DNA from: an uncultured Prevotellaceae bacterium
GTDB taxonomy: Bacteria > Bacteroidota > Bacteroidia > Bacteroidales > Muribaculaceae
Direction: 5' to 3'
Assembly (NCBI GenBank): GCA_900318645.1
Contig: ONLH01000005.1
Location: 26,021 to 90,020 of the forward strand
Length of the DNA stretch: 64,000 bases
In this document: positions 1 to 64,000 of the stretch, piece after piece
Layout of the letters: each line of letters starts with the position of its first letter
Numbering within the stretch: position 1 is the first letter of the stretch
Made by a program: the position numbers and the translations under genes
The notes under the pieces: model-generated
What the model was told of the DNA's origin: nothing
Seen by the model: the letters and a program-made list of their open reading frames with translations, nothing else
The model's database searches: none

Positions 1-351
1 CGCAACGATTTTGACGGCTTGTCGGGCAACGAGGACGTGGGACAGATGTCAGCCTGGTACGTCCTGTCGTCCATTGGCCTCTATCAGGAAGAGCCCGCAG
101 GCGGCAAATATATCATCGGCTCGCCCCTGTTCAACGAGGCTTGTATCAACGTGGGCGACGGCAAGACGTTTACCGTAAAGGCTGTGAACAACAGCGACGA
201 GAACATCTATGTCCAGAGCGTGACGCTCAACGGCAAGCGTTATGACAAGAGTTACATCGACTACCGTGACATCATTGCCGGCGGTACGCTGGAACTCACC
301 ATGGGATCCAAGCCCTCGAAGTGGGGCACCAACAAGAAAAACCGCCCGTAA
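1..351 (+). CDS. GH92 family alpha-mannosidase, C-terminal fragment (cut by window start)
   Basis: The reading frame is open from the first base, so the start lies outside the window. The visible 116 residues contain the GH92 C-terminal signature GNEDVGQMSAWYVLSSIGLY followed by the IIGSPLF strand; the complete GH92 protein at 3341-5602 has the same two motifs near its own C-terminus. GH92 enzymes are calcium-dependent exo-acting alpha-mannosidases that trim mannose from N-glycans or mannans, usually in the periplasm or at the cell surface. The fragment ends with an ordinary beta-sandwich tail and a TAA stop. Having two GH92 genes within 5.6 kb suggests a mannose-glycan locus. Family assignment is firm; linkage specificity cannot be read from this piece. 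Confidence 0.93.
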   Translation, partial: RNDFDGLSGNEDVGQMSAWYVLSSIGLYQEEPAGGKYIIGSPLFNEACINVGDGKTFTVKAVNNSDENIYVQSVTLNGKRYDKSYIDYRDIIAGGTLELTMGSKPSKWGTNKKNRP

Positions 352-405
352 GAACGTTTACAAGCCAAAGGCTTGTACTACATTGACAAGCGGGAGCAGA
401 AGAAT

Positions 406-441
406 GGCGCCTTGAGGACTGCGAGTTGTCCCCAAGGCGCC
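406..441. terminator. Inverted repeat between convergent genes, probable bidirectional terminator
   Basis: A perfect 9-bp stem GGCGCCTTG / CAAGGCGCC (406-414 with 433-441) sits between the plus-strand GH92 stop and the minus-strand SUMF1-type stop. A shorter hairpin ACAAGCC-AAA-GGCTTGT lies at 360-376. Neither has a strong T-run, so the terminator role rests on position and stem strength. Confidence 0.5.
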
Positions 442-474
442 AGTTTATTCAGTCACGTTACTACTGCAGTCCCA

Positions 475-3174
475 TTACAAAGCGAGGCGCAGTCCCTGGT
501 CTTTCCATCTGGAATTGGCATCGTCTCCCCAGCGGCGTGCAATGCGGCAGTTGTCGCTGCCGTAATCGATGCTGCCGCCGCGAATGATGCGTCCGTTGCC
601 CGTAAGTACCCCGGTGGGATTATACTGATGATCGGCGGATGGGTAAGGATTGCCGTCGGAGAAATCCAAGCAGTACTCATACACATTGCCACTCATGTCG
701 TAGATGCCCAATTCGTTGGGAGCCTTGGTGCCCACGGGATGGGTCGTGCCAGCAGCGTTGGCATTATACCAGGCGACGTCGTCAAGGGTATTGCTGCCGG
801 CGTACCTGTTGCCCCGGGTCTTCTTGCCGCCACGTGCAGCATATTCCCACTCTGCCTCGGTAGGCATGCGGAAGGTCATCCCCGTCATCTGGTTCAGTTT
901 AGTGATAAACTGCTGGCAGTCGTTCCAGGACACCATCTCGACAGGAAGGTTGGGGTCACTGGTGAAATTGCTGGGATTGCTGCCCATCACGGCATTCCAT
1001 AGCGCCTGGGTCACCTCGGTCTGCCCCAAGCAATAGTCCGACAGGGTAACAAGATGGACAGGCTTCTCGGCAGCCGTCGTGCTATTGCCCTGATTGCGTG
1101 TGGCGCCCATGGCAAAAGTGCCTCCCTCGACAGCCATCATCTTGAAGGTCACGCCACCCACGGTGAATTCTCTATTTCCCGTGAACAATGGGACTAAATC
1201 CTTACCACTCAACAAATGGTCAATCAACGCAGTCACGTCAGCAATGCCAATCTTACCGTCGGCATCCACATCGGAATTAGGTCCCGCAGCTGCAGAATTG
1301 CTCAACAAATAATTAATTAATTCGGTCACATCGCTGATGTTCACTTTACCATCGGTATTCACATCACCCCTAAATCCAGTGGGCTGTGTGCCCTGCATGA
1401 ATTTATACTCGATGTAATCGCCGGGAATCTCAAACCTGACGACCGCCTCGCGGTAGGCCGTTCCACTGGGAAGTGCTGTCGCCGACACATTGGCACGGAC
1501 GCCATGGAAGCCTGTACTATTGGTAATATCTATCAGGCTGATGTTCAACCAACTGGGCAGGGTCTCGCTACCATTGCAGGTGATGCGCCAGTCACCCCCA
1601 GCCGACGGGCAAGAAGTCGTGAACCTGAGACCCGAGGTAGAGGTGCCGTCAAGCCAGGTCTTCTGCAAGTAGCCACCAGCAGCAGGGAACAGGTATTGCC
1701 CGTCCTCTTGCTCTTTAGTAAAGGTGATGTAGGGGTTATCGATGTCAATGAAAATGGTGAAACCAGTCATCATCGTACCGGTTGAAAAGAAGTTGTTCAG
1801 ACCAGCCCAGATATAGTGATCAAAATTGCCATCATCATCGGTAACACCGTACTTAAGGTAAGCGAGCTCACCGTAGCCCTCATCGACCTGGTCGTCAAGT
1901 GAAACAAGAGCATGGAAATCCACCAGGTTTTCCATTCCAGGACTGTTATAGCCGTCAATGGTCACAAGGATGGGATAGTCAATGATCGGAGCAAATTCAG
2001 CGCCATTTTCTCCATACAAGGTGAAAGTGACCAGGCCTTGGGTATCTTCTGCTAAAGTAGGCGTCAACAAGGCCTCGCCTGTACAAACCAGTTCTCCAGG
2101 CACCTCGGGCAAAGCTACAGACTCTTCGTCATAATCGGGAATATCAGCTAGCTTATATACCTTACAGGTCATCGTGACATCGGCTTGAACATTATAAACA
2201 ATATTATCAATCAAGAGATAGACATGATTGAGTTGATAGGGGTGCTGAGGCTTCTCAAATGCCTGACCCATGCCATCGATGCGGGAGGCATTCTTACCAA
2301 ACCACCAACCGTTCTCATTGTCGCCCCATGGTTCAGCGCCAGAATATGTAGTATACAGGTAGGGCTGCTGATTACCAAAACGCCCACTAAAGACGGACGT
2401 TTTGCTTGAACATAAGGGAATCTGTTCACTGTCACTGTAGCCAAAAACCGAGTTATAAAGATTATTGAATGTGGTGTTATTGTCAGCGGCAACTACTATA
2501 CCTTGATACTTTTTGGTCTGGCCCGGGTTATCATTATCTTTTGAGAAATTGCAATATTGGTACATTTCAGACACCACACCATCATCATCTAATCGCCCGC
2601 CATAGGCAACAAATTCAGGAGCTGTCCACCAACTATTCTGCGGCAAACTATAATAAAGTTCTGATTGATAATCGATATAACGATCAACCCCAGTGCTACT
2701 ATTTTCAGAATATAAATTCCAAGCATAATTGGTTGATTCGCTTGCGTTTTCGGCTGAACCGGGCCAATAGTATTCGGCGTATGGTTTTGCTATAAAGAAG
2801 GGATTGTTATAAGTTAATAATACGCCATCAACAACAGCCACAACAGAACTGAACATACCAGCAGGACGACGGTAATAGGGTCTAATCGTTGTTGCCCTGC
2901 TTGGAGCTTTAGATACTCTAGAGACGGGAGAAAACACATCGGACATCTTCTTTTCCTGAATCGTGGAAATCTCTGAGATTCTCACTCTGCGAGCCTGGGG
3001 ACGGAGAGTCGCCGGGACAGGTGCGACAGTCGGACTATGTGAGGTTTTAGCCCGGTTTTCTACCACAGTGCTGGCATTTTCACCCTCGGCAATACACACT
3101 GTCTTGTTTTTCATCTGAGCGCCTGCCGTTGACACAACCAGGGCAACGGCAGCAAATAGTAAGATTCTTTTCAT
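475..3174 (-). CDS. Exported SUMF1/FGE-fold protein with internal dockerin-like domain
   Basis: 899 residues with an N-terminal signal peptide (MKRILLFAAVALVVSTAGAQ). Residues of roughly 100-500 have no clear family; about 500-600 look like a BACON-type beta-sandwich (inferred from the YLQKTW start and the CPSAGGDW and LPSWLNIS strands). Residues 603-657 are a dockerin type I-like pair of calcium loops (DVNTDGKVNISD and DVDADGKIGIAD). Residues about 667-899 are a SUMF1/FGE-sulfatase domain with FRMPTEAEWEYAARGG, DMSGNVYEYC and IIRGGS. SUMF1-fold proteins include formylglycine-generating enzymes, but this C-terminus ends in GLRLAL and lacks the usual catalytic cysteine pattern, so a binding or structural role is more likely. 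The dockerin sits mid-protein, whereas in the other dockerin proteins here it is C-terminal. Convergent with the GH92 fragment and divergent from the next GH92 gene. Confidence 0.85.
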   Translation of the reverse strand: MKRILLFAAVALVVSTAGAQMKNKTVCIAEGENASTVVENRAKTSHSPTVAPVPATLRPQARRVRISEISTIQEKKMSDVFSPVSRVSKAPSRATTIRPYYRRPAGMFSSVVAVVDGVLLTYNNPFFIAKPYAEYYWPGSAENASESTNYAWNLYSENSSTGVDRYIDYQSELYYSLPQNSWWTAPEFVAYGGRLDDDGVVSEMYQYCNFSKDNDNPGQTKKYQGIVVAADNNTTFNNLYNSVFGYSDSEQIPLCSSKTSVFSGRFGNQQPYLYTTYSGAEPWGDNENGWWFGKNASRIDGMGQAFEKPQHPYQLNHVYLLIDNIVYNVQADVTMTCKVYKLADIPDYDEESVALPEVPGELVCTGEALLTPTLAEDTQGLVTFTLYGENGAEFAPIIDYPILVTIDGYNSPGMENLVDFHALVSLDDQVDEGYGELAYLKYGVTDDDGNFDHYIWAGLNNFFSTGTMMTGFTIFIDIDNPYITFTKEQEDGQYLFPAAGGYLQKTWLDGTSTSGLRFTTSCPSAGGDWRITCNGSETLPSWLNISLIDITNSTGFHGVRANVSATALPSGTAYREAVVRFEIPGDYIEYKFMQGTQPTGFRGDVNTDGKVNISDVTELINYLLSNSAAAGPNSDVDADGKIGIADVTALIDHLLSGKDLVPLFTGNREFTVGGVTFKMMAVEGGTFAMGATRNQGNSTTAAEKPVHLVTLSDYCLGQTEVTQALWNAVMGSNPSNFTSDPNLPVEMVSWNDCQQFITKLNQMTGMTFRMPTEAEWEYAARGGKKTRGNRYAGSNTLDDVAWYNANAAGTTHPVGTKAPNELGIYDMSGNVYEYCLDFSDGNPYPSADHQYNPTGVLTGNGRIIRGGSIDYGSDNCRIARRWGDDANSRWKDQGLRLAL

Positions 3175-3340
3175 AAACGATAATGATTAAAGGTTAAAAA
3201 ATTAAATCTGATAATTTTGACGCAAATATATATAAAAAACAACAATTTTATGTAATTTTGCCCTTGATTTTTCTTTTCTAATTCATTTTTAGACTAATTA
3301 TCTTTACATATTCACTAAAACCCGATATTTTGACATCATC

Positions 3341-5602
3341 ATGAAGCGAGTCTTACCTATCATCATCTTACAATTTTGGGCAGCAGCCGTGTTTGCAGCC
3401 AATCTGGAACCCGTGGACTATGTCAACCCGCTGGTGGGAACTCAATCGAATTTCGAACTGTCAACGGGTAACACCTACCCTGCCATCGCCATGCCGTGGG
3501 GCATGAACTTCTGGGTGCCGCAGACGGGTAAAAACGGCGACGGTTGGCAATATACTTACACCGCCAACAAGATACGAGGTTTCAAGCAAACCCATCAGCC
3601 CAGCCCGTGGATCAACGACTACGGCCAGTTCTCGCTGATGCCCACCGTGGGCGAGCCTGTGTGGGACGAGAACGATCGCGCCAGCTGGTTCTCGCACAAA
3701 GCCGAGACGGCAACACCTTATTATTATAAGGTCTATCTTGCCGACTATGACGTAATGGCCGAGGTGGCACCCACCGAGCGTGCAGCTATCTTGCGTTTTA
3801 CTTTTCCCGAGGCCGAGCAGGCCAACGTCGTGATTGATGCCTTTGACAAAGGCTCAATGATTGAAATCCTGCCCAAGGAACAGTGCGTCAGGGGTTATAC
3901 GACCCGCAATAGCGGAGGCGTGCCTGAGGGCTTCAAGAATTACTTTGTCATCAAGTTTGACAAGCCATTTACCGCCTTCTATACGGTTGAGGACAGCAAA
4001 CTGAACCGTGGACAACGACGCTCAGCATGTGACCATGCCGGAGCCATCTTATCCTTCAAAACCCGTCGCGGCGAGCCTGTCAATGCCAGCGTAGCATCAT
4101 CATTTATCAGCCCTGAGCAAGCCATGCTCAACTTGCGAGAATTAGGCAATGACGGTTTGGAGACCGTCAAAGAAAAAGGGCGCCAACGTTGGAACAAGGT
4201 GCTGGGGCGCATCCAGGTCGAGGACGACAACGTTGACCACCTGCGCACCTTCTACTCATGCCTGTACCGCTCGGTGCTGTTTCCCCGCAGTTTCTATGAG
4301 ATTGATGCCAAAGGGAATCCTGTTCACTATAGTCCCTACAATGGCAAGGTGCTGCCGGGTCGCATGTTTACCGACACAGGATTCTGGGATACCTTCCGTG
4401 CCCTGATGCCATTTGTCGATCTCATGTATCCCACAATGGGCTCATGGATGCAGGAGGGACTGGTGAACACGTGGCTCGAGAGTGGCTTCCTGCCCGAGTG
4501 GGCAAGCCCGGGACACCGCAACTGCATGGTGGGCAACAATAGTGCCTCGGTGGTTGCCGACGCTTATCTCAAAGGCTTGCGCGGCTATGACATCGACAAA
4601 CTGTGGGAAGCTGTTGTACATGGCACGACCGCTGTGCATCCCGACGTCAAGTCCACTGGACGCCTAGGTTATGAGTACTACAATGATATGGGCTATGTCC
4701 CCTATGATGTCGGCATCAAGGAGAGCGTGGCAAGGACGCTGGAATATGCCTATGACGACTGGTGCATCTACCGTCTGGGCAAAGCCTTGGGCAAACCCGA
4801 GAACGAGATTAAGGTTTTTGCCGACCGTGCTATGAATTACCGCAACGTGTTTGACCCCGAAACCAAGCTGATGCGAGGCCGCCTCCAGAACGAGAGCTTC
4901 CAGTCACCCTTCAGCCCGTTGAAGTGGGGCGATGCTTTCACCGAGGGCAACAGCTGGCATTACACGTGGAGCGTGTTCCACGACCCGCAGGGCCTCATCA
5001 ACCTGATGGGCGGCAAAAAGACGTTCTGTGCAATGCTGGATTCGGTATTTGCCGTTCCTCCCGTTTTTGACGACAGTTATTACGGTTTCACCATCCACGA
5101 GATACGCGAGATGCAGATCATGAATATGGGCAACTATGCCCACGGTAACCAGCCCATCCAGCACATGATTTACCTGTACAACTATGGCGGCGAGCCATGG
5201 AAAGCCCAGTACTGGCTCCACCAGGTGATGGACCGTATGTACAACGCCATGCCCGACGGCTACTGCGGTGACGAGGACAACGGGCAGACTTCAGCATGGT
5301 ATGTGTTCACGGCAATGGGATTCTACCCCGTTTGCCCCGGCAGCAACCAGTACGTTATCGGCTCACCCTACTTCGACAAGATCACGCTGCACCTCGAGAA
5401 CGGCAAGCAAATGAGCATCACGCGAGAGGGCTATGGCTGTTACATTCAGCAGATGAAGGTTAACGGAAAAGACTATTCCCGCAACTACCTTGAACACGAA
5501 CAACTCCTAAAGGGCGGCAACATCCGTTTCGTCATGGGCGAACAGCCCAACATGAAACGTGGCACCAGTGACAAGGATGTCCCCTACTCGTTTTCTCGTT
5601 AG
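3341..5602 (+). CDS. GH92 family alpha-mannosidase, complete
   Basis: 753 residues, beginning with a signal peptide (cleavage probably after AVFA at about residue 19), which puts the enzyme in the periplasm or on the surface. The mature N-terminus EPVDYVNPLVGTQS is typical of GH92, as are GRMFTDTGFWDTFRALMPF, LPEWASPGHRNCMVGNNSASV, GNSWHYTWSVFHD and GDEDNGQTSAWYVFTAMGFY. The length matches the family. These enzymes remove terminal alpha-mannose with inversion using a bound calcium ion; alpha-1,2 linkages are the commonest substrate, but linkage is not readable here. A -7-like TAATTTTG box is present at 3253-3260, giving a leader of about 80 nt. Transcription runs away from the SUMF1-type gene. 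No SusC/SusD pair is visible in the window. Confidence 0.96.
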   Translation: MKRVLPIIILQFWAAAVFAANLEPVDYVNPLVGTQSNFELSTGNTYPAIAMPWGMNFWVPQTGKNGDGWQYTYTANKIRGFKQTHQPSPWINDYGQFSLMPTVGEPVWDENDRASWFSHKAETATPYYYKVYLADYDVMAEVAPTERAAILRFTFPEAEQANVVIDAFDKGSMIEILPKEQCVRGYTTRNSGGVPEGFKNYFVIKFDKPFTAFYTVEDSKLNRGQRRSACDHAGAILSFKTRRGEPVNASVASSFISPEQAMLNLRELGNDGLETVKEKGRQRWNKVLGRIQVEDDNVDHLRTFYSCLYRSVLFPRSFYEIDAKGNPVHYSPYNGKVLPGRMFTDTGFWDTFRALMPFVDLMYPTMGSWMQEGLVNTWLESGFLPEWASPGHRNCMVGNNSASVVADAYLKGLRGYDIDKLWEAVVHGTTAVHPDVKSTGRLGYEYYNDMGYVPYDVGIKESVARTLEYAYDDWCIYRLGKALGKPENEIKVFADRAMNYRNVFDPETKLMRGRLQNESFQSPFSPLKWGDAFTEGNSWHYTWSVFHDPQGLINLMGGKKTFCAMLDSVFAVPPVFDDSYYGFTIHEIREMQIMNMGNYAHGNQPIQHMIYLYNYGGEPWKAQYWLHQVMDRMYNAMPDGYCGDEDNGQTSAWYVFTAMGFYPVCPGSNQYVIGSPYFDKITLHLENGKQMSITREGYGCYIQQMKVNGKDYSRNYLEHEQLLKGGNIRFVMGEQPNMKRGTSDKDVPYSFSR

Positions 5603-5752
5603 ACGTTAGACGTTAGATATTAGATGTTAGATATTAGATAATAGACATTAGACATTAGATGTTAGATAATAGATATTAGACGGTTAGGCGTTAGGCTTGA
5701 GGGAGCGGATGCTACCTAATGCCTAACGCCTAAAGTCTAAAGCCTAATATCA
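5598..5752. repeat. Heptad-repeat intergenic element 1 (TTAGAYR units)
   Basis: Begins at the GH92 stop codon. About 14 tandem 7-bp units of the TTAGACG/TTAGATA/TTAGATG type run to about 5697, then a core GAGCGGATGCTACC, then a right arm of complementary units (TAATGCCTAACGCCTAAAG). The whole can fold as a long imperfect hairpin. The core contains GCGGATGC, the complement of the GCATCCG seen in element 3. It fills nearly the entire gap to the mtnN stop. Confidence 0.8.
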
Positions 5753-5756
5753 ATTA

Positions 5757-6434
5757 TCAGAGTTGGGTGATGATGTCTTTGACCAGTTTGAATGTCTCCT
5801 GGGGGGCATCGGCCCAGAAATCGAGGTACTGACGGGTGTTGTCGTGACTGGCACCCGGTGAGTCGCTGATGACACGCAGGGCGAGGAATGGCACTTTACA
5901 CAAGTGGCATACCTGAGCGATGGCGCCCGACTCCATGTCCACGGCCAAAGCATCAGGAAAATTACCCTTGATGCGATTCACAGCGTCTACCGTGTCGATA
6001 AACTGATCACCGGAGCAAATCAGACCCTTGTGGATGTCATCACGCTCAGGAAGCAGTTCGAGCAAGCGAGAAGCGCCCTCAAAATATAGAGGCAATCCCT
6101 GGACGCGCCCCAATTCGCTCTCGGGCCCGCACCACACGTCATGATAGGCCACCCGCGCTCCTGCCACCACGTCCATCACCTTGACCGACAAGTCTGCACC
6201 GCCAGCGACACCGCTATTGATGACGAAGTTAGGATCAAAATTGTTCACTAGCATAAGCGAACCCATCGCAGCGTTCACCTTGCCAATGCCACACTGCATC
6301 ACCATTACATTATGCTTACCCACCGTTCCACAATAGAACTCAAATCCGCTCATGCGGCTTTGCTCGCTGTTCTTGAGCAATGGCAAGAGTAAATCCAACT
6401 CCTTGCGCATTGCGACAATAATTCCAATCTTCAT
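5757..6434 (-). CDS. mtnN: 5'-methylthioadenosine/S-adenosylhomocysteine nucleosidase
   Basis: 225 residues from the ATG at 6434; an upstream start at 6458 would add eight residues with no family match. Hydrolyses MTA and SAH (and 5'-deoxyadenosine) to adenine plus the thioribose or ribosyl-homocysteine moiety, recycling by-products of SAM use in the cytosol. Visible family motifs are MKIGIIVAMRKEL at the N-terminus, the glycine-rich QCGIGKVNAA, NSGVAGG in the ribose/phosphate region, VDMESGAIAQV containing the purine- and ribose-contacting Met-Glu, and VISDSP with the catalytic aspartate. The length is standard. Divergent from the DUF1893 gene, with a 63-bp gap that must hold both promoters. 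Confidence 0.95.
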   Translation of the reverse strand: MKIGIIVAMRKELDLLLPLLKNSEQSRMSGFEFYCGTVGKHNVMVMQCGIGKVNAAMGSLMLVNNFDPNFVINSGVAGGADLSVKVMDVVAGARVAYHDVWCGPESELGRVQGLPLYFEGASRLLELLPERDDIHKGLICSGDQFIDTVDAVNRIKGNFPDALAVDMESGAIAQVCHLCKVPFLALRVISDSPGASHDNTRQYLDFWADAPQETFKLVKDIITQL

Positions 6435-6497
6435 ATCTTTACAATTATTTTGCTGCAAATTTACACTAATTTTCTCTAATTATGCTATTTTTGCCGT

Positions 6498-6908
6498 ATG
6501 AAACAGTTAATTGAAATCCTGCACGATGAGGGATTGACCCTTGTCGTGAGAAGTGAAAACGGGGATATTCACCGTTTCACACAACGAGGCGTTAAAGACT
6601 TGGTGACATTGGTGGGTGAGCGTCCCGAAGTGCTGCAAGGAGCCTTCATCGCCGACAAAGCCGTGGGCAAGGCAGCTGCTGCATGTATGGTGGTGGGAGG
6701 CGTCAAGTGTGTCCATGCCGACGTGATGAGTGAGCCAGCCCTGGCATTGCTGAATGCCCATGGTATAATAGCAGAATACGGCCAGCTCGTGGACCACATC
6801 ATCAATCGCACCGGCACCGACTGGTGCCCCATGGAACGCCTGAGCCGTGGCATCGACGACCCAACGGTTATCATCCAAAAAATCAAGGAATTCTTCAGTT
6901 CCCATTAA
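6498..6908 (+). CDS. DUF1893 domain-containing protein
   Basis: 136 residues, no signal peptide, so probably cytosolic. The sequence matches the DUF1893 pattern: an N-terminal half (LIEILHDEGLTLVVRSENGDIHRF), then DKAVGKAAAACMVVGGVK, then a C-terminal part with conserved NRTGTDWCPMERL. The GKAAA and TDWCPME segments look like a small-ligand or metal site, and the fold is thought to be related to cytidine-deaminase-like proteins, but no reaction is established. It stands alone between mtnN and a terminator-like hairpin at 6911-6942. Confidence 0.88.
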   Translation: MKQLIEILHDEGLTLVVRSENGDIHRFTQRGVKDLVTLVGERPEVLQGAFIADKAVGKAAAACMVVGGVKCVHADVMSEPALALLNAHGIIAEYGQLVDHIINRTGTDWCPMERLSRGIDDPTVIIQKIKEFFSSH

Positions 6909-6910
6909 GA

Positions 6911-6942
6911 AAACACCGGACGCCATTCATGCTCCGGTGTTT
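6911..6942 (+). terminator. Terminator hairpin after the DUF1893 gene
   Basis: A perfect 10-bp stem AAACACCGGA / TCCGGTGTTT (6911-6920 with 6933-6942) begins two bases after the stop codon. The T-run is short (TTTCCTTC), so the call rests on stem quality and position. Confidence 0.65.
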
Positions 6943-7204
6943 CCTTCAATTAAACATCACTAAATTATCTATAAACTGTGTCTTCAGGCTTCAGATTAGA
7001 TTCTCGTTTATCCTATAGACACATTAAAACGCCATTTTGTGACAACAAAACGACGTTTTAACATAACTTTAACATTGATGTCTTGCGAGCAATCTACCCA
7101 ACACCAATTACTCGTCCTAGTCTGCCTCCCAGCGGCCACGCCAAGGCGAGGCCCTACAATGCAGATGCCCCACTAATCACTCATCTGCGAGCGTAGCGAG
7201 TATC
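6943..7204. other. Gene-free gap with a long A/T-rich hairpin
   Basis: No coding sequence is seen. At 7024-7061 a near-palindrome pairs TTAAAACG with CGTTTTAA and, inside it, TTTTGT with ACAAAA around a GACA loop; it is a plausible terminator for prfA on the minus strand. Further on, CAGATG/CATCTG half-sites bracket 7160-7188. Nothing else is recognisable. Confidence 0.5.
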
Positions 7205-8314
7205 TTACAGCTCGGCTTCCTTAAGTTTCTCGGCGTTCTCGGCGACGATGAGGTGATCGATGCAATCCTGGATATCGCCGTCCATAAAGGCGGGCAGGTT
7301 GTAGATAGTGTAGCCGATGCGGTGGTCGGTGATGCGTCCCTGCGGATAGTTATAGGTACGGATTTTGGCTGAGCGGTCACCTGTCGAGACGAGGGTCTTG
7401 CGACGCGAAGCGATGTCGTCCATGTACTTCTGGTGCTCGTGGTCATAGATGAAGGTACGCAGGCGTGCCAACGCCCTTTCCTTGTTCTTGGGCTGGTCGC
7501 GGGTTTCGGTACACTCGATAAGGATCTCCTGCTGTTCACCAGTGTTGGGGTTGGTCCACATGTAACGCAGGCGCACGCCACTGTTCACCTTGTTCACGTT
7601 CTGGCCACCGGCACCGCCGCTACGGAAGGTATCCCACTTGATCTCTCCCTCGTTGATATGAACGTCAAACGGCTCTGCCTCAGGCAGAACGGCCACGCTG
7701 GCAGCAGATGTATGCACCCTACCCTGGGTCTCGGTAACAGGCACGCGCTGCACGCGGTGCACACCCGACTCATACTTCAAGGTTCCATAGACGTTATCGC
7801 CCGTGATACTGAATACCACTTCCTTGAAGCCACCCACAGCGCCCTCACTGCAACTGGACATCTGCACATTCCAACCCTTGGTCTCACAATAGCGGGTGTA
7901 CATGCGTGCCAAGTCACCGGCAAACAGGGCTGCCTCGTCACCGCCCGTACCGCCACGAATCTCGAGCACCACATTCTTGCTGTCCTCGGGATCCTCAGGG
8001 ATGAGAAGGAGCTTGATTTCCTCTTCCATCTTGGGCACTTCGGCCTGATTGGCGTCAATTTCCTCGCGCGCCATAGCACGCAAGTCCTCATCGGTCTCAC
8101 TTTCAAGCACCAATTTCGCCTGCTCGATATCCTCCAGCAGTTTGCGATAACGGTTGGTAGCATTGAGCAAAGTTTCCAGGCTCTTGTATTCCTTGGTTAG
8201 CTTGACGTAGCGACGCTGGTCAGCAATGACATTGGGGTCGGTAATCAATGTGCCGATTTCCTCAAATCGGGCATCCAAGCCTTCAAGGCGTTGTAGTAAT
8301 GCGTTTTCTGCCAT
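7205..8314 (-). CDS. prfA: Peptide chain release factor 1
   Basis: 369 residues from the ATG at 8314; an eight-residue upstream extension to 8338 is not family-like. Recognises UAA and UAG in the ribosomal A site and triggers peptidyl-tRNA hydrolysis. The catalytic GGQ loop is seen as SGGAGGQNVNKV, and the stop-codon recognition tripeptide is RF1-type PVT (in RVPVTETQGRVH), not the SPF of RF2. The N-terminal coiled-coil domain 1 (ENALLQRLEGLDARFEEI) and the C-terminal NYPQGRITDHR are standard. The gene is alone, downstream of a 7-bp-period repeat element at about 8351-8391 that separates it from the phosphoesterase gene. Confidence 0.97.
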   Translation of the reverse strand: MAENALLQRLEGLDARFEEIGTLITDPNVIADQRRYVKLTKEYKSLETLLNATNRYRKLLEDIEQAKLVLESETDEDLRAMAREEIDANQAEVPKMEEEIKLLLIPEDPEDSKNVVLEIRGGTGGDEAALFAGDLARMYTRYCETKGWNVQMSSCSEGAVGGFKEVVFSITGDNVYGTLKYESGVHRVQRVPVTETQGRVHTSAASVAVLPEAEPFDVHINEGEIKWDTFRSGGAGGQNVNKVNSGVRLRYMWTNPNTGEQQEILIECTETRDQPKNKERALARLRTFIYDHEHQKYMDDIASRRKTLVSTGDRSAKIRTYNYPQGRITDHRIGYTIYNLPAFMDGDIQDCIDHLIVAENAEKLKEAEL

Positions 8315-8350
8315 AGTGTTTTCTAAATTTGGCTGCAAAGGTAGTAAAAA

Positions 8351-8391
8351 AGCCTTTAGCTTTTAGCTATCAGGCTTTAGTTTTTAGTTTT
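8351..8391. repeat. Heptad-repeat intergenic element 2 (TTTAGCT units)
   Basis: Tandem 7-bp units TTTAGCT-TTTAGCT, an interruption ATCAGGC, then TTTAGTT-TTTAGTT. It lies between the phosphoesterase stop and the prfA start. The period matches the other elements, but it is the shortest copy and lacks a clear GCATC core. Confidence 0.5.
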
Positions 8392-9759
8392 CATTCTTTC
8401 AGGGTGGCTTTTGACGTATTCCTGAATGCGCTCGGCAAACTTCAAATCCTTTTTATTCGTTGGGTCGGGAGTAAATTCCATGTTTTCGGGAATGTCCTTG
8501 CCCAGGTCGATTACTAAATGTGCTTTAGAGGGCGACACGACAACCATCAGCGAGTCATAGAGCGCATGTGTGTAGGCATCATAGGTCGCCATCGACAAGG
8601 TGTCGCCACTGACATTCACCGTCTGGTAATAGCGGCTTGAGATGCCGAATTTGTCAAAGCTCTCATCAAATCGTATGCGGTAATTCTTGGGCGAGCAATG
8701 GCTGACGGTGTAAACAGGTATCGCCGGAGCGCCATTTTTGTAAACGCCACCAATACGCCGCGCATAGGCGTGTTCGTGCCCCTGCATCACCAAGTCAACA
8801 CCATATTGACGGACAAGGTCATCAAACATCCATCGCTGAATCAGGTTGTTGTTTTTCTTCTTGATGGAGTAGAGCGGATGATGAAGGACAAGAATCTTCC
8901 ATTTGGCCTCACTCTGTAGCAATTTCTTTTCCAGCCACTTGCGCTGTGACCATAGATAGAAAAACTCACGGTTGCTGTCAAGCACAAAAATCTGGGCATT
9001 GCCATAATTCAAGGTATAAACCATATTGTCTCCGACCTTGGAGTCCAGGAAATAGGAGAACACGAGGGGGAATCGGCGTTCAAGACGACGGATAATGCCC
9101 TTGAAGTAGTCGTGGTTGCCCGTCACGTTGAGCATGGGCATCGATTGGCCGATGCTGTCTAGATCACGGAATGTCTCGTTCCAATACTGGTTGGCAGGGC
9201 GCTCGGTCAAGTCACCGCCACACACAAGGAACTCTACCTCGGGATGTTGTGCCCAAGCCTCCATCAGCAGCTTGTTGGCTACGCCACCGATGGTGTCCTG
9301 CACATCTCCCACAAAGAGGAACGAGAACTTGTCACGCCCCAGGGCATAGGTCTGGAAGGAGTACCACTGCGAAGACAGACCACCGCTCAGGACACGGTAG
9401 CGATAATGGGATTCAGGTCGCAGTTGACGCAGACGAGCAACATAGTAAGCCGCTTTTCCCTTACGGGACTTGAATACCTCTCCCTCGGCATCGATATCGG
9501 TAGTGTCATTCGTGTCAAGGCAGACCAACTCCAAGCGTGAGGGTTGCAGTACCGTGTCGCATTGCCAACTCACGTTGCGCGACATCTCACTCTCGTCACC
9601 GAAAGTCAACATCACGTGGCCCGGAGCCTTCAGTGGCTGAACGGCCAACTCATCAGGATTTCCAAACCACACATTCCACCTGGTTGCTACCCATGTGGCC
9701 AAGGCAAGCATGAGTAACAACAGGACTATTCGCTTGATATTTTTAGACCTTGTTTTCAT
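8377..9759 (-). CDS. Membrane-anchored or exported metallophosphoesterase (purple acid phosphatase-like)
   Basis: 460 residues from the ATG at 9759; the longer reading from 9798 would overlap the divergent gene's promoter region. The N-terminus is a signal anchor (RIVLLLLMLALATWVATRW). A fibronectin-like N-terminal domain (residues about 45-145, with HYRYRVLSGG) precedes the calcineurin-type phosphoesterase domain. Visible metal-binding motifs are FVGDVQDT, GGDLTERP, TGNHDY, LHHPLYS and MQGHEHAYAR, the complete dinuclear set. This layout resembles bacterial purple acid phosphatases, which hydrolyse phosphomonoesters outside the cytoplasm. The physiological substrate is unknown. Divergent from the sulfatase-fold gene, 52 bp apart. 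Confidence 0.88.
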   Translation of the reverse strand: MKTRSKNIKRIVLLLLMLALATWVATRWNVWFGNPDELAVQPLKAPGHVMLTFGDESEMSRNVSWQCDTVLQPSRLELVCLDTNDTTDIDAEGEVFKSRKGKAAYYVARLRQLRPESHYRYRVLSGGLSSQWYSFQTYALGRDKFSFLFVGDVQDTIGGVANKLLMEAWAQHPEVEFLVCGGDLTERPANQYWNETFRDLDSIGQSMPMLNVTGNHDYFKGIIRRLERRFPLVFSYFLDSKVGDNMVYTLNYGNAQIFVLDSNREFFYLWSQRKWLEKKLLQSEAKWKILVLHHPLYSIKKKNNNLIQRWMFDDLVRQYGVDLVMQGHEHAYARRIGGVYKNGAPAIPVYTVSHCSPKNYRIRFDESFDKFGISSRYYQTVNVSGDTLSMATYDAYTHALYDSLMVVVSPSKAHLVIDLGKDIPENMEFTPDPTNKKDLKFAERIQEYVKSHPERMKTKN

Positions 9760-9811
9760 TTTGTGGTGCAAAAATAGTACTTTTGTGCAACATTTCATGC
9801 AATTGACTATA

Positions 9812-11797
9812 ATGAAACGTCATTTTACTATATCCAATTTACCGCTGGTTGCCGTGTTATGGGACCTGCTGGTGGTCTATTGTGCCTATACCCTGTGTCG
9901 CTGTATTTTTCTGGCACTAAACTGGTCGCTGTATGCCAGCACGTTGACTTGGAGCCATGGTCTGGGACTCTTCGGTGCCGGACTGCTTTTTGACACACCG
10001 GCCATTCTCTACACTAACGCTGTCATCCTGCTGATGCTTCTGCTGCCGTTGCACTGGAAAGAACGACCTGGTTATTATCGGGTGGCTAGATGGATCTATA
10101 CCATTGTAAACAGCATTGCGGTGTATATCAACCTGATGGACTGTGTCTATTTCCCATTCACGGGCAAACGCACCACGGCATCAGTTTTTGCCGAGTTCAG
10201 CAACGAGAGTACCGGTGAGATGCTGAAGATTTTCGGTGGTCAATTCCTGAGTCACTGGTATCTGGTACTGCTGGCGGCTCTGGTCACTTGGCTTTTCTGG
10301 AAATTGTTCAGGCCGAAGCCCAAGTCGGTCACAGCACCATTCCGTTTGCCACGGTATTATGCGATCCAGACGCTGTCGCTTCTTGTTGCCATACCGCTGT
10401 GCATCGGAGCCATCCGCGGCGGATTTACCAAGGCGACTCGCCCCATCACCATCAGCAACGCCAATCAGTACGTCAATCGTCCTGCTGAAACTGGCATCGT
10501 ATTGAATACGCCGTTTTCCATCTTCCGCACATTGAAGAAAACGCCCTTTGTCGTTCCCAACTACATGAGCGAAGAGGAGGCGTCGGCGCTCTATACCCCA
10601 CTCCACCAGTCCAATGACAGTGCTGCTTTCACACCGCGCAACGTCGTGGTACTCATTTTGGAGAGTTACAGCAAACAGCACATCGGTTTCTATAACAAGA
10701 CCCTGAGGAATGGAACATATAAGGGTTTCACGCCTTTCCTGGACTCGCTTATTACCAATGGAGCCATGACTTATCGCTATTCCTATGCCAACGGGCGCAA
10801 GAGCATCGAGGGGATGCCGTCGGTACTGTCATCGCTGCCCAACTTCGTTGAACCACTGTTCCTCACCCCCGCATCGTTAAATGCCATGTCGGGGCTTGCT
10901 CGGGAATTGGGCGAGAACAAGGGCTACACGACCGCCTTTTTCCATGGGGCGCAGAACAGTTCGATGGGCTTCCACGCCTTTGCCCGCGCCACAGGCTTCC
11001 AGCACTACTATGGCCGTGACGAATATAACGCCGACCCCAATTTTGACGGTGATGAAGACTTTGACGGCACATGGGCCATCTGGGACGAGGAATTCTTCCA
11101 GTTCTATGCCCAGCAGATGAACAAGATGCATGAGCCGTTCATGACGGCCCTGTTCAGCGCCTCAAGCCATGACCCGTTTGTCGTGCCCGAGAAATACAAG
11201 GGTCAATTCCCGCAAGGTGAGCGCCCCTTGCAGCAGTGCATAGCCTATACCGATTATGCGTTGAAACGCTTCTTTGAGACAGCCAGTCGTCAGCCGTGGT
11301 TCAAGAACACGCTGTTTGTGATCACTGCCGACCACGTGAGCCAGCAGATTGATCCCTTCTATTGCACTACATTAGGCAATTATTGTGTACCCATCATCCT
11401 GTATGCACCCGGAGACCCGTCGTTGCATGGCTATGACGAGGAGCAGATAGTGGAACAAATTGACATCATGCCTACCGTGCTCAGTTACCTGCACTATGAC
11501 AAGCCTTATATCGCCTTTGGACGCGACATGCTGGGTACACCAGCCGACAAGGGCTTCGCCCTTCATTGGCTTCCCGAGTCCAGCAGCTATGAATACGTTT
11601 GGGGAGATTATGCCTTGCAATTTGATGGCAAGCAGGTCACCAGTGCCTACATGTTCCGCACCGACTCAACCTTCACTAACAATGTCCTGAGCACCATGCC
11701 ACCCGCTACCCTCAACCACATGGAACGCCACATGAAATCTATCATCCAGCAGTACATGCAACGCATGAATGGGGACCTACTGACGGTTAAGCATTAG
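9812..11797 (+). CDS. LTA synthase-like membrane sulfatase-fold protein
   Basis: 661 residues from the ATG at 9812; the frame is open upstream to 9695, but that start would overlap the divergent phosphoesterase. About five N-terminal transmembrane helices (residues 1-230) precede an extracytoplasmic alkaline phosphatase/sulfatase domain. NVVVLILESYS supplies the first metal-binding glutamate, and ITADHVS near the C-terminal end supplies the Asp-His metal ligands. The nucleophile region reads NGRKSIEGMPS, so a serine seems to replace the threonine of Gram-positive LTA synthases. In Bacteroidales such proteins are thought to transfer phosphoglycerol or phosphoethanolamine to envelope glycans or lipids. 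Substrate unknown. Followed 32 bp later by the GH3 gene, probably co-transcribed. Confidence 0.88.
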   Translation: MKRHFTISNLPLVAVLWDLLVVYCAYTLCRCIFLALNWSLYASTLTWSHGLGLFGAGLLFDTPAILYTNAVILLMLLLPLHWKERPGYYRVARWIYTIVNSIAVYINLMDCVYFPFTGKRTTASVFAEFSNESTGEMLKIFGGQFLSHWYLVLLAALVTWLFWKLFRPKPKSVTAPFRLPRYYAIQTLSLLVAIPLCIGAIRGGFTKATRPITISNANQYVNRPAETGIVLNTPFSIFRTLKKTPFVVPNYMSEEEASALYTPLHQSNDSAAFTPRNVVVLILESYSKQHIGFYNKTLRNGTYKGFTPFLDSLITNGAMTYRYSYANGRKSIEGMPSVLSSLPNFVEPLFLTPASLNAMSGLARELGENKGYTTAFFHGAQNSSMGFHAFARATGFQHYYGRDEYNADPNFDGDEDFDGTWAIWDEEFFQFYAQQMNKMHEPFMTALFSASSHDPFVVPEKYKGQFPQGERPLQQCIAYTDYALKRFFETASRQPWFKNTLFVITADHVSQQIDPFYCTTLGNYCVPIILYAPGDPSLHGYDEEQIVEQIDIMPTVLSYLHYDKPYIAFGRDMLGTPADKGFALHWLPESSSYEYVWGDYALQFDGKQVTSAYMFRTDSTFTNNVLSTMPPATLNHMERHMKSIIQQYMQRMNGDLLTVKH

Positions 11798-11829
11798 AAA
11801 TAAGAACGTTAATACCAAATTCAAGAGAT

Positions 11830-14190
11830 ATGAAGTACCTGACAGGAGTGAACATTATGTTGATGGCATTACCCATCATGTGCATCGCTGTATTGTTGGC
11901 AGGCTGCAAAAAGTCGGTCAATATCGAGCAGCGCGTTTATGAACTGTACAATAAGATGTCGCAAGAAGAACGCATCGCCCAGTTGAAAAGCATGTACATG
12001 GACGAGCTGTTCAATGAGCAAGGAAAACTGGATACGATTAAATGCCGTCAGTTGATTCCAAACGGCATCGGGCACTTTTCACAGTTTGCCATGCAGGCTC
12101 CACGCGATCCCAACGAACTGCGAGACCGTGTAGCCGCGGTCCAAGACTGGCTGATTCATCACACCCCCAACGGAATACCGGCACTATGTCACGAGGAAGC
12201 CTTGACGGGCATTAACACCATGGGTGCAACTATCTATCCTCAACAGATAGGACAAGCTTGCTCGTTCAACACGCAATTAGCCGAGCTCAAGACCCGTCAA
12301 ACCGGTACTGCCATGAGAAAAATGGGTGCTATTCTGGCCCTCTCGCCAATGGTCGATGTGTGCCGCAATCCCAGTTTCAATCGCCTTGAGGAATCCTATG
12401 GTGAGGACGCTTATCTGTCGGCTGCGATGGGAACGGCATTCGTCAAAGGGATGCAGCAAGGTGACCTCAAGAAAGGTGTAGGAGCTTGTTCCAAGCATTA
12501 CCTGGGATATGGGGGTGGTGGCGATGCCGACGAAAAGGAACTAATGGAAGAGATACTGTTTCCTCATGAAGCTATCATCCGCCTAGCAGGCAGCCACGTG
12601 ATCATGCCGGGCTATCATGCCGTTCATGGAGTCAATTGTGTGGCTAATGCCGAGATTTTGCAGGATATCTTGCGCGGTTATCTCGATTTTGATGGCATGG
12701 TGGTGAGCGATTATGGCTCTATCGATCAGATTCCAGAGCTCACCGACCCCGTGAAAAAAGCCGCTGCAGCCATTAATGCGGGCAATGATGTGGACTTCCC
12801 TACCGGCAACTGCTACCAACACTTGCAGCAAGCTATTAATCAAGGTCTTGTAAGTCCCGAAACCCTTGAACGGGCTGTAAAAAACGTGTTGCGCCACAAG
12901 ATGCGTGCCGGGCTATTTGATAAGAACCCATACCTTTACAGCAAAGAGCAGATTACCCTCGATACGCCAGAGGAACGACAAACCGCCTATGATATCGCTA
13001 CCCAGTCGGTGGTTCTGCTGGAGAATAACGGCATCCTGCCGCTTAAGGAGGCCAAAAACATACTCTTGACAGGCCCGAATGCCAACACTATGTGGGCCAT
13101 GTGTGGCGATTACTCCTTCCCAGCCATGTCCTATTTCTGGAAAAAGATGGAATCCGGTTACGAGCATCCTCATATCGTGACCTTGCTTGAGGGTATGCAG
13201 GACCACAAGGCAAAGGACGTGAATATCCTTTATTCGCGCGGCTGCGACTGGACCGAGGAAATCGAAACCAAATATGATAAGAATGGCGACCCGCGTTCAT
13301 GGGAATACGGACTGCTCCACCGCAAGGTGGACGCAGGAGAAACCGCCGACAAGGCTGAAGCGTTGGATATGGCGCGACGTAGTGATGTCATCGTGGCTGC
13401 CGTCGGCGAGAACGTGATGCTTTGTGGTGAGAATCGCGACCGTCAAGGCCTGAGATTGCCTGGCCGCCAGCAACAATTTGTCGAGGAACTGCTGGCTACG
13501 GGAAAGCCTGTCGTGCTTGTTGTGTTCGGTGGCCGCGCTCAGGTCATCTCGGACATCGCCGACCGTTGCGCTGCCGTCATTCAAGCATGGTATCCGGGTG
13601 AAGAAGGCGGGCATGCTGTGGCCGACATCCTGTACGGGAAGGTCTCTCCCTCTGGCAAATTGTCCGTCAGCTATCCCAAAACAGAGGTCTATGAGCCATT
13701 GTGCTACAACTATAGTGCTGAACCCGATCCTCGTGTACAGTGGCCCTTCGGCTACGGTTTGAGCTATACCACATTTGAATACAGCGACCTGAATGTCGAA
13801 GGAGATTTCTCAACGGCCTCTCGGAGCGTCAACCTTTCATTTGTGGTTAAGAACACAGGGAAGATGGCTGCAGACGAAGTCGCACAGGTCTATCTTTCCC
13901 CCACCAGCAGCAATCAGCCTCTTCGCCCGATTCAGTTACAGGGTTTTGCCCGTGTGTCGCTCAATCCCGGTGAGAGCAAGACTGTCAAAATAAAGCTATA
14001 TACCGAACAGTTCGGCTACTACAGCCACGAAGGCCAGCGCCAGTGGAATATTAGCCCAGGCTCATACTTTGTGAAAGTGGGAGCTTCATCGGCCGATATC
14101 AGGCTACAACAAACAGTTACCCTAAATGGCGAACCTGTCACCAAATCGCTAAGAGAGTATTACTTCTCGGAAACGGTCATTGATCAATAA
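11830..14190 (+). CDS. GH3 family beta-glucosidase-type lipoprotein
   Basis: 786 residues with a lipoprotein signal ending in a lipobox (VLLAGC, Cys near residue 26), so anchored in a membrane and facing the periplasm or surface. The GH3 N-terminal barrel carries PMVDVCRNPSFNRLEESYGED, KHYLGYG and the nucleophile motif GMVVSDYGSI (Asp of SDY). The second alpha/beta domain has VLLTGPNAN and VVVLVVFGGRAQ. YPGEEGGHAVADILYGKVSPSGKL and the C-terminal fibronectin III-like domain (WPFGYGLSYTTFEYS to the end) complete the BglX-like architecture. The activity is likely exo-beta-glucosidase or beta-xylosidase; GH3 motifs do not distinguish these. A strong terminator follows at 14297-14338. Confidence 0.94.
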   Translation: MKYLTGVNIMLMALPIMCIAVLLAGCKKSVNIEQRVYELYNKMSQEERIAQLKSMYMDELFNEQGKLDTIKCRQLIPNGIGHFSQFAMQAPRDPNELRDRVAAVQDWLIHHTPNGIPALCHEEALTGINTMGATIYPQQIGQACSFNTQLAELKTRQTGTAMRKMGAILALSPMVDVCRNPSFNRLEESYGEDAYLSAAMGTAFVKGMQQGDLKKGVGACSKHYLGYGGGGDADEKELMEEILFPHEAIIRLAGSHVIMPGYHAVHGVNCVANAEILQDILRGYLDFDGMVVSDYGSIDQIPELTDPVKKAAAAINAGNDVDFPTGNCYQHLQQAINQGLVSPETLERAVKNVLRHKMRAGLFDKNPYLYSKEQITLDTPEERQTAYDIATQSVVLLENNGILPLKEAKNILLTGPNANTMWAMCGDYSFPAMSYFWKKMESGYEHPHIVTLLEGMQDHKAKDVNILYSRGCDWTEEIETKYDKNGDPRSWEYGLLHRKVDAGETADKAEALDMARRSDVIVAAVGENVMLCGENRDRQGLRLPGRQQQFVEELLATGKPVVLVVFGGRAQVISDIADRCAAVIQAWYPGEEGGHAVADILYGKVSPSGKLSVSYPKTEVYEPLCYNYSAEPDPRVQWPFGYGLSYTTFEYSDLNVEGDFSTASRSVNLSFVVKNTGKMAADEVAQVYLSPTSSNQPLRPIQLQGFARVSLNPGESKTVKIKLYTEQFGYYSHEGQRQWNISPGSYFVKVGASSADIRLQQTVTLNGEPVTKSLREYYFSETVIDQ

Positions 14191-14296
14191 CCATCAGGGT
14201 AAGAGTAAGAAATCATTGCAAAGGTTGTAATCATTACTGCGCTAAAAATTGCAGAACGATCAGTCAATCAGACCTGCATATATACTCATATAACAA

Positions 14297-14338
14297 CAAG
14301 AAACACAAATCATTAATCATTGTGTTTCTTGTGTTTTT
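14297..14338 (+). terminator. Rho-independent terminator after the GH3 gene
   Basis: A perfect 12-bp stem CAAGAAACACAA / TTGTGTTTCTTG (14297-14308 with 14320-14331) is followed by GTTTTTTG. It lies between convergent genes and could work in both directions. Confidence 0.85.
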
Positions 14339-14358
14339 TGTTCTAATTGCTGTTCTGG

Positions 14359-15483
14359 TTATTTTATAAATTGGAATCCCAAAATGCTGTACACCTTGTT
14401 GACGATACCCAGACGGTCAATGTCGGGGCGAGTCGAGAAGAAGAGGAAAATCATGTCACGCTCGGGTATCTTGCCAGCATAGATCGTGAAGCCGCCATTG
14501 TCACCCAAGTGATAGACATGAGTGGGCAGACCGGGATAATCCTGAACGAAGAATCCATAGCCATAGCCCGTGTAAGGCTGGTAGCCATACTCGGCATCAG
14601 CAGGAATCTGAATCCAAGGATGATAAGCCAAGCGCTTGCTTGATGCACTCCAGACGCTATTGTCACGCAGGGCGCGCTCCCAACGCACGAAATCATTGAT
14701 AGAGCAATAGAGTGCACCGTCGGCCTTAGTACCGAAGAAACTCTCCTCACCGTAGTCATATTCCTGCCATACACCCTTGCTGTTACGTTCATAGCCGTGT
14801 GCCAGATTGGCAATCTGACGGTCGGGCTCAAAGTAACGGCAGGTCTGCATTCCAGCTCGCCCGAACACATTGTCGTGCATATAGGTCTCGAAGGGAATAC
14901 CGGTGGTCCGCTCCACAATCTGGTAAATCAACTGGAAGGTGGGGTTAATATACTCGTATTGGGTGCCAGGCTGGAAGTTCAAGCAGTTGAGGGTGCGCAT
15001 GTACTGCACCGAAGTGACATCGTTGCTGTAGAGCACGAAGTTGCGGTCATCGCGAGGGCGCGCATCGGGAATACCCGAAGTGTGGCTCAGAATGTGATGC
15101 AATGTGATGTCCTCAAAAAATGCAGCCTGCAACTCAGGGAAAAACTTTGACAGCGGGTCGTTGAGCGATAACTTGCCCTCTTCGGCCAGTTGCAACAAAG
15201 CCACAGCCGAGAACTGCTTTGAAACCGAGGCAATGCAGAAGTTGGTCGCAAATGTCACCGGTGCCTTGGTCACCATATCAGCCACACCAAAGCAGCGGCT
15301 GTATAGCGTATCACTGCCTTGCATAATGAGCACGGCAGCACCCGGTTCATTAGGGTTATTATAAACGGCATTGAACACCTGGTCAATGCGTTGAGTCATT
15401 TCACGATTACTCATGTTTCTTGCTTGAACAGCGGTGGAAAAAACCATCAACGCTGCAATTATCAATAATCTGCTTTTCATCAT
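14359..15483 (-). CDS. Exported serine hydrolase, class C beta-lactamase-like
   Basis: 374 residues with a signal peptide (RLLIIAALMVFSTAVQA). The penicillin-binding-protein/class C fold is shown by the SxxK tetrad SVSK (about residue 88), the tyrosine motif in YEYINPTF and the late HLGDNGG in place of KTG. The DTLYSRCFGVAD and LHHILSHTSGIPD segments are typical of the Beta-lactamase family (Pfam PF00144). Family members include D-aminopeptidases, esterases and carboxypeptidases, so the substrate is not predictable; real beta-lactamase activity is unlikely without a KTG triad. A TTG-N19-TAATTTTG promoter ends only about 5 nt before the first ATG, so the mRNA may be nearly leaderless. A second ATG follows immediately at 15480. 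Confidence 0.9.
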   Translation of the reverse strand: MMKSRLLIIAALMVFSTAVQARNMSNREMTQRIDQVFNAVYNNPNEPGAAVLIMQGSDTLYSRCFGVADMVTKAPVTFATNFCIASVSKQFSAVALLQLAEEGKLSLNDPLSKFFPELQAAFFEDITLHHILSHTSGIPDARPRDDRNFVLYSNDVTSVQYMRTLNCLNFQPGTQYEYINPTFQLIYQIVERTTGIPFETYMHDNVFGRAGMQTCRYFEPDRQIANLAHGYERNSKGVWQEYDYGEESFFGTKADGALYCSINDFVRWERALRDNSVWSASSKRLAYHPWIQIPADAEYGYQPYTGYGYGFFVQDYPGLPTHVYHLGDNGGFTIYAGKIPERDMIFLFFSTRPDIDRLGIVNKVYSILGFQFIK

Positions 15484-15487
15484 GTGG

Positions 15488-15517
15488 CAAAATTAGGCAT
15501 TTTATTCTTCAGAACAA
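15488..15517 (-). promoter_or_regulatory. Promoter of the serine hydrolase gene (TTG-N19-TAATTTTG)
   Basis: On the minus strand the -33 TTG (CAA at 15515-15517) is 19 bp from the -7 box TAATTTTG (CAAAATTA at 15488-15495), a good Bacteroidetes housekeeping promoter. The start codon follows the -7 box by about 4 bases, implying little or no leader. Confidence 0.6.
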
Positions 15518-15529
15518 CAAAAAGCACAT

Positions 15530-15563
15530 AAAAAAGATTCGCGGCGCTCCCGCGTCACGAATC
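15530..15563 (-). terminator. Terminator of the orphan transcript upstream of the serine hydrolase gene
   Basis: On the minus strand a GC-rich stem with outer arms GATTCG / CGAATC (15558-15563 with 15536-15541) and an inner GCG/CGC pairing is followed by TTTTTT (15530-15535). It lies 280 bp beyond the alcohol dehydrogenase stop, so it ends the small transcript proposed at 15531-15704 more naturally than that gene. Confidence 0.7.
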
Positions 15564-15704
15564 CTTCTGCAAATAACATTTCTCCAAATTTATTAACTTT
15601 TAACTTGAATAGAATTGATGAAAAGTTGGAATCATTCAATATTTAGTGTTAATTGAATGGGAATTATCTGACATATCATGTCAGAACTTCCTCAACTAAC
15701 AAGA
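15531..15704 (-). ncRNA. Candidate small RNA bounded by its own promoter and terminator
   Basis: About 174 nt between a strong promoter (-7 box at 15710-15717) and a terminator (15530-15563). No ORF of meaningful length is inside; only 15- and 25-codon readings occur. Internal structure includes the near-palindrome TCTGACAT-ATC-ATGTCAGA (15667-15685) near the 5' end and ATTCAAT / ATTGAAT arms around 15633-15658. It matches no RNA family I can name. It could instead be a leader with an attenuator for the serine hydrolase, but that gene has its own promoter downstream of this terminator. Confidence 0.45.
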
Positions 15705-15709
15705 CGATG

Positions 15710-15740
15710 CAAAAATACAACATTTTTTTAATCCACCAAA
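15710..15740 (-). promoter_or_regulatory. Orphan promoter (TTTG-N19-TATTTTTG)
   Basis: On the minus strand TTTG (CAAA at 15737-15740) is exactly 19 bp from TATTTTTG (CAAAAATA at 15710-15717), the same spacing as at the tRNA-Ala promoter. No coding sequence follows before the terminator at 15530-15563. Confidence 0.65.
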
Positions 15741-15865
15741 AAATATAGAGCAAAAATCAATAAAAAAACGCAATTTTCATGTGCAAAAGCCCCAAATTAG
15801 TCCAAATCAAGCAAAAAATGACAATCAATGTCTACTCATGGACAAAATCCTACATTAAGGACCGT

Positions 15866-17044
15866 TTATAAGCAGTTGCGAAATATTGACTCTATATCTT
15901 GCTGGTTGAGGGGAACGAAGCCAGGAAGTATACCTCCAGCGCATGACTTGCGCGCCATCGTGGGGATGTGCTCATCGTTGATCCCCAGTGCAGTTAAAGT
16001 ACTGGTCAAGCCCAATGTACCGAAGAGGAACTCTTTGGTCTTCTCAATAGCCTCACGGGCTATGTCCATTGCGGGAAGACTGGCATCGATACCAAAGACA
16101 TTCACACCATACTGTACATACTTGCTCACGGTCTTCTCGCTCAAGCAGTACTCCATCCAACGCGGAGTGATAATTGCCAGTCCCAGACCATGGGTAATAT
16201 CGTAATAGGCCGAAACCTCGTGTTCCATTGGGTGACAGCTCCAAGCCTGGCGTTTACCGCCGTCAACAAACCCGTTGATTGCCCATGACGAGGTCCACAT
16301 CAGGTTGGCTCGAGCCTCATAGTTCTCTGGCTCCTTCATGGCGATGGGAGCATACTTGATAATGGTCTTCATCATGCCCTCCATGAAGCAATCGAGCATA
16401 TAGAGGTCTTGATTCATATTAAAATAGACCTCAAAGATGTGAGAAAGCATATCGGCTGCGCCACAAGCGGTCTGATAGGGGCTGACGGTATAGGTTACCG
16501 TGGGATCAAGGAAGGAGACCTTAGGCAACAAGGTGGGACGCTCCACGCGGCCGATTTTGTCATTGGTCTCGGGGTTGCTGATCACACCACCGGCATCCAT
16601 CTCGCTACCCGTTGCCGAGAGAGTCAGCACAGTGATGATGGGTAAGGCATCGGTAATGGGAGCCCATTTCTCATTGAAGAAGTCCCACGGGTCATGATCC
16701 ACCTTGGCACCTGCAGCCATAAACTTGGTGGCATCAATCGTTGAACCGCCACCAACAGCCAGCAAGACATCGATGTTGTGTTCCTTGCACATCTGAGCGC
16801 CACGGCGCACACTGTCAATGCGAGGATTAGGCTCAATGCCAGAGAGTTCAAACAGTTCCATGCCGGCTTTCTTGACCTCGTCCACTACAGCATCATAGAG
16901 TCCCGTGCGCTTGATAGAGCCACCACCATAAGTAAGCAGCACTCGTTTGCCGAATTTACTAAGCTCCTCGCTGAGGTGCTGTAACTGATTCTCTCCAAAA
17001 TATACCTTTACAGGAATATTATAGACGAAATTGTTCATTATCAT
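15866..17044 (-). CDS. YqhD-type iron-containing alcohol/aldehyde dehydrogenase
   Basis: 392 residues, cytosolic. YqhD-type enzymes reduce short-chain aldehydes with NADPH. The N-terminal nucleotide-binding domain shows TYGGGSIKRTGLYD, AVGGGSTIDATKFMAAG and TLSATGSEMDAGGVIS. The C-terminal helical domain carries the metal ligands: Asp and His in the AADMLSHIFE segment, His in CHPMEHEVSAY and His in DITHGLGLAI. Length and order match the YqhD/BDH branch of family III dehydrogenases. It is last in a minus-strand cluster after the DUF362 protein (31-bp gap), suggesting a link with those exported redox proteins or simple co-transcription. ATGs at 17044 and 17038 are both possible starts. Confidence 0.94.
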   Translation of the reverse strand: MIMNNFVYNIPVKVYFGENQLQHLSEELSKFGKRVLLTYGGGSIKRTGLYDAVVDEVKKAGMELFELSGIEPNPRIDSVRRGAQMCKEHNIDVLLAVGGGSTIDATKFMAAGAKVDHDPWDFFNEKWAPITDALPIITVLTLSATGSEMDAGGVISNPETNDKIGRVERPTLLPKVSFLDPTVTYTVSPYQTACGAADMLSHIFEVYFNMNQDLYMLDCFMEGMMKTIIKYAPIAMKEPENYEARANLMWTSSWAINGFVDGGKRQAWSCHPMEHEVSAYYDITHGLGLAIITPRWMEYCLSEKTVSKYVQYGVNVFGIDASLPAMDIAREAIEKTKEFLFGTLGLTSTLTALGINDEHIPTMARKSCAGGILPGFVPLNQQDIESIFRNCL

Positions 17045-17075
17045 TTGATTTTGAGATAAAACTTAAAGTAATTAT

Positions 17076-18020
17076 TTAGAGTTTGACGATTACATAGTTC
17101 TTAGTGCCGAGACCGATGTGCTCTGCCCAATCAATGGTATGGGTTCCGTGGCGGCTGTTGATGCGCTCAATGAGGGGAGCATTGTCATCACCAGCCTTAG
17201 CCTTGTGGTTCATCACCATCTGCACACATGCCCAGTCAAGCGCCACGGGATCCAAGCTAGCCATGATGCCCATATCCTTGAGCATAGGTTTCTCGGGGGT
17301 ACCGTCACAGTCACAATCAACCGACATGTTGTTCATCACATTAATATAAATAACATGTCCACCCATATAGTTGTGCACTGCCTGGGCTGCTGCAGCCATC
17401 GATTCCAGGAAGCCATCCTGGTCTTCGATGTGGTTCCATGCATCGCTGGCATCATCGGTATAACCTGCTGAATGGATATAGGCCTTGCCGGCTGTGCTAG
17501 CGACACCGATTGAGGCGTTCTTCAAGACACCACCATAGCCACCCATGGCATGCCCCTTGAAGTGGGCCAGGTTAATCATCCAATCATAGTTGGCCAAGTG
17601 ATCACCGACGATGTCATACTTGATGTGACTGCGGTCCTTGACAGGAATCCGCATTTGACCAAATTCGTCCATGATATCCACGGCAAAGATGGAATCAAAG
17701 CCGTGCTCATGAATTGTCTGCCAGTGCTTGGACACGTCCTGACGAGAACCGCCATAGGCTGTGCAACACTCCACGATCGTGCCATTCACCTCTTCCACCA
17801 GATTGCGGATAAGCGTGGGTTTGAGATAATGGTTGTTGCCTGCTTCGCCAGTGCTGATTTTCACTGCGACACGTCCAGTGGGTTCCACACCAAGCGCTTT
17901 ATAAATCTTGACTAGAGACTCGGGTGAGATTTCGGTTGTGTAATACACCGTGCTCTGGCCGTTAGCCATGAAAGCCAATAACATGGCTGCCATAACGGTT
18001 AATAATGTTGTCCGTTTCAT
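17076..18020 (-). CDS. Exported DUF362 domain protein
   Basis: 314 residues with a clear signal peptide (LLTVMAAMLLAFMANGQ). The body matches DUF362: VAVKISTGEAGNNHYLKP, ECCTAYGGSRQDVSKHW, NLAHFKGHAMGGYGGVLKNASIG and MASLDPVALDWACVQM. Many DUF362 proteins carry a ferredoxin-like 4Fe-4S segment; here the only cysteine-rich stretch is NMSVDCDCDG, so a full cluster is not evident. The family has been linked to uncharacterised redox or cofactor functions. It lies 118 bp downstream of the flavodoxin gene and 31 bp upstream of the alcohol dehydrogenase gene on the same strand. Confidence 0.85.
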   Translation of the reverse strand: MKRTTLLTVMAAMLLAFMANGQSTVYYTTEISPESLVKIYKALGVEPTGRVAVKISTGEAGNNHYLKPTLIRNLVEEVNGTIVECCTAYGGSRQDVSKHWQTIHEHGFDSIFAVDIMDEFGQMRIPVKDRSHIKYDIVGDHLANYDWMINLAHFKGHAMGGYGGVLKNASIGVASTAGKAYIHSAGYTDDASDAWNHIEDQDGFLESMAAAAQAVHNYMGGHVIYINVMNNMSVDCDCDGTPEKPMLKDMGIMASLDPVALDWACVQMVMNHKAKAGDDNAPLIERINSRHGTHTIDWAEHIGLGTKNYVIVKL

Positions 18021-18138
18021 TATTTCGTGTTGTTAATTCATCATTTTTCCGCGCAAATATACGACATTTTTATGACATATCATAACCTCACAGTCCTGCA
18101 AGATTTTTTTCAACCTCCAAAAACTATATAATAGGATT

Positions 18139-18717
18139 CTATTTTAATGAGTTCGTCCAAGTTACTATATCGCTCTCACTCATGTAGTTGAAGTTCTTAG
18201 GATTGACCCAGTTAGCGTCTGGAGCCGAAGGCTTGAGATATTTCAAAGTCTCGCCAGCACCGCTTCCACCAGAAGTAAAGAAGGGCACAATGGTCTTTCC
18301 AGTCATGTCATACTGCTCCAGGAACGTGTTGATAATCGTCGGGGCAATATACCACCAGATCGGGAATCCCACGAAAACAGTGTCATACTGTGCCATATTC
18401 TCCACCCTGTTTGCAATGGCCGGACGGCTTGACTTATCGGCCATTTCGACGCTGCTACGACTGTTCTTATTGTTCCAGTTCAAGTCTGCAGACGTATAAG
18501 GGGCTTCGGGGACGATTTCATGCAGATCGGCATGAATGGCCTTAGCTAGTTTAGTAGCTGCTTCCATTGTCGTACCGGTAGCACTGAAATAAGCTACCAG
18601 TGTCTTGTTTCCATTGTTACTCATTTTGTCATCTAGGTTTTGGTCATCATTTGCAGCCATCACACTCATAGTCATGGCGCATGCAATGACAGTAAATAAT
18701 AATTGTTTGATTTTCAT
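18139..18717 (-). CDS. Exported flavodoxin
   Basis: 192 residues starting with a signal peptide (LLFTVIACAMTMSVMAAN), unusual for flavodoxins, which are normally cytosolic. The FMN phosphate loop is TLVAYFSATGTTMEAA, followed by VFVGFPIWWYIAPTIINTFLEQYD and PFFTSGGSGAGETL, the typical short-flavodoxin (flavodoxin_4) pattern. The start ATG overlaps the stop of the upstream flavodoxin-dockerin gene (ATGA), so the two are translationally coupled. Electron donor and acceptor are unknown; the neighbouring DUF362 protein is a candidate partner by position only. Confidence 0.92.
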   Translation of the reverse strand: MKIKQLLFTVIACAMTMSVMAANDDQNLDDKMSNNGNKTLVAYFSATGTTMEAATKLAKAIHADLHEIVPEAPYTSADLNWNNKNSRSSVEMADKSSRPAIANRVENMAQYDTVFVGFPIWWYIAPTIINTFLEQYDMTGKTIVPFFTSGGSGAGETLKYLKPSAPDANWVNPKNFNYMSESDIVTWTNSLK

Positions 18718-19844
18718 TTTGATAAAATTATATTAATCAATGCTGTAACGTCACCGATACTTAATTCGCCGTCAGCGTTCACATCTGCAGCAGTGCTCAA
18801 TGATTCATGGCCCGACAAGATCAAATTAATCAAGTCGGTCACGTCACCAATGGTTACTTCGCCATCACCATTCACATCACCGATGATAGCATCTTCATTA
18901 AATAATTCAAATGTCACTGTCGCGCTACCGGTACCTACGGCTTCGGCCAATCCTGTCGGGTCATCCAACCAGGCGATACGGGTATAGGAATAGCTGGTAT
19001 TGAACGTTTTATAGAACAATACTACACACGACGAGCCATAAAGCATGATGTCGCCCGCATGGATAGTGCCAGGATTGGATGCGTTTTTAGGCAGATTGTC
19101 GCTCAAATAATAATACTTCTCATTACCATTGAGCTCTGTCATATCAATCGTCATCGGCAAAAGATTCATGAAAGCCTCACCTGTTGCACTCTCGTCTATT
19201 GTTGCAAGGAAGGTCTTACCTCCCACAATGACACGCATCCTGTTGTTCTTGGGAATCTCGATTTCGGGCAAGATGGTTTCTACCCATTCACTGGCCATCT
19301 CTGCCATTCTTGAGCGGCCATTATAGTTTACATGAAGCGGATTGCCCAAAAAGGTGCAATCAGGTAAAGTGTTGTGGGCATCAACTACTACGTTAGAGAT
19401 ACCACTGCTCCAACTGGTCACGGCCAAGGCTACTTGCTTATTACCGAGCTTTGCTGCATGGTTATGCAAAAAGGTCAACATTGGGTTGGCCATCTTTCCG
19501 TTCCACAAAGGTGTACAGATGAACACAGCGTCCCACTCGTCAAAACTATCAACCGTGGTATTGATCTCGGGCCAGACACCATTATCAATTTGACTGCGCT
19601 CATTGTTGGCATAAGTGTAAGTCGTCTGACTTTCAGGGCGAGGATAATTGCCATGGTCAACGACCTCAAGCAAGGTGCCTCCACAATCCTCAGCAATATA
19701 TTCTGCCAGCGACTTGGTCACTCCACTATAGCTATAATACAGGACTAAACACTTTGGCTGTTGAGCGGTCTTAACTTCGGCATGAGAGAACTGATTAAAC
19801 ATCATCATGACGAATAAAAACAAGAAGATTTTTTTCATAAACAT
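18714..19844 (-). CDS. Exported flavodoxin-cyclophilin-like-dockerin fusion protein
   Basis: 376 residues in four parts: a signal peptide (KKIFLFLFVMMMFNQFSHA); a flavodoxin domain (about 30-190) with LVLYYSYSGVTKSLAEYIAE as phosphate loop and FICTPLWNGKMANP; a cyclophilin-like domain (about 200-310) with HAGDIMLYGSSCVVLFYK; and a C-terminal dockerin-like pair (residues 322-376) with DVNGDGEVTIGDVTDLI and DVNADGELSIGDVTALI. Flavodoxin plus cyclophilin-like fusions are known in anaerobes; adding a dockerin suggests surface attachment or interaction with a cohesin-like partner. Heads the redox cluster and overlaps the next flavodoxin gene by 4 bp. Confidence 0.9.
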   Translation of the reverse strand: MFMKKIFLFLFVMMMFNQFSHAEVKTAQQPKCLVLYYSYSGVTKSLAEYIAEDCGGTLLEVVDHGNYPRPESQTTYTYANNERSQIDNGVWPEINTTVDSFDEWDAVFICTPLWNGKMANPMLTFLHNHAAKLGNKQVALAVTSWSSGISNVVVDAHNTLPDCTFLGNPLHVNYNGRSRMAEMASEWVETILPEIEIPKNNRMRVIVGGKTFLATIDESATGEAFMNLLPMTIDMTELNGNEKYYYLSDNLPKNASNPGTIHAGDIMLYGSSCVVLFYKTFNTSYSYTRIAWLDDPTGLAEAVGTGSATVTFELFNEDAIIGDVNGDGEVTIGDVTDLINLILSGHESLSTAADVNADGELSIGDVTALINIILSK

Positions 19845-19902
19845 ATATTTAATAATGATTTTGCTGCAAAATTAGTAGTATCCATAAAAAATCATGATAC
19901 CT

Positions 19903-19984
19903 TTTTTACCGAAGTATTTACCATAATTGAGTTTCCGATTAATTTTCGGTTGTGTTCATCGTTTTAGCCATACTTCGGTAAAAA
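19903..19984. promoter_or_regulatory. 15-bp perfect inverted repeat in divergent promoter region
   Basis: TTTTTACCGAAGTAT (19903-19917) and its exact complement ATACTTCGGTAAAAA (19970-19984) enclose 52 bp between the flavodoxin-dockerin gene and the B3/4 gene. A smaller CCGATTAATTTTCGG near-palindrome lies between the arms. It could be a paired operator or a small invertible segment; nothing in the sequence decides. Confidence 0.55.
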
Positions 19985-20004
19985 TGAATTCATTCGTTTT
20001 GCCA

Positions 20005-20036
20005 TGTCTTCGTCTTGCAGTATCTTTGCAGCGAAA
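20005..20036 (+). promoter_or_regulatory. Probable promoter of the B3/4-tsaC operon
   Basis: A TTG in the CGTTTTGCCATG segment is followed about 20 bp later by TATCTTTG, about 20 bases before the start codon of the B3/4 gene. The boxes fit the Bacteroidetes consensus. Confidence 0.5.
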
Positions 20037-20052
20037 ATTTTGAACGATAGCA

Positions 20053-20730
20053 ATGATCAACATCCAAATAGACCACAGGATTCTGGAAGCCTGTCCCGAA
20101 ACCCGTATCGGGCTCATCAGTGCGTCGGTAGTGAATGACCCGACATGCGATGAATTATGGGCCGAGATAGATGCCGCTGCCCAGGACATTAAACAGCAAT
20201 ATGAACTGCTAGAGATCAACAAGCGACCTGCCATTGCCGCAACACGCCATCTGTACAAAGCCTTAGGGAAGGATCCCAGCCGATACCGCGTATCAAGTGA
20301 GGCTTTGTGCCGACGCATCATCCGTGGTCTGGGCATCTATCGTTTGACAACACTCATTGATGTTGTTAACCTGGTGTCTATCAAGAGTGGATATGCCATC
20401 AGCGGGCTTGACGGAGACCGCATCGAGGGCAACACGTTAACGATGAGCGTGGGCACTGCCGAGGATGTATATCATGGCATTGGGCGCGGCGTGCTTAACA
20501 TCGAGGGAATGCCTGTCTATCGTGATGCGATGGGGCCCATCGCTACTCCAACGAGTGACGAGGAGCGTACAAAGTTCACCGAGCAGACTGTGAAGGCGCA
20601 GATTAACATCAATGCCTTTGCCCCCGAGATGCCGCTTGAAGATGCTGTCAACTGGATGGCTGCATTACTGAAAAAATATGCCCACGCCACCGACGTGGAA
20701 ACATCGATTTATAACCCACAACAACAATAA
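20053..20730 (+). CDS. B3/4 domain protein (PheT B3/B4-like, tRNA-binding family)
   Basis: 225 residues, cytosolic. The central region ALGKDPSRYRVSSEALCRRIIRG, VDVVNLVSIKSGYAISGLDGDRI and TNDEERTKFTEQT-like segment (here TSDEERTKFTEQT) match free-standing B3/4 proteins related to the B3/B4 domain of phenylalanyl-tRNA synthetase beta. Some relatives are thought to clear mischarged tRNAs, but this is not established for this branch. The tsaC gene starts 4 bp after the stop, so the two are co-transcribed, which fits a role in tRNA maintenance. Confidence 0.87.
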   Translation: MINIQIDHRILEACPETRIGLISASVVNDPTCDELWAEIDAAAQDIKQQYELLEINKRPAIAATRHLYKALGKDPSRYRVSSEALCRRIIRGLGIYRLTTLIDVVNLVSIKSGYAISGLDGDRIEGNTLTMSVGTAEDVYHGIGRGVLNIEGMPVYRDAMGPIATPTSDEERTKFTEQTVKAQININAFAPEMPLEDAVNWMAALLKKYAHATDVETSIYNPQQQ

Positions 20731-20734
20731 ACAA

Positions 20735-21340
20735 ATGGAAATTTTAGAGATTATTGAGAAAAATGTCAATCAGCGTTTTATCGACCACGTGGTCGAGACG
20801 CTCAAGGACGGGGGCCTCATCATCTACCCCACCGATACCGTCTATGCGCTGGGCTGTGACGCGCTCAACAACCAAGCTATCGAGCGCATCTGTTCCTTAA
20901 AAGAAATGAAGTCGGCCAAGACCAATCTGTCCATCATCTGTGATGATATCTCTCAGGTGGCTCAGTATGCCAAATTTGACAATACGCAATTCCGACTGAT
21001 GAAATCCAACCTGCCGGGACCGTTCACCTTCATCTTCCCTGCCCTATCCAAGCTTCCCAAGGCTTTTAAGGGCCGCCGCACCGTGGGCATCCGTATTCCA
21101 AACAACGAGATTGCCCTTTCTATCGTTCGCACCCTGGGAGGCCCTATCCTGACCACTTCGGTGCCTGGCGATGATGAGGATTATCGCTGCGAGCCAGGAC
21201 TGATGGCCGAAGCATTTGAGTCACAGGTTGACATCGTCATCGACGCCGGTCGAGGACAACTCATGCCCTCCACCATCGTGGACTGCACTAACGGTGATCC
21301 CGAAATCACACGTCAGGGAAAGGGAGAGCTTATCAGTTAG
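20735..21340 (+). CDS. tsaC: L-threonylcarbamoyladenylate synthase (TsaC/YrdC type)
   Basis: 201 residues from the ATG at 20735; the frame is open 19 codons further upstream, but that part overlaps the preceding gene. Makes threonylcarbamoyl-AMP from threonine, bicarbonate and ATP for t6A37 modification of ANN-decoding tRNAs. Visible family features are IIYPTDTVYALGCDALN, the KEMKSAKTNLSIICDD segment with its lysines, LPGPFTFIFPA and GRRTVGIRIPNNEIALSIV, and PSTIVDCTNGDPEITRQGKGE at the end. The C-terminal Sua5 domain is absent, so this is the short form. A heptad-repeat element begins at the stop codon. Confidence 0.95.
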   Translation: MEILEIIEKNVNQRFIDHVVETLKDGGLIIYPTDTVYALGCDALNNQAIERICSLKEMKSAKTNLSIICDDISQVAQYAKFDNTQFRLMKSNLPGPFTFIFPALSKLPKAFKGRRTVGIRIPNNEIALSIVRTLGGPILTTSVPGDDEDYRCEPGLMAEAFESQVDIVIDAGRGQLMPSTIVDCTNGDPEITRQGKGELIS

Positions 21341-21405
21341 AAGTTAGGAGTTAGAAGTTAGAAGTTAGAAGTTAGGAGTTAGAAGTTAATGGCATCCGTG
21401 TTCGG
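21335..21405. repeat. Heptad-repeat intergenic element 3 (AGTTAGA units)
   Basis: Eight tandem 7-bp units AGTTAGA/AGTTAGG run from the tsaC stop to about 21390, followed by a core GGCATCCG. A complementary right arm is not obvious, so it may be a one-armed copy. It lies between tsaC and the thioredoxin lipoprotein gene. Confidence 0.75.
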
Positions 21406-21426
21406 GGTGCTGATAATCAATAATAA

Positions 21427-21900
21427 ATGACGAATATGAAAAGAATTATCTTTTGTATGACGGTAGTCTTGTTGCTTGCAGCATGCAACAACAAGGCTGA
21501 GAATCAAGAAAAAAGTGAAGCAGCCGGGAGTAATGGGACGGTCCAAAATGAGATGGCCGTTGCAAGTCCTGATGATGAAGGTCAAACTGAATGGATCAAA
21601 CAGACTACCATCATGTCCTCAAAACCAATGGTGATTGACTTTTTTGCTACATGGTGTCCTCCTTGCAAGCAGTTGGCACCCATCCTTGACGAGATAGAAA
21701 AGAAACATAAAGGAGAGGTCATCTTCAGACGCATAGATGTTGACCAGGAACCTGAAATGGCCATGGAGTTCCACGTGGAATCCATTCCCATGCTGATGTT
21801 TGTTACACCCAAAGGAGATTATCAGACCATCGTCGGCTTGCAGAAGCCAGAAATTATTGAAGCAAAGATTGCCGAACTGCTCAAGCGTAGCGCTCAGTAA
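21427..21900 (+). CDS. Thioredoxin-fold lipoprotein
   Basis: 157 residues; translation may start at 21427 or at the ATG at 21436 (MKRIIFCMTVVLLLAAC). A lipobox LLAAC marks a membrane-anchored lipoprotein facing the periplasm. The thioredoxin domain (about 60-155) shows the redox centre ATWCPPCKQLAP, the cis-proline loop VESIPMLMFVTPKG and RRIDVDQEPEMAMEF. The dipeptide between the cysteines is Pro-Pro, not the Gly-Pro of cytosolic thioredoxin. Likely a periplasmic disulfide reductase or oxidant-response protein. It sits between the tsaC repeat element and the lipid A operon. Confidence 0.92.
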   Translation: MTNMKRIIFCMTVVLLLAACNNKAENQEKSEAAGSNGTVQNEMAVASPDDEGQTEWIKQTTIMSSKPMVIDFFATWCPPCKQLAPILDEIEKKHKGEVIFRRIDVDQEPEMAMEFHVESIPMLMFVTPKGDYQTIVGLQKPEIIEAKIAELLKRSAQ

Positions 21901-22071
21901 GGAGCTGCATCGTGTATAAAAGGACCTTTTTGAGTGCTAATAGGACAGAATTTTGTTCTTTTTGGCACTTCTGTTGCTAATGAATGGGCTGTAAAGTTGT
22001 GATATTGTGTTTTTTTTGCGAACTTTGCAGCCGATTTTGAAATAACTGATCAGTCAATATATAACTACATC

Positions 22072-23094
22072 ATGGAGATTACTGCACAACAACTTGCAGC
22101 AATGGTTAACGGTACGGTTGATGGAGACGCCTCAACCGTCATTAATAACTATGCCAAAATTGAGGAAGCCACGGCAGGATGTCTGACTTTTCTCGCCAAT
22201 CCCAAATATACCCACTTTGTCTATACCACCCAGGCCTCGGCAGTGCTGGTGAGAAAGGACTTCGTACCTGAGCAAGAGGTGAAGGCCACGCTTATCCGCG
22301 TTGACGACCCTTACAAGACACTGGCCGACCTGTTGAACTTTGTCAATAGTCAGCGTCCCGAAAAAAGTGGAGTTGAACAGCCCATCCACGTTGGCGAGGA
22401 CACAACCTTGCCCGACGACGTTTATGTCGGCGCATTTGCCTACATCGGTGACGGAGTCACCATCGGTAAGAACGTGAAGATTTACCCGCAGGTGTATGTG
22501 GGCGATGGTGTGACTCTGGGCGATGACGTGATCCTGTATCCCGGTGTAAAGATTTATCACGGCTGCCGCATCGGCAACCGCTGCATCGTACAGGGTGGCG
22601 CTATCATCGGTGGAGACGGTTTCGGCTTCGCCCCGAAGCAAGACGGAACCTACGAGAAGATCTCACAGGTGGGTATCGTCATTCTTGAGGATGATGTTGA
22701 AATCGGAGCCAACACAACCATCGATCGTGCAACGATGGGTGCCACTGTGGTTAAGAAAGGCGCTAAGCTCGACAACCTTGTACAGATTGCCCACAACGTA
22801 GAAGTGGGTGAAAGCACCGTTATGGCTGCCCAGGTGGGTGTTGCCGGCTCTACCAAGATCGGCAAATACAACATGGTCGGAGGCCAAGTGGGCTTTGCCG
22901 GACATATCACCGTGGGCGACAAGAACGGTATCGGAGCCCAGACCGGTGTTGACAACAGCATCGGCAGCGGAGGCAAGTGGCTCGGCGCCCCTGTACAGCC
23001 CGCCATGGAATTTGCCCGTCAAGTCGTTTACCTGAAACGCTTGGGTGAGATGTACAGCGACATTAAGGACTTGAAAAAGAAAATCAATCAGTAA
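22072..23094 (+). CDS. lpxD: UDP-3-O-(3-hydroxyacyl)glucosamine N-acyltransferase
   Basis: 340 residues. Third step of lipid A synthesis: transfers a hydroxyacyl chain from ACP to the 2-amine of UDP-3-O-acylglucosamine. An N-terminal uridine-binding domain (1-100) precedes a left-handed beta-helix of hexapeptide repeats ([20 protein letters not shown] and onward, about 105-310) and a C-terminal helix ([18 protein letters not shown]). The catalytic histidine is expected in [18 protein letters not shown] promoter-like TTG and GAACTTTG pair lies about 35-60 bp upstream. First gene of an lpxD-lpxC/fabZ-lpxA operon, the usual Bacteroidetes order. Confidence 0.97.
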
Positions 23095-23095
23095 A

Positions 23096-23162
23096 GTAGC
23101 TTTCAGCCATCAGTTGCCAGCAGCATCTGCAAGCAACTGAAAACTGAGAACTGAGAAACCAG
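23096..23162. repeat. Heptad-repeat intergenic element 4 (ACTGARA units)
   Basis: Between lpxD and lpxC/fabZ: a left arm TTCAGCC-ATCAGTT-GCCAGCA, a core GCAGCATCTGC, and a right arm ACTGAAA-ACTGAGA-ACTGAGA in 7-bp units. The arms can pair. It lies inside an operon, so it is transcribed. Confidence 0.75.
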
Positions 23163-23166
23163 TATA

Positions 23167-24561
23167 ATGAAACAGACGACACTGAAAAATGCCTTTTCCG
23201 TGACTGGCAAGGGCCTGCATACGGGGCAACTGTCCACCGCAACATTTAAACCAGCCGAAGTAAATACCGGTTATGTGTTCAAGCGCATCGACCTGGAGGG
23301 GCAGCCCACCATCCAAGCACTTGCCGAGCACGTAGTAGAGACGACTCGAGGCACCGTTATCGCTAGCAAGAGTAACAAGGAAGCACGCGTGAGCACCATT
23401 GAGCACGCTATGGCAGCCCTCTATGCAGCAGGCATCGACAACTGCCTCATCGAGGTAAACTGCGGTGAGGTGCCCATTCTCGACGGCAGTGCCATCCTGT
23501 GGTGCAAGGAAATTGAGAAAGCCGGCATCGTTGAGCAGGAAGCCGATAAAGAATATTATGTCGTAAAACAGCGCATCAAGGTCGTTGACAAGGAAACCGG
23601 TTCATCACTTATCGTTCTTCCCGACGATGACCTGTCTATCGATTGCATGATCGAGTTTGACTCTCCCGTACTGGGCAACCAGTTCGCCTCATTGACCGAC
23701 ATCCGTCAGTTCAAGGACCAGATTGCCAGCAGCCGCACCTTTGTTTTTGTGCGCGAAGTGTTACCTCTCATTCAGCTAGGCCTTATCAAGGGTGGAGACT
23801 TGGACAATGCCATCGTCATCTATGACTCTCCCATGAAGCAGGAAGATCTTGACAACATGGCCGATGTGATGAAAGTGCCTCACAAGGATGCTAACGAACT
23901 GGGGTACCTCAACAACAAGCCCTTGGCTTTCAAGAACGAGCCAGCACGCCACAAACTGCTTGACGTATTGGGTGACCTCGCTCTCATCGGTCGTCCATTG
24001 AAGGGGCGCATCGTTGCCACCCGACCGGGACACACCATCAATACCCAGTTGTCCAAGAAGATTCGTCAAGAGTTGCGCTACCAGAACGTTCAGGCCCCCA
24101 TTTACGACCCGAACAAGGAGCCACTCTATGACATCAACCAGATACGCGCCATGTTGCCCCACCGCTATCCCATGCTCATGGTGGACAAAATCATCGAGAA
24201 GGGAAAGAAACATGTCGTGGGCATCAAGAACGTCACTGTCAACGAGCCATTCTTCCAGGGTCACTTCCCGCACGAGCCTATCATGCCCGGTGTGTTGCAA
24301 GTCGAGGCGATGGCTCAAGTGGGCGGCATCCTCGTACTGAGTAACGTGGATGATCCCGAGAAATACTCAACCTATTTCCTCAAAATCGACAACGTCAAAT
24401 TCCGCCATAAGGTAGTTCCCGGCGATACCCTCATCTTCCACTTGTCGCTCATGACGCCTATCCGCCGTGGTACAGCTATCATGAAGGGATACGCCTTCGT
24501 CGGAGAAAAAATTGTCACCGAGGCCGAGTTTATGGCGCAAATCGTCAAGAATCCCGAATAA
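23167..24561 (+). CDS. lpxC/fabZ: Bifunctional UDP-3-O-acyl-N-acetylglucosamine deacetylase / 3-hydroxyacyl-ACP dehydratase
   Basis: 464 residues in two fused enzymes, the Bacteroidetes arrangement. Residues 1-300 are LpxC, the zinc deacetylase and committed step of lipid A synthesis: KGLHTGQLSTATF at the start, the zinc histidine in STIEHAMAALYAAGIDN and the HKLLDVLGDLALIG motif (zinc His and Asp). Residues about 315-464 are FabZ, which dehydrates 3-hydroxyacyl-ACP for fatty acid elongation: MLPHRYPMLMVDKI, then GHFPHEPIMPGVLQVEAMAQ with catalytic His and Glu. Joining the two puts both consumers of hydroxyacyl-ACP in one polypeptide. lpxA starts 20 bp downstream. Confidence 0.97.
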   Translation: MKQTTLKNAFSVTGKGLHTGQLSTATFKPAEVNTGYVFKRIDLEGQPTIQALAEHVVETTRGTVIASKSNKEARVSTIEHAMAALYAAGIDNCLIEVNCGEVPILDGSAILWCKEIEKAGIVEQEADKEYYVVKQRIKVVDKETGSSLIVLPDDDLSIDCMIEFDSPVLGNQFASLTDIRQFKDQIASSRTFVFVREVLPLIQLGLIKGGDLDNAIVIYDSPMKQEDLDNMADVMKVPHKDANELGYLNNKPLAFKNEPARHKLLDVLGDLALIGRPLKGRIVATRPGHTINTQLSKKIRQELRYQNVQAPIYDPNKEPLYDINQIRAMLPHRYPMLMVDKIIEKGKKHVVGIKNVTVNEPFFQGHFPHEPIMPGVLQVEAMAQVGGILVLSNVDDPEKYSTYFLKIDNVKFRHKVVPGDTLIFHLSLMTPIRRGTAIMKGYAFVGEKIVTEAEFMAQIVKNPE

Positions 24562-24581
24562 TTTTAAGTTGAAAACCAAAT

Positions 24582-25355
24582 ATGGATATTCATCAATTTG
24601 CCGTCGTTCACCCTGACGCTAAAATTGGGAAAAATGTGAAAATCGGTCCCTTTGTGACCATTGACTCCAATGTTGAAATCGGAGACGGCACCATCATAGA
24701 TAGCGGAGCCGTCGTGCGCAGTGGAGCGCGCATCGGTAAGAATTGCCACATCCACGCCAACGCTGTAGTGAGCGATATACCTCAAGACCTTAAATTCCAG
24801 GGAGAGGATACAGTGGCCATCATCGGTGACAATACCGTCATCCGTGAGTTTGTCACGATCCATCGCGGTACTGCCTCCAAGGGCAAGACTGTCGTGGGAA
24901 GCAACTGCCTGATTATGGCCTACTGCCACGTGGCTCACGACTGTGTAGTGGGCGACCATGTCATCATGTCCAATGCGTCACAGCTGGCAGGAGAAGTGGT
25001 TGCAGGAGACTGGGCTATCATCGGTGGCGGAGCACTGGTACATCAGTTCACCCAGATCGGTTGCCACGTGATGATTCAAGGCGGTGCGCTTGTCAACAAG
25101 GACATTCCACCCTATTGTATGGCAGCACGCTACCCCATTGCCTATGAGGGTGTGAACAAGGTGGGCCTGCATCGTCGTGGCTACACCAGCGAGCAGATTG
25201 ATGCCATTGCCGATGTTTACCGTACCATCTATGATTCGGGCTTGAATGTAACCCAGTCGCTGGATGAGGCTGTAAAACTGCCGGAGAGTCCTGAACGTGA
25301 CGTGATTATCGACTTCGTACGAGCAAGCAAGCGTGGCATCGTGCGCAAGCCATAA
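24582..25355 (+). CDS. lpxA: UDP-N-acetylglucosamine acyltransferase
   Basis: 257 residues. First step of lipid A synthesis: transfers 3-hydroxyacyl from ACP to UDP-GlcNAc. Hexapeptide-repeat beta-helix from IHQFAVVHPDAKIGKNVKIG; the catalytic histidine lies in YCHVAHDCVVGDHVIMSN; QGGALVNKDIPPYCMAARYP and NKVGLHRRGYTSEQI are the conserved C-terminal half. Last gene of the lipid A operon, followed by a long bidirectional terminator at 25377-25430. Confidence 0.97.
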   Translation: MDIHQFAVVHPDAKIGKNVKIGPFVTIDSNVEIGDGTIIDSGAVVRSGARIGKNCHIHANAVVSDIPQDLKFQGEDTVAIIGDNTVIREFVTIHRGTASKGKTVVGSNCLIMAYCHVAHDCVVGDHVIMSNASQLAGEVVAGDWAIIGGGALVHQFTQIGCHVMIQGGALVNKDIPPYCMAARYPIAYEGVNKVGLHRRGYTSEQIDAIADVYRTIYDSGLNVTQSLDEAVKLPESPERDVIIDFVRASKRGIVRKP

Positions 25356-25376
25356 CCGCCATCTGTAATTCAGACA

Positions 25377-25430
25377 GTAAAAACCACAGGGACAACCATT
25401 GTCTGTAATGGCTGTCCCTGTGGTTTTTAC
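25377..25430. terminator. Bidirectional terminator between lpxA and the TPR gene
   Basis: A perfect 18-bp stem, GTAAAAACCACAGGGACA against TGTCCCTGTGGTTTTTAC, with a further CCATT/AATGG pairing inside the loop. Terminal A and T runs on both sides let it act on both convergent genes. Confidence 0.9.
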
Positions 25431-25445
25431 CATCCAACTACATGC

Positions 25446-26690
25446 CTAACGGGATTCCTCAAGCGCTTGGAGTTTGTCAGCCTCACCGAGTTTGTAATAG
25501 ATATCGCGCAAAGCATTACGCACCTCCTCATTCTCGGGATTGAGAGCTAATGCTTTCTCAAAATAAGGTAGCGCTTCACGATAAATGGGGTTGACCAGGT
25601 TGGCCAAGCGCTTACCATATAGGGTGCTGTTTTGCCGTGTCTCCATCGCCTTGTTGTAGAAGTAACGCCCCACGTTGAATTGCCCTTGGGCATTACTGTC
25701 GTTAAGCTCGATGCAACGCTGGTAGTAAGGCAATGCCTCATAAATGTTCTGCTGGCTCTCAATCACCAGTCCTTTCAGATTCTGTAACTCGTCATCCTCA
25801 GGATTTACCTCAATGGCTTCATCCAGCAAGTCGTTGGCTCCGCTGTAGTCTTCACGGCTAACGTAGTCATTGATCAAGATGCGGATGTATTGGGGATCAC
25901 TGGTACCGAACTTGATGAATGCTTCCCATGCCAGCCTGACGACATCAGTCTCATTGCCCATATCGGTGAGACACACTAGCGTGTAGTCATACACGTCCTT
26001 GCGGTCATAGCCCGTTCGCCTAGCGATATTGAACAAGCGCACCGCATCGATGGTATCGGCACGCTGCCAGGCCGTGATACCCTGGTAGTAACGCACTTCG
26101 GCCACCAGGCTGTCTGGCTTGAGCCAACGCAGGTCACTAGTTTGCGATGCCAGTTCGCAATAAGAATCCCAAGCCTTATAAGCGCCGTCCCAGTCCTTGA
26201 TGTTGTAGAGTTCACTGCCCACTATGCGGAAATTGTCGTGGTGCGCCAGCAAGCGGTTGGCCACCTCACGGCTGAATTTGGTCTTTACCTTGGGACGCTT
26301 GGAGTTCTTGTCAATGACAGGCTGTCCTTTCTTGTCGAGGATGCGGACCGTGTCAAGTTTGAGGGCTTCTATGCTATAATCGTAGGCGTCAATCAACGTG
26401 TGGCCCATGGCCATGATGTCAATCTTCTTGCCAACGCGACGATTGTCAATATACTTGTCATATTGCTCCATCTTGATGCGACTGGCAAGGGCCCAAGTCT
26501 CGGCACGGTCCTTGGTCTCATCGTTGGAAAGCGCTGGTTTCAGCTTATTGAATGCCTTGTTGTAACTGTCAACAGTCATCGTCAGGCCCGTTATAGCCTT
26601 CTTAGCCTCGTTGACGGCCAGTTGTTGACCTGCCATCCCTATTGAGAGAGACAAGACAAAACACACTGATATGATGGTAAACCTCTTCAC
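25446..26690 (-). CDS. Exported tetratricopeptide-repeat protein
   Basis: 414 residues beginning at a GTG (26690); the resulting KRFTIISVCFVLSLSIGMAG is a good signal peptide, supporting this start. The C-terminal half contains TPR units (GANDLLDEAIEVNPEDDELQN, EALPYYQRCIELNDSNAQGQ, EALPYFEKALALNPENEEVRN). The N-terminal half is helical without a named family. TPR proteins are scaffolds for protein complexes; no partner is indicated here. Convergent with lpxA and preceded by a TAATTTTG -7 box about 40 bp upstream. Confidence 0.85.
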   Translation of the reverse strand: MKRFTIISVCFVLSLSIGMAGQQLAVNEAKKAITGLTMTVDSYNKAFNKLKPALSNDETKDRAETWALASRIKMEQYDKYIDNRRVGKKIDIMAMGHTLIDAYDYSIEALKLDTVRILDKKGQPVIDKNSKRPKVKTKFSREVANRLLAHHDNFRIVGSELYNIKDWDGAYKAWDSYCELASQTSDLRWLKPDSLVAEVRYYQGITAWQRADTIDAVRLFNIARRTGYDRKDVYDYTLVCLTDMGNETDVVRLAWEAFIKFGTSDPQYIRILINDYVSREDYSGANDLLDEAIEVNPEDDELQNLKGLVIESQQNIYEALPYYQRCIELNDSNAQGQFNVGRYFYNKAMETRQNSTLYGKRLANLVNPIYREALPYFEKALALNPENEEVRNALRDIYYKLGEADKLQALEESR

Positions 26691-26882
26691 TATCGTAAAA
26701 CATTATTAAAATTGCGGCTGCAAAATTACACTTTTTTCCTTAACGCTGCAAATGTTTATAGGTACTGCTATAGCAAATAACAACCAGTGTCAAAACTCAT
26801 TACTGAAACAGAAATCGCACTGACAGTGGATTTCAATTGCATGCAATGTGTTTTGACACAGGCTGTTTAATAGAAATGTTGC

Positions 26883-27857
26883 CTAAATTCTGAAGTTAGC
26901 CCACAATGGGTAGTGATCAGAGATCATGAAGGAGAGTTTCTGCTTGGTCAAGCCACGGTTATTCAATGCAGTCTGGACAAAGTCATAATTGCCTGCTCCC
27001 ATAAACTCGAGCGAGAGTTTTGGACGCTTCTTGTCGGATGAATTGAACCAGGCAATCTGGTCATAGTACTTGGTCTCGTCAAAGATGGAACGAGATAATG
27101 ACTGCAACTCTTCAGGTACATACAAGCCCTCACTCAAGAATGTCTGATCCAGCACATCGCCACGGGCATCGATGTTGAAGTCACCAAGAACAATCAGGTT
27201 CTGATCATAGGCGTTGATATCACCGGCCCAATCATTGAGCCATCGAGCAATACCGTGAATCTCTTTCAGGCGATCCTTGGATTTCTTGCCATAGATGATA
27301 TGCACGGTCACAAGAATAAACGTCTTGTCACCAGAGCGGAAGCTAACAGCATAAGGAGAACGCACAAACTGTTCACGCAACACCTTATCAGGATCGTTAA
27401 CCCACTCGTTGGGAATGACAATTTCACCTGCCAGTCCCGAGAGTTGAACCCTGCGGGTATCAAACAGGTAAGCCATACGTTCATCGTTGCCAGAGTCACT
27501 CTTATTAGTGTCAGTCAAAATCATTGACCAATTATCACCCAGTAGCTTGAGCGTGTCACGCAATGCCCTGAGATTGCCTTTCACCTCCTGAACAGCAATC
27601 ACATCAAATCGGCTCAGAATCTCAGCAATACAGAAGATAGAGTGCAAATCACGGCGAGGTGAATCTTTTTCTGCGCTCATCCACTTCCTCGTGAAATTAC
27701 CAAAACCACGGATATTCCAAGTGGCAATCAACAGGTTGCGGTCAAGTTCCTTGAACGGAACCTTCTGGTCCAAGTCCTCCCTGAGTTCAGCTAAATTCTC
27801 AACCACCTCAAGAGGTAGCGGATCGTAAATCGTGTTTTCGTCTTTTGTTTTTTTCAT
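26883..27857 (-). CDS. Endonuclease/exonuclease/phosphatase family protein
   Basis: 324 residues without a signal peptide. The EEP fold is shown by LLIATWNIRGFGNF (Asn of motif 1), FDVIAVQEVKG (metal-binding Glu), LVTVHIIYG, LIVLGDFNIDARGD (Asp and Asn) and SDHYPLWANF (final Asp-His pair). All catalytic positions are present, so it should be active, but the family covers DNases, phosphodiesterases and lipid phosphatases and the substrate is open. It stands alone; a terminator-like stem for the downstream strand lies at 27961-27988. Confidence 0.88.
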   Translation of the reverse strand: MKKTKDENTIYDPLPLEVVENLAELREDLDQKVPFKELDRNLLIATWNIRGFGNFTRKWMSAEKDSPRRDLHSIFCIAEILSRFDVIAVQEVKGNLRALRDTLKLLGDNWSMILTDTNKSDSGNDERMAYLFDTRRVQLSGLAGEIVIPNEWVNDPDKVLREQFVRSPYAVSFRSGDKTFILVTVHIIYGKKSKDRLKEIHGIARWLNDWAGDINAYDQNLIVLGDFNIDARGDVLDQTFLSEGLYVPEELQSLSRSIFDETKYYDQIAWFNSSDKKRPKLSLEFMGAGNYDFVQTALNNRGLTKQKLSFMISDHYPLWANFRI

Positions 27858-27954
27858 CAGATAAAGCAGTTATAGTTAATAAACATTGATTGATATAGCT
27901 GCAAAGATACAAAACATTCTTTATAGGCGCAATAAAAGTATTAATTTTTAAAGC

Positions 27955-27988
27955 AAAAAACAGGTGGGAGAAGGTTTGCTGCCACCTG
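27955..27988 (-). terminator. Terminator of the DUF3784 gene
   Basis: On the minus strand a CAGGTGG / CCACCTG stem (27982-27988 with 27961-27967) is followed by TTTTTT (27955-27960). Confidence 0.75.
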
Positions 27989-28037
27989 AAAGATCTGATT
28001 GAACTGTCTAGAAATACCTATCGTATGTACTCCTTAT

Positions 28038-28361
28038 TTATCGTTTTTTCTTTGCCCAAAAGTGGCCTACCGTGAAGGTGGCTGCAACAAGGACAAAGGC
28101 GGTAACCGGCAGTGCCACTAATACTGCTTCCTTGTAACCAAGCACCAGCAAAATCCCAAACAACGGTAGAGCAAGAGCGACAATGATGAGCAAGACGCCG
28201 ACGAGGATGCGTACTCGCCGCTTGTCATAGACTTGCTGCGCCTCGCGCGAAGCCGTATTGTAACCAGCAATCAGGGAGTCACCCTTACCTATAAGAATAA
28301 CCGTTGCCATGACAAGCAATATCACGGATACAATGCTCAAGATCACAAAGGCTTCAACCAT
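28038..28361 (-). CDS. DUF3784 domain membrane protein
   Basis: 107 residues with three predicted transmembrane segments (residues about 4-24, 50-70 and 78-98). The loop after the first helix reads KGDSLIAGYNTASREAQQVYDKRR, the signature of DUF3784 proteins of Firmicutes and Bacteroidetes. No function is known for the family. Transcribed alone on the minus strand, divergent from mce. Confidence 0.85.
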   Translation of the reverse strand: MVEAFVILSIVSVILLVMATVILIGKGDSLIAGYNTASREAQQVYDKRRVRILVGVLLIIVALALPLFGILLVLGYKEAVLVALPVTAFVLVAATFTVGHFWAKKKR

Positions 28362-28516
28362 AAGAAATCATTGTTAAAAAAATGTTATTTTCGGCAAAGA
28401 TAGTCAATGTTTTCGGTAGATTGCTTCACTCTATGAAATATATTTTTTGTAATTTTGTGCGTTAATAAGGAAATTCACTTAATTTTATTAAATAATTATC
28501 TAAAAATCAAGAAGTT

Positions 28517-28936
28517 ATGAAGATTTCGCACATCGAACACGTGGGAATCGCCGTTACCTCACTTGAGGAGGCAATTCCTTTCTATGAGAACATGCTGGGC
28601 ATCAAGTGCTTTGCTATTGAAGAAGTTGCTGACCAGAAGGTAAAGACCGCCTTCTTCCAAGTAGGCCAGACCAAGATTGAGCTTCTGGAGGCTACTGCCC
28701 CCGAGAGCGCTATCGCCAAGTTCATCGAGAAGAACGGTGGCCGTGGTGGCATCCAGCACGTAGCTTTTGCCATTGAGGACGGCGTTGCCAATGCATTGAA
28801 CGAAGTGCAGGAGAAAGGTGGCCGCGTTATCGATGCACAGCCCCGCAAGGGTGCCGAGGGCCTGAACATTGCCTTCCTGCATCCCAAGACCACTTGTGGC
28901 GCTCTGCTGGAACTCTGCGAGAAGCCTTGTGAGTAA
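28517..28936 (+). CDS. mce: Methylmalonyl-CoA epimerase
   Basis: 139 residues, a standard length. Interconverts (R)- and (S)-methylmalonyl-CoA so that the succinate-derived isomer can be decarboxylated. A glyoxalase/VOC fold with two repeats: HIEHVGIAVTSLEEAIPFYENMLG (metal His) and GGIQHVAFAIEDGVANAL (second metal His), ending with AFLHPKTTCGALLELCEK (metal Glu). A TAATTTTG -7 box about 65 bp upstream is the likely promoter for the whole mce-mmdA-oadG-mmdC-mmdB operon. Confidence 0.96.
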   Translation: MKISHIEHVGIAVTSLEEAIPFYENMLGIKCFAIEEVADQKVKTAFFQVGQTKIELLEATAPESAIAKFIEKNGGRGGIQHVAFAIEDGVANALNEVQEKGGRVIDAQPRKGAEGLNIAFLHPKTTCGALLELCEKPCE

Positions 28937-29015
28937 ACGAATAGTCGTCAGTCCACAGTTGTCAGTATTGAGCGGCATCGGCCGGTGTTTAATGACAACT
29001 GAAAACTGAGAAGCT
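28937..29015. repeat. Heptad-repeat intergenic element 5 (GTYGTCA / ACTGAAA units)
   Basis: Between mce and mmdA: a left arm GTCGTCA-GTCCACA-GTTGTCA-GTATTGA, a core GCGGCATCGGCCG, and a right arm TGACAAC-TGAAAAC-TGAGAA. The left and right 7-bp units are complementary (GTTGTCA with TGACAAC). Located inside the operon. Confidence 0.75.
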
Positions 29016-29030
29016 GAAAACTTTAAAAAA

Positions 29031-30644
29031 ATGGGAAAACAACTCGATAAAATTCAAGAGCTGATCGAGCGTCGCGAGAAAGCACGCCTGGGCGGTGGCG
29101 AGAAGGCTATTGCCAAGCAGCACGAGAAGGGCAAATTCACGGCCCGTGAGCGTATCAATATGCTCCTTGACGAGGGTAGCTTTGAGGAACTGGACATGTT
29201 CGTTCAGCACCGCTGCACCAACTTCGGCATGGAGAAGAAGACCTATGACGGCGACGGCGTGGTAACCGGTTTCGGTACCGTAGGTGGCCGCTTGGTTTAT
29301 GTGTTTGCACAGGATGCCACTGTCATCGGTGGTTCACTGGGTGAGACCATGGCATTGAAGATGTGTAAGGTGATGGACCTCGCTATGAAGCAGGGTGCAC
29401 CTGTTGTCGGTCTTAACGACTCGGGCGGTGCCCGCATCCAGGAGAGCGTTAACGCTCTGGCAGGCTATGCCGAGATTTTCCAGCGCAACATCAATGCATC
29501 AGGCGTGATTCCCCAGATCAGCGCAATCTTGGGTCCCTGTGCCGGTGGTGCCGTTTACTCCCCTGCCTTGACCGACTTCATCATCATGGCCAAGGGTATC
29601 TCCTTCATGTTCCTGACTGGTCCCAAGGTCGTTAAGACCGTGACTGGCGAGAACGTGACTCAGGAGCAGTTGGGTGGTGCCAGTGTACACGCCAGCAAGA
29701 GCGGTGTGGCCCACTTTGCCGCCGAGACTGAGGAAGAAGCTATCGCCATCATCCGTCAGTTGTTGAGCTACATGCCCAGCAACAATATGGAAGAGACTCC
29801 CCGTGTGGAGTGCACCGATCCCATCGACCGCGTGGAGGATGCCCTGAACAACATCATCCCCGAGAGCGCCAACGACCCCTACGACATGTATCAGGTCATC
29901 AGCGCCATCGTCGATAACGGTGAGTTCCTGGAGGTTCACAAGGACTTTGCCAAGAACATCATCGTCGGCTTCGCACGCTTTAACGGCCAGTCTGTGGGCG
30001 TTGTCGCCAACCAGCCCAACTGCATGGCAGGTGTGCTTGACGTGAACGCTTCGAAGAAGGGTGGCCGCTTCGTCCGCTTCTGCGACGCCTTTAATATTCC
30101 TCTGGTAACCCTCGTTGACGTTCCCGGCTTCCTGCCCGGTACCGGTCAAGAGTACAACGCCGTTATCATGAACGGTGCCAAGTTGCTCTATGCCTATGGC
30201 GAGGCAACCGTGCCCAAAGTAACCGTTACCCTGCGCAAGAGCTACGGTGGTTCTCACATTGTGATGAGCTGCAAGCAGCTGCGTGGTGACTTGAATTACG
30301 CATGGCCCAGCGCCGAGATCGCCGTTATGGGTGCTGCTGGTGCTGCCGAGATCCTCTATGCCAAGGATAGCAAGAACTTCAAGACCCAGGCCGAGGAAGC
30401 CAAGGCTGCTGGTGACGAAGCCAAGGCTAAGGATCTGCTCGAGCAGGGCAAGAAGTTCATCCAGGATAAGGAAGATGAGTACAACAACCTCTTCTGCACG
30501 CCTTACAATGCATCCCGCTATGGCTACATCGATGACGTGATTGAACCGAGGAACACCCGCTTCCGCGTCATCCGCGCCCTGGAAGTACTGCGTACCAAGA
30601 AGTTGACCAATCCAATCAAGAAGCACGGTAATATCCCCTTGTAA
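29031..30644 (+). CDS. mmdA: Methylmalonyl-CoA decarboxylase alpha (carboxyltransferase) subunit
   Basis: 537 residues of the acyl-CoA carboxylase beta-subunit family. Moves the carboxyl group of methylmalonyl-CoA onto the biotin of the small carrier subunit, releasing propionyl-CoA. Two crotonase-like halves are visible: GAPVVGLNDSGGARIQESVNAL and GPCAGGAVYSPALTDFI in the first, GFLPGTGQEYNAVIMNGAKLLYAY and SYGGSHIVMSCKQLRGD in the second. Followed 2 bp later by the oadG-like gene, and co-encoded with a sodium-pump beta subunit, so it is a decarboxylase component more than an ATP-driven carboxylase. About 20 residues longer than typical, with an Ala/Lys-rich helical insert near residues 440-485. 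Confidence 0.95.
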   Translation: MGKQLDKIQELIERREKARLGGGEKAIAKQHEKGKFTARERINMLLDEGSFEELDMFVQHRCTNFGMEKKTYDGDGVVTGFGTVGGRLVYVFAQDATVIGGSLGETMALKMCKVMDLAMKQGAPVVGLNDSGGARIQESVNALAGYAEIFQRNINASGVIPQISAILGPCAGGAVYSPALTDFIIMAKGISFMFLTGPKVVKTVTGENVTQEQLGGASVHASKSGVAHFAAETEEEAIAIIRQLLSYMPSNNMEETPRVECTDPIDRVEDALNNIIPESANDPYDMYQVISAIVDNGEFLEVHKDFAKNIIVGFARFNGQSVGVVANQPNCMAGVLDVNASKKGGRFVRFCDAFNIPLVTLVDVPGFLPGTGQEYNAVIMNGAKLLYAYGEATVPKVTVTLRKSYGGSHIVMSCKQLRGDLNYAWPSAEIAVMGAAGAAEILYAKDSKNFKTQAEEAKAAGDEAKAKDLLEQGKKFIQDKEDEYNNLFCTPYNASRYGYIDDVIEPRNTRFRVIRALEVLRTKKLTNPIKKHGNIPL

Positions 30645-30646
30645 TC

Positions 30647-31651
30647 ATGAGTAAAAGAACATTGATACTCGTTCTGCTGTGCGCCATCCTCGCACTGCCC
30701 ACGTTGGCCCAAGGCCGTAAAAACGTGCGCATCAATGAGGTGATGGTGCAGCAGGACAGCACGGGCGGCACCGGATGGGTCGAGTTCTATAACTCGTCCT
30801 ATAGTTCAACGGCCGTCGAGCAGATGTTCATCACGACCATGAGCCGTGAGGAAATCCAGAGCGTCTTTGACAAGAACAAGGGCAACAAGAAAAAGCCCAA
30901 ACAGATTCTTGTTGAGCTCTGTGAGGCCCAGCCTATGGACATCTACGAGATTCCCCGTGGCGATGAGCGCAACACCAAAATCGCGCCCCGCGCCCACTTT
31001 GTCATGGAAGCTGATGGTGACCCCAAGTCGGGCACTTTTCACATGCCGTTTACCTTCACCTTGGGTAAGGACAATTATATTGCCCTGTATGACGTAAACG
31101 GAGATCTGGTTGATGACGTAACAATTCCCGCAACGCTCCACGCAGGTGAGACCTACGCTATCAAGGCCGAAGGACGCCTTCCGAGCACCCTTGGAGACAG
31201 TAACACCGAATGGACTGTCAAGGATGGTAAGACCATCGAGACTGCCATCACTAAGGGCAACTACAACATCCGCGAGGTGAACGAGAACATTGAGGCCTTC
31301 CATGTTAAGGATCCTCATGGTTACTGGATCGCCCTGCTCGCCATGTCGGTAGTATTCATCGCTCTGGCACTGCTCTATATCTGCTTTAAGTTGTTCGGCA
31401 AATTTGCCAGCAGAAATCTGCAGTCCGAGGAGAAGGTTCAGTCTGCTGCTCCTGAAGCAGCCCAGGCTGTTGCCGTTCCCGCTACCGGCGACCTCGATGG
31501 CGAGAAGATGGCTGCAATCTGCTTCGCGTTGTATCAGCATCTGAATGCCCACGACAACGAGAGCGGCGTTTTGACACTCAATCCGCGCGACAATTCGTCA
31601 TGGGCCAACAAAGCTGGCCTGATGCGTGAAATACCCGTTATCAAGAAATAA
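30647..31651 (+). CDS. OadG-type sodium-pump gamma subunit with large exported N-terminal domain
   Basis: 334 residues. A signal peptide (LILVLLCAILALPTLAQG) is followed by a lamin-tail-like beta domain (RINEVMVQQDSTGGTGWVEFYN, then GKDNYIALYDVNGDLVDDVTIP; inferred), then a transmembrane helix (about 225-250, IALLAMSVVFIALALLYICFKLF) that resembles the OadG anchor, and a cytosolic tail ending in SSWANKAGLMREIPVIKK. Classical OadG subunits are only about 85 residues and hold the decarboxylase complex together. Placement between mmdA and the biotin carrier gene supports the role. The periplasmic extension appears to be a Bacteroidales feature. Confidence 0.85.
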   Translation: MSKRTLILVLLCAILALPTLAQGRKNVRINEVMVQQDSTGGTGWVEFYNSSYSSTAVEQMFITTMSREEIQSVFDKNKGNKKKPKQILVELCEAQPMDIYEIPRGDERNTKIAPRAHFVMEADGDPKSGTFHMPFTFTLGKDNYIALYDVNGDLVDDVTIPATLHAGETYAIKAEGRLPSTLGDSNTEWTVKDGKTIETAITKGNYNIREVNENIEAFHVKDPHGYWIALLAMSVVFIALALLYICFKLFGKFASRNLQSEEKVQSAAPEAAQAVAVPATGDLDGEKMAAICFALYQHLNAHDNESGVLTLNPRDNSSWANKAGLMREIPVIKK

Positions 31652-31676
31652 TCACCATTAAAAATCATTCACTCAA

Positions 31677-32108
31677 ATGAAGGAATATAAATATAAGATC
31701 AATGGTAACGAGTATAATGTTGCCATCGATAACATTGAAGGCAACATCGCCCACATCAAATTGAACGGTGTGGCCTATGATGTTGAACTGCCCGAACAGC
31801 CCAAGGCTGCTCCCGCCGTGAAACGTGTTGCCGTGAGCGACGCCCCCGCTGCTGCTCCCAAACCCGCTGCCCGCAAGGCTGCTCCTGCAGCTGGTGGTCA
31901 CGTGATTGAGTCGCCACTTCCCGGCGTCATCAAGGACATCTTTGTCAAGGTTGGCCAGCAAGTAAAGGCCGACGACGTAGTGTGCATCCTCGAGGCCATG
32001 AAGATGGGCAACGAGATCCATGCTGGCGTTGACGGCACCGTTAAGAGCATCGAGGTATCGAAGGAGGATTCGGTACTCGAGGGTAATACAATCATGGTAA
32101 TTGGATAA
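31677..32108 (+). CDS. mmdC: Biotin carboxyl carrier subunit of methylmalonyl-CoA decarboxylase
   Basis: 143 residues. The C-terminal 70 residues form a biotinyl domain with the biotinylation motif EAMKM (Lys109). An N-terminal small domain (1-42) and an Ala/Pro-rich flexible linker (43-82, KAAPAVKR...AAPAAGG) allow the biotin to swing between the carboxyltransferase MmdA and the membrane decarboxylase MmdB. Located 25 bp after the oadG-like gene and followed by another heptad-repeat element before mmdB. Confidence 0.95.
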   Translation: MKEYKYKINGNEYNVAIDNIEGNIAHIKLNGVAYDVELPEQPKAAPAVKRVAVSDAPAAAPKPAARKAAPAAGGHVIESPLPGVIKDIFVKVGQQVKADDVVCILEAMKMGNEIHAGVDGTVKSIEVSKEDSVLEGNTIMVIG

Positions 32109-32111
32109 TTA

Positions 32112-32198
32112 AAGTCTTCAGTTTCTAGTCTTAAGTTTTTAAGCAGCATCTGAATTCTACTGAAAACTGACAACTGAAAACTGTCAACTGAAAACTAA
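32112..32198. repeat. Heptad-repeat intergenic element 6 (ACTGAMA units)
   Basis: Between mmdC and mmdB: a left arm CTTCAGT-TTCTAGT-CTTAAGT, a core GCAGCATCTGAA, and a right arm ACTGAAA-ACTGACA-ACTGAAA-ACTGTCA-ACTGAAA in clean 7-bp units. The core is nearly identical to that of element 4. Confidence 0.8.
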
Positions 32199-32204
32199 AA
32201 AGCT

Positions 32205-33359
32205 ATGGTATTGCTTGACAATTTCCTGTTTACCAAGTTGTTGGATTTCTGGCATTTCACTGGATTCTACAACTTTGATTGGACTAACCTGATCATGATT
32301 TTGGTGGGTTTGTTCTTCATCTACCTCGCCATCAAGCATGATTTTGAGCCCATGCTGCTCGTACCCATCGGATTCGGTATCCTGATTGGTAACATACCTT
32401 TCCAGCCGGGCAACGAGATCGGCATCTATGAAGACGGATCGGTGCTTAACATCTTGTATCAAGGTGTTCGCAACGGATGGTATCCACCACTCATCTTCCT
32501 AGGCATCGGAGCGATGACCGACTTCAGCGCACTGCTGGCTAACCCCAAGCTCATGCTGGTTGGTGCAGCAGCGCAGTTCGGTATCTTCGGAGCCTACATG
32601 ATCGCCCTGGCTTTGGGCTTCATGCCTGACCAAGCTGGCGCTATTGCCATCATCGGTGGTGCCGACGGCCCCACTGCTATCTTCCTGTCGTCCAAACTGG
32701 CGCCAAACTTGATGGGAGCCATTGCCGTGAGTGCCTATAGTTATATGGCGCTTGTGCCTGTGATCCAGCCACCCATTATGCGTCTGCTGACTACCGAGAA
32801 GGAGCGTAAGATGCGCATGAAGCCTGCCCGCAAGGTGAGCCAGCTGGAGAAGATTATCTTCCCCATCTTCGGTCTTATCCTCACCTGCTTTGTTGTGCCC
32901 TCGGCTATCCCTCTGCTGGGTATGCTGTTCTTCGGCAACCTGCTGCGTGAGAGTGGTGTAACCAAGCGTCTGGCCAATACTGCCAGCAACGCCATGACCG
33001 ACATCGTTACCATCCTTCTGGGTATGACGGTGGGTGCCTCAACTCAGGCATCGCAGTTCCTGACCAAGGAGACAATCTTTATCTTCTTCCTCGGTTTCTG
33101 CGCCTTCATCATCGCCACCTGCTCGGGTGTGCTGTTCGTGAAGATCTTCAACCTCATTTTGCCGAAGAGCAAGAAGTTGAACCCGCTGATCGGTAACGCA
33201 GGTGTATCGGCTGTTCCTATGGCCGCCCGCATCAGCAATGACCAGGGTCTGAAGGCCGATCCCAGCAATTACCTGTTGATGCACGCCATGGGCCCCAACG
33301 TGGCCGGTGTGATCGGTTCGGCAGTAGCTGCTGGTGTTCTCCTGGGCTTCCTGGGATAA
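32205..33359 (+). CDS. mmdB: Sodium-translocating decarboxylase beta subunit
   Basis: 384 residues with many transmembrane helices. Decarboxylates carboxybiotin and couples this to sodium export. Conserved OadB-type segments are seen: FMPDQAGAIAIIGGADGPTAIF (the GGADGP sodium/proton site), SYMALVPVIQPPIMRLLTT, GNLLRESGVTKRL and NPLIGNAGVSAVPMAARISN. Last gene of the operon, ended by the terminator at 33379-33414. Together with mce, mmdA, the oadG-like gene and mmdC, it lets the cell save energy from succinate-to-propionate fermentation as a sodium gradient. Confidence 0.96.
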   Translation: MVLLDNFLFTKLLDFWHFTGFYNFDWTNLIMILVGLFFIYLAIKHDFEPMLLVPIGFGILIGNIPFQPGNEIGIYEDGSVLNILYQGVRNGWYPPLIFLGIGAMTDFSALLANPKLMLVGAAAQFGIFGAYMIALALGFMPDQAGAIAIIGGADGPTAIFLSSKLAPNLMGAIAVSAYSYMALVPVIQPPIMRLLTTEKERKMRMKPARKVSQLEKIIFPIFGLILTCFVVPSAIPLLGMLFFGNLLRESGVTKRLANTASNAMTDIVTILLGMTVGASTQASQFLTKETIFIFFLGFCAFIIATCSGVLFVKIFNLILPKSKKLNPLIGNAGVSAVPMAARISNDQGLKADPSNYLLMHAMGPNVAGVIGSAVAAGVLLGFLG

Positions 33360-33378
33360 ACCAAACGGTCAATTACAT

Positions 33379-33414
33379 AAAAGGTACCACGCAAAAGTGT
33401 GGTACCTTTTTTTG
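33379..33414 (+). terminator. Terminator of the methylmalonyl-CoA decarboxylase operon
   Basis: A stem AAAGGTACCAC / GTGGTACCTTT with a GCAAAAGT-type loop is followed by TTTTTTTG. The 175 bases from here to the next gene end hold nothing else recognisable. Confidence 0.9.
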
Positions 33415-33589
33415 TCTGTCTTCGCGACTATGTGTCACCCTAAGTGTAATCTCAAATCAATACAGTACTTGTTCAGCGTTATTCTCACAAGGCCGACATG
33501 ATAGTTAAAAGCTTGGAACATTAACGATGCTTGGTAAGTCGCTGGATTGTGGGACCACGTGACGGGCAAGTCCCCTACCCCTTACGAGC

Positions 33590-34729
33590 TCAAGATCTGC
33601 GTCCGCCAATCATTGACCATACCATCTTGCACCACACGATAGTGTAGAGATATACATTAATGTATAAGGTGCCGTTCAGGAAGTTGTGAACACTGGACGG
33701 TACCAGTACATCGGTGGGGATAATCCCGAAAAATACGATCAGTGCCCAGAACAATACTTTGTCCAGCACAGTGTGATGCTCTTGCAGATAGTACCACAGC
33801 ATGTAACCCGATAGGGCAATGAGATAGGTGTGAACCTCAGAAGAGTCGCCAAACACAATGATCCACCCCATGAGGACGCCTAGAGTGATGGCACGGAATT
33901 CAAACTCGCGCCAACGGTTGCGTTTCATAAAGAACAGGGCGATAATCAGACCAATGGTCACAATCTGCACGATGCGGTAATGATCAAGGATGTATCTTAA
34001 CGGATAGGCATAGAGAAGTGATGTAAAGGTATCGCTACTCTGGTGATGAGAGAGCATGTCCCACCAGTTCATATAGCAGGGGACGAGACCGTCAAAGCCT
34101 ACCTTGATGGCCGGTGTGAGAAGCAGCAGGATGCCGACGAGCGCCGCAAAACCCAAGCGACGGAAAGGCTTGGGATAGCAAAACAAAATCAGCAACTCCA
34201 CAATGCCATACACCTTGGTGGTAGCCGATATCATGATCAGCAATACGGCCCAGAAGCCCTTGCCACGTTCCAGCAGGCTGAACGAGAACAGGAAGATGTA
34301 GGCCACTACAATGTTATACTGGAACGGGAAAACGCTCTGCTCGAGCACCAGCAGCAGGAAAAGGAAAATCTTTACCTTGTAAGCATCATAGCGCTTGGGC
34401 AGTGTGAATATCGACAGGGCAAACAATGAGTAGTTGCCCAGATTCCATACAAACGGCCCAAGCCAATTGGGCAGCATGGCAATGGGCCAATAGAGCACCG
34501 AGAAGACCGGCGTATAGAGGAAATAACGTCCGTGTTCCTCCACGAAGTCCATCGTATAGGGATTGACACCTGACCAGAAGCACAGTGTCGAGTCGGTATA
34601 TACAAGGTAGTTGGCATACCTCAGCCTGATGGTTTCGATTGCTGTAGCGATGATAGCGACAATGAGGCCCAGGATGTAAACCGAGGCCTTTGGGTTTTGC
34701 TTGATGCTGTCGTTCAATTTTAGGGTCAT
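33590..34729 (-). CDS. Membrane glycosyltransferase of the GT87/DUF2029 type
   Basis: 379 residues with about ten hydrophobic helices. The first periplasmic loop has TDSTLCFWSGVNPYTMDFVEEHGRY-type sequence, split here by family motif NPYTMDF and YFLYTPVFSVLYWPIAMLP, which is characteristic of GT87 polyprenyl-phosphate-mannose-dependent transferases (the conserved Asp lies in this loop). Donor and acceptor are unknown. The start overlaps the stop of the deacetylase gene (ATGA at 34726-34729), so the pair is translationally coupled and probably modifies the same surface glycan. Confidence 0.8.
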   Translation of the reverse strand: MTLKLNDSIKQNPKASVYILGLIVAIIATAIETIRLRYANYLVYTDSTLCFWSGVNPYTMDFVEEHGRYFLYTPVFSVLYWPIAMLPNWLGPFVWNLGNYSLFALSIFTLPKRYDAYKVKIFLFLLLVLEQSVFPFQYNIVVAYIFLFSFSLLERGKGFWAVLLIMISATTKVYGIVELLILFCYPKPFRRLGFAALVGILLLLTPAIKVGFDGLVPCYMNWWDMLSHHQSSDTFTSLLYAYPLRYILDHYRIVQIVTIGLIIALFFMKRNRWREFEFRAITLGVLMGWIIVFGDSSEVHTYLIALSGYMLWYYLQEHHTVLDKVLFWALIVFFGIIPTDVLVPSSVHNFLNGTLYINVYLYTIVWCKMVWSMIGGRRS

Positions 34730-35544
34730 TGTACTCTGGATGAGTGGGGTGTTTCGTTGAAAAACTGTGTAAATTCAGTATACGTGGCAAATTGTGCCCC
34801 ATGTTGCTTGAAGGTCTTGATGAGACCGTCCAGTCGTTTGACGGCTTCGGCTCCTGAATTACGCTTGATGATATAAGGAATCTTCCATTCGGGATGCTCC
34901 TTCAGCGGGTAGTATTCCCAGGGATGGAAGTAGATGACAAACTGGCCGTCGTGACGCAGGGTCCAGAGTATTAACCTCTTATAGAGCCATTTCGGGTAGT
35001 TGTGGCAGGCCAGCCAGAATACCGGTATGCGCAGCCATGGTGACACCGATGCAGGAATCTGCAATATCTTGCCCTGATAGAAAGGAGTTCGTGGCGTGTC
35101 AAGATGCATGTATCTGCCAGGTATGAAAGCGGGATGTAATGATGAGTCATAGAGGTAGCCGATGCGCTCCAGTTCCTCGTCATCGACGGCAAACATGCGG
35201 GGTTGGCGGTAGCCATTGACCGTGATTTGGGTCAGCCGTTCGATAATCTCCTTAGATAGTGTGGGGTCACTGTCCTTGGGCTTGAAGTGATCCACACCGT
35301 GACATGCGACCTCATGCCCCTCGTTGATGATGCGCTGCATGACATCGGGTGCATGCTGAGCAAAATTAGCAGTGCAGAAGAAGGTGGCCTTGACTTGGTT
35401 TTGCTTCAGTGTATCCAAGATGAGATTAGTGCCTGAAGCTGAGACCTCAATACTTCTTTCAAACTCGATGTTCACTCCATGCTCCCGAGGCAGGTCAAAC
35501 TCTTCGGTGTCAAAACTCAATAATATTAATTTAGCTTCACTCAT
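34726..35544 (-). CDS. Polysaccharide deacetylase (NodB homology) family protein
   Basis: 272 residues, no signal peptide. NodB-type fold: motif 1 LLSFDTEEFDLP (Asp-Thr-Glu instead of Asp-Asp, as in the PuuE/HpuA-like branch), a TFFCTANFA strand, motif 2 EVACHGVDHF with the two metal histidines, and later QFVIYFHPWEYYP. Members remove N-acetyl or formyl groups from sugars. Because it is coupled to a membrane glycosyltransferase gene, a cytosolic lipid-linked sugar is a reasonable substrate, but this is inference. First gene of a two-gene operon. Confidence 0.88.
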   Translation of the reverse strand: MSEAKLILLSFDTEEFDLPREHGVNIEFERSIEVSASGTNLILDTLKQNQVKATFFCTANFAQHAPDVMQRIINEGHEVACHGVDHFKPKDSDPTLSKEIIERLTQITVNGYRQPRMFAVDDEELERIGYLYDSSLHPAFIPGRYMHLDTPRTPFYQGKILQIPASVSPWLRIPVFWLACHNYPKWLYKRLILWTLRHDGQFVIYFHPWEYYPLKEHPEWKIPYIIKRNSGAEAVKRLDGLIKTFKQHGAQFATYTEFTQFFNETPHSSRVQ

Positions 35545-35844
35545 TTACAAGGCGCAAAATTACGAAGAAAAAAGGAGGTGGCACAAAAAACTGACGCTAA
35601 ATGGTAGTCTGTTTTTTTGTGAGAAGATAGAATGTAACCGTAATTGATAGAGCAGAAGGCTTATTTATTCGCAGTGTCGCACAAATAGTGCTGTTGATCA
35701 GCAGCGCCATTCAAGAACAGAGGTCAAAATCTAGGACTATGGACTTGTGCCAGCACCTCATGATGATGAATTTTACAAAAATGAAGAAACAATAGATAAA
35801 GTTTTTTTACCTTTGTCTTTTGTTAATCTTAATGTGCTGATGAT
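35545..35844. other. 300-bp gap upstream of the SH3-like gene
   Basis: No coding sequence is seen. A -7-like TACCTTTG box at about 35808-35815 precedes the plus-strand gene at 35845; no good -33 partner was found. The middle of the gap shows no repeat or hairpin that I can support. Confidence 0.4.
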
Positions 35845-36387
35845 ATGAGAAGATTTTTCTTTTTTGCAATGATGCTGATCACGTCGCTCGTGACAGTAGC
35901 TGAAGAGACGATTGAGGCCGCCAATGCATCAACTGGCGAGCCGTTCATTGCATTTCTCGCTGACGAAGGCCAAGGCACCAACATTCTAAACAAGGCCCGT
36001 GGAGCGACAGTCATGACACTGTCGTCAGATTTTGATTATATCTTCTACCTCACTGCTCCGCAAGATGGTTGGTGGAAGGTTCTTGAAATCTGGAGAGTCG
36101 GTGATGATGATTCCGAAGTGGTCCTCGAAGGCTCAGATACGGGCGAATACTGGATTCATCATTCAGCCTTGGGCTTGGGCACTCGCAACTACGGATCTCA
36201 GGAACTTTGCTTGCGTGAAGCCCCTGATGAGGGTGCCAACGCCATCTACACTTTTAACAAAGAGCTGTTGCTCATGCCGCTGGATGTCCAGGGCGACTGG
36301 GTGAAAGTCAAGGTGGACGGTTATGACATCATCGGCTGGATTGAGGCCGAGTGGCTCTGCAGCAATCCGTTGACCAACTGCTGCTAA
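35845..36387 (+). CDS. Exported SH3-like domain protein
   Basis: 180 residues with a signal peptide (RRFFFFAMMLITSLVTVA). The C-terminal part (LREAPDEGANAIYTFNKELLLMPLDVQGDWVKVKV, read as motif fragments LREAPDEG, LLMPLDVQGDWVKVKVDG and GWIEAEWLCSNPLTNC) is a bacterial SH3-like beta-barrel of the kind found in exported Bacteroidales proteins. Such domains usually bind peptidoglycan or proteins. Cysteines near the C-terminus may form a disulfide. No operon partner is certain; a second small exported protein follows 65 bp later on the same strand. Confidence 0.72.
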   Translation: MRRFFFFAMMLITSLVTVAEETIEAANASTGEPFIAFLADEGQGTNILNKARGATVMTLSSDFDYIFYLTAPQDGWWKVLEIWRVGDDDSEVVLEGSDTGEYWIHHSALGLGTRNYGSQELCLREAPDEGANAIYTFNKELLLMPLDVQGDWVKVKVDGYDIIGWIEAEWLCSNPLTNCC

Positions 36388-36452
36388 CGAGCGTACACTC
36401 ATTTACCTGTTTTTATATTTTAAGCGTATATCATTTTTAAGAATAGACAATC

Positions 36453-37013
36453 ATGAAATCTCTTCGACTCATCCTTCTCGCTACTTGCATGATTACTGTA
36501 CTTACAGTAGCTGCCGAGCAACCCGACCCTGTCATCTCATCGATTCAGACTGCCTACCAAAAGGCAAAGGAATCCATGAAGAATAACAAGGGCATGGGAA
36601 ACGAAATGGTTACCACACTCGACTATACCGTACGCGGTAACGGTAAAACTACCGAGAAGCTTCATTTCTTCTACAACACAGTCCAGGGCACCTATTGGCT
36701 GGCCGAAGGTGATGACCGTGATCCTCATTTCAACTATTATCCTCTCTATTTCGTCACCCGCAATTACAATATCGGGAAAAAGAAATACTATGAGGAATTC
36801 CTTTACGACGTCAACCAGAGGCTGATATTTGCCTTAACACAAGACTATGATGAAAATGGTAAGCGTTTTGACCGCCGCTTCTATTTCCAGGATGGAAGTA
36901 TCTACCACGTCATCGGTCCTGAACCTACGGCCTTCATGGTAGATCATGTCATCTATCAAGCAAATGAACTGAGACTCGCCTTTGACTGGATTATAAGAAA
37001 TCCAAAGGAATGA
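36453..37013 (+). CDS. Exported protein of unknown function
   Basis: 186 residues with a signal peptide (LRLILLATCMITVLTVAAE). The mature part is mostly beta-stranded (TLDYTVRGNGKTTEKLHFFY, YPLYFVTRNYNIGKKKYYEE, FYFQDGSIYHVIG), suggesting a lipocalin-like or NTF2-like barrel, but I recognise no family. The gap and the same-strand placement after the SH3-like gene suggest co-expression. Likely periplasmic. Confidence 0.7.
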   Translation: MKSLRLILLATCMITVLTVAAEQPDPVISSIQTAYQKAKESMKNNKGMGNEMVTTLDYTVRGNGKTTEKLHFFYNTVQGTYWLAEGDDRDPHFNYYPLYFVTRNYNIGKKKYYEEFLYDVNQRLIFALTQDYDENGKRFDRRFYFQDGSIYHVIGPEPTAFMVDHVIYQANELRLAFDWIIRNPKE

Positions 37014-37032
37014 GATAATAACGTGATTATAG

Positions 37033-37071
37033 AAAAAAAGCGGTTGATTTGCTGTCTGCAATCAACCGCTT
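37033..37071 (-). terminator. Terminator of smpB
   Basis: On the minus strand AAGCGGTTGAT / ATCAACCGCTT (37061-37071 with 37039-37049) is followed by a T-run (A-run at 37033-37039 on the plus strand). Confidence 0.85.
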
Positions 37072-37090
37072 ATCTATATGAAAATCAGGG

Positions 37091-37561
37091 TTAGTGCTTG
37101 AACATGCGGTCAATGCTGCGCTTGTCCTCGCGTTCCTTAATGGACTGGCGCTTGTCAAACTGGCGCTTGCCTCGTCCTGTAGCAATGACCAACTTAGCCA
37201 GTCCGCGCTCGTTGATGAACAGACGCAGGGGGACGATGGCGATGCCAGGCTGCTGAGTGTCGCGGGCAAGGCGGCGTATCTCCTTGCGGTTCAAGAGCAG
37301 CTTGCGGTCACGGTGGGTCGTGTGGTTGTTGTAAGAACCGTAGCTATACTCGGCAATGTACATGTTCTTGACCCATACCTCACCGTTGATGACCATGCAA
37401 TAGGTATCGGTCAAGCCACACTTGCCCTGGCGAATGGATTTGATTTCGGTGCCAGTGAGTACAATACCGGCTGTGAAGGTTTCAAGAATCTCGTAGTCGA
37501 ATGTCGCCTTACGGTTCTTGATATTGATTGTATTGTGGTTATTGCCAGAAGCCATATTCAC
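37091..37561 (-). CDS. smpB: SsrA-binding protein SmpB
   Basis: 156 residues. Binds tmRNA and guides it to stalled ribosomes in trans-translation. Family signatures are [29 protein letters not shown] (read as FDYEIL and [11 protein letters not shown]), HDPKR-like [16 protein letters not shown], and the C-terminal [26 protein letters not shown] tail (read as [13 protein letters not shown]) that folds into a helix in the mRNA channel. The tmRNA gene itself is not in the window. Followed downstream on the strand by its terminator; the Yip1-like gene ends 15 bp upstream and could be co-transcribed. Confidence 0.96.
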
Positions 37562-37576
37562 TCATGAATTAAATGT

Positions 37577-38122
37577 TCAAATCACAAACAAGCCCAGAAC
37601 GAACTCCAAAAGGATGGGCAATCCCAGGAGCAACGTTGATGAAACAATGGTGAACTGATTCACCTTATCCTGCTTGACAAACAAGTTACCTGTACCACGA
37701 TAGGCCATCCATGGCAGATAAAGCATCAGGAAAAGTACAGGAGTGAAGTCGCTAGGCAAAAGCTTGCTCAAGATCTTCAACAAAACCAGAAAAATCAGGT
37801 TATAGAGGATAAAGTCATTCAGCCTAGCCTTGGCGCCCTCGGTCTTGACCAGTTCAGGATACAGGCTGCTCAATATATATATAATAATGTAGTAGCTGAT
37901 GAAAAAGGTGGAAAACAGCACAATACCTGTCATCAGAGACTTGGAAAACAAGATAGTGCTGTCATAAATCATGGGAACAAAGCACGACAAAGCCAACACT
38001 ACCAACATAGGAAGATAGGCACTTCGCAGCACTTTTCCTACGGGAATGTTGGACTCGTTGATCAGCTCCCAACCATATCTGGGTGAGGTAATCACACAAA
38101 ATATGTTATGCCAAATGTTCAT
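37577..38122 (-). CDS. Yip1-like multi-pass membrane protein
   Basis: 181 residues from the ATG at 38122; a TTG at 38146 would add eight residues. Five hydrophobic segments follow a short amphipathic N-terminus (IWHNIFCVITSPRYGWELIN). This length and topology match bacterial Yip1-family membrane proteins (Pfam Yip1), whose function is not known. The stop is 15 bp before the smpB start on the same strand. Confidence 0.72.
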   Translation of the reverse strand: MNIWHNIFCVITSPRYGWELINESNIPVGKVLRSAYLPMLVVLALSCFVPMIYDSTILFSKSLMTGIVLFSTFFISYYIIIYILSSLYPELVKTEGAKARLNDFILYNLIFLVLLKILSKLLPSDFTPVLFLMLYLPWMAYRGTGNLFVKQDKVNQFTIVSSTLLLGLPILLEFVLGLFVI

Positions 38123-38292
38123 ACCTGAAAATTTTTGCGGGTGCAAAGATACACAATTATTTACAAACTCAAACCACTTGATGCTAATAAATTCACATTT
38201 GCAAAAAGTGTACCAGTTTTTTTGCCTATGGATAAAAAAACATTACCTTTGCCAAATCATTCATTATTCACCTATTAACCCAAAATGACAAG

Positions 38293-38934
38293 ATGAAGAA
38301 ATCACTTTTAGCACTTGCAGTTGTCCTGCTGTCGCTGGGTGCATGCAATACACCTGGTGAAGAGACCAAGGACGAAAAGACAGCCACCGCCGACAATGGT
38401 CAGGCTGCAATCGAGAACATCATGACGCGCACGAGCATCCGTCAATTCAAGAATGATCAGCCCGTGGAACAGGAGAAGATCGACATCATGCTTAAGGCAG
38501 CGATGGCAGCCCCAACGGCAGTCAATCTGCAGCCATGGCATTTCATTGTCATCAACGACAAAAAGACTATTGACCTTCTTTCTGGCCAGCAACCAACCAA
38601 CGCCCCGTTACTGATTGCCGTGTGCGGTGACCTCGACAAGACCACCATGCCTGACGGTAAAGGCAAACTTCCCGACTTCTGGATTCAGGATGTATCGGCT
38701 GCAACCGAGAATCTGTTGCTTGCCGCTCATGCCCAGGGCTTGGGAGCCGTGTGGACCGGTGTATATCCCGTCATGGAGCGCACTGCCGAAGTTGCCAACG
38801 TGTTGAACTGCCCAAAGAACATTGTGCCCCTGGCCTTGGTACGCGTCGGTTATCCTGATGAGTCACCCGAGCCCAAAAACAAGTTCAAAGAGGAGAACAT
38901 CAGCTACAACAAGTTTGGCGGCAAGAAGCAGTAA
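38293..38934 (+). CDS. Nitroreductase-family lipoprotein
   Basis: 213 residues with a lipoprotein signal (LLALAVVLLSLGACN), so the FMN enzyme faces the periplasm. The fold is shown by IMTRTSIRQFKNDQPV, the FMN-binding AAPTAVNLQPWHFIVIND, QDVSAATENLLLAAHAQGLGAVWTG and CPKNIVPLALVRVGYP. These enzymes transfer electrons from NAD(P)H to nitro compounds or quinones; since NAD(P)H is not periplasmic, the real donor here is unclear. A terminator follows at 38953-38983. Confidence 0.92.
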   Translation: MKKSLLALAVVLLSLGACNTPGEETKDEKTATADNGQAAIENIMTRTSIRQFKNDQPVEQEKIDIMLKAAMAAPTAVNLQPWHFIVINDKKTIDLLSGQQPTNAPLLIAVCGDLDKTTMPDGKGKLPDFWIQDVSAATENLLLAAHAQGLGAVWTGVYPVMERTAEVANVLNCPKNIVPLALVRVGYPDESPEPKNKFKEENISYNKFGGKKQ

Positions 38935-38952
38935 AACCCATTCACCGTCAAT

Positions 38953-38983
38953 AAAAAACTCGCTCATCAAGAGCGAGTTTTTT
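38953..38983 (+). terminator. Terminator of the nitroreductase gene
   Basis: AAAAAACTCGCTC / GAGCGAGTTTTTT, with a short ATCAA loop and T-run, starts about 19 bp after the stop codon. Confidence 0.9.
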
Positions 38984-39108
38984 ATTTATCGTTCAATGAC
39001 CGTGATAGGCACAATCATTAATAATCGATTAGCGCATCCATTATAAAAACGTCCTAAGTCATCACCATTTATTTCATTGTAAATCTGCCGATAAGAACGC
39101 TTCTTGCA

Positions 39109-40266
39109 TCAGAAGAGGAAGGTGTGATACAGTTCAGGTGTATAGATGCTGCGAGGGGCGATAAATGCCTTAGCAATCTCATAATAAACATAATAGAAAT
39201 TGAGGAATGCAACAGCAGCTAAGGGGATCCATTTGCGCTCTTTCCACAAGTAATGCAGCAGGAAACACACCATCACGAGGAAACAGCTTCGCATCAGTTC
39301 ACCAGGACGAATCAGGTACTGGGTCGTATTGGCAAGAAGATTGATGTAAGCAATATATACCACCGAGAAACGGAACAGGGCAGGCAGGTACCTATCATGA
39401 GAAAACATTTTCCTGATGGACGGATAGTACCAAATGATGAGCAGGCAGGTGAAGAGCGGGAACAAGCGTGCCGGACCGATTGCCACACGGAATGCATACT
39501 CCAAATCATTGCTCATGAACAAGCGATAATAATGTCCATATCCCAGCACCTGGGCAATAGACCCAATACGGTCAAAAATCCATTGAATCCACTGGGGGAA
39601 AGAGCCGAGAACAAAGCACAGCGCAATCAGAGCATAGGCCATCCAGGGCCTGGCTTTGGGGACACGAATGAGCGGTACAAGATAAAGCGGAAGAAACAGG
39701 ACGCACATCTTGTGGATGCTTATCGCCACCAGCGAGAGCAATAAATAGTACCAGAACTTGCGACGGACTATCAGTTCAATCATGAGGACAAACAGACATT
39801 CCACGACAGACTGACGCACGAAACCCATCCAGAAAATATAGTACGGCCCCATAAAGATGCACAGAGCCAACCAGGGAAGCAACACCTTGCGATGCCTCAA
39901 TGCATAAAAAAGTAATCCGATCTGAGTAATGGCCCAAAAAGCAAAATAGATTGAGAAATGGCAACCAGCACGAGCCATTGCATTGGTAATCAGAGCAAAG
40001 CCTGGCTCAAAATTCTCACGTGAGTAGTCACCCAGGGATTGCATACTGACGAAATAGCCATAATACATGTTGTAGTCCCACGACGTGAGCCACCTCACTG
40101 ACGAGACTGCGACATAAATAAGTATTGCAGCCAAAATCTCCCATGAAGCGAAGGGCAGTTCCCCTCCCCCACTCGTCTTGAGCCGCTGTTCCCGACGGCT
40201 CACATGGGCACCCAGCCATGCCATGATGGCAGCAGTACCAGTATAAACGATGAGACTGAGAATCAT
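39109..40266 (-). CDS. EpsG-family polysaccharide polymerase-like membrane protein
   Basis: 385 residues, about ten transmembrane helices. EpsG family members (Wzy-like) join or export surface polysaccharide repeat units. The conserved periplasmic region is YYGYFVSMQSLGDYSRENFEPGFALITNAMA (read as FEPGFALIT), followed by FYALRHRKVLLPW and the middle helices. It starts 13 bp after the sprA stop, so it is probably in the same operon, although its role with sprA is unclear. The gene ends about 125 bp from the nitroreductase terminator in convergent orientation. Confidence 0.85.
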   Translation of the reverse strand: MILSLIVYTGTAAIMAWLGAHVSRREQRLKTSGGGELPFASWEILAAILIYVAVSSVRWLTSWDYNMYYGYFVSMQSLGDYSRENFEPGFALITNAMARAGCHFSIYFAFWAITQIGLLFYALRHRKVLLPWLALCIFMGPYYIFWMGFVRQSVVECLFVLMIELIVRRKFWYYLLLSLVAISIHKMCVLFLPLYLVPLIRVPKARPWMAYALIALCFVLGSFPQWIQWIFDRIGSIAQVLGYGHYYRLFMSNDLEYAFRVAIGPARLFPLFTCLLIIWYYPSIRKMFSHDRYLPALFRFSVVYIAYINLLANTTQYLIRPGELMRSCFLVMVCFLLHYLWKERKWIPLAAVAFLNFYYVYYEIAKAFIAPRSIYTPELYHTFLF

Positions 40267-40279
40267 TGCAACATCTTTT

Positions 40280-43200
40280 TTACTTCACGAGAGACATTTC
40301 GATCTTCAAGCCATAGTTACTGCTCGTTGTTGGATAAGAGGTAGTTGACACAAGCGGCATATTGTTTTGATAATCAAAATATGCACCCATCTTGATGCGC
40401 TTGCTCACCACATAGTCCATCGTGAAATTAACGTTCCAAGTGCGGGTACCATTGGTAGCCTGAGCTGTGTTGTTCTCAAACTTGCGTATCAGCGACGTGT
40501 TGCTAGACATCTTCACATTGAGGTTGAAGGTGAGGTCATTGTTCACATTCTGCTGCTTGGTCTTAATCTTCAGCACCTGGTTGAAGTTGGCAATCTTGTA
40601 ACTGCCTCCCAATTGGAACGACTTACTGTTAGCCTCCACCAGCTGGCCCGCCGACGAATTGAGGGTGAGTGTACGCTGGCTATCGTATTGCAAGTTCAAT
40701 GAAATATCATTGAGGAATGTAGCCGTGAATCCGATAATCGGCGCAAACTTCTCGGTCAAAGAAACTGACGCGATGTTGTAGGGCGATGAGGGAATCGGAC
40801 CGTTAGTAAGCACATCCTGGGTGAAGCCAAGTCCATTGCCGATCGTTACCCAGTCACTGAATGAATTGAAGGAACCGACAGAGTAAGTACATTGATAGGC
40901 ATGGTTGAGGTTGAACGACTTGAACACACGCTTGAAGAACGGGATACGCATCAGACCATCATAAGTCACGCGCCAGTTGGGAAGAATGGCTTTCAATCCG
41001 GGGAAAGGATTGAGGTCAATCTTAGAGGCATCCTTACCCGAGTAGGCGGCCAAGAAAGCAGGAATGAGCACATCACTACTTGACGAATTGATAGCGCCAT
41101 TTTCAAGGCTATAGGTATTGCCAGCAAATGCCGTACCTTGCAAGAAGCCCTTATCGGGATAGGTCGTTCCCATATATTGCTGTTGCAATCTCTCGGTAAC
41201 AATCGGGATATTCTCCAAGAACTTATCAAAGGTCGCACTGCGGTAATTATCCTCGGCCTTTGCACTGAAGCCCTTAAATGCTGTTGCAATAGCCACATGG
41301 GTCCTAGTGTAACTACCACCATAGATGGTAGTCGGGTCGGCAAACATGAACTGAATCTGATTCGTTCTGTTGTCGGTGCGGTTTCCTGTCAGAGTGATCT
41401 TGAGTCCTGCAATCGGCTCAATCAGCACTTCGGCATTGAACTCGTTAGTCTTAGCAAAGATAGCCGGTGAGGTCAGTGTTTCGTCACCCAAGAGCCAACC
41501 GCGGTTCAACGCGTTATCAATATAGGACTGTCCAACAAAACCAAATGCGAAATCCAAACCAGGAGACATCACGTCATAATGGGTCGATTGGCCAAAGATA
41601 TCACCAATCTCGGGAATGAATTGCGGAATCGTGAGCGAAGTGGTCTTCTTCCAACGCACACTCACATTGCGCACACTCATCAGTACACGGCTGGTGTATT
41701 GCGCCGCCTCGGTAAAGAAGTTATGCCTCTCTTCCTTCAGCACCTCAAGAACGTTGAACTTGAGGTTCTCTGTTCCAAGGGTCTTGATTTCCACATTATC
41801 CTTATCCACGACTTTATACTCAATCTTGAAGGGCTTATCGTCGGTCGTGGTAGCAGTGACCTTGACATTCTTCGTGCCCAATTTGTGATTGATGACAGTT
41901 GCCGAATCAGGATTCAGTTTGATCGTACGGTTGAACTTCTTTGGTTTTTCCTTCTTTGTCGTTGGTTTCTTGCGATTGGTGTTCTTGCTTGAGAAACGCT
42001 CATCTACTTTCTTGAGATAAGGAATCTTGCTATAGAACTGTTCCAGGTTGAAACGTCCGTCAAGACTACGGGTAGTCTGATTGGTAATAGTATTACCCGA
42101 TGAAACTTCATCGACAACCGTTCCACGGTCCCAACGATAAGCTGAGTTATAAGAAGCATTGGCAGTGATCCAGCTCAGAATAGGAATCTGATTGAACGGA
42201 GCCTTATAGGAGAAAGAGAAGGTCTGGTTGTAAGCCCACGGCGTACCCAAATCCCTGATAGAGGCCATCACCGAGTCACGCCAGTCACGGTAAGCGTCAG
42301 GGAACAATCTGCGATTGACTTGCCCAACGGGTTCCATAATGTGAGCCGTCGTGTTGCTGTTGAACGTTGCAGTAATGGACTTAGTAAAGTTCCATGAGAG
42401 GGCAAATTGCCTATCCCAAAGGAAGTTCTTGCTGACAGATACCGGAAGCTCGACATCCAGTCCAGTCTCGTTACGGGTCTGCTGTTCGTAGTAATACCTG
42501 GAAATATTGGTACTGAAAGCCAGATTATTGGGCAACCAGTGGAACTCCCAATCACGGAAGAACTTCATGTTCTTGTTTTTCTCATCAATGAAATATGAGA
42601 AAGGCTTGAACGGCTTGGCATAAGGTGTCCAGCTGTACTGCATCGACCCGCGATAGTCATTGGTGTTCTCATAGACGTTTTCGGGGTCATTGAGATGCTG
42701 CTTATTGAACGAGTAACTGAACGAAAAGTTGGCAGGATCCCACGGCATGGGATTCTTCATGGTCTTCACGTCAAACTTAAGTCCCGAGATTGAGAAATTC
42801 TTAGCAGTGCGCTGAGTGACAGCATATTCCATGATACTGTCCTTCTGATGCTTGGTCTCACAGACATCTATAGCCTCACTCAATCTGACGTCCTGATCAA
42901 GAGGATTATACTTGGGTGTAGTCTTCTCATTACTATAGGAATAATAGATGGGGGCATGAAGCTTAACCTTCTCAGGGATGAAGCGTCCCAAATCGGTCTG
43001 AACAGCAATATTGTACTGGTCGTAGTTGTCCAGCCTGCGATTTGTGAGGCTCTGGTCCACCGAGCCGAAGCCTTCGGTCTCCTTATGGAAGCCCATATTG
43101 AGCGTAGCAATGTCACTCATGTTGAGTGTCATTGATGCCTTGGCGGCCCAACCACCCTCGGCATCAAAATCGGTCACACGCAACTCGTCAACCCAAACAA

Positions 43201-46200
43201 CACAGCTCTTGGTCGTGGGAGAATTGTTGCGCACACCGATGAGCATCACGCGCACCTTGCTCAACGACGGATTACCGACGACATAGACCTTGTTATTCGG
43301 ATGGTCCTCGTCAATATCCTGATATCTCACGGCATAACCAACACCTGACACACCGGCCATCTTGTCACCATTGCGGTGCTTCTTGGCATTGACAAGCACA
43401 TCCAGGTCAATATCAAGCATGTTCTCGGCGGGCCAAACAGTGAGTCGGTCACTAGAGCTGTTGGTGCTATAATGGCCAGGAGGCGTAAGGGTCAACGGAA
43501 TTTCATACTCATAATAATTGTTCTTCACGTCGGAGCCCAAACGGACGAATAGTGAGATATCGCCATTGCGAAGGTTGGTCTCGTTGTCTATAGTCGCCTC
43601 GTTGTGTACAAACATCTGGAGGCGCTTGTAGGTGCGGAGGTCAAGATCCGTATTGCGGTATACACCACGAGCATCGCCGGCATCAAGTTGATCTACAGTG
43701 AGCTGCATAGACTGCTCGTTGAGCTGTCTAATCTGAGAAGCGCCACTGTCAATGATACGCGATACACCCGGAGGAAGGACATAGTTAATGGGTTCACGAG
43801 AAGCATTCTCCTCAATATTGACGGTATTGATGCTGATGGAACCATTTGCTGGATGCTCTCCACGCATGTTGAGGTTGTACTTGTAATTACGCCACTCACC
43901 GCGCACCAGTTCAAGCGAAGCAAAACGCAAATGAGTGGTACCCTTGAAGCCTGTCAAGAACATGCGCATGAATCGAATGGTAGAGAAGTCCTGAATGGTT
44001 CCCACCTTTTTCTGATAATCAGCAATAGGTATAGTAAACTGATACCAAGTAGCCCTCTGTGTTTCGCCATTACGGGTATGCACATTAGCAACCTGTTTAT
44101 CGGTAATATAGTTCATGCCGACCCTCATCGAGTCAGGATGAATAGCTACCCTGTACTGGAAGTATCGCTCATACTCATTCAGCGTGTTATCCTGATTGAT
44201 ATCCTCGACATCAGGCGTGGAACGAGAGGTCTGGTATTGACCGTCGGCAACGTCACTTTGAGACAACGAGTTGCCATCAGTGCCGTTGTAATGCTTATAG
44301 CGTTCATTGATCCTAGCCCTAGTCTGGTCATAGTAGCCATGACGATAGAAAGCATAATTGTCGGAAGCCGGATCATTGAACGGAGAGAAGGGATCTTCTC
44401 GCATGGCGGCTTTGGTAGATTCAGGCAGTCTATCCAATTCTTTGAGGAAATTGGCATAGGCTGGATAAGTCATCTCTTCGGTGGTTGACAGTCCATCGAG
44501 GCCGACATCCTGGAGGATGCGCGCACCATTGGTATTGTCAAAGGCATAAGTCAACGAAGTCTGTGAAGAAACCTTACCCCAAACAGTCTTGCTCACATAG
44601 GTCGTGTCACCGTTGATGGGAAGACCGTTCTCATAACTCTTGAGACCATCCTTAAGGACATCCTCGCTGATTTCGCCCAAATTGAAGTAAAGTGAGCCAC
44701 CATCATCGTTGCCCAAATCAGGATCCATGAACGGGTCGAGCAACCAGAACTGTATATACTCGATGTTGGCCTGCTCAAAATTAACCGTGTTCTCAATCTT
44801 ACGCATAATACCACCCCAACGTTTCTCGGGATAGAGCAGTTCACCGGTTGCAGGATCGATATTTGTGCCATCCAGATTATAGGGTCCACGTTCTTTAGGA
44901 TAGAACGAGAGGTTCAACGTCTGGATGACAGAGGACTCACCATAATTAAGTTCACGTCCGGGGAATACCTCACTAAAGGCAACCTCACGAGCATAAGGAT
45001 AGGACAATTCTTCCAAGTCGTTCTTGATATAACCTGGCGCATAAGACGAATTGCGCTGAGTGAACAGGCGATCCACATAATACCAGGATAACAATGCACG
45101 ATTCTTGCCATATTCCACATTATTGTTCAATGACGCCTCGGGGAACAATGCGCTACTCGTTTGGTCGTAAGGAACCGACGACAAAGCCCATGAATATGGT
45201 GTTCGGATATCAATACCGTTCTGGGTTGACTCAAAATCATCGATATAAGAGCTACCAGTATTTGAACCAGTTTTAGCTTGATGCGGAACGAGTTGAGCAA
45301 ACTCTCCCAAGAAAGAGACGCTCGACGGAGCCACTGCATTGACTGTCGGAATTTTGTTGAGCAGGTTGGTCAGCCACATAAACTGAGTGTTAAACGACAT
45401 GTTCGCACCCCAAATCGTGTTGTTGACCAACTCACTACCGATAGCCAATTTATCACCGATGGCTTTTTCACCATAGTGCATGACCGTAGCACCGATATGG
45501 AAATTCTTGTTTATAGCATAGTCCAAATCCAATCCCAGCAACGTCTTTCGTTGCATATTGAATGTTGACTGGTTCTCAAGCGATACATTGATGTTGGTTC
45601 CTGCATCGATGATGCTCTGATTGGTAATCGTGACGGTACCCATCGTATAGTCAACGGTGTAGTCACTATTTTCGGTCAAAGTCACACCACCTGCTGTAAC
45701 GACAACCGAGCCTCGTGCCACATTGGTGGCGTTAAGACGGATGACACTACCTGAACTGGACTGATACTCACCAGCGAGAATGAATTTGTTTTTGTCACTG
45801 AACTGCTGTGCAACTGTCAATGTTGAGTCATAAAGCTCAGTGTAGATATAGTCCTTGGCAATCTCATCATTATTGAACTTGGAACGCAGGTGTTCGCCGA
45901 AGGGTTCCACTACCGGGAAAATAATTTTACCCGTAGAGGACTGGACAGTATATCCTTCAATATAGTCAAACTTACCATCGATGTTGGTTTGCTGGTTGGC
46001 ATCCAAGCGGTCGAGATTCATCACCTGAAGCAGCGGAGTGCCGTTGATATCACCAGCCGGGATATAGGTCAACTCGTTACCGGTTGTATCACTCAGATAC
46101 TTGATGTTCAGTTTGAAGTTATTCTTCTGAATCTGGTAAGCACCCAATGCATAGACATTCTTCATTGCCAAGTCCCACATAGGGAGATAGGGGGATGCAG

Positions 46201-47758
46201 TCGTTCCCTTCAACATCTTGACATAGATCGACTGATCGGTTGAGGTAATGTCGCCTGAGAATTCACCCACCTGATAGGTTTTACCGCCATAACTGTATTG
46301 ATAGGCTACCGCGAGGATCTCGTCACTGGCGAGAGCCGTCTTAAGCATGATGTAACCCAGATTGGCGTTAAGGGTGTATTCTGATGAAGTAAGCAAGCGT
46401 GCACTCTCGATTTTCTCGTAGTCCTTACCACCCTCAAATTCATATTCCTTCAACGGCAATAACGCTGTTGAGGACTTACTCATATAACGGGCATCAGGAT
46501 AGGAATTCTTGATTACGTCCAACAGATCATTGGACGTATTTGATGGCATCGAACCAGCAACACCAGTCCAGTGTGGATTGCCGATATTTCTTTCATCACC
46601 TTCGCCCAAATCCATGAACGCCATGATATTGCGTGACTCATTGAAGTTACTTCGCTTGTTGGTAATCCAAACCTCGATGCGGGTAATATGGATACCAGAC
46701 GACACTAGCGGAAGTTTGGAACACCAGGAGTCATAGTTGTCGCGGAAGAAATGTGAGAGGAAGAAGTTGCGGTTCTGATCATACTTATCAGCAGAGATAC
46801 TGAACTCTGTGGTCTGCGAGCCACCCTTGCTGCTCACTTTTTGAGACTCACTCTTCTGTTGTGAAACGAGAGCGGTAGCAGTGAGTTTGCCGAACTGCAG
46901 CTTAGTCTTTACACCAAACAAAGCAGCACTACCGTGAATCAGCGATGATCCGGTAGTCATGCTCACGTTACCTGCTTCAATATTCTTGATGATCTCATCT
47001 TCCTTACCCTCGTAAGCGAGTTTGAGATTCTTACTGTCAAAGTCAAATGTCGCACCCGTATTATAGGACATATTGAACTTCATCTTGTCACCGACAGTGG
47101 CAGTAATATTGGCTTGGATCTTCTGATCAAAGTCAAAATAGGTTTTACGGCGCTGAGAGACTGACAAGGAAGGGTTGTCGGTCGAGTTACTCTTTACACC
47201 CATGTTGATGATCACCGAACCCGTGGTCTTTAGCTGTACACCACCAGGGCCAAAGACCGTCTCAAGTGGTCCCATGCCAAACTGCATGTCCAGGAAATTA
47301 AAGGGGTCTTTCTCGGTGTCCTGAGCACTCTCGGCATTCTTCTGTCGATAATACTCCATCATCGAGCGACGGAAGTCAGCATTGCTGTATTCATCTGACG
47401 ACATGATATAAGGCGTAATGATGTCGTTATCACCCAAGCGAGTGTGTACAACATAGCATCCCGTCTCAGGGTCATACTCAACCACCGACGTGATGTTTGA
47501 AGGATCCTTCAGGTCGGCAGCATATTCACCGATTCCCTGCACTTCATCATAAGTCTGCGGTGTTGTTGGCTTGACTCTAAAATGCAAATCCAGATCGGGA
47601 GTCCTTTGCTGTTGAGCCGACGGGCGAGTATCGGGAGGTGGTGGTGGAGGAGGTAACGTGCTGGTCACATATTGTGCCAACACAGTATCATTCCCGGCCC
47701 ACAATCCGATGAGTGCGCCGATAATAATCGCAAATATTATTTTTTTACGTTCCAACAT
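40280..47758 (-). CDS. sprA: Type IX secretion outer-membrane translocon protein SprA (Sov)
   Basis: 2492 residues, in the usual size range of SprA/Sov. A signal sequence (KKIIFAIIIGALIGLWAG) and a poly-proline stretch precede the mature protein. SprA forms the 36-strand outer-membrane barrel through which T9SS cargo passes. Family motifs are the N-terminal PFNFLDMQFGMGPLETVFGPG, IQANITATVGDKMKFNMSYN, the repeated YIDDFESTQNGIDIRTPYSW-type segment and the long C-terminal beta-rich half ending SNYGLKIEMSLVK. It lies directly downstream of ruvA, a common Bacteroidetes arrangement, and is the fourth gene of a minus-strand run beginning with two subtilases. The other window gene with a gliding/T9SS name is gldH. 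Confidence 0.97.
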   Translation of the reverse strand: MLERKKIIFAIIIGALIGLWAGNDTVLAQYVTSTLPPPPPPPDTRPSAQQQRTPDLDLHFRVKPTTPQTYDEVQGIGEYAADLKDPSNITSVVEYDPETGCYVVHTRLGDNDIITPYIMSSDEYSNADFRRSMMEYYRQKNAESAQDTEKDPFNFLDMQFGMGPLETVFGPGGVQLKTTGSVIINMGVKSNSTDNPSLSVSQRRKTYFDFDQKIQANITATVGDKMKFNMSYNTGATFDFDSKNLKLAYEGKEDEIIKNIEAGNVSMTTGSSLIHGSAALFGVKTKLQFGKLTATALVSQQKSESQKVSSKGGSQTTEFSISADKYDQNRNFFLSHFFRDNYDSWCSKLPLVSSGIHITRIEVWITNKRSNFNESRNIMAFMDLGEGDERNIGNPHWTGVAGSMPSNTSNDLLDVIKNSYPDARYMSKSSTALLPLKEYEFEGGKDYEKIESARLLTSSEYTLNANLGYIMLKTALASDEILAVAYQYSYGGKTYQVGEFSGDITSTDQSIYVKMLKGTTASPYLPMWDLAMKNVYALGAYQIQKNNFKLNIKYLSDTTGNELTYIPAGDINGTPLLQVMNLDRLDANQQTNIDGKFDYIEGYTVQSSTGKIIFPVVEPFGEHLRSKFNNDEIAKDYIYTELYDSTLTVAQQFSDKNKFILAGEYQSSSGSVIRLNATNVARGSVVVTAGGVTLTENSDYTVDYTMGTVTITNQSIIDAGTNINVSLENQSTFNMQRKTLLGLDLDYAINKNFHIGATVMHYGEKAIGDKLAIGSELVNNTIWGANMSFNTQFMWLTNLLNKIPTVNAVAPSSVSFLGEFAQLVPHQAKTGSNTGSSYIDDFESTQNGIDIRTPYSWALSSVPYDQTSSALFPEASLNNNVEYGKNRALLSWYYVDRLFTQRNSSYAPGYIKNDLEELSYPYAREVAFSEVFPGRELNYGESSVIQTLNLSFYPKERGPYNLDGTNIDPATGELLYPEKRWGGIMRKIENTVNFEQANIEYIQFWLLDPFMDPDLGNDDGGSLYFNLGEISEDVLKDGLKSYENGLPINGDTTYVSKTVWGKVSSQTSLTYAFDNTNGARILQDVGLDGLSTTEEMTYPAYANFLKELDRLPESTKAAMREDPFSPFNDPASDNYAFYRHGYYDQTRARINERYKHYNGTDGNSLSQSDVADGQYQTSRSTPDVEDINQDNTLNEYERYFQYRVAIHPDSMRVGMNYITDKQVANVHTRNGETQRATWYQFTIPIADYQKKVGTIQDFSTIRFMRMFLTGFKGTTHLRFASLELVRGEWRNYKYNLNMRGEHPANGSISINTVNIEENASREPINYVLPPGVSRIIDSGASQIRQLNEQSMQLTVDQLDAGDARGVYRNTDLDLRTYKRLQMFVHNEATIDNETNLRNGDISLFVRLGSDVKNNYYEYEIPLTLTPPGHYSTNSSSDRLTVWPAENMLDIDLDVLVNAKKHRNGDKMAGVSGVGYAVRYQDIDEDHPNNKVYVVGNPSLSKVRVMLIGVRNNSPTTKSCVVWVDELRVTDFDAEGGWAAKASMTLNMSDIATLNMGFHKETEGFGSVDQSLTNRRLDNYDQYNIAVQTDLGRFIPEKVKLHAPIYYSYSNEKTTPKYNPLDQDVRLSEAIDVCETKHQKDSIMEYAVTQRTAKNFSISGLKFDVKTMKNPMPWDPANFSFSYSFNKQHLNDPENVYENTNDYRGSMQYSWTPYAKPFKPFSYFIDEKNKNMKFFRDWEFHWLPNNLAFSTNISRYYYEQQTRNETGLDVELPVSVSKNFLWDRQFALSWNFTKSITATFNSNTTAHIMEPVGQVNRRLFPDAYRDWRDSVMASIRDLGTPWAYNQTFSFSYKAPFNQIPILSWITANASYNSAYRWDRGTVVDEVSSGNTITNQTTRSLDGRFNLEQFYSKIPYLKKVDERFSSKNTNRKKPTTKKEKPKKFNRTIKLNPDSATVINHKLGTKNVKVTATTTDDKPFKIEYKVVDKDNVEIKTLGTENLKFNVLEVLKEERHNFFTEAAQYTSRVLMSVRNVSVRWKKTTSLTIPQFIPEIGDIFGQSTHYDVMSPGLDFAFGFVGQSYIDNALNRGWLLGDETLTSPAIFAKTNEFNAEVLIEPIAGLKITLTGNRTDNRTNQIQFMFADPTTIYGGSYTRTHVAIATAFKGFSAKAEDNYRSATFDKFLENIPIVTERLQQQYMGTTYPDKGFLQGTAFAGNTYSLENGAINSSSSDVLIPAFLAAYSGKDASKIDLNPFPGLKAILPNWRVTYDGLMRIPFFKRVFKSFNLNHAYQCTYSVGSFNSFSDWVTIGNGLGFTQDVLTNGPIPSSPYNIASVSLTEKFAPIIGFTATFLNDISLNLQYDSQRTLTLNSSAGQLVEANSKSFQLGGSYKIANFNQVLKIKTKQQNVNNDLTFNLNVKMSSNTSLIRKFENNTAQATNGTRTWNVNFTMDYVVSKRIKMGAYFDYQNNMPLVSTTSYPTTSSNYGLKIEMSLVK

Positions 47759-47803
47759 GTTGTACTATCAATCAACAACGGGTCCCGAAACCATTAAGTA
47801 CCG

Positions 47804-48397
47804 TTACATCATCTTGAGAGCCTGCTTGATTGCGAGCTCAACAGACAGTGAAGGGTTTTTGGCAAAGAGCGACTTAAGTACCTTATTTGAAGCCTGTTGC
47901 GAAAAGCCTAACATCACAAGGGCCGCAAGTGCTTCATTAAAGGCTTCACTGTCGGAATGACCCTTTTCTAGTAATAACGTATCACCTGTGGGTTTTATTT
48001 TATCCTTGAGGTCAACTATTATTCTTTGGGCTGTTTTTCCACCAACACCCTTGACCGCCTTGAACATAGCGACATTGTTGCCGGCAATGGCTTGGGAGAA
48101 CTCGTCAACGCTCATTGAAGAGAGCACCATGCGTGCCGTATTGGGTCCCACACCTGATACCGAAATCAGCAACAAGAAAGCTTCCCGCTCAGCTTTAGAG
48201 GCAAATCCGTAAAGGGTATGAGCATCCTCCCTGATCACCTCATAGGCAAACAGCAAAGTCTCACTCTCGTTGCCGGCCTTTGACAAAACATCATAGGTTG
48301 TGAGCGTGATATTCATCATGTAACCTATTCCATGATTGTCAATCACCACATAAGCAGGATTGAGTTCAACTATTGAACCTTTAATATAATCTATCAT
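47804..48397 (-). CDS. ruvA: Holliday junction branch migration protein RuvA
   Basis: 197 residues. Binds four-way DNA junctions as a tetramer and loads RuvB for branch migration in recombination repair. The N-terminal OB domain (YIKGSIVELNPAYVVIDNHGIGY), two helix-hairpin-helix motifs (LISVSGVGPNTARMVLSSM and FKAVKGVGGKTAQRIIVDLKDKI) and the C-terminal UBA-like domain are present in order. Starts 2 bp after the stop of the first subtilase gene downstream on the strand and is 45 bp upstream of sprA. Confidence 0.97.
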   Translation of the reverse strand: MIDYIKGSIVELNPAYVVIDNHGIGYMMNITLTTYDVLSKAGNESETLLFAYEVIREDAHTLYGFASKAEREAFLLLISVSGVGPNTARMVLSSMSVDEFSQAIAGNNVAMFKAVKGVGGKTAQRIIVDLKDKIKPTGDTLLLEKGHSDSEAFNEALAALVMLGFSQQASNKVLKSLFAKNPSLSVELAIKQALKMM

Positions 48398-48399
48398 AA

Positions 48400-50523
48400 T
48401 TATTGTTTAGTTAAAATCAAGTCAATTACAGTGTTGATATCGGCAAGGAGTATTTCCGAGTCATGATTGACATCAGCCCTCAACAGCATGGCTGCGTCAC
48501 AGCCTATTCCTCCATCAAGTATAATATCTATCAATGCCATGACATCAGCGATATTGACCTCACGGTCATTATTTACATCGCCGGGAATAAGGGTATTTCT
48601 TATCACATCATCTACTGCGGCTGCAGCATCCAGTTTACCACTACCCCATCGCCGCGGGTCACCCATCGCCACATAGCTGTCAACAAGTGCGCTACGATGC
48701 AACGCCTCTCGCACCTCCGTTGGGCCCAATCGACCGTTAACCTGCAGCATCAATGCGACAACACCTGTCACCACTGGTGTTGACATGGATGTTCCCAGAT
48801 TGGAATAATAGGGATATTCCATTCCGTCAACGATGACAGGAGAAGGCCACATCCCCTGATTGGAGACCGAGTCATAACGGCTGGCCGATGACAGTAATGC
48901 CATGCCGGGAGCACAGATGTCAGGACGCGCCACACCGCATTCGTCAGGGCCATAAGAGGAAAAATATGCGATATCACCCGGTTGACAGTTTGCTATGTTG
49001 ACAACCTCACCCGTTCTTGCCACATAGGATGAACGGGAACAATAGGCCCCCACCGAGATTACACTGTCTGTTGTTGCCAGATCGCTGATCGAGCCCACCG
49101 ATGAGCCACCAGTCATACCGTCAAGTCCAAAAGTATAAAAATAGGTATTCTTGGTACACCATCCCGTTAGATTGACAGATTCGTCAGCGGTATATTGCAA
49201 TCCCAAAAGATGTCCCGATTTAACAGAAGTCACGTCAAAGCTCCAATAGGAGTGAAATCTTCCCTGATTTGGCAATGAGCCATCAGCTCCATACTGGGGT
49301 TCCATAGCACTGGCAAAAAGCACTTCTCCCTCATAATACTTGGCAAAATCAACATCGTCATCACTCGAAATAGCGAAAACGCTATCCTCGGGCAAGGATG
49401 AAATGAATGTTGACGCATATTCCAAAACTCCAGTAGCACGGTTGATGACGACCAACCTGGAACCATGTGGCTGAGGGCCATCGCTCCACATGCTCACATA
49501 GCCCTCACGCTGCAGTCCGCCCCACTGATTGCGCAGCAACGTTGTCACGGTGTCATTCACACCTTGTAAAGAAGCATGGAAACAGATTGGCGCATCACCA
49601 TCATTACCCGCCGCGACGACACACAGACGTCCAGGGCCTGTCAATGCCTCAAAAGTCCTACACAAGAAAGATGAGCCATCATTGGGACCATCATTGCCGC
49701 TGATGCTCATATTGACCACACAGGGTTTTCCTATCCTGTCAGCATAATCAAAAATGTAGATGAGGGCATTCACAAGATTCACATCAGTCAGTTTCTGCGA
49801 CGGAATGCCACAAATCACGAGATCCGCCTCTGGTGCTACACCATGCCATCCATTAGCCATGAAAGAGCCAGCAGCTGTACCAGTGGTATGGGTACCATGA
49901 GAGGAAGCGGCATAATCAGTAGTGAGCGCTTTAATTTGCTCTGGACATTCATAGCAGCTGCCAGGTAACGTGTCGCCCTTGACAACCGGTGCCGAGCCCG
50001 ATTTGTCCTCAGGCATATACACGGCACGCACCCTTGACCGTCCCTGATGATCACACAGGTTAATATGATTAAAGTCAATACCAGAGTCAATAACCCCGAC
50101 TAATACCCCCTCACCCATGAGTGGAACAGCACGACCCTCGGCGATATGGAGCGGATTGACATTGGACATGAATCGCGCAGTATCGTTGCATAACTGTAGC
50201 GATTGGGCCAACGCGATATGCTTCACCCCAGGATAATCCATCACAACAGGCAACACCTCGACAGGTACTTCTGCTACAACAAATCCGTCCAACACAGCAT
50301 TCACCTTAACGCCAAGCTGCCTCAAGGAGAACAATGTTACAGAATCATCAAAACTGATAAAGGTCTGAAAAAACTCCTTGCCGCTATCCGCTGGGGCTCG
50401 ACGGTTGGCGATGCGTTCACGCCGAGCTAGCGCTAGTTTGGATGCAGCACTCAATGGATGAGTTGCCCCCATTTCCATCGCACACATCAGCAACGACAAG
50501 AATATCAGAGCGAAGGACTTCAC
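48400..50523 (-). CDS. Dockerin-tailed subtilisin-like serine protease (S8), first of a tandem pair
   Basis: 707 residues with a signal peptide (SFALIFLSLLMCAMEMGA). The S8 catalytic triad is visible: Asp146 in VGVIDSGIDFNH, His209 in SSHGTHTTGTAAG and Ser579 in GTSMSTPVVTG. Residues 648-707 are a dockerin type I-like pair (DVNNDREVNIADVMALI and DVNHDSEILLADINTVI) that forms the very C-terminus; no T9SS C-terminal domain is seen. The next gene, ruvA, begins 2 bp after the stop, and the second subtilase ends 6 bp upstream. The pair probably arose by gene duplication. Confidence 0.93.
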   Translation of the reverse strand: MKSFALIFLSLLMCAMEMGATHPLSAASKLALARRERIANRRAPADSGKEFFQTFISFDDSVTLFSLRQLGVKVNAVLDGFVVAEVPVEVLPVVMDYPGVKHIALAQSLQLCNDTARFMSNVNPLHIAEGRAVPLMGEGVLVGVIDSGIDFNHINLCDHQGRSRVRAVYMPEDKSGSAPVVKGDTLPGSCYECPEQIKALTTDYAASSHGTHTTGTAAGSFMANGWHGVAPEADLVICGIPSQKLTDVNLVNALIYIFDYADRIGKPCVVNMSISGNDGPNDGSSFLCRTFEALTGPGRLCVVAAGNDGDAPICFHASLQGVNDTVTTLLRNQWGGLQREGYVSMWSDGPQPHGSRLVVINRATGVLEYASTFISSLPEDSVFAISSDDDVDFAKYYEGEVLFASAMEPQYGADGSLPNQGRFHSYWSFDVTSVKSGHLLGLQYTADESVNLTGWCTKNTYFYTFGLDGMTGGSSVGSISDLATTDSVISVGAYCSRSSYVARTGEVVNIANCQPGDIAYFSSYGPDECGVARPDICAPGMALLSSASRYDSVSNQGMWPSPVIVDGMEYPYYSNLGTSMSTPVVTGVVALMLQVNGRLGPTEVREALHRSALVDSYVAMGDPRRWGSGKLDAAAAVDDVIRNTLIPGDVNNDREVNIADVMALIDIILDGGIGCDAAMLLRADVNHDSEILLADINTVIDLILTKQ

Positions 50524-50529
50524 GCAATT

Positions 50530-52551
50530 CTAAGACAAAATGATGTCAATGATCATGTTAATGTCGCTCAGGCTGACTTCTCCGTCATTATTGACATCGG
50601 CACGCCTCCTGGTATCATTATCGGTATTTCCACCCAGAATAATGTCAATTACTACATTGAGATCACTCACGTTTACTTCTCCATCACCATTAACATCACC
50701 ATTCTTGTCCTCGATGTTCAAGACATAGCGTATACCCGCATTGACATCGAGTTTACCTGCTCCCCAACGCTGAGGATTGCCATTTTTCACATATCCATCC
50801 CTGTAACAGCTATGGCGCAGCACGTCACGCACGTCGGCAGTACTCAGGAGAGGATTGGCCTGCAGCCATAATGCGATGGCACCTGACACTACAGGAGCCG
50901 ACATCGATGTTCCCAAATCAGGACAATAAGTGTATTCCACACCATCAACGACGGCAGACGGCTGCCAATATTGTAGGTTATGCGCGTTGGTATTATATCT
51001 GTTGGCCGATGAAATGACCACACTACCTGGAGCGCAGACGTCAGGACGCGAGATGCCATTCTCGTCGGGTCCATAGGAAGAATAATAGGACATTCTAAAC
51101 GGCTCGCTGTTGAAGCGGTGATACAAACTGCCATCACGCAGTGGAACATATTGCTTACTGTTATATGATCCCACGGATATCACACTGTCATTGGTGGCCA
51201 GGTCACTGATTGACCCGACTGATGAGCCAGACGATGCCCACGAGAAGCCATAAGTCGCAAAAGGAGCATATTGAGAGGTCCAGATAGCAAGATCAGTTGA
51301 CGAGGGACTATAGTACTGGATTCCAAGTGCATAATAGGAAGCCCTTGCTGTCATTTCCAAGTTCATGAGAGACGAACCGTTACCATTTCCCTCAATGGTT
51401 CCGCTAAAGTCGACAGTACCAGAGTAATAGCGGGCCAATTGTTCGTCAGTGTCAGTGTCAAAGTGAGCAGTCACACCAGTTGTAGTGGTACCCATCGAAC
51501 GAGACCTGTAGAGGATACTTCCACTTCTTGTATCAACAACAATAAGTCTTGAGTTAAAGGGTCTTGCGCCCTTACTCCATGCATTTACACAACCTGAACT
51601 TTTTGAGGAATAAACGTATTTATTAAGCAGTACCGTTACGGTATCATTCTTATTGGCTATCGACTTGTGGATGCACACTGGGGCATCGCCATCGTTACCT
51701 GCCGAAACCACAAACAAGTGTCCTGGGCCAGAAAATTGCTTGATGACCGACGACAGGAAAGATGTTCCGTCATGAGCACCGACATTGCAGCCCAAACTGA
51801 TATTAATGACATAGGGTTTTCCGACACGTTTGGCGTAATCATCGATATAACTGATGCAGTGGGCAAGACGCACATCATTCAATTTGCCTTCAGGCATGCC
51901 ACAAGCTACGATATCGGCTCCAGGTGCCATTCCATACCAACCGTACCAGTCATAACTGCCGGCAGCAATTCCGGCTGTTTGGGTTCCATGTGTCGTATTA
52001 GCATCGTCGGTTGTCAGTGCCTTGATTTTATCTGGTGTTTCAAAACAAGAACCAGGCAAGACAATCCTGTTCACCATGACCGTTCTTCCCGAGTCGTCGA
52101 ACGGAAGATATACAGCCTTGACACGAGTATTGCCATCTTTGTCCCAAAAGTTAACATGGTTAAAATCAAATCCGCAATCAATCACACCCACAATAATACC
52201 CGTACCATCATAAGGCATATCTAAACGCTGTCCCTCATGCACAGCGTCAACGCGTGAGAAATAGCGAGCGCTGTCACAATATGTGTAGATAGGGATAGAC
52301 TTTGACACATGCAGAATGCCGTCAAACGCCTTGAGGTCGTAGGGTTGATAGGTAGTCGGCACTTCGGCTGTGATAATGCCGTCATACCTTGCCGTGATAA
52401 CCAGCCCGGCATTACGCAACTGTGTCAAACTGACATTGTCATTTACCGAGATAAAAGCATCGTAGTATTCATTGTCAGTATTTTGTGCCTCAATCGACAT
52501 GCCACCGAGTGACAATGCGAGAAGCATCATTGCAAGCATTAAATGTTTCAT
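50530..52551 (-). CDS. Dockerin-tailed subtilisin-like serine protease (S8), second of a tandem pair
   Basis: 673 residues from the ATG at 52551, which gives a clean signal peptide (KHLMLAMMLLALSLGGMSIEAQ); an upstream start at 52587 would add 12 residues. Triad: Asp125 in VGVIDCGFDFNH, His188 in TTHGTQTAGIAAG (Gln after GT, not His) and Ser549 in GTSMSAPVVSG. Residues 618-673 are dockerin-like (DVNGDGEVNVSDLNVVI and DVNNDGEVSLSDINMII). A -7-like TAATTTTG box lies about 50-60 bp upstream, so this is probably the promoter-proximal gene of the subtilase-subtilase-ruvA-sprA-epsG run. Confidence 0.93.
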   Translation of the reverse strand: MKHLMLAMMLLALSLGGMSIEAQNTDNEYYDAFISVNDNVSLTQLRNAGLVITARYDGIITAEVPTTYQPYDLKAFDGILHVSKSIPIYTYCDSARYFSRVDAVHEGQRLDMPYDGTGIIVGVIDCGFDFNHVNFWDKDGNTRVKAVYLPFDDSGRTVMVNRIVLPGSCFETPDKIKALTTDDANTTHGTQTAGIAAGSYDWYGWYGMAPGADIVACGMPEGKLNDVRLAHCISYIDDYAKRVGKPYVINISLGCNVGAHDGTSFLSSVIKQFSGPGHLFVVSAGNDGDAPVCIHKSIANKNDTVTVLLNKYVYSSKSSGCVNAWSKGARPFNSRLIVVDTRSGSILYRSRSMGTTTTGVTAHFDTDTDEQLARYYSGTVDFSGTIEGNGNGSSLMNLEMTARASYYALGIQYYSPSSTDLAIWTSQYAPFATYGFSWASSGSSVGSISDLATNDSVISVGSYNSKQYVPLRDGSLYHRFNSEPFRMSYYSSYGPDENGISRPDVCAPGSVVISSANRYNTNAHNLQYWQPSAVVDGVEYTYCPDLGTSMSAPVVSGAIALWLQANPLLSTADVRDVLRHSCYRDGYVKNGNPQRWGAGKLDVNAGIRYVLNIEDKNGDVNGDGEVNVSDLNVVIDIILGGNTDNDTRRRADVNNDGEVSLSDINMIIDIILS

Positions 52552-52704
52552 ACTTTCAAATAAAAAGAAAAAGACACTTTTGAACACACATTAATGTGCA
52601 AAATTACGTTTTTTTTCTTTAACCACATTATTTAAAATAAAAAACTTGACAAAATCCACCTGTAGAAGTGTTTTAATACGGTGAAAGCTGGTTCTATAGA
52701 AAAA

Positions 52705-52738
52705 TGTGCGGATGACTGAATGATTTCAGCCACCCGCA
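52705..52738 (-). terminator. Terminator of the TPR/PstS-like operon
   Basis: On the minus strand GTGCGG...CTGAA / TTCAG...CCGCAC (outer arms at about 52733-52738 and 52705-52710) forms a broken stem followed by ATTTTTC. Confidence 0.65.
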
Positions 52739-52770
52739 CGTTATCGGTTATGGATGAGTTCGCTGACTAA

Positions 52771-54396
52771 TTACTTCAAGCTGTTAACGTAATTGCGCAG
52801 AGACTCGTTTTCGGGATCGTACTCAAGCCACTTCTGGTAGTAAGTCTTGGCAGTTGCCTTGTCACCCTTGGTGAAGTAATAGGTGGCCAGGTAATTGTAA
52901 GCATACTTGTAGTAGCGGGTGTAATCAGCCTTGTTCTCCTTAGTGTCAAGGATACCCAACAATTCCTGATATGCGGCAAGTGCTGCACCGTTGTTGTTGT
53001 CGCCCTCACGGAACTTAGCGATTTTAGCCTTCTGATTTACAATCTGCACATTGCTGGGAACCAGCTTGTCCACCTCATCAATGTACTTCTGCGACTTAGC
53101 GAGTGCATCAGCCTTGACTGCTTCATCAATGCCCTCAGTGCTGGCAATACCCAGATAGTAGTTGGACAGCGTGAAGAGGTCGTTGGACTTGTGATTGCCA
53201 TCGTCAACCAGACGCTGATAGTACTCAGCTGCCTTGACGTAGTTCTCAGCATCAGCATAGCTGTCACCCAGATTGCGGATCAAGTCGGTGTTCTTGGGAT
53301 TCAGGTCAATGGCCTTGTTATAGGCATTGATAGCCTCCTCGGGGAAACCGGCGGTCTGCAGAGCCTGACCGAAGTCAGTGTAGTCGCGCACCTCGTAGTT
53401 GGAACCTTGAGGAACAGCGTTGGCGAAGAATGAGCGACCTGCCTCAACAGCTTCGGCCCACTTCTGGAGCTGTACCAAGTTGTAGAGCTGCATACGCTTC
53501 ATGTAGAACACTTTGCTATCAGCAGGATTCAACTTGTTCACCAGACTGGTAGCCAGGTCCAGAGACTCCTGATACTTCTCACCGAAGAAGAGCAGCTGTA
53601 CATAGCGCACCTCATCCTGAGCGAAGTGGTTGGGGTTCTTGATGTACTTTCCGTACTGCTCGGCTGCCTTGGCACCCAGGTTGTCGGCATAGTACTTCTC
53701 GGCGAGCTCACGCTGAACCAGTGCTGAGTTGGGCACCTTGGCCTGCAGCTCCTCAAGACGCTCGATAGCCATCTCGGGATTTACATTGAAGTAAGTGTTG
53801 GCATACTTCACATAGGCCTCGATGTTGTTAGGATCCTTGTCAAAGGCCAACTCATAGATACCGGCTGCATTACCCCAGTCCTTCTTGTCAGCCTTAGTGT
53901 CGGCCTCAAAGATGTAGCTGTCGGGGTCATCAGCATTCCACTTGCGAGCATTCTTGATGCACTTCTCAATGTCCTTGGCGTAGGTAGTGGGATTTGCATC
54001 GTAGAAAGCACGAGCGATTTCCATCTCCAGCTTAGGATCTTTCTTGACGAGCTTGCGAGCCTTCTCCAAGAGAGCCTTGGCATCGCTACCATTCTTAAGA
54101 GCGATAGCTGCCTGACCTACGTAGTTGTAGGGGTTCATGGCGTCGGCTGCAATACCTTTCTCAAAGTTGGCAGCAGCTTCGGCTACCTTACCCTGGTGCA
54201 GTGCAATCTGACCCAGGTAGTAGAAAGCCTCTGCCTTGTTCGTCTGAGGCGAGTTCAGGTTACGCTCGAGAAGCTCCTTGGCATTGTCAAGCTTGTCAAC
54301 CTTGTAGTACTCAATACCGTCCTTGTAGCCTTGTGCGTTGGCTACCAGAGATGCACCCATCAACATGAGTGATGCAAAAAAGAATTTCCTTTTCAT
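52771..54396 (-). CDS. Exported TPR protein (about ten repeats)
   Basis: 541 residues with a signal peptide (KFFFASLMLMGASLVANA). Almost the whole mature protein is TPR units: GIEYYKVDKLDNAKELLERNL, YLGQIALHQGKVAEAAANFEKGI, NAYNKAIDLNPKNTDLIRNLGDSYADAENYVKAAEYYQRLV (read as repeating 34-residue motifs). Probably a periplasmic scaffold. Last of three minus-strand genes: small membrane protein, PstS-like lipoprotein, this one. The combination appears in Bacteroidetes genomes, but I cannot name the complex. Confidence 0.9.
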   Translation of the reverse strand: MKRKFFFASLMLMGASLVANAQGYKDGIEYYKVDKLDNAKELLERNLNSPQTNKAEAFYYLGQIALHQGKVAEAAANFEKGIAADAMNPYNYVGQAAIALKNGSDAKALLEKARKLVKKDPKLEMEIARAFYDANPTTYAKDIEKCIKNARKWNADDPDSYIFEADTKADKKDWGNAAGIYELAFDKDPNNIEAYVKYANTYFNVNPEMAIERLEELQAKVPNSALVQRELAEKYYADNLGAKAAEQYGKYIKNPNHFAQDEVRYVQLLFFGEKYQESLDLATSLVNKLNPADSKVFYMKRMQLYNLVQLQKWAEAVEAGRSFFANAVPQGSNYEVRDYTDFGQALQTAGFPEEAINAYNKAIDLNPKNTDLIRNLGDSYADAENYVKAAEYYQRLVDDGNHKSNDLFTLSNYYLGIASTEGIDEAVKADALAKSQKYIDEVDKLVPSNVQIVNQKAKIAKFREGDNNNGAALAAYQELLGILDTKENKADYTRYYKYAYNYLATYYFTKGDKATAKTYYQKWLEYDPENESLRNYVNSLK

Positions 54397-54478
54397 TGTA
54401 GTAACAATTTAATGTTGATATTTATAAGTTAGTTTTGTTTGATTATTCATCTTGCAAGTTCCGTGCCAAACCATCAAA

Positions 54479-55468
54479 TCACTGTACTTCAACATACCGA
54501 ACCGGCTCTGCAGCGGGTAAAATACCCGTTTGAAGGATGATTTTCTGGCCGATGACACCTGTAAGGAACGTGTAGAAGCCATGGTCAAGCGTCCCGTTAT
54601 AGGAAGCATCGATAGCCCAGATGGAACGTACGAGAGGATAGTCTCCACTGTAAATATGAGCCTGATAAGGTTTCACACCTTGAATCTTATCGTCGCCACG
54701 CAAAGGCATCACCTTGATGCGATCGGTGAAGTCGATCACGCTGACCTCATTCTGTGTCTTGAGTTCCTCATACTTTTGTTCAATGGGGATCTCAGCCGAC
54801 TTCAGGTCGCTGGTAATCCAGCTGACGCCAATGAATCCTATTACATTTTTATACTCTTCTACTGCATTAAAGACTTCACGGCTTGAACCACGCGCATAGA
54901 CATTAGGGCCAAAGTTGGCTCCGTTGAGGAATTTGTCCTTCATGTAATGTACAACACCTGTTCCCGAACCGTCAAACATGACCTTGATGGTATCGTTCTT
55001 CAATTTGGTCGGGTACACCTCACCCCAACGTTTCACTTTACCCGTGAAGATGTCACGCAGGTCGTCCATCGACAGTTCAGCGATGTCGTTCTGCTTGTTG
55101 ACAATAATAGCAATAGCATCGACGGCAATCATCCTGGAACGATAGCCACGGCCCAACTTCTTCAAGCTCTTCTTCTGGTCGGGAGTCAAGTCATGGGAGA
55201 TGATGATCAAGTCAACCCTATTTTGGAAAAGCGAATCGAGGGCATCGTGCTCATTGATATAATCGGGCATGATGCTGGCCTCGGGGTACTGGTATTCAAA
55301 GACAGATATCTCCTGCTCCAGTACACTCTCGAAGGACTCGTCACACATGATGCGCGCAATACCACGCGTGCTAGAACTCTTGGGCTTGTTATAACCACAT
55401 GACAGCAACGTCATCGATAACAACATAACTGCTATAAGAGCACACAGATTATTTTTTCTCGTCATCAT
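54479..55468 (-). CDS. PstS-like phosphate/anion-binding lipoprotein
   Basis: 329 residues. ATGs at 55468 and 55465 are both possible; a lipobox (LLSC, Cys near residue 25) follows. The fold is the PstS-type periplasmic binding family: IMCDESFESVLEQEISVFEY, the anion-binding FDGSGTGVVHYMKDKFL, FNAVEEYKNVIGFIGVSW and YSGDYPLVRSIWAI. No pstCAB transport genes are nearby; instead it sits between a small membrane protein and a TPR protein, so it may sense or bind an anion for another machine. Its start overlaps the upstream gene by 17-20 bp. Confidence 0.88.
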   Translation of the reverse strand: MMTRKNNLCALIAVMLLSMTLLSCGYNKPKSSSTRGIARIMCDESFESVLEQEISVFEYQYPEASIMPDYINEHDALDSLFQNRVDLIIISHDLTPDQKKSLKKLGRGYRSRMIAVDAIAIIVNKQNDIAELSMDDLRDIFTGKVKRWGEVYPTKLKNDTIKVMFDGSGTGVVHYMKDKFLNGANFGPNVYARGSSREVFNAVEEYKNVIGFIGVSWITSDLKSAEIPIEQKYEELKTQNEVSVIDFTDRIKVMPLRGDDKIQGVKPYQAHIYSGDYPLVRSIWAIDASYNGTLDHGFYTFLTGVIGQKIILQTGILPAAEPVRYVEVQ

Positions 55469-55766
55469 TGTTATTCTTCATTTGATTTAATCGGTCTGCA
55501 TAGGTCGTATAAACCTCTTCGTCGTCATTATCATAGGTGCGCATGCCGTAGGTATGCTCTCCCTTGACCTCGCGATAACCGCGATAGATGCCATAGGCGG
55601 CAAAAACCGCGACAAAGAACCACCTGACTGCATTCCACAACGGAGTGAGATTCCAGTCAAAGTAATTAATGGCCAGCAAGAATGCCATTCCTAAGTAAAC
55701 CAGAACCATGAAGATGCCAAACAACACCTTCAAGACCTGAGTTATACCTGTCTGTTTATTATTCAT
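55449..55766 (-). CDS. Small two-helix membrane protein
   Basis: 105 residues from the ATG at 55766; the frame is open upstream to 55817 without a better match. Two transmembrane segments (VLFGIFMVLVYLGMAFLLAI and LWNAVRWFFVAVFAAYGIYR) are followed by a hydrophilic, asparagine/aspartate-rich tail (NDDEEVYTTYADRLNQMKNN). I recognise no family. It overlaps the PstS-like gene, so translation is coupled, and probably heads that operon. Confidence 0.75.
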   Translation of the reverse strand: MNNKQTGITQVLKVLFGIFMVLVYLGMAFLLAINYFDWNLTPLWNAVRWFFVAVFAAYGIYRGYREVKGEHTYGMRTYDNDDEEVYTTYADRLNQMKNNNDDEKK

Positions 55767-55983
55767 ATATCGTTTATTTTTCAGTATCGATTCTGCCCTT
55801 AGACTGCGACAGCACAAAATAGTTTAGAACTATCAAACGACAAAATTAACAATTAATCCTGATTCTTGGTGTTAAATTAATAAAAATTGTGGTCCTTCCG
55901 GGTCAAAAAGTTTTGTCAATGGATTTAAAATATGCACAATGAAGAGAGAACAACGTTAAAACGGCATATTTTCCTTAAATTCG

Positions 55984-56014
55984 TTGTTAGTTATAAAAAT
56001 AAAGCGTATCTTTG
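55984..56014 (+). promoter_or_regulatory. Orphan promoter (TTG-N20-TATCTTTG)
   Basis: TTG at 55984-55986 and TATCTTTG at 56007-56014, 20 bp apart, on the plus strand. No plus-strand gene follows for the rest of the window except tRNA-Ala; a terminator lies 45 bases beyond. Confidence 0.6.
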
Positions 56015-56019
56015 CATCA

Positions 56020-56091
56020 CCTTAAATCAAACTTTTATTCATACTATTTTTTCCTAGGGCACCTTCGTTGTGAAACGAAGTGCTTTTTTTC
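56020..56091 (+). ncRNA. Candidate small RNA of about 70 nt
   Basis: It starts a few bases after the promoter at 55984-56014 and ends in the hairpin 56059-56083 (GCACCTTCGTT / AACGAAGTGC with one bulge) plus a run of seven T. No ORF fits inside. The unit lies between a minus-strand gene start (55766) and the 3' end of another minus-strand gene (56138). No known family is recognised. Alternatively it could be a terminator for the minus-strand gene with a fortuitous promoter. Confidence 0.4.
56059..56091 (+). terminator. Terminator of the candidate small RNA
   Basis: Stem CTTCGTT / AACGAAG extended by GCA/TGC across a bulged C, then TTTTTTT. Good plus-strand terminator without an obvious gene. 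Confidence 0.75.
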
Positions 56092-56137
56092 TCCAGCCGA
56101 GATTAGCGACGTGATTATCTTCATCATTCAGGCATCA

Positions 56138-56860
56138 TCAGTCATTGTCATTCCAAGTAATGACCCACTTGTCCCATGGTTCAGAAATATCGTTGGGGTT
56201 ATCGCTGCCAATATCCTCGCCTGTATAGTAGCCGCGAACAGTGTAACGGTGCTTAACATGATAAAAATCATAATAAGAAGGATCAAACATCTGTAAGAAT
56301 AACTTCTCGCTCTGCAGATCGGTGCCCTGCCATGTCATAAGGGTATAGGTCGTCTCAAATGCCGAACTCGAAGTCATGCGATAGACCGCCATGCGTTCCG
56401 GCTCATAATAGAAGTCGCCGTTGAAAACCGTAAAGCCATCGTTACTGGCCCTGGCAAAACGATTCTCTTCCCTATCCCAGAGTATCAAAGTACTGTATTC
56501 CCTATTGCAACCTGGACCGATAAGAATATCGACATTACCGTCAAAATTGGCATCAAGGAAGTGTACGACTTTGCGCGTGATCGCGTCTTGCTCACTGATG
56601 GGAACACTTTGCATCAACATCCCATCAGCATAGATATCCGCCCGATCAATGCAATATTCTCCTTCATGCAGCTTCACCTCAAGCACATCATGCGTAGTGG
56701 GGCAATCTGCCACAGTAAAGAAGCCATATTCATCAAGTTCTACCGACGGAACAGCTAGAGGGTTGCTCACAGATTCAACCTGCTGAGCCATAGCAACAAA
56801 TGCAGGAATCAGCATCATCATAGTGACAACGAATCCATTAACAGAAAAGAATTTTGCCAT
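56138..56860 (-). CDS. Exported orphan protein with an EF-hand-like loop
   Basis: 240 residues with a signal peptide (VNGFVVTMMMLIPAFVAMA). The mature part holds FLDANFDGNVDILIGPG, an EF-hand-like DxNxDGxxD loop of the kind found in FG-GAP/VCBS-like beta-propeller or XAC2610-type proteins, then ending with WDKWVITWNDND. The exact family is uncertain. It stands alone on the minus strand, between the candidate small RNA and gtrA. Confidence 0.7.
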   Translation of the reverse strand: MAKFFSVNGFVVTMMMLIPAFVAMAQQVESVSNPLAVPSVELDEYGFFTVADCPTTHDVLEVKLHEGEYCIDRADIYADGMLMQSVPISEQDAITRKVVHFLDANFDGNVDILIGPGCNREYSTLILWDREENRFARASNDGFTVFNGDFYYEPERMAVYRMTSSSAFETTYTLMTWQGTDLQSEKLFLQMFDPSYYDFYHVKHRYTVRGYYTGEDIGSDNPNDISEPWDKWVITWNDND

Positions 56861-56953
56861 AATTGTCCGACATTAATAATCCAACGCAAACTTACAAAGA
56901 AAAAAGCAAATCACCAAATGATTTGCCTCTAAAAGCCTGCATGAAATAATGTA

Positions 56954-57427
56954 TTACTTTTTAGGAGTACCCTTGGGGTCAACACGGAAGGTGACCGTGC
57001 GGTTGTAGACATAGTTTGCCAGGGTATAGGCAACCATGGCAAGCACCATGACGATGTTCTGACCGGCCTTCTGCATCGGGAAGAAGGGGATGATGTCGTC
57101 GGGGAGATTCTTCCAACCGAGGCCTTCAAGGAGAATCCAGCTGACGCAGAGCTGCAAGGCAAGACAAAGGAGGAAACCACAGACGAAGAGCAGGAGTTCA
57201 CGCTTGAAGTCGTTCTGGGTCTTGAAAACCCAATGGCGATTCCATAGGAAACTGTTAATCACGCCGAAAATGTAGCCCACGACATTGGAGATACCATAAG
57301 ATAGCCCCATCCGTGTATTCAGCAGATAGAAGACCACAAGCGTGATGAGCGTGTTCAACACGCCAATCACACCATACTTCAACAGTTGTATGCCCGTTTG
57401 ACGGGCTTCGGCCTTATCTATTTTCAT
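56954..57427 (-). CDS. GtrA-family membrane protein
   Basis: 157 residues from the ATG at 57427; an upstream start at 57478 would add 17 residues. Four transmembrane helices and the motifs LLKYGVIGVLNTLITLVVFYLL, YIFGVINSFLWNRHWVF (the conserved FxxNRxWxF) and NYVYNRTVTFR define the GtrA family, which helps flip or modify polyprenyl-linked sugars for surface glycans. Downstream of gldH on the same strand, 92 bp away. Confidence 0.92.
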   Translation of the reverse strand: MKIDKAEARQTGIQLLKYGVIGVLNTLITLVVFYLLNTRMGLSYGISNVVGYIFGVINSFLWNRHWVFKTQNDFKRELLLFVCGFLLCLALQLCVSWILLEGLGWKNLPDDIIPFFPMQKAGQNIVMVLAMVAYTLANYVYNRTVTFRVDPKGTPKK

Positions 57428-57518
57428 GATAACAGTTATTAGTTCGGCAAAATTAGGCAATTTTAACGAATTGACCAAAAAAAATTTAATAAGCTGACTT
57501 TTTTTACGTCAGATTTAG

Positions 57519-58025
57519 CTAATCAGTCAAGGGACGGGTGATCAACCCCAGATTGACTAGACCACTCAAGGTGTCACAGCCAGCCATCGCTTGCCAGACT
57601 ACAACACGGCAGGCGTCACCAGGATCAATAACTTCGGCTACTGTAACGGTATCCTGATACAGGGTACCAAATCCCCCACCCGTCCAGTTACCGTATTCAT
57701 CGGCTATCGGCATATTCACCGAACGACGGGAAACGACCGTATCGGCAGCAATGAGGTCCACCACAAGAGAGAGGTTACGATAACGGTAGCTGTTACTGTG
57801 GCGAACGGCAAGGACCAGATTGTAAGTCAGAACAGAATCGTCATACTCGGGCACAAACACTACGGGCTTGTTGTGTTGCCACCCGCTTGATGGAAAATGG
57901 AAAAAGGCAGCATGAGCCATGACCGGCTTGCGCTGACAAGCCAGCATGATGAACATGACGGCGGCAATGAACAATGTCATTGCCACCGTATTTGTCAACC
58001 GACAGCTCAACGCTCGGTTATTCAC
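57519..58025 (-). CDS. gldH: Gliding motility lipoprotein GldH
   Basis: 168 residues from the GTG at 58025, whose bases overlap the ricT stop codon (GTGAATAA). The reading frame is open further upstream to 58091, but those ATGs lie deep inside ricT. A lipobox (FIMLAC) marks an outer- or inner-membrane lipoprotein. The family pattern HFPSSGWQHNKPVVF, YNLVLAVRHSNSYRYRNL, NMPIADEYGNWTGGGFGTLYQD is GldH, a gliding and T9SS-associated lipoprotein needed for SprA-dependent secretion in gliding species. The start choice is uncertain; the ATG at 57980 leaves too short and uncharged an N-terminus. Confidence 0.85.
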   Translation of the reverse strand: MNNRALSCRLTNTVAMTLFIAAVMFIMLACQRKPVMAHAAFFHFPSSGWQHNKPVVFVPEYDDSVLTYNLVLAVRHSNSYRYRNLSLVVDLIAADTVVSRRSVNMPIADEYGNWTGGGFGTLYQDTVTVAEVIDPGDACRVVVWQAMAGCDTLSGLVNLGLITRPLTD

Positions 58026-59442
58026 CTTTGGCGTTATTTTGCTGAGCCGGCCCATTTCCTCCATTCTTGGGCGCATTGTCAGCACCAACATTACGCGGCC
58101 TAAAAGTCTTTACAGGCCGTTGTTGCTTGTCCTGACGCTGCTTGTTGTTGCCACGAGGCTGATTCTCTCCATTATTAGGCTGGGGGGCAGCCTGCTGGCG
58201 CTTTGCTTTACCCTGTCGTGGTGGTTTGTTGCCACCGTTTTTACCATTAGTCTTGGCGCCATCATCGTTCTGCTCCTTGTTGGCATTCACTGATGCGGCC
58301 TTGTCGCCACTGGATTTTTTCTTCTTTTTCTTCTTCTTTTTATTATCGAAGCGGTTGATGGCATCCTGGTTCAACAAGTCGCCAAAAGGTGAAGCAGTCT
58401 TCTTACCGTCTTCTTCAGGCTTAAGACTCTCGGGCTTAATACCATTCTTGTTCAAAGCAATCACCTCAAAGGCCTGTGCCGCAGTTAGCGTCACAGTATT
58501 GACGGGTGCATTACGCTCGGTAGAATAGGTAATTTCACGCTTGAGGACATCAGCCTTGAAGTAGTAATAGGTCGCATCTTTAGTCTCAAGATGAACATCC
58601 TTGGCGGGAAGTTGCCTGATTGCCTCAACATAGGTATTCACCTCAAAATTGATGCAGCACTTGAGCTTAGCGCACTGCCCTGCCAGATTCTGGGGATTGA
58701 GCGATATGTCTTGGAAACGGGCTGCACTAGTAGCTACCGAGATAAATCCCGACATCCATGTAGCACAGCACAAGGGCCTGCCGCAAGGGCCAATGCCACC
58801 GATGCGGCCTGCCTCCTGTCGAGCACCGATCTGTTTCATCTCGACTCGGATTCTGAACACCTCGGCCAGCACCTTGATGAGCTGGCGGAAGTCCACTCGC
58901 TCGTCGGCAATATAATAGAAAATAGCCTTGTTTCCGTCTCCCTGATACTCGACATCGCCAATCTTCATCTTAAGTCCAAGGTCAACGGCAATCTTGCGTG
59001 AACGGATCATCGTGTCCTCTTCACGCGCTTTGGCCTGTTCGTAGCGCTCCATGTCGGCGGGTTTTGCCTTACGGAAGACGCGCAGTATCTCGGCATCCTT
59101 GCGAAGCTTCACGCGCTCCATCTGATTCTTGACCAGACGGCCTGTGAGCCCTACCCGACCGACATCGTGCCCTGGATTGGCTTCAACAGCCACCCAATCA
59201 CCCTGCTTGAGAGGGATGTGCGTGCTGTTACGGTAGAAACCGCGGCGGGTGTTCTTGAAGAGGACTTCGACAATGTCAAAGTCGTTATCTGGCACGTCCG
59301 CCAACCAGTTAGTGCTGGTAAGATTGCACCTGCCGATGTCTTGTGCGCAAGGACATGAACAGTTCTCGGAGTCGCACTTGACGCAGGAATCAGCAGCACT
59401 ATCAGGCACCGTCACTTGAATATTATCCTTTTTCTCGTCCAT
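58018..59442 (-). CDS. ricT: PSP1/RicT-type regulatory iron-sulfur protein
   Basis: 474 residues from the ATG at 59442; a GTG at 59454 would add four residues. The N-terminus has a cysteine-rich CVKCDSENCSCPC segment. The central PSP1 domain contains GIGPCGRPLCCATW and QCAKLKCCINFE, the conserved cysteines that in Bacillus RicT help carry Fe-S clusters in a complex that aids RNase Y cleavage. The C-terminal 130 residues are a low-complexity Lys/Asn/Gln-rich tail (KKKKKKKKSSGDK), as in other Bacteroidetes members. rny lies 15 bp upstream, which fits a shared role in mRNA processing. Confidence 0.93.
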   Translation of the reverse strand: MDEKKDNIQVTVPDSAADSCVKCDSENCSCPCAQDIGRCNLTSTNWLADVPDNDFDIVEVLFKNTRRGFYRNSTHIPLKQGDWVAVEANPGHDVGRVGLTGRLVKNQMERVKLRKDAEILRVFRKAKPADMERYEQAKAREEDTMIRSRKIAVDLGLKMKIGDVEYQGDGNKAIFYYIADERVDFRQLIKVLAEVFRIRVEMKQIGARQEAGRIGGIGPCGRPLCCATWMSGFISVATSAARFQDISLNPQNLAGQCAKLKCCINFEVNTYVEAIRQLPAKDVHLETKDATYYYFKADVLKREITYSTERNAPVNTVTLTAAQAFEVIALNKNGIKPESLKPEEDGKKTASPFGDLLNQDAINRFDNKKKKKKKKKSSGDKAASVNANKEQNDDGAKTNGKNGGNKPPRQGKAKRQQAAPQPNNGENQPRGNNKQRQDKQQRPVKTFRPRNVGADNAPKNGGNGPAQQNNAKGE

Positions 59443-59457
59443 TGTGGTACGCACACA

Positions 59458-61002
59458 TTATTTAGCGTAGCTCACAGCGCGCGTCTCACGGATAACAGTA
59501 ATGCGCACCTGACCCGGATAAGTCATTTCATCCTGAATCTTCTGAGCAATCTCGTTGGAGAGTTTCTCGGTCTCTTCGTCACTGATCTTGTCGGCACCGA
59601 CGATCACACGCAGTTCACGACCGGCCTGGATTGCATAGGTCTTAACAACACCAGGATAGGACAAGGCCAAGTGCTCCAGATCATTGAGGCGCTTGATGTA
59701 GGCCTCGACAATTTCACGACGGGCACCGGGACGCGCACCACTGATGGCATCACACACTTGCACGATGGGAGCATACAGGCTCGTTGCCTCCTCCTCGTCA
59801 TGGTGGGCACCGATGGCGTTGCAGATGTCGGCTTTCTCCTTATATTTCTCGGCCAACTTCATACCAAGTTGTGCGTGCGGCAGTTCAGGCTCATCATCGG
59901 GCACCTTGCCAATGTCATGCAACAGTCCAGCGCGACGTGCCTTCTTGGGGTTCAGACCCAACTCGCTGGCCATGATGGCACACAGGTTAGCCGTCTCACG
60001 AGAATGCTGAAGCAGATTCTGTCCATAGCTGGAACGATATTTCATCTTACCGATGAGGCGAATAAGTTCGGGATGCAATCCGTGGATACCCATATCGATA
60101 GCAGTGCGTTTACCAGTCTCGATGACTTCCTCCTCGACTTGGCGGCGAACCTTAGCCACCACCTCCTCGATGCGTGCGGGATGGATGCGACCGTCACTGA
60201 CGAGCTGGTGCAATGCCAGGCGTGCAATTTCACGACGCACGGGGTCAAAACCAGAGAGGACGATAGCCTCGGGGGTGTCATCAACAACGATTTCAACACC
60301 AGTTGCTGCCTCCAGGGCACGGATGTTGCGACCCTCACGACCGATGATGCGGCCCTTGATCTCATCATTATCAATATGGAAGACCGTCACGGCATTCTCT
60401 ACAGCCGTTTCGGTAGCTACACGCTGGATTGTCTCGATGATGATGCGTTTGGCCTCCTTGTTGGCGGTCATTTTGGCATCATCCATGATATCATTGATAT
60501 AGCTGGCAGCATTGGTCTTGGCCTCATCCTTGAGCGACTCAATGAGTTTTTCCTTAGCCTCCTCAGCCGAGAGACCACTGACATGCTCCAAGGTGTCACG
60601 AACGCTCTTCTCCATCTTGTCAACTTCGGCTTTCCTCTGATCGAGCAGGGCCATCTGGTTATCAACATTCACCTTGAGGTTGTCCACCTCGTTGCGGCGA
60701 CGCTGCACTTCACCCTGTTGCTGATTGAGCTGCATCTCACGCTGTTTGAGTTTTGCCTCACTGGTCTGCACCTTAGTTAAACGAGCGTTGGCCTCCTTCT
60801 CGGCTTCACTCTTGATGGTCATACCGGCTTCCTTTCCCTTCATCACCTCATTATTCTTTAGCACTTCGGCTTCAAGACGGGCTTTCTCGATAATTTCGTT
60901 GGCTTGGGACTTTGCATTCTTACGAGAGAGGTACAAAGCCAAACCCCAGCCAATTGCCATCGCCAGGATGGCTACGATAACAGTTATTACTATTGTGTTC
61001 AT
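59458..61002 (-). CDS. rny: Ribonuclease Y
   Basis: 514 residues. Membrane-anchored endoribonuclease that starts decay of many mRNAs. An N-terminal transmembrane helix ([21 protein letters not shown]) is followed by a long coiled coil (about 25-200), a KH domain ([22 protein letters not shown]) and an HD domain with the metal site LLHDIGK and the earlier QHSRETANL. The C-terminal part ends in [20 protein letters not shown]. Downstream on the strand are ricT and gldH; upstream is a probable 6S RNA gene and zapA. Confidence 0.96.
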
Positions 61003-61029
61003 TAATTAATTGATAAAATATTTAAATAA

Positions 61030-61216
61030 ATAGCGCCACTCTCGGCAATACTCATCCTGTTGTTTCACAACGGGATACCGCATTAAACCTAAAGTGGTGC
61101 AGGAACCTAATTCTCTCAATATCACCTACGTCATGCCCCTCATATAGTGGCAAGCAATACCATCAAGCATGACAGCCCAAGGAGGCTGGCAACAATGATG
61201 AATATTATGCCGCTAG
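61030..61216 (-). ncRNA. ssrS: Probable 6S RNA between zapA and rny
   Basis: The 224-bp gap holds a compact structured region on the minus strand: an outer stem TAGCG / CGCTA (61211-61215 with 61031-61035), a perfect 7-bp inner stem GTCATGC / GCATGAC (61167-61173 with 61130-61136), and a 3' hairpin TCCCGTTGT-GAA-ACAACAGGA. The size (about 185 nt), the outer-stem/bubble/terminal-stem layout and the zapA neighbour are as expected for 6S RNA, which binds RNA polymerase. No ORF fits. A covariance-model search would settle it; without that it is a structural inference. Confidence 0.6.
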
Positions 61217-61225
61217 GACACAATT

Positions 61226-61522
61226 TCAGTCCTCGCTGCCCAAGAGGGCATCAAGTTTTTTGTCTAAATCAGTCAGGAATTCATTGACCTCACGGTTTTC
61301 ACCGTAAGCCTCTAAATAGAGTCTAGCAAATTGGAACGCCACCCTGCCAAGCACATCAGCCGATTCGCCGCCGAAACGGGTCATCCACTTCTTCCACAAT
61401 GTGTTGACAAGCTCCTCTGCCTTACGGTAATTTTCCTCTTCGTCCGGAGCGATGCTCAGGGCGATGGGATTTGAGGCATCAGCAAGCTGTATCCATATTT
61501 TAACTTTATTATTGTCGGCCAT
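61226..61522 (-). CDS. zapA: Cell division protein ZapA
   Basis: 98 residues from the ATG at 61522; a 13-residue upstream extension overlaps the preceding gene. ZapA binds and bundles FtsZ filaments. It has an N-terminal beta-hairpin (VKIWIQLADASNPIALSI), the DEEENYRKAEELVNTLWKKW helix and a C-terminal coiled coil (NEFLTDLDKKLDALLG). The upstream gene for a second coiled-coil protein ends 15 bp before, so they are co-transcribed, and the 6S RNA lies just downstream. Confidence 0.93.
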   Translation of the reverse strand: MADNNKVKIWIQLADASNPIALSIAPDEEENYRKAEELVNTLWKKWMTRFGGESADVLGRVAFQFARLYLEAYGENREVNEFLTDLDKKLDALLGSED

Positions 61523-61536
61523 AAAATCAGTTTTTG

Positions 61537-61833
61537 TCAAGCGTTCAACTGTTTGATGCACCGGTCAATGTCCCGCACCATCTTGGCAACCTGCTTCTTG
61601 TATTTAGCGACCACCTCTGGATCGCGAGGGACCGTATGGGCCACACGCAGGAACTCATTGTCTATCTTGAGCTGTGCTATTTCTTTCTCCAGCTTTTCAA
61701 TTTCAATGGCCTGGCATTCTAGGGTCCTCTTCATTTCCCTGTTTTCAGACTGAAGGGCGAGATACCTCTTGCGCAAAGTATCCACTTTGCGTGTCAGGTT
61801 TAGCAATTTCTCTTTCAGTTCTGTCGAAGACAT
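61537..61833 (-). CDS. Small coiled-coil protein upstream of zapA
   Basis: 98 residues from the ATG at 61833; the frame is open upstream to 61944, but that part is not conserved-looking. Nearly the whole protein is a coiled coil (LKEKLLNLTRKVDTLRKRYL, then REMKRTLECQAIEIEKLEKEI). The TRKVDTLRKRYLALQSENREMK region recalls septum proteins such as ZapB, and its position in front of zapA supports a cell-division role, but this is inference. A promoter should lie in the 220 bp toward the tRNA gene. Confidence 0.78.
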   Translation of the reverse strand: MSSTELKEKLLNLTRKVDTLRKRYLALQSENREMKRTLECQAIEIEKLEKEIAQLKIDNEFLRVAHTVPRDPEVVAKYKKQVAKMVRDIDRCIKQLNA

Positions 61834-62011
61834 ATTTACCAATTTTTTGCAAAAGTACAATTTTTTTTCAACATCACATTGTATGTGACAAAATAATTTC
61901 CATTTTTTAGCAACAATTTGATAATTCCGCCTAAATAATCGCAAAAAAACAAGCTATCATTCACCCCAAATGGCTTCTGCCAAGAAAAAACAACGATTTT
62001 TGCGAAAAAAA

Positions 62012-62042
62012 TTTGCCAGTTTAAAAATTAGCATTACCTTTG
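62012..62042 (+). promoter_or_regulatory. Promoter of tRNA-Ala (TTTG-N19-TACCTTTG)
   Basis: TTTG at 62012-62015 and TACCTTTG at 62035-62042 with 19-bp spacing, a textbook Bacteroidetes promoter, 13 bp upstream of the mature tRNA. Confidence 0.8.
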
Positions 62043-62054
62043 CAACCGCAATTC

Positions 62055-62127
62055 GGGGCATTAGCTCATCTGGTAGAGCGCAACACTGGCAGTGTTGAGG
62101 TAAGCGGTTCGAGTCCGCTATGCTCCA
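62055..62127 (+). tRNA. tRNA-Ala (anticodon GGC)
   Basis: 73 nt. The acceptor arm GGGGCAT pairs with ATGCTCC (one G-T); D-arm AGCTCATCTGGTAGAGC; the anticodon arm is CAACA-CTGGCAG-TGTTG with anticodon GGC (codon GCC); the T arm GCGGTTCGAGTCCGC contains GTTCGAG. The discriminator base is A and CCA is not encoded. tRNA 3' ends are common integration sites, which is relevant to the unusual sequence that follows. Confidence 0.97.
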
Positions 62128-62188
62128 CAACTTAATTGGCTATAAAACAGCGAATTAAGCAGTTTTTATTTTTGTCAAAATCCAATAC

Positions 62189-62260
62189 GTTGTCATACTG
62201 TTGTCATAAAAACATAATGATGAAAAGCAATGACAACAATGTCATGATAATGGAATGACA
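62189..62260. repeat. Cluster of TGTCAT motifs in both orientations next to tRNA-Ala
   Basis: GTTGTCAT occurs at 62189-62196 and 62200-62207, its complement ATGACAAC at 62230-62237, and shorter TGTCAT/ATGACA copies at about 62240-62260. Five copies within 75 bp suggest binding sites, for example recombinase arm sites near a tRNA attachment site. Confidence 0.6.
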
Positions 62261-62452
62261 AAGTCTTCAGAGAGCTGTTCCCCGATAGATGGCGACGAGA
62301 TACTAAAAAGGCATAACACGCTTTGGCGGGTAAGAATTCAACACTCCCCCTCTCTCTCCTTACCTAATAATAAGGTGTAATTTTCGGGGCGTTCAAACGT
62401 AGACATTTTCAAAATTACGCGAAATTACGATTTGTAAAGGATTGAAATAATC

Positions 62453-62642
62453 AAATATTTGATTATCAATCATTAAAGGGTTGAAAAGGGAAATTATTCC
62501 CTTTGTTTCCCTCTCAGGATCCCCCTACTGCCCTGCGGAGCGCTTCTGAAAATCACTTGGTTAAAAAGCGCTATATGCAGGACGAAAGGACGGTAATTGA
62601 GCTCACATACGTTGATGAATCCGACGACAGTCTGGTTTCGTC
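62453..62642 (+). repeat. Structured array repeat, copy 1 (partial)
   Basis: It lacks the AAAAACA box at the left. It shows the palindrome AAAGGGAA-ATTA-TTCCCTTT (62485-62504), the CCCTGCGGAGCG box and the AAAAGCGCTATATGCAG box, which pair through CCTGC/GCAGG and AGCGCTT/AAGCGCT (62532-62545 with 62566-62581), and a diverged right box (62613-62640). Confidence 0.7.
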
Positions 62643-62850
62643 CACACCATTCCTGGAATAATGATATGCGCTGAAGCAATACAAACGAACGATGTTATCA
62701 TTGCGACCGCTGCCGATTCGGAGTGGCGGCGGTCGCGGCGGTATATTTTGCAGTCGGTTGATTCAACATCATAAATGCAAACTCTTTGGAATGTCAGAGA
62801 TACCCAGCAAAGGCCGAATAGTGACAAAAAACGCCATTTTTATGTGTGAC

Positions 62851-63123
62851 GTAAAAACATATATATCAACGAGTTATCTTGTGTGATTTCAGACGATTTT
62901 TTCGTTATTTTTCGAGTTGTCAAGCATTCAAAGAAAATTTTGGCTGATAATCAGCTATTTACAGGGTTACGGGACGGTAGTCCAGGTCTCTCTCTTGGTA
63001 TCCCCCATCCGCCCTACGGAGCGTTTCCGAAATCGTGTCTTCATCAAAGCGCTATATGCAGGAGGATGGGCGGTACAGAGGCCGACGTGCGTGAGCGAAT
63101 TCGACACGAAGTATCGGTTTCGA
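62851..63123 (+). repeat. Structured array repeat, copy 2
   Basis: 273 bp. The boxes in order are GTAAAAACATATATATCAAC, palindrome GGCTGATAATCAGCT (62942-62956), a degenerate AGGGTT...GGG segment, CCCATCCGCCCTACGGAGCG, AAAGCGCTATATGCAGG, and GACGTGCGTGAGCG...GAAGTATCGGTTTCGA. CCCATCC (63004-63010) can pair with GGATGGG (63064-63070). Confidence 0.75.
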
Positions 63124-63210
63124 CTCATCCATAGAGGCTCCGCTATGACTCTAAGATACCTTTATTTGTTGGGCAAGATGCTGCAGAAAGGTGCAGAAAT
63201 TTGGAGTTCT

Positions 63211-63497
63211 CAAAAACATCTATATCAGCAAGTTAGCAGACGGAGTTACAAGCAAGTTTTTAGAAAAATCACCAAAATTCCTATTTTGAAATCTGCTAAT
63301 AGCTGATATCCAGTCATCTAAAAGGTTTTAAAGGGAAATTTTCCCTTTATTTCCCTCTCGGAATCCCCCTACCGCCCTGCGGAGCGTGCCCAAAATCCAT
63401 CGGCCATAAAAGCGCTATATGCAGAGCGATGTTCCAGCCATTGAGCGGTAAAATCGCTCATGTGTGACGATGAACCGACACGAAGTATCGGTTTCGA
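63211..63497 (+). repeat. Structured array repeat, copy 3
   Basis: 287 bp. CAAAAACATCTATATCAGCA at the left, a degenerate CTGATATCCAG, a perfect 19-bp palindrome AAAGGGAAATTTTCCCTTT (63330-63348), CCCTACCGCCCTGCGGAGCG, AAAAGCGCTATATGCAG (63408-63424), and ACCGACACGAAGTATCGG with GTTTCGA at the right. Confidence 0.75.
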
Positions 63498-63703
63498 TGG
63501 CACATATGCCCCTGCTGCTATGGAAAACCGCCATTTTGATATGCTGTGAGATTGAACCAACGAATGGTGATACCTAATGGCGGTCTGTTCTTCTGGCTGG
63601 TTTCTGATGCAAAGGCAAAACAGGTGACCTTTCGTGCTTCTCTGATTGCGTGAGAGAATAACAAGTCGAAATTTTAACATTTGACTCATGATTTTTTAGT
63701 GCC

Positions 63704-63988
63704 GTAAAAACACCTATATCAGCAAGTTAGTATATAAAATTCGGACAAGAATTTCTTAAAAGTGAAAATTTTCCGCACCTCGAGAGGTGACTTTGGCTGA
63801 TAATCAGCCAATTAAAGGGTTGAAAAAGGGAAAATTTTCCCTTCTTTCCCTCTTGGGAGCCCCCGACTGCCCTGCGAAACGTGTTGCAAACTCACTTTCA
63901 AAAAAGCGCTATATGCAGGGCGATTTTGGCATTGTGCGGTGATGATGATGACGTGCGTGAGCGCATCCGACACGCAGTATCGGTTGCG
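63704..63988 (+). repeat. Structured array repeat, copy 4
   Basis: 285 bp. GTAAAAACACCTATATCAGC, a palindrome GGCTGATAATCAGCC (63795-63809), a perfect 18-bp palindrome AAGGGAAAATTTTCCCTT (63826-63843), GCCCTGC (63869-63875) pairing perfectly with GCAGGGC (63915-63921), and GACGTGCGTGAGCGCATCC then CGACACGCAGTATCGGTT at the right. The sequence after it reaches the window end. Confidence 0.75.
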
Positions 63989-64000
63989 CTTATGCTCGTC

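Follow-up and report, generated by a model that had tools for sequence, protein, structure and literature searches.

What kind of element stands behind the tRNA-Ala gene at the right end of a contig from an uncultured Prevotellaceae bacterium? The analyzed window, a stretch of 64,000 nucleotides (contig ONLH01000005.1 of assembly GCA_900318645.1, positions 26,021 to 90,020), ends in four diverged tandem units, which the first-pass annotation described as a cassette or structured-RNA array matching no known system. Judging from comparative sequence analysis, we consider it somewhat probable that the array belongs to an undescribed family of GOLLD/ROOL-like non-coding RNAs, large and structured, which are carried by Bacteroidales mobile elements and are common to phages and satellite-like islands.

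The tRNA-Ala (GGC) gene was found upstream of the array at 62055..62128 by ARAGORN and by the Rfam tRNA model; this gene and all parts of the array lie on the + strand. The stretch between the tRNA gene and copy 1 (62129..62380) has 89–93.5% identity to the other tRNA-Ala loci of the genus. Four diverged units of about 300 nt follow, as the annotation had it, and they were found both by nhmmer and by a covariance model (100 to 139 bits), whose training set of 36 sequences includes window copies 1–3. Copy 1 (type A, 62381..62658, core 62504–62667, 100.0 bits) is followed by segment 1 (62659..62840), the type-A 3′ part with a 15-pair hairpin at 62701–62738. Behind copy 2 (type B, 62841..63146, core 62985–63146, 119.8 bits) lies segment 2 (63147..63199), a short type-B 3′ part, and behind copy 3 (type C, 63200..63514, core 63348–63518, 128.9 bits) lies segment 3 (63515..63693), the type-C 3′ part. 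Copy 4 (type D, 63694..64000, core 63843–64000, nhmmer match to 63999, 139.0 bits) is cut on its 3′ side by the contig end. The ordered boxes said to be shared by the copies are present in general, but the AAAAACA...TATATCA box is missing from copy 1, and copy 2 carries GGGAC-GGTA-GTCC where the AAGGGAAA/TTTCCCTT palindrome is expected. Minus-strand genes upstream of tRNA-Ala (59458–61944) presumably resemble those for RNase Y and small ZapA/coiled-coil proteins.

Contig G000:C49 breaks off at window base 64000, inside copy 4, so no extension is possible in the genome of the window (G000). Orthologous arrays with identical unit order and 92–96% identity were found in five genomes (G019, G020, G024, G025, and G054). 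The contigs of G020 and G054 end within the last unit, while in G024 and G025 (loci L059 and L058) copy 4 is followed by a non-coding module of ~570 nt and then by other sequence. The annotation had the array going on past the window; in G024 and G025, copy 4 is the last copy, and no fifth was found. The segments between the units, which had been called unrelated, proved to be conserved and specific to unit type. Thus, segment 1 is found again behind type-A units of G017 (77%) and G018 (67% over 135 bases), segment 3 behind a type-C unit of G002 (85%), and segment 2 is confined to the tRNA-Ala arrays. Since segments 1 and 3 recur with their own unit type, each unit has its own 3′ part. A cassette layout with variable segments was therefore abandoned, the segments staying with their unit type and the array being stable among near relatives. 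An integron-type cassette array was also rejected, because units and segments keep their order in the five relatives, as far as the contigs extend, with no exchange between strains. The folds of segments 1–3 are no more stable than those of shuffled sequence (z −1.34, 1.24, and −0.03, respectively). A single unit in G307, where L126, L217, and L290 are apparently one contig, joins a copy-1-like 5′ half to a copy-4-like 3′ half; such a hybrid would be expected if recombination between units shrinks arrays. In G024, only 50 bases of tRNA-Ala, from position 28 on, were found upstream of the array (L059 5734–5783, G024:C1), and a complete tRNA was not called there. The sequence before this partial tRNA-Ala differs, as if another element had used tRNA-Ala.

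The unit model matches 58 of 101 genomes of the genus, including 34 of the 48 genomes with at least 90% completeness and at most 5% contamination. Among 393 genomes of the order, matches were found in G000 and in G416, which belongs to another family (E 2.3e-9). In that family, the unit is present in 1 of 9 genomes, and it adjoins a tape-measure-like gene. Unit 3 had no match in the phage and plasmid records. Among all contigs matched in a sequence-pattern search of IMG/VR, the unit was found by profile only in L231 and L232. Among the matches listed in a pattern scan of genome contigs, those outside Bacteroidales mostly fail the unit profile.

The unit is a conserved 5′ domain composed of short hairpins, a GCCCTGC...GCAGGGC stem, and a long covarying hairpin. 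The module, a mostly rod-shaped 3′ domain of ~570 nt, stands behind the last unit of an element. The 252 profile matches yielded 84 distinct complete units and, after clustering at 93%, 44 units; 36 of these were aligned for the structure counts (alignment A2), 40 in alignment A1, and 34 for the RNAalifold strand comparison, the excluded copies being cut, hybrid, or poorly alignable. Because the consensus fold of A1 contained only 13 pairs (7 changed on both sides), the structure of the unit was taken instead from pairing probabilities computed without G·U and averaged across the two strands, and is hence strand-neutral. The observation that paired arms keep their pairing was substantiated in 36 copies, with 126 cells changed on both sides against 54.7 in shuffled alignments (0/500), with the proviso that relatedness among sequences can itself raise such counts above shuffled values even where no structure exists. 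The unit score is 0.260 against 0.167 shuffled (0/500) and at most 0.129 in slid versions, over which structures are favoured when derived from the sequences on which they are counted, for unit and module alike. Paired cells amount to 80.2% (74.0 shuffled, at most 47.4% slid), and 22 of the 49 pairs are changed on both sides (16.9 shuffled, 6/500), including 14 in the long hairpin (columns 114–138 with 143–167). Further pair types in the unit are not above shuffles (53 vs. 54.3, 383/500), which speaks against a large RNA.

For the module, a set of 20 sequences was assembled (19 without near copies); for the strand comparison, 5 of the 20 were dropped and L306 and L310 were added. The structure alignment (A4) has 17 rows, of which L310 contains a long gap. 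In these 17 sequences, the module forms 151 pairs, with 95.3% paired against 91.5 shuffled and at most 40.3% slid. Both sides have changed in 33 pairs (12.5 shuffled, 0/500; at most 11 slid), further pair types number 61 (50.2 shuffled, 0/500), and the score is 0.116 (0.057 shuffled, 0/500; at most 0.028 slid). Besides one hairpin at columns 37–77, the pairs nest as a single rod that spans columns ~85 to 660. The stretch behind the unit in G416 folds no better than shuffles (z −0.67), a further point against the large-RNA reading.

Two genomic settings were found for the element. In 19 prophage loci (L068, L069, L070, L231, L232, L271, L272, L274, L279, L280, L281, L283, L286, L288, L293, L294, L295, L298, and L302), the unit and a tape-measure-type gene lie on opposite strands; this gene was recognized by Pfam and PHROGs for the L069 protein, by eye in L232, and by N-terminal likeness in the others, the start of L288 being different. 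This gene starts 152–352 bp before the core, or 954 bp in L280, with L232 outside this measurement. The loci L282 and L299 are also phage-like and have a different gene at the tape-measure position. Ten of the 19 loci (L068, L069, L231, L271, L280, L281, L283, L286, L295, and L298) have lysis-gene-like frames on the opposite flank of the unit, the amidase of L231 being named by profile; in several other prophage loci, the contig ends before possible lysis genes. In phages, the element is antisense to the late genes, which weighs against the large-RNA reading.

The second setting is downstream of tRNA genes. A tRNA gene was found upstream within ~5 kb and on the same strand in all 27 tallied loci (Leu, 10; Lys, 8; Ala, 4; Pro, 3; Arg, 2), a tally that comprises the loci with a tRNA that near and excludes phage loci with tRNAs at least 7 kb away and loci without a tRNA in view. 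In 17 of these 27 loci, an HTH/excisionase-like frame and replication-like frames lie between the tRNA and the element. The replication-like frames form two sets, one pairing an initiator with a DnaC-like loader and the other a DUF3987 helicase with a BT4734/PriCT primase; identification of replication and excision frames by profile is confined to L061 and L062. Replication frames were also found in L277 and L289, where the tRNA is not in view. A tyrosine integrase is present in 3 of the 27 loci (L060, L071, and L278), and no replication, excision, or integrase gene was seen in 7, including the tRNA-Ala loci. Att-like repeats at the tRNA were not found in the 27 loci, the only matches being two of 12 nt, both in L287. 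Without such repeats the islands are not marked as integrated, which counts against the large-RNA reading with its satellite-like islands. A frame of ~300 aa lies between the tRNA and the replication genes in L062 (5873–6856), where it has no Pfam or PHROGs match, and similar frames were found in L276, L297, L300, and L301.

Relationships between the two settings were analyzed on a tree built from 48 cores. On this tree, 6 changes of the phage label are required, at least 5 of them forced by starred branches, with L291 and L298 upheld on check, L304 unsure, L305 and L307 labelled OTHER, L060 labelled SAT for its integrase, and L282 and L299 labelled PHAGE with no tape-measure gene next to their unit. 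Island L287 groups with phages L286 and L288, and island L273 groups with phage L272, both of the latter pair coming from genome G159. Homology is restricted to the element in the pairs L286/L287 (92.5% over 724 aligned bases), L272/L273 (92.3% over 1233), and L302/L277 (83.1% over 1076). For L281/L276, L288/L287, and L274/L273, matches were also found further downstream, again a point against the large-RNA reading. In the phage/island pair L068/L062 of G009, the modules are 94.9% identical over 506 bases and the 5′ domains 66.7% over 312; across subfamilies, the module diverges too. Phage and island copies interleave on this one tree, which shows them as having moved several times between phage and tRNA/island settings.

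At gathering scores, only tRNA was found in the window by Rfam. For the array (E ≤ 5), six matches had E values of 1.2 to 4.6, all far below gathering scores; for six full-element loci (E ≤ 1), tRNAs and one match with E 0.26 were found, and a YrlA match below the gathering score overlaps two tRNA genes. None of these searches, of the window, the array, or the six loci, returned GOLLD or ROOL. No recognized description of this RNA family was found in the open-licence papers searched. That the array matches no known system holds insofar as no Rfam family fits, but its setting in prophages and at tRNA genes resembles that given for GOLLD and ROOL in the excerpted text of PMC12286853. The same excerpts describe the 3′ part of GOLLD as conserved and the 5′ part as less conserved, present ROOL as a large phage or prophage RNA near tRNA islands with one example from cow rumen, and call the functions of both RNAs undescribed or unknown.

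The present family is like GOLLD in the large covarying structure of unit and module and in its prophage (19 loci) or tRNA-linked (27 loci) location. The pattern of a conserved 3′ part and a less conserved 5′ part is seen in L068/L062 (94.9% vs. 66.7%), with the reservation that the module also diverges across subfamilies. Unlike GOLLD, the family has no Rfam match, has tandem 5′ domains, and occurs in satellite-like islands as well as in phages. It shares with ROOL the occurrence near tRNA genes and in prophages and differs from it in the absence of an Rfam match, the Bacteroidales hosts, and the rod-like 3′ domain. GOLLD is marked by expression rising during phage lysis and ROOL by a homo-oligomeric cage. 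A further comparison is offered by phage ICP1, whose lysis cluster contains an orf-less space of ~1 kb with an ~800-nt most abundant transcript, and by its satellite PLE, which likewise has abundant non-coding RNA (PMC7567579, excerpts). The relation of the phage and satellite RNAs is not stated in those excerpts of PMC7567579, and the likeness is one of description; here, one element is found in both phage and island settings. The likenesses to GOLLD, ROOL, and ICP1/PLE are parallels and not homology.

Evidence on the strand is mostly, but not uniformly, in favor of plus. The strand-neutral pairs of the unit contain 162 G·U against 85 A·C on the + strand (36 units), with 107 vs. 33 in columns 100–179 and the opposite trend, 12 vs. 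31, in columns 26–33; those of the module contain 50 vs. 28 (17 rows). Energies obtained by RNAalifold with G·U are −85.0 on plus and −71.6 on minus for the unit (34 units), and −411.7 and −364.4, respectively, for the module (17 rows). Two G·U-free unit structures lean minus, with G·U vs. A·C counts of 91 vs. 115 and 95 vs. 120 read on plus (34 units). When the units are folded one at a time, the two strands cannot be told apart (plus has the lower energy in 14 of 36 units; z −3.23 vs. −3.15). A terminator-like hairpin was found on the + strand at the right edge of the module in two phages. The + strand is predicted as the likely transcribed strand. The G·U excess fits folded single-stranded DNA as well as RNA. 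RNA rather than folded DNA is the likely nature of the element. The proposal of a structured-RNA array is retained for the covariation above shuffled and slid controls and for the homologues elsewhere, and in part only for the strand and for RNA as opposed to DNA.

Packaging sites common to satellites and helper phages are a shared non-coding element, and the element found here is far longer than such sites and covarying. A cis-acting DNA site that islands and helpers have in common so that the helper machinery handles island DNA is in our view an unlikely explanation; it could be a signal for packaging or an origin that folds in single-stranded form. Such a DNA site would account for an element shared by phages and by islands without visible structural genes and preceded by two different sets of replication genes; covariation would be expected of folded ssDNA as well, with G·T accepted more readily than A·C, and the strand counts are mixed. 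Such a site is hard to reconcile with a size of 0.7–1.2 kb, a 151-pair module with precise internal loops, and a location amid late genes, where no terminase gene stood out among the neighbours noted. A non-coding mobile element of the MITE kind, inserting beside tRNA genes and into phages, would likewise be repeated, structured, and present in tandem copies, and it could be linked with the small palindromic insertions within some modules and with the integrases adjoining a few copies. The constant place and orientation in 19 prophage loci, one of them from another family, and the same-strand tRNA upstream in 27/27 tallied tRNA-linked loci make this quite improbable.

Transcription from the opposite strand, which in phages would give a leader or processed RNA of the late operon ending at the first short hairpin, has the advantage that this is the strand of the late genes. 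In L231 and L068, the first short hairpin with its T run is terminator-like on the minus strand, and the G·U-free structure counts and columns 26–33 lean the same way. We judge it very improbable, given the strand-neutral G·U counts of unit and module, the RNAalifold energies, and the coincidence of the + strand with the tRNA strand in tRNA-linked loci. The annotation had seen no protein-coding signature in the array, and each of the six array ORFs of at least 60 aa is interrupted by a stop or indel in one or more of the five orthologous arrays. That the antisense strand of the module encodes a protein, in the frame starting MTDLSAGECL, can be regarded as almost certainly wrong. This start is present in 20 distinct versions, 9 of which attain at least 171 codons, some of the short ones possibly being cut by the end of the sequence stretch taken; but the pN/pS of 0.82 is inside the range of the other five frames (0.72–1.31), relatives show stops and gapped codons, and other subfamilies have different frames there. 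The frame was rejected as coding.

Under the preferred reading of the element as a large structured RNA, it would be transcribed from the + strand, and the RNA would work in trans like GOLLD and ROOL. It might accumulate as an abundant RNA late in the phage life cycle, may form homo-oligomers, and could have a role in packaging. Satellite-like islands would keep a copy because the cycle of the helper involves the RNA. The array in the window would be a gene-less tRNA-Ala copy with the 5′ domain multiplied into four diverged types. A more far-reaching version, which seems to us rather unlikely, is that the family represents a further giant ornate RNA class of tailed phages and satellites, in which satellites capture the RNA gene of the helper, multiply its 5′ domain, and use it for being replicated, packaged, or tolerated by the helper. 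In that case, giant phage RNAs would become testable through satellite–helper genetics. Exchange of such a family between prophages and satellite-like islands would link RNAs of the GOLLD and ROOL sort to phage–satellite conflict and offer natural comparison pairs such as L272 and L273 in one genome. It would also be a large structured RNA family absent from the Rfam copy searched.

Two further features were noted at individual loci. In L308 (155–3324, G054:C29), three consecutive tyrosine-recombinase genes lie immediately upstream of the unit, which we take to be similar to a recombinase-in-trio element. In L063, L064, L119, and L207, insertions of ~74 bp with GCAAGCTTG-type palindromes were found at two places in otherwise conserved modules; these look like small REP-type mobile palindromes. 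A palindrome similar to the GCAAGCTTG type is also located near the module start in L066 and L071.
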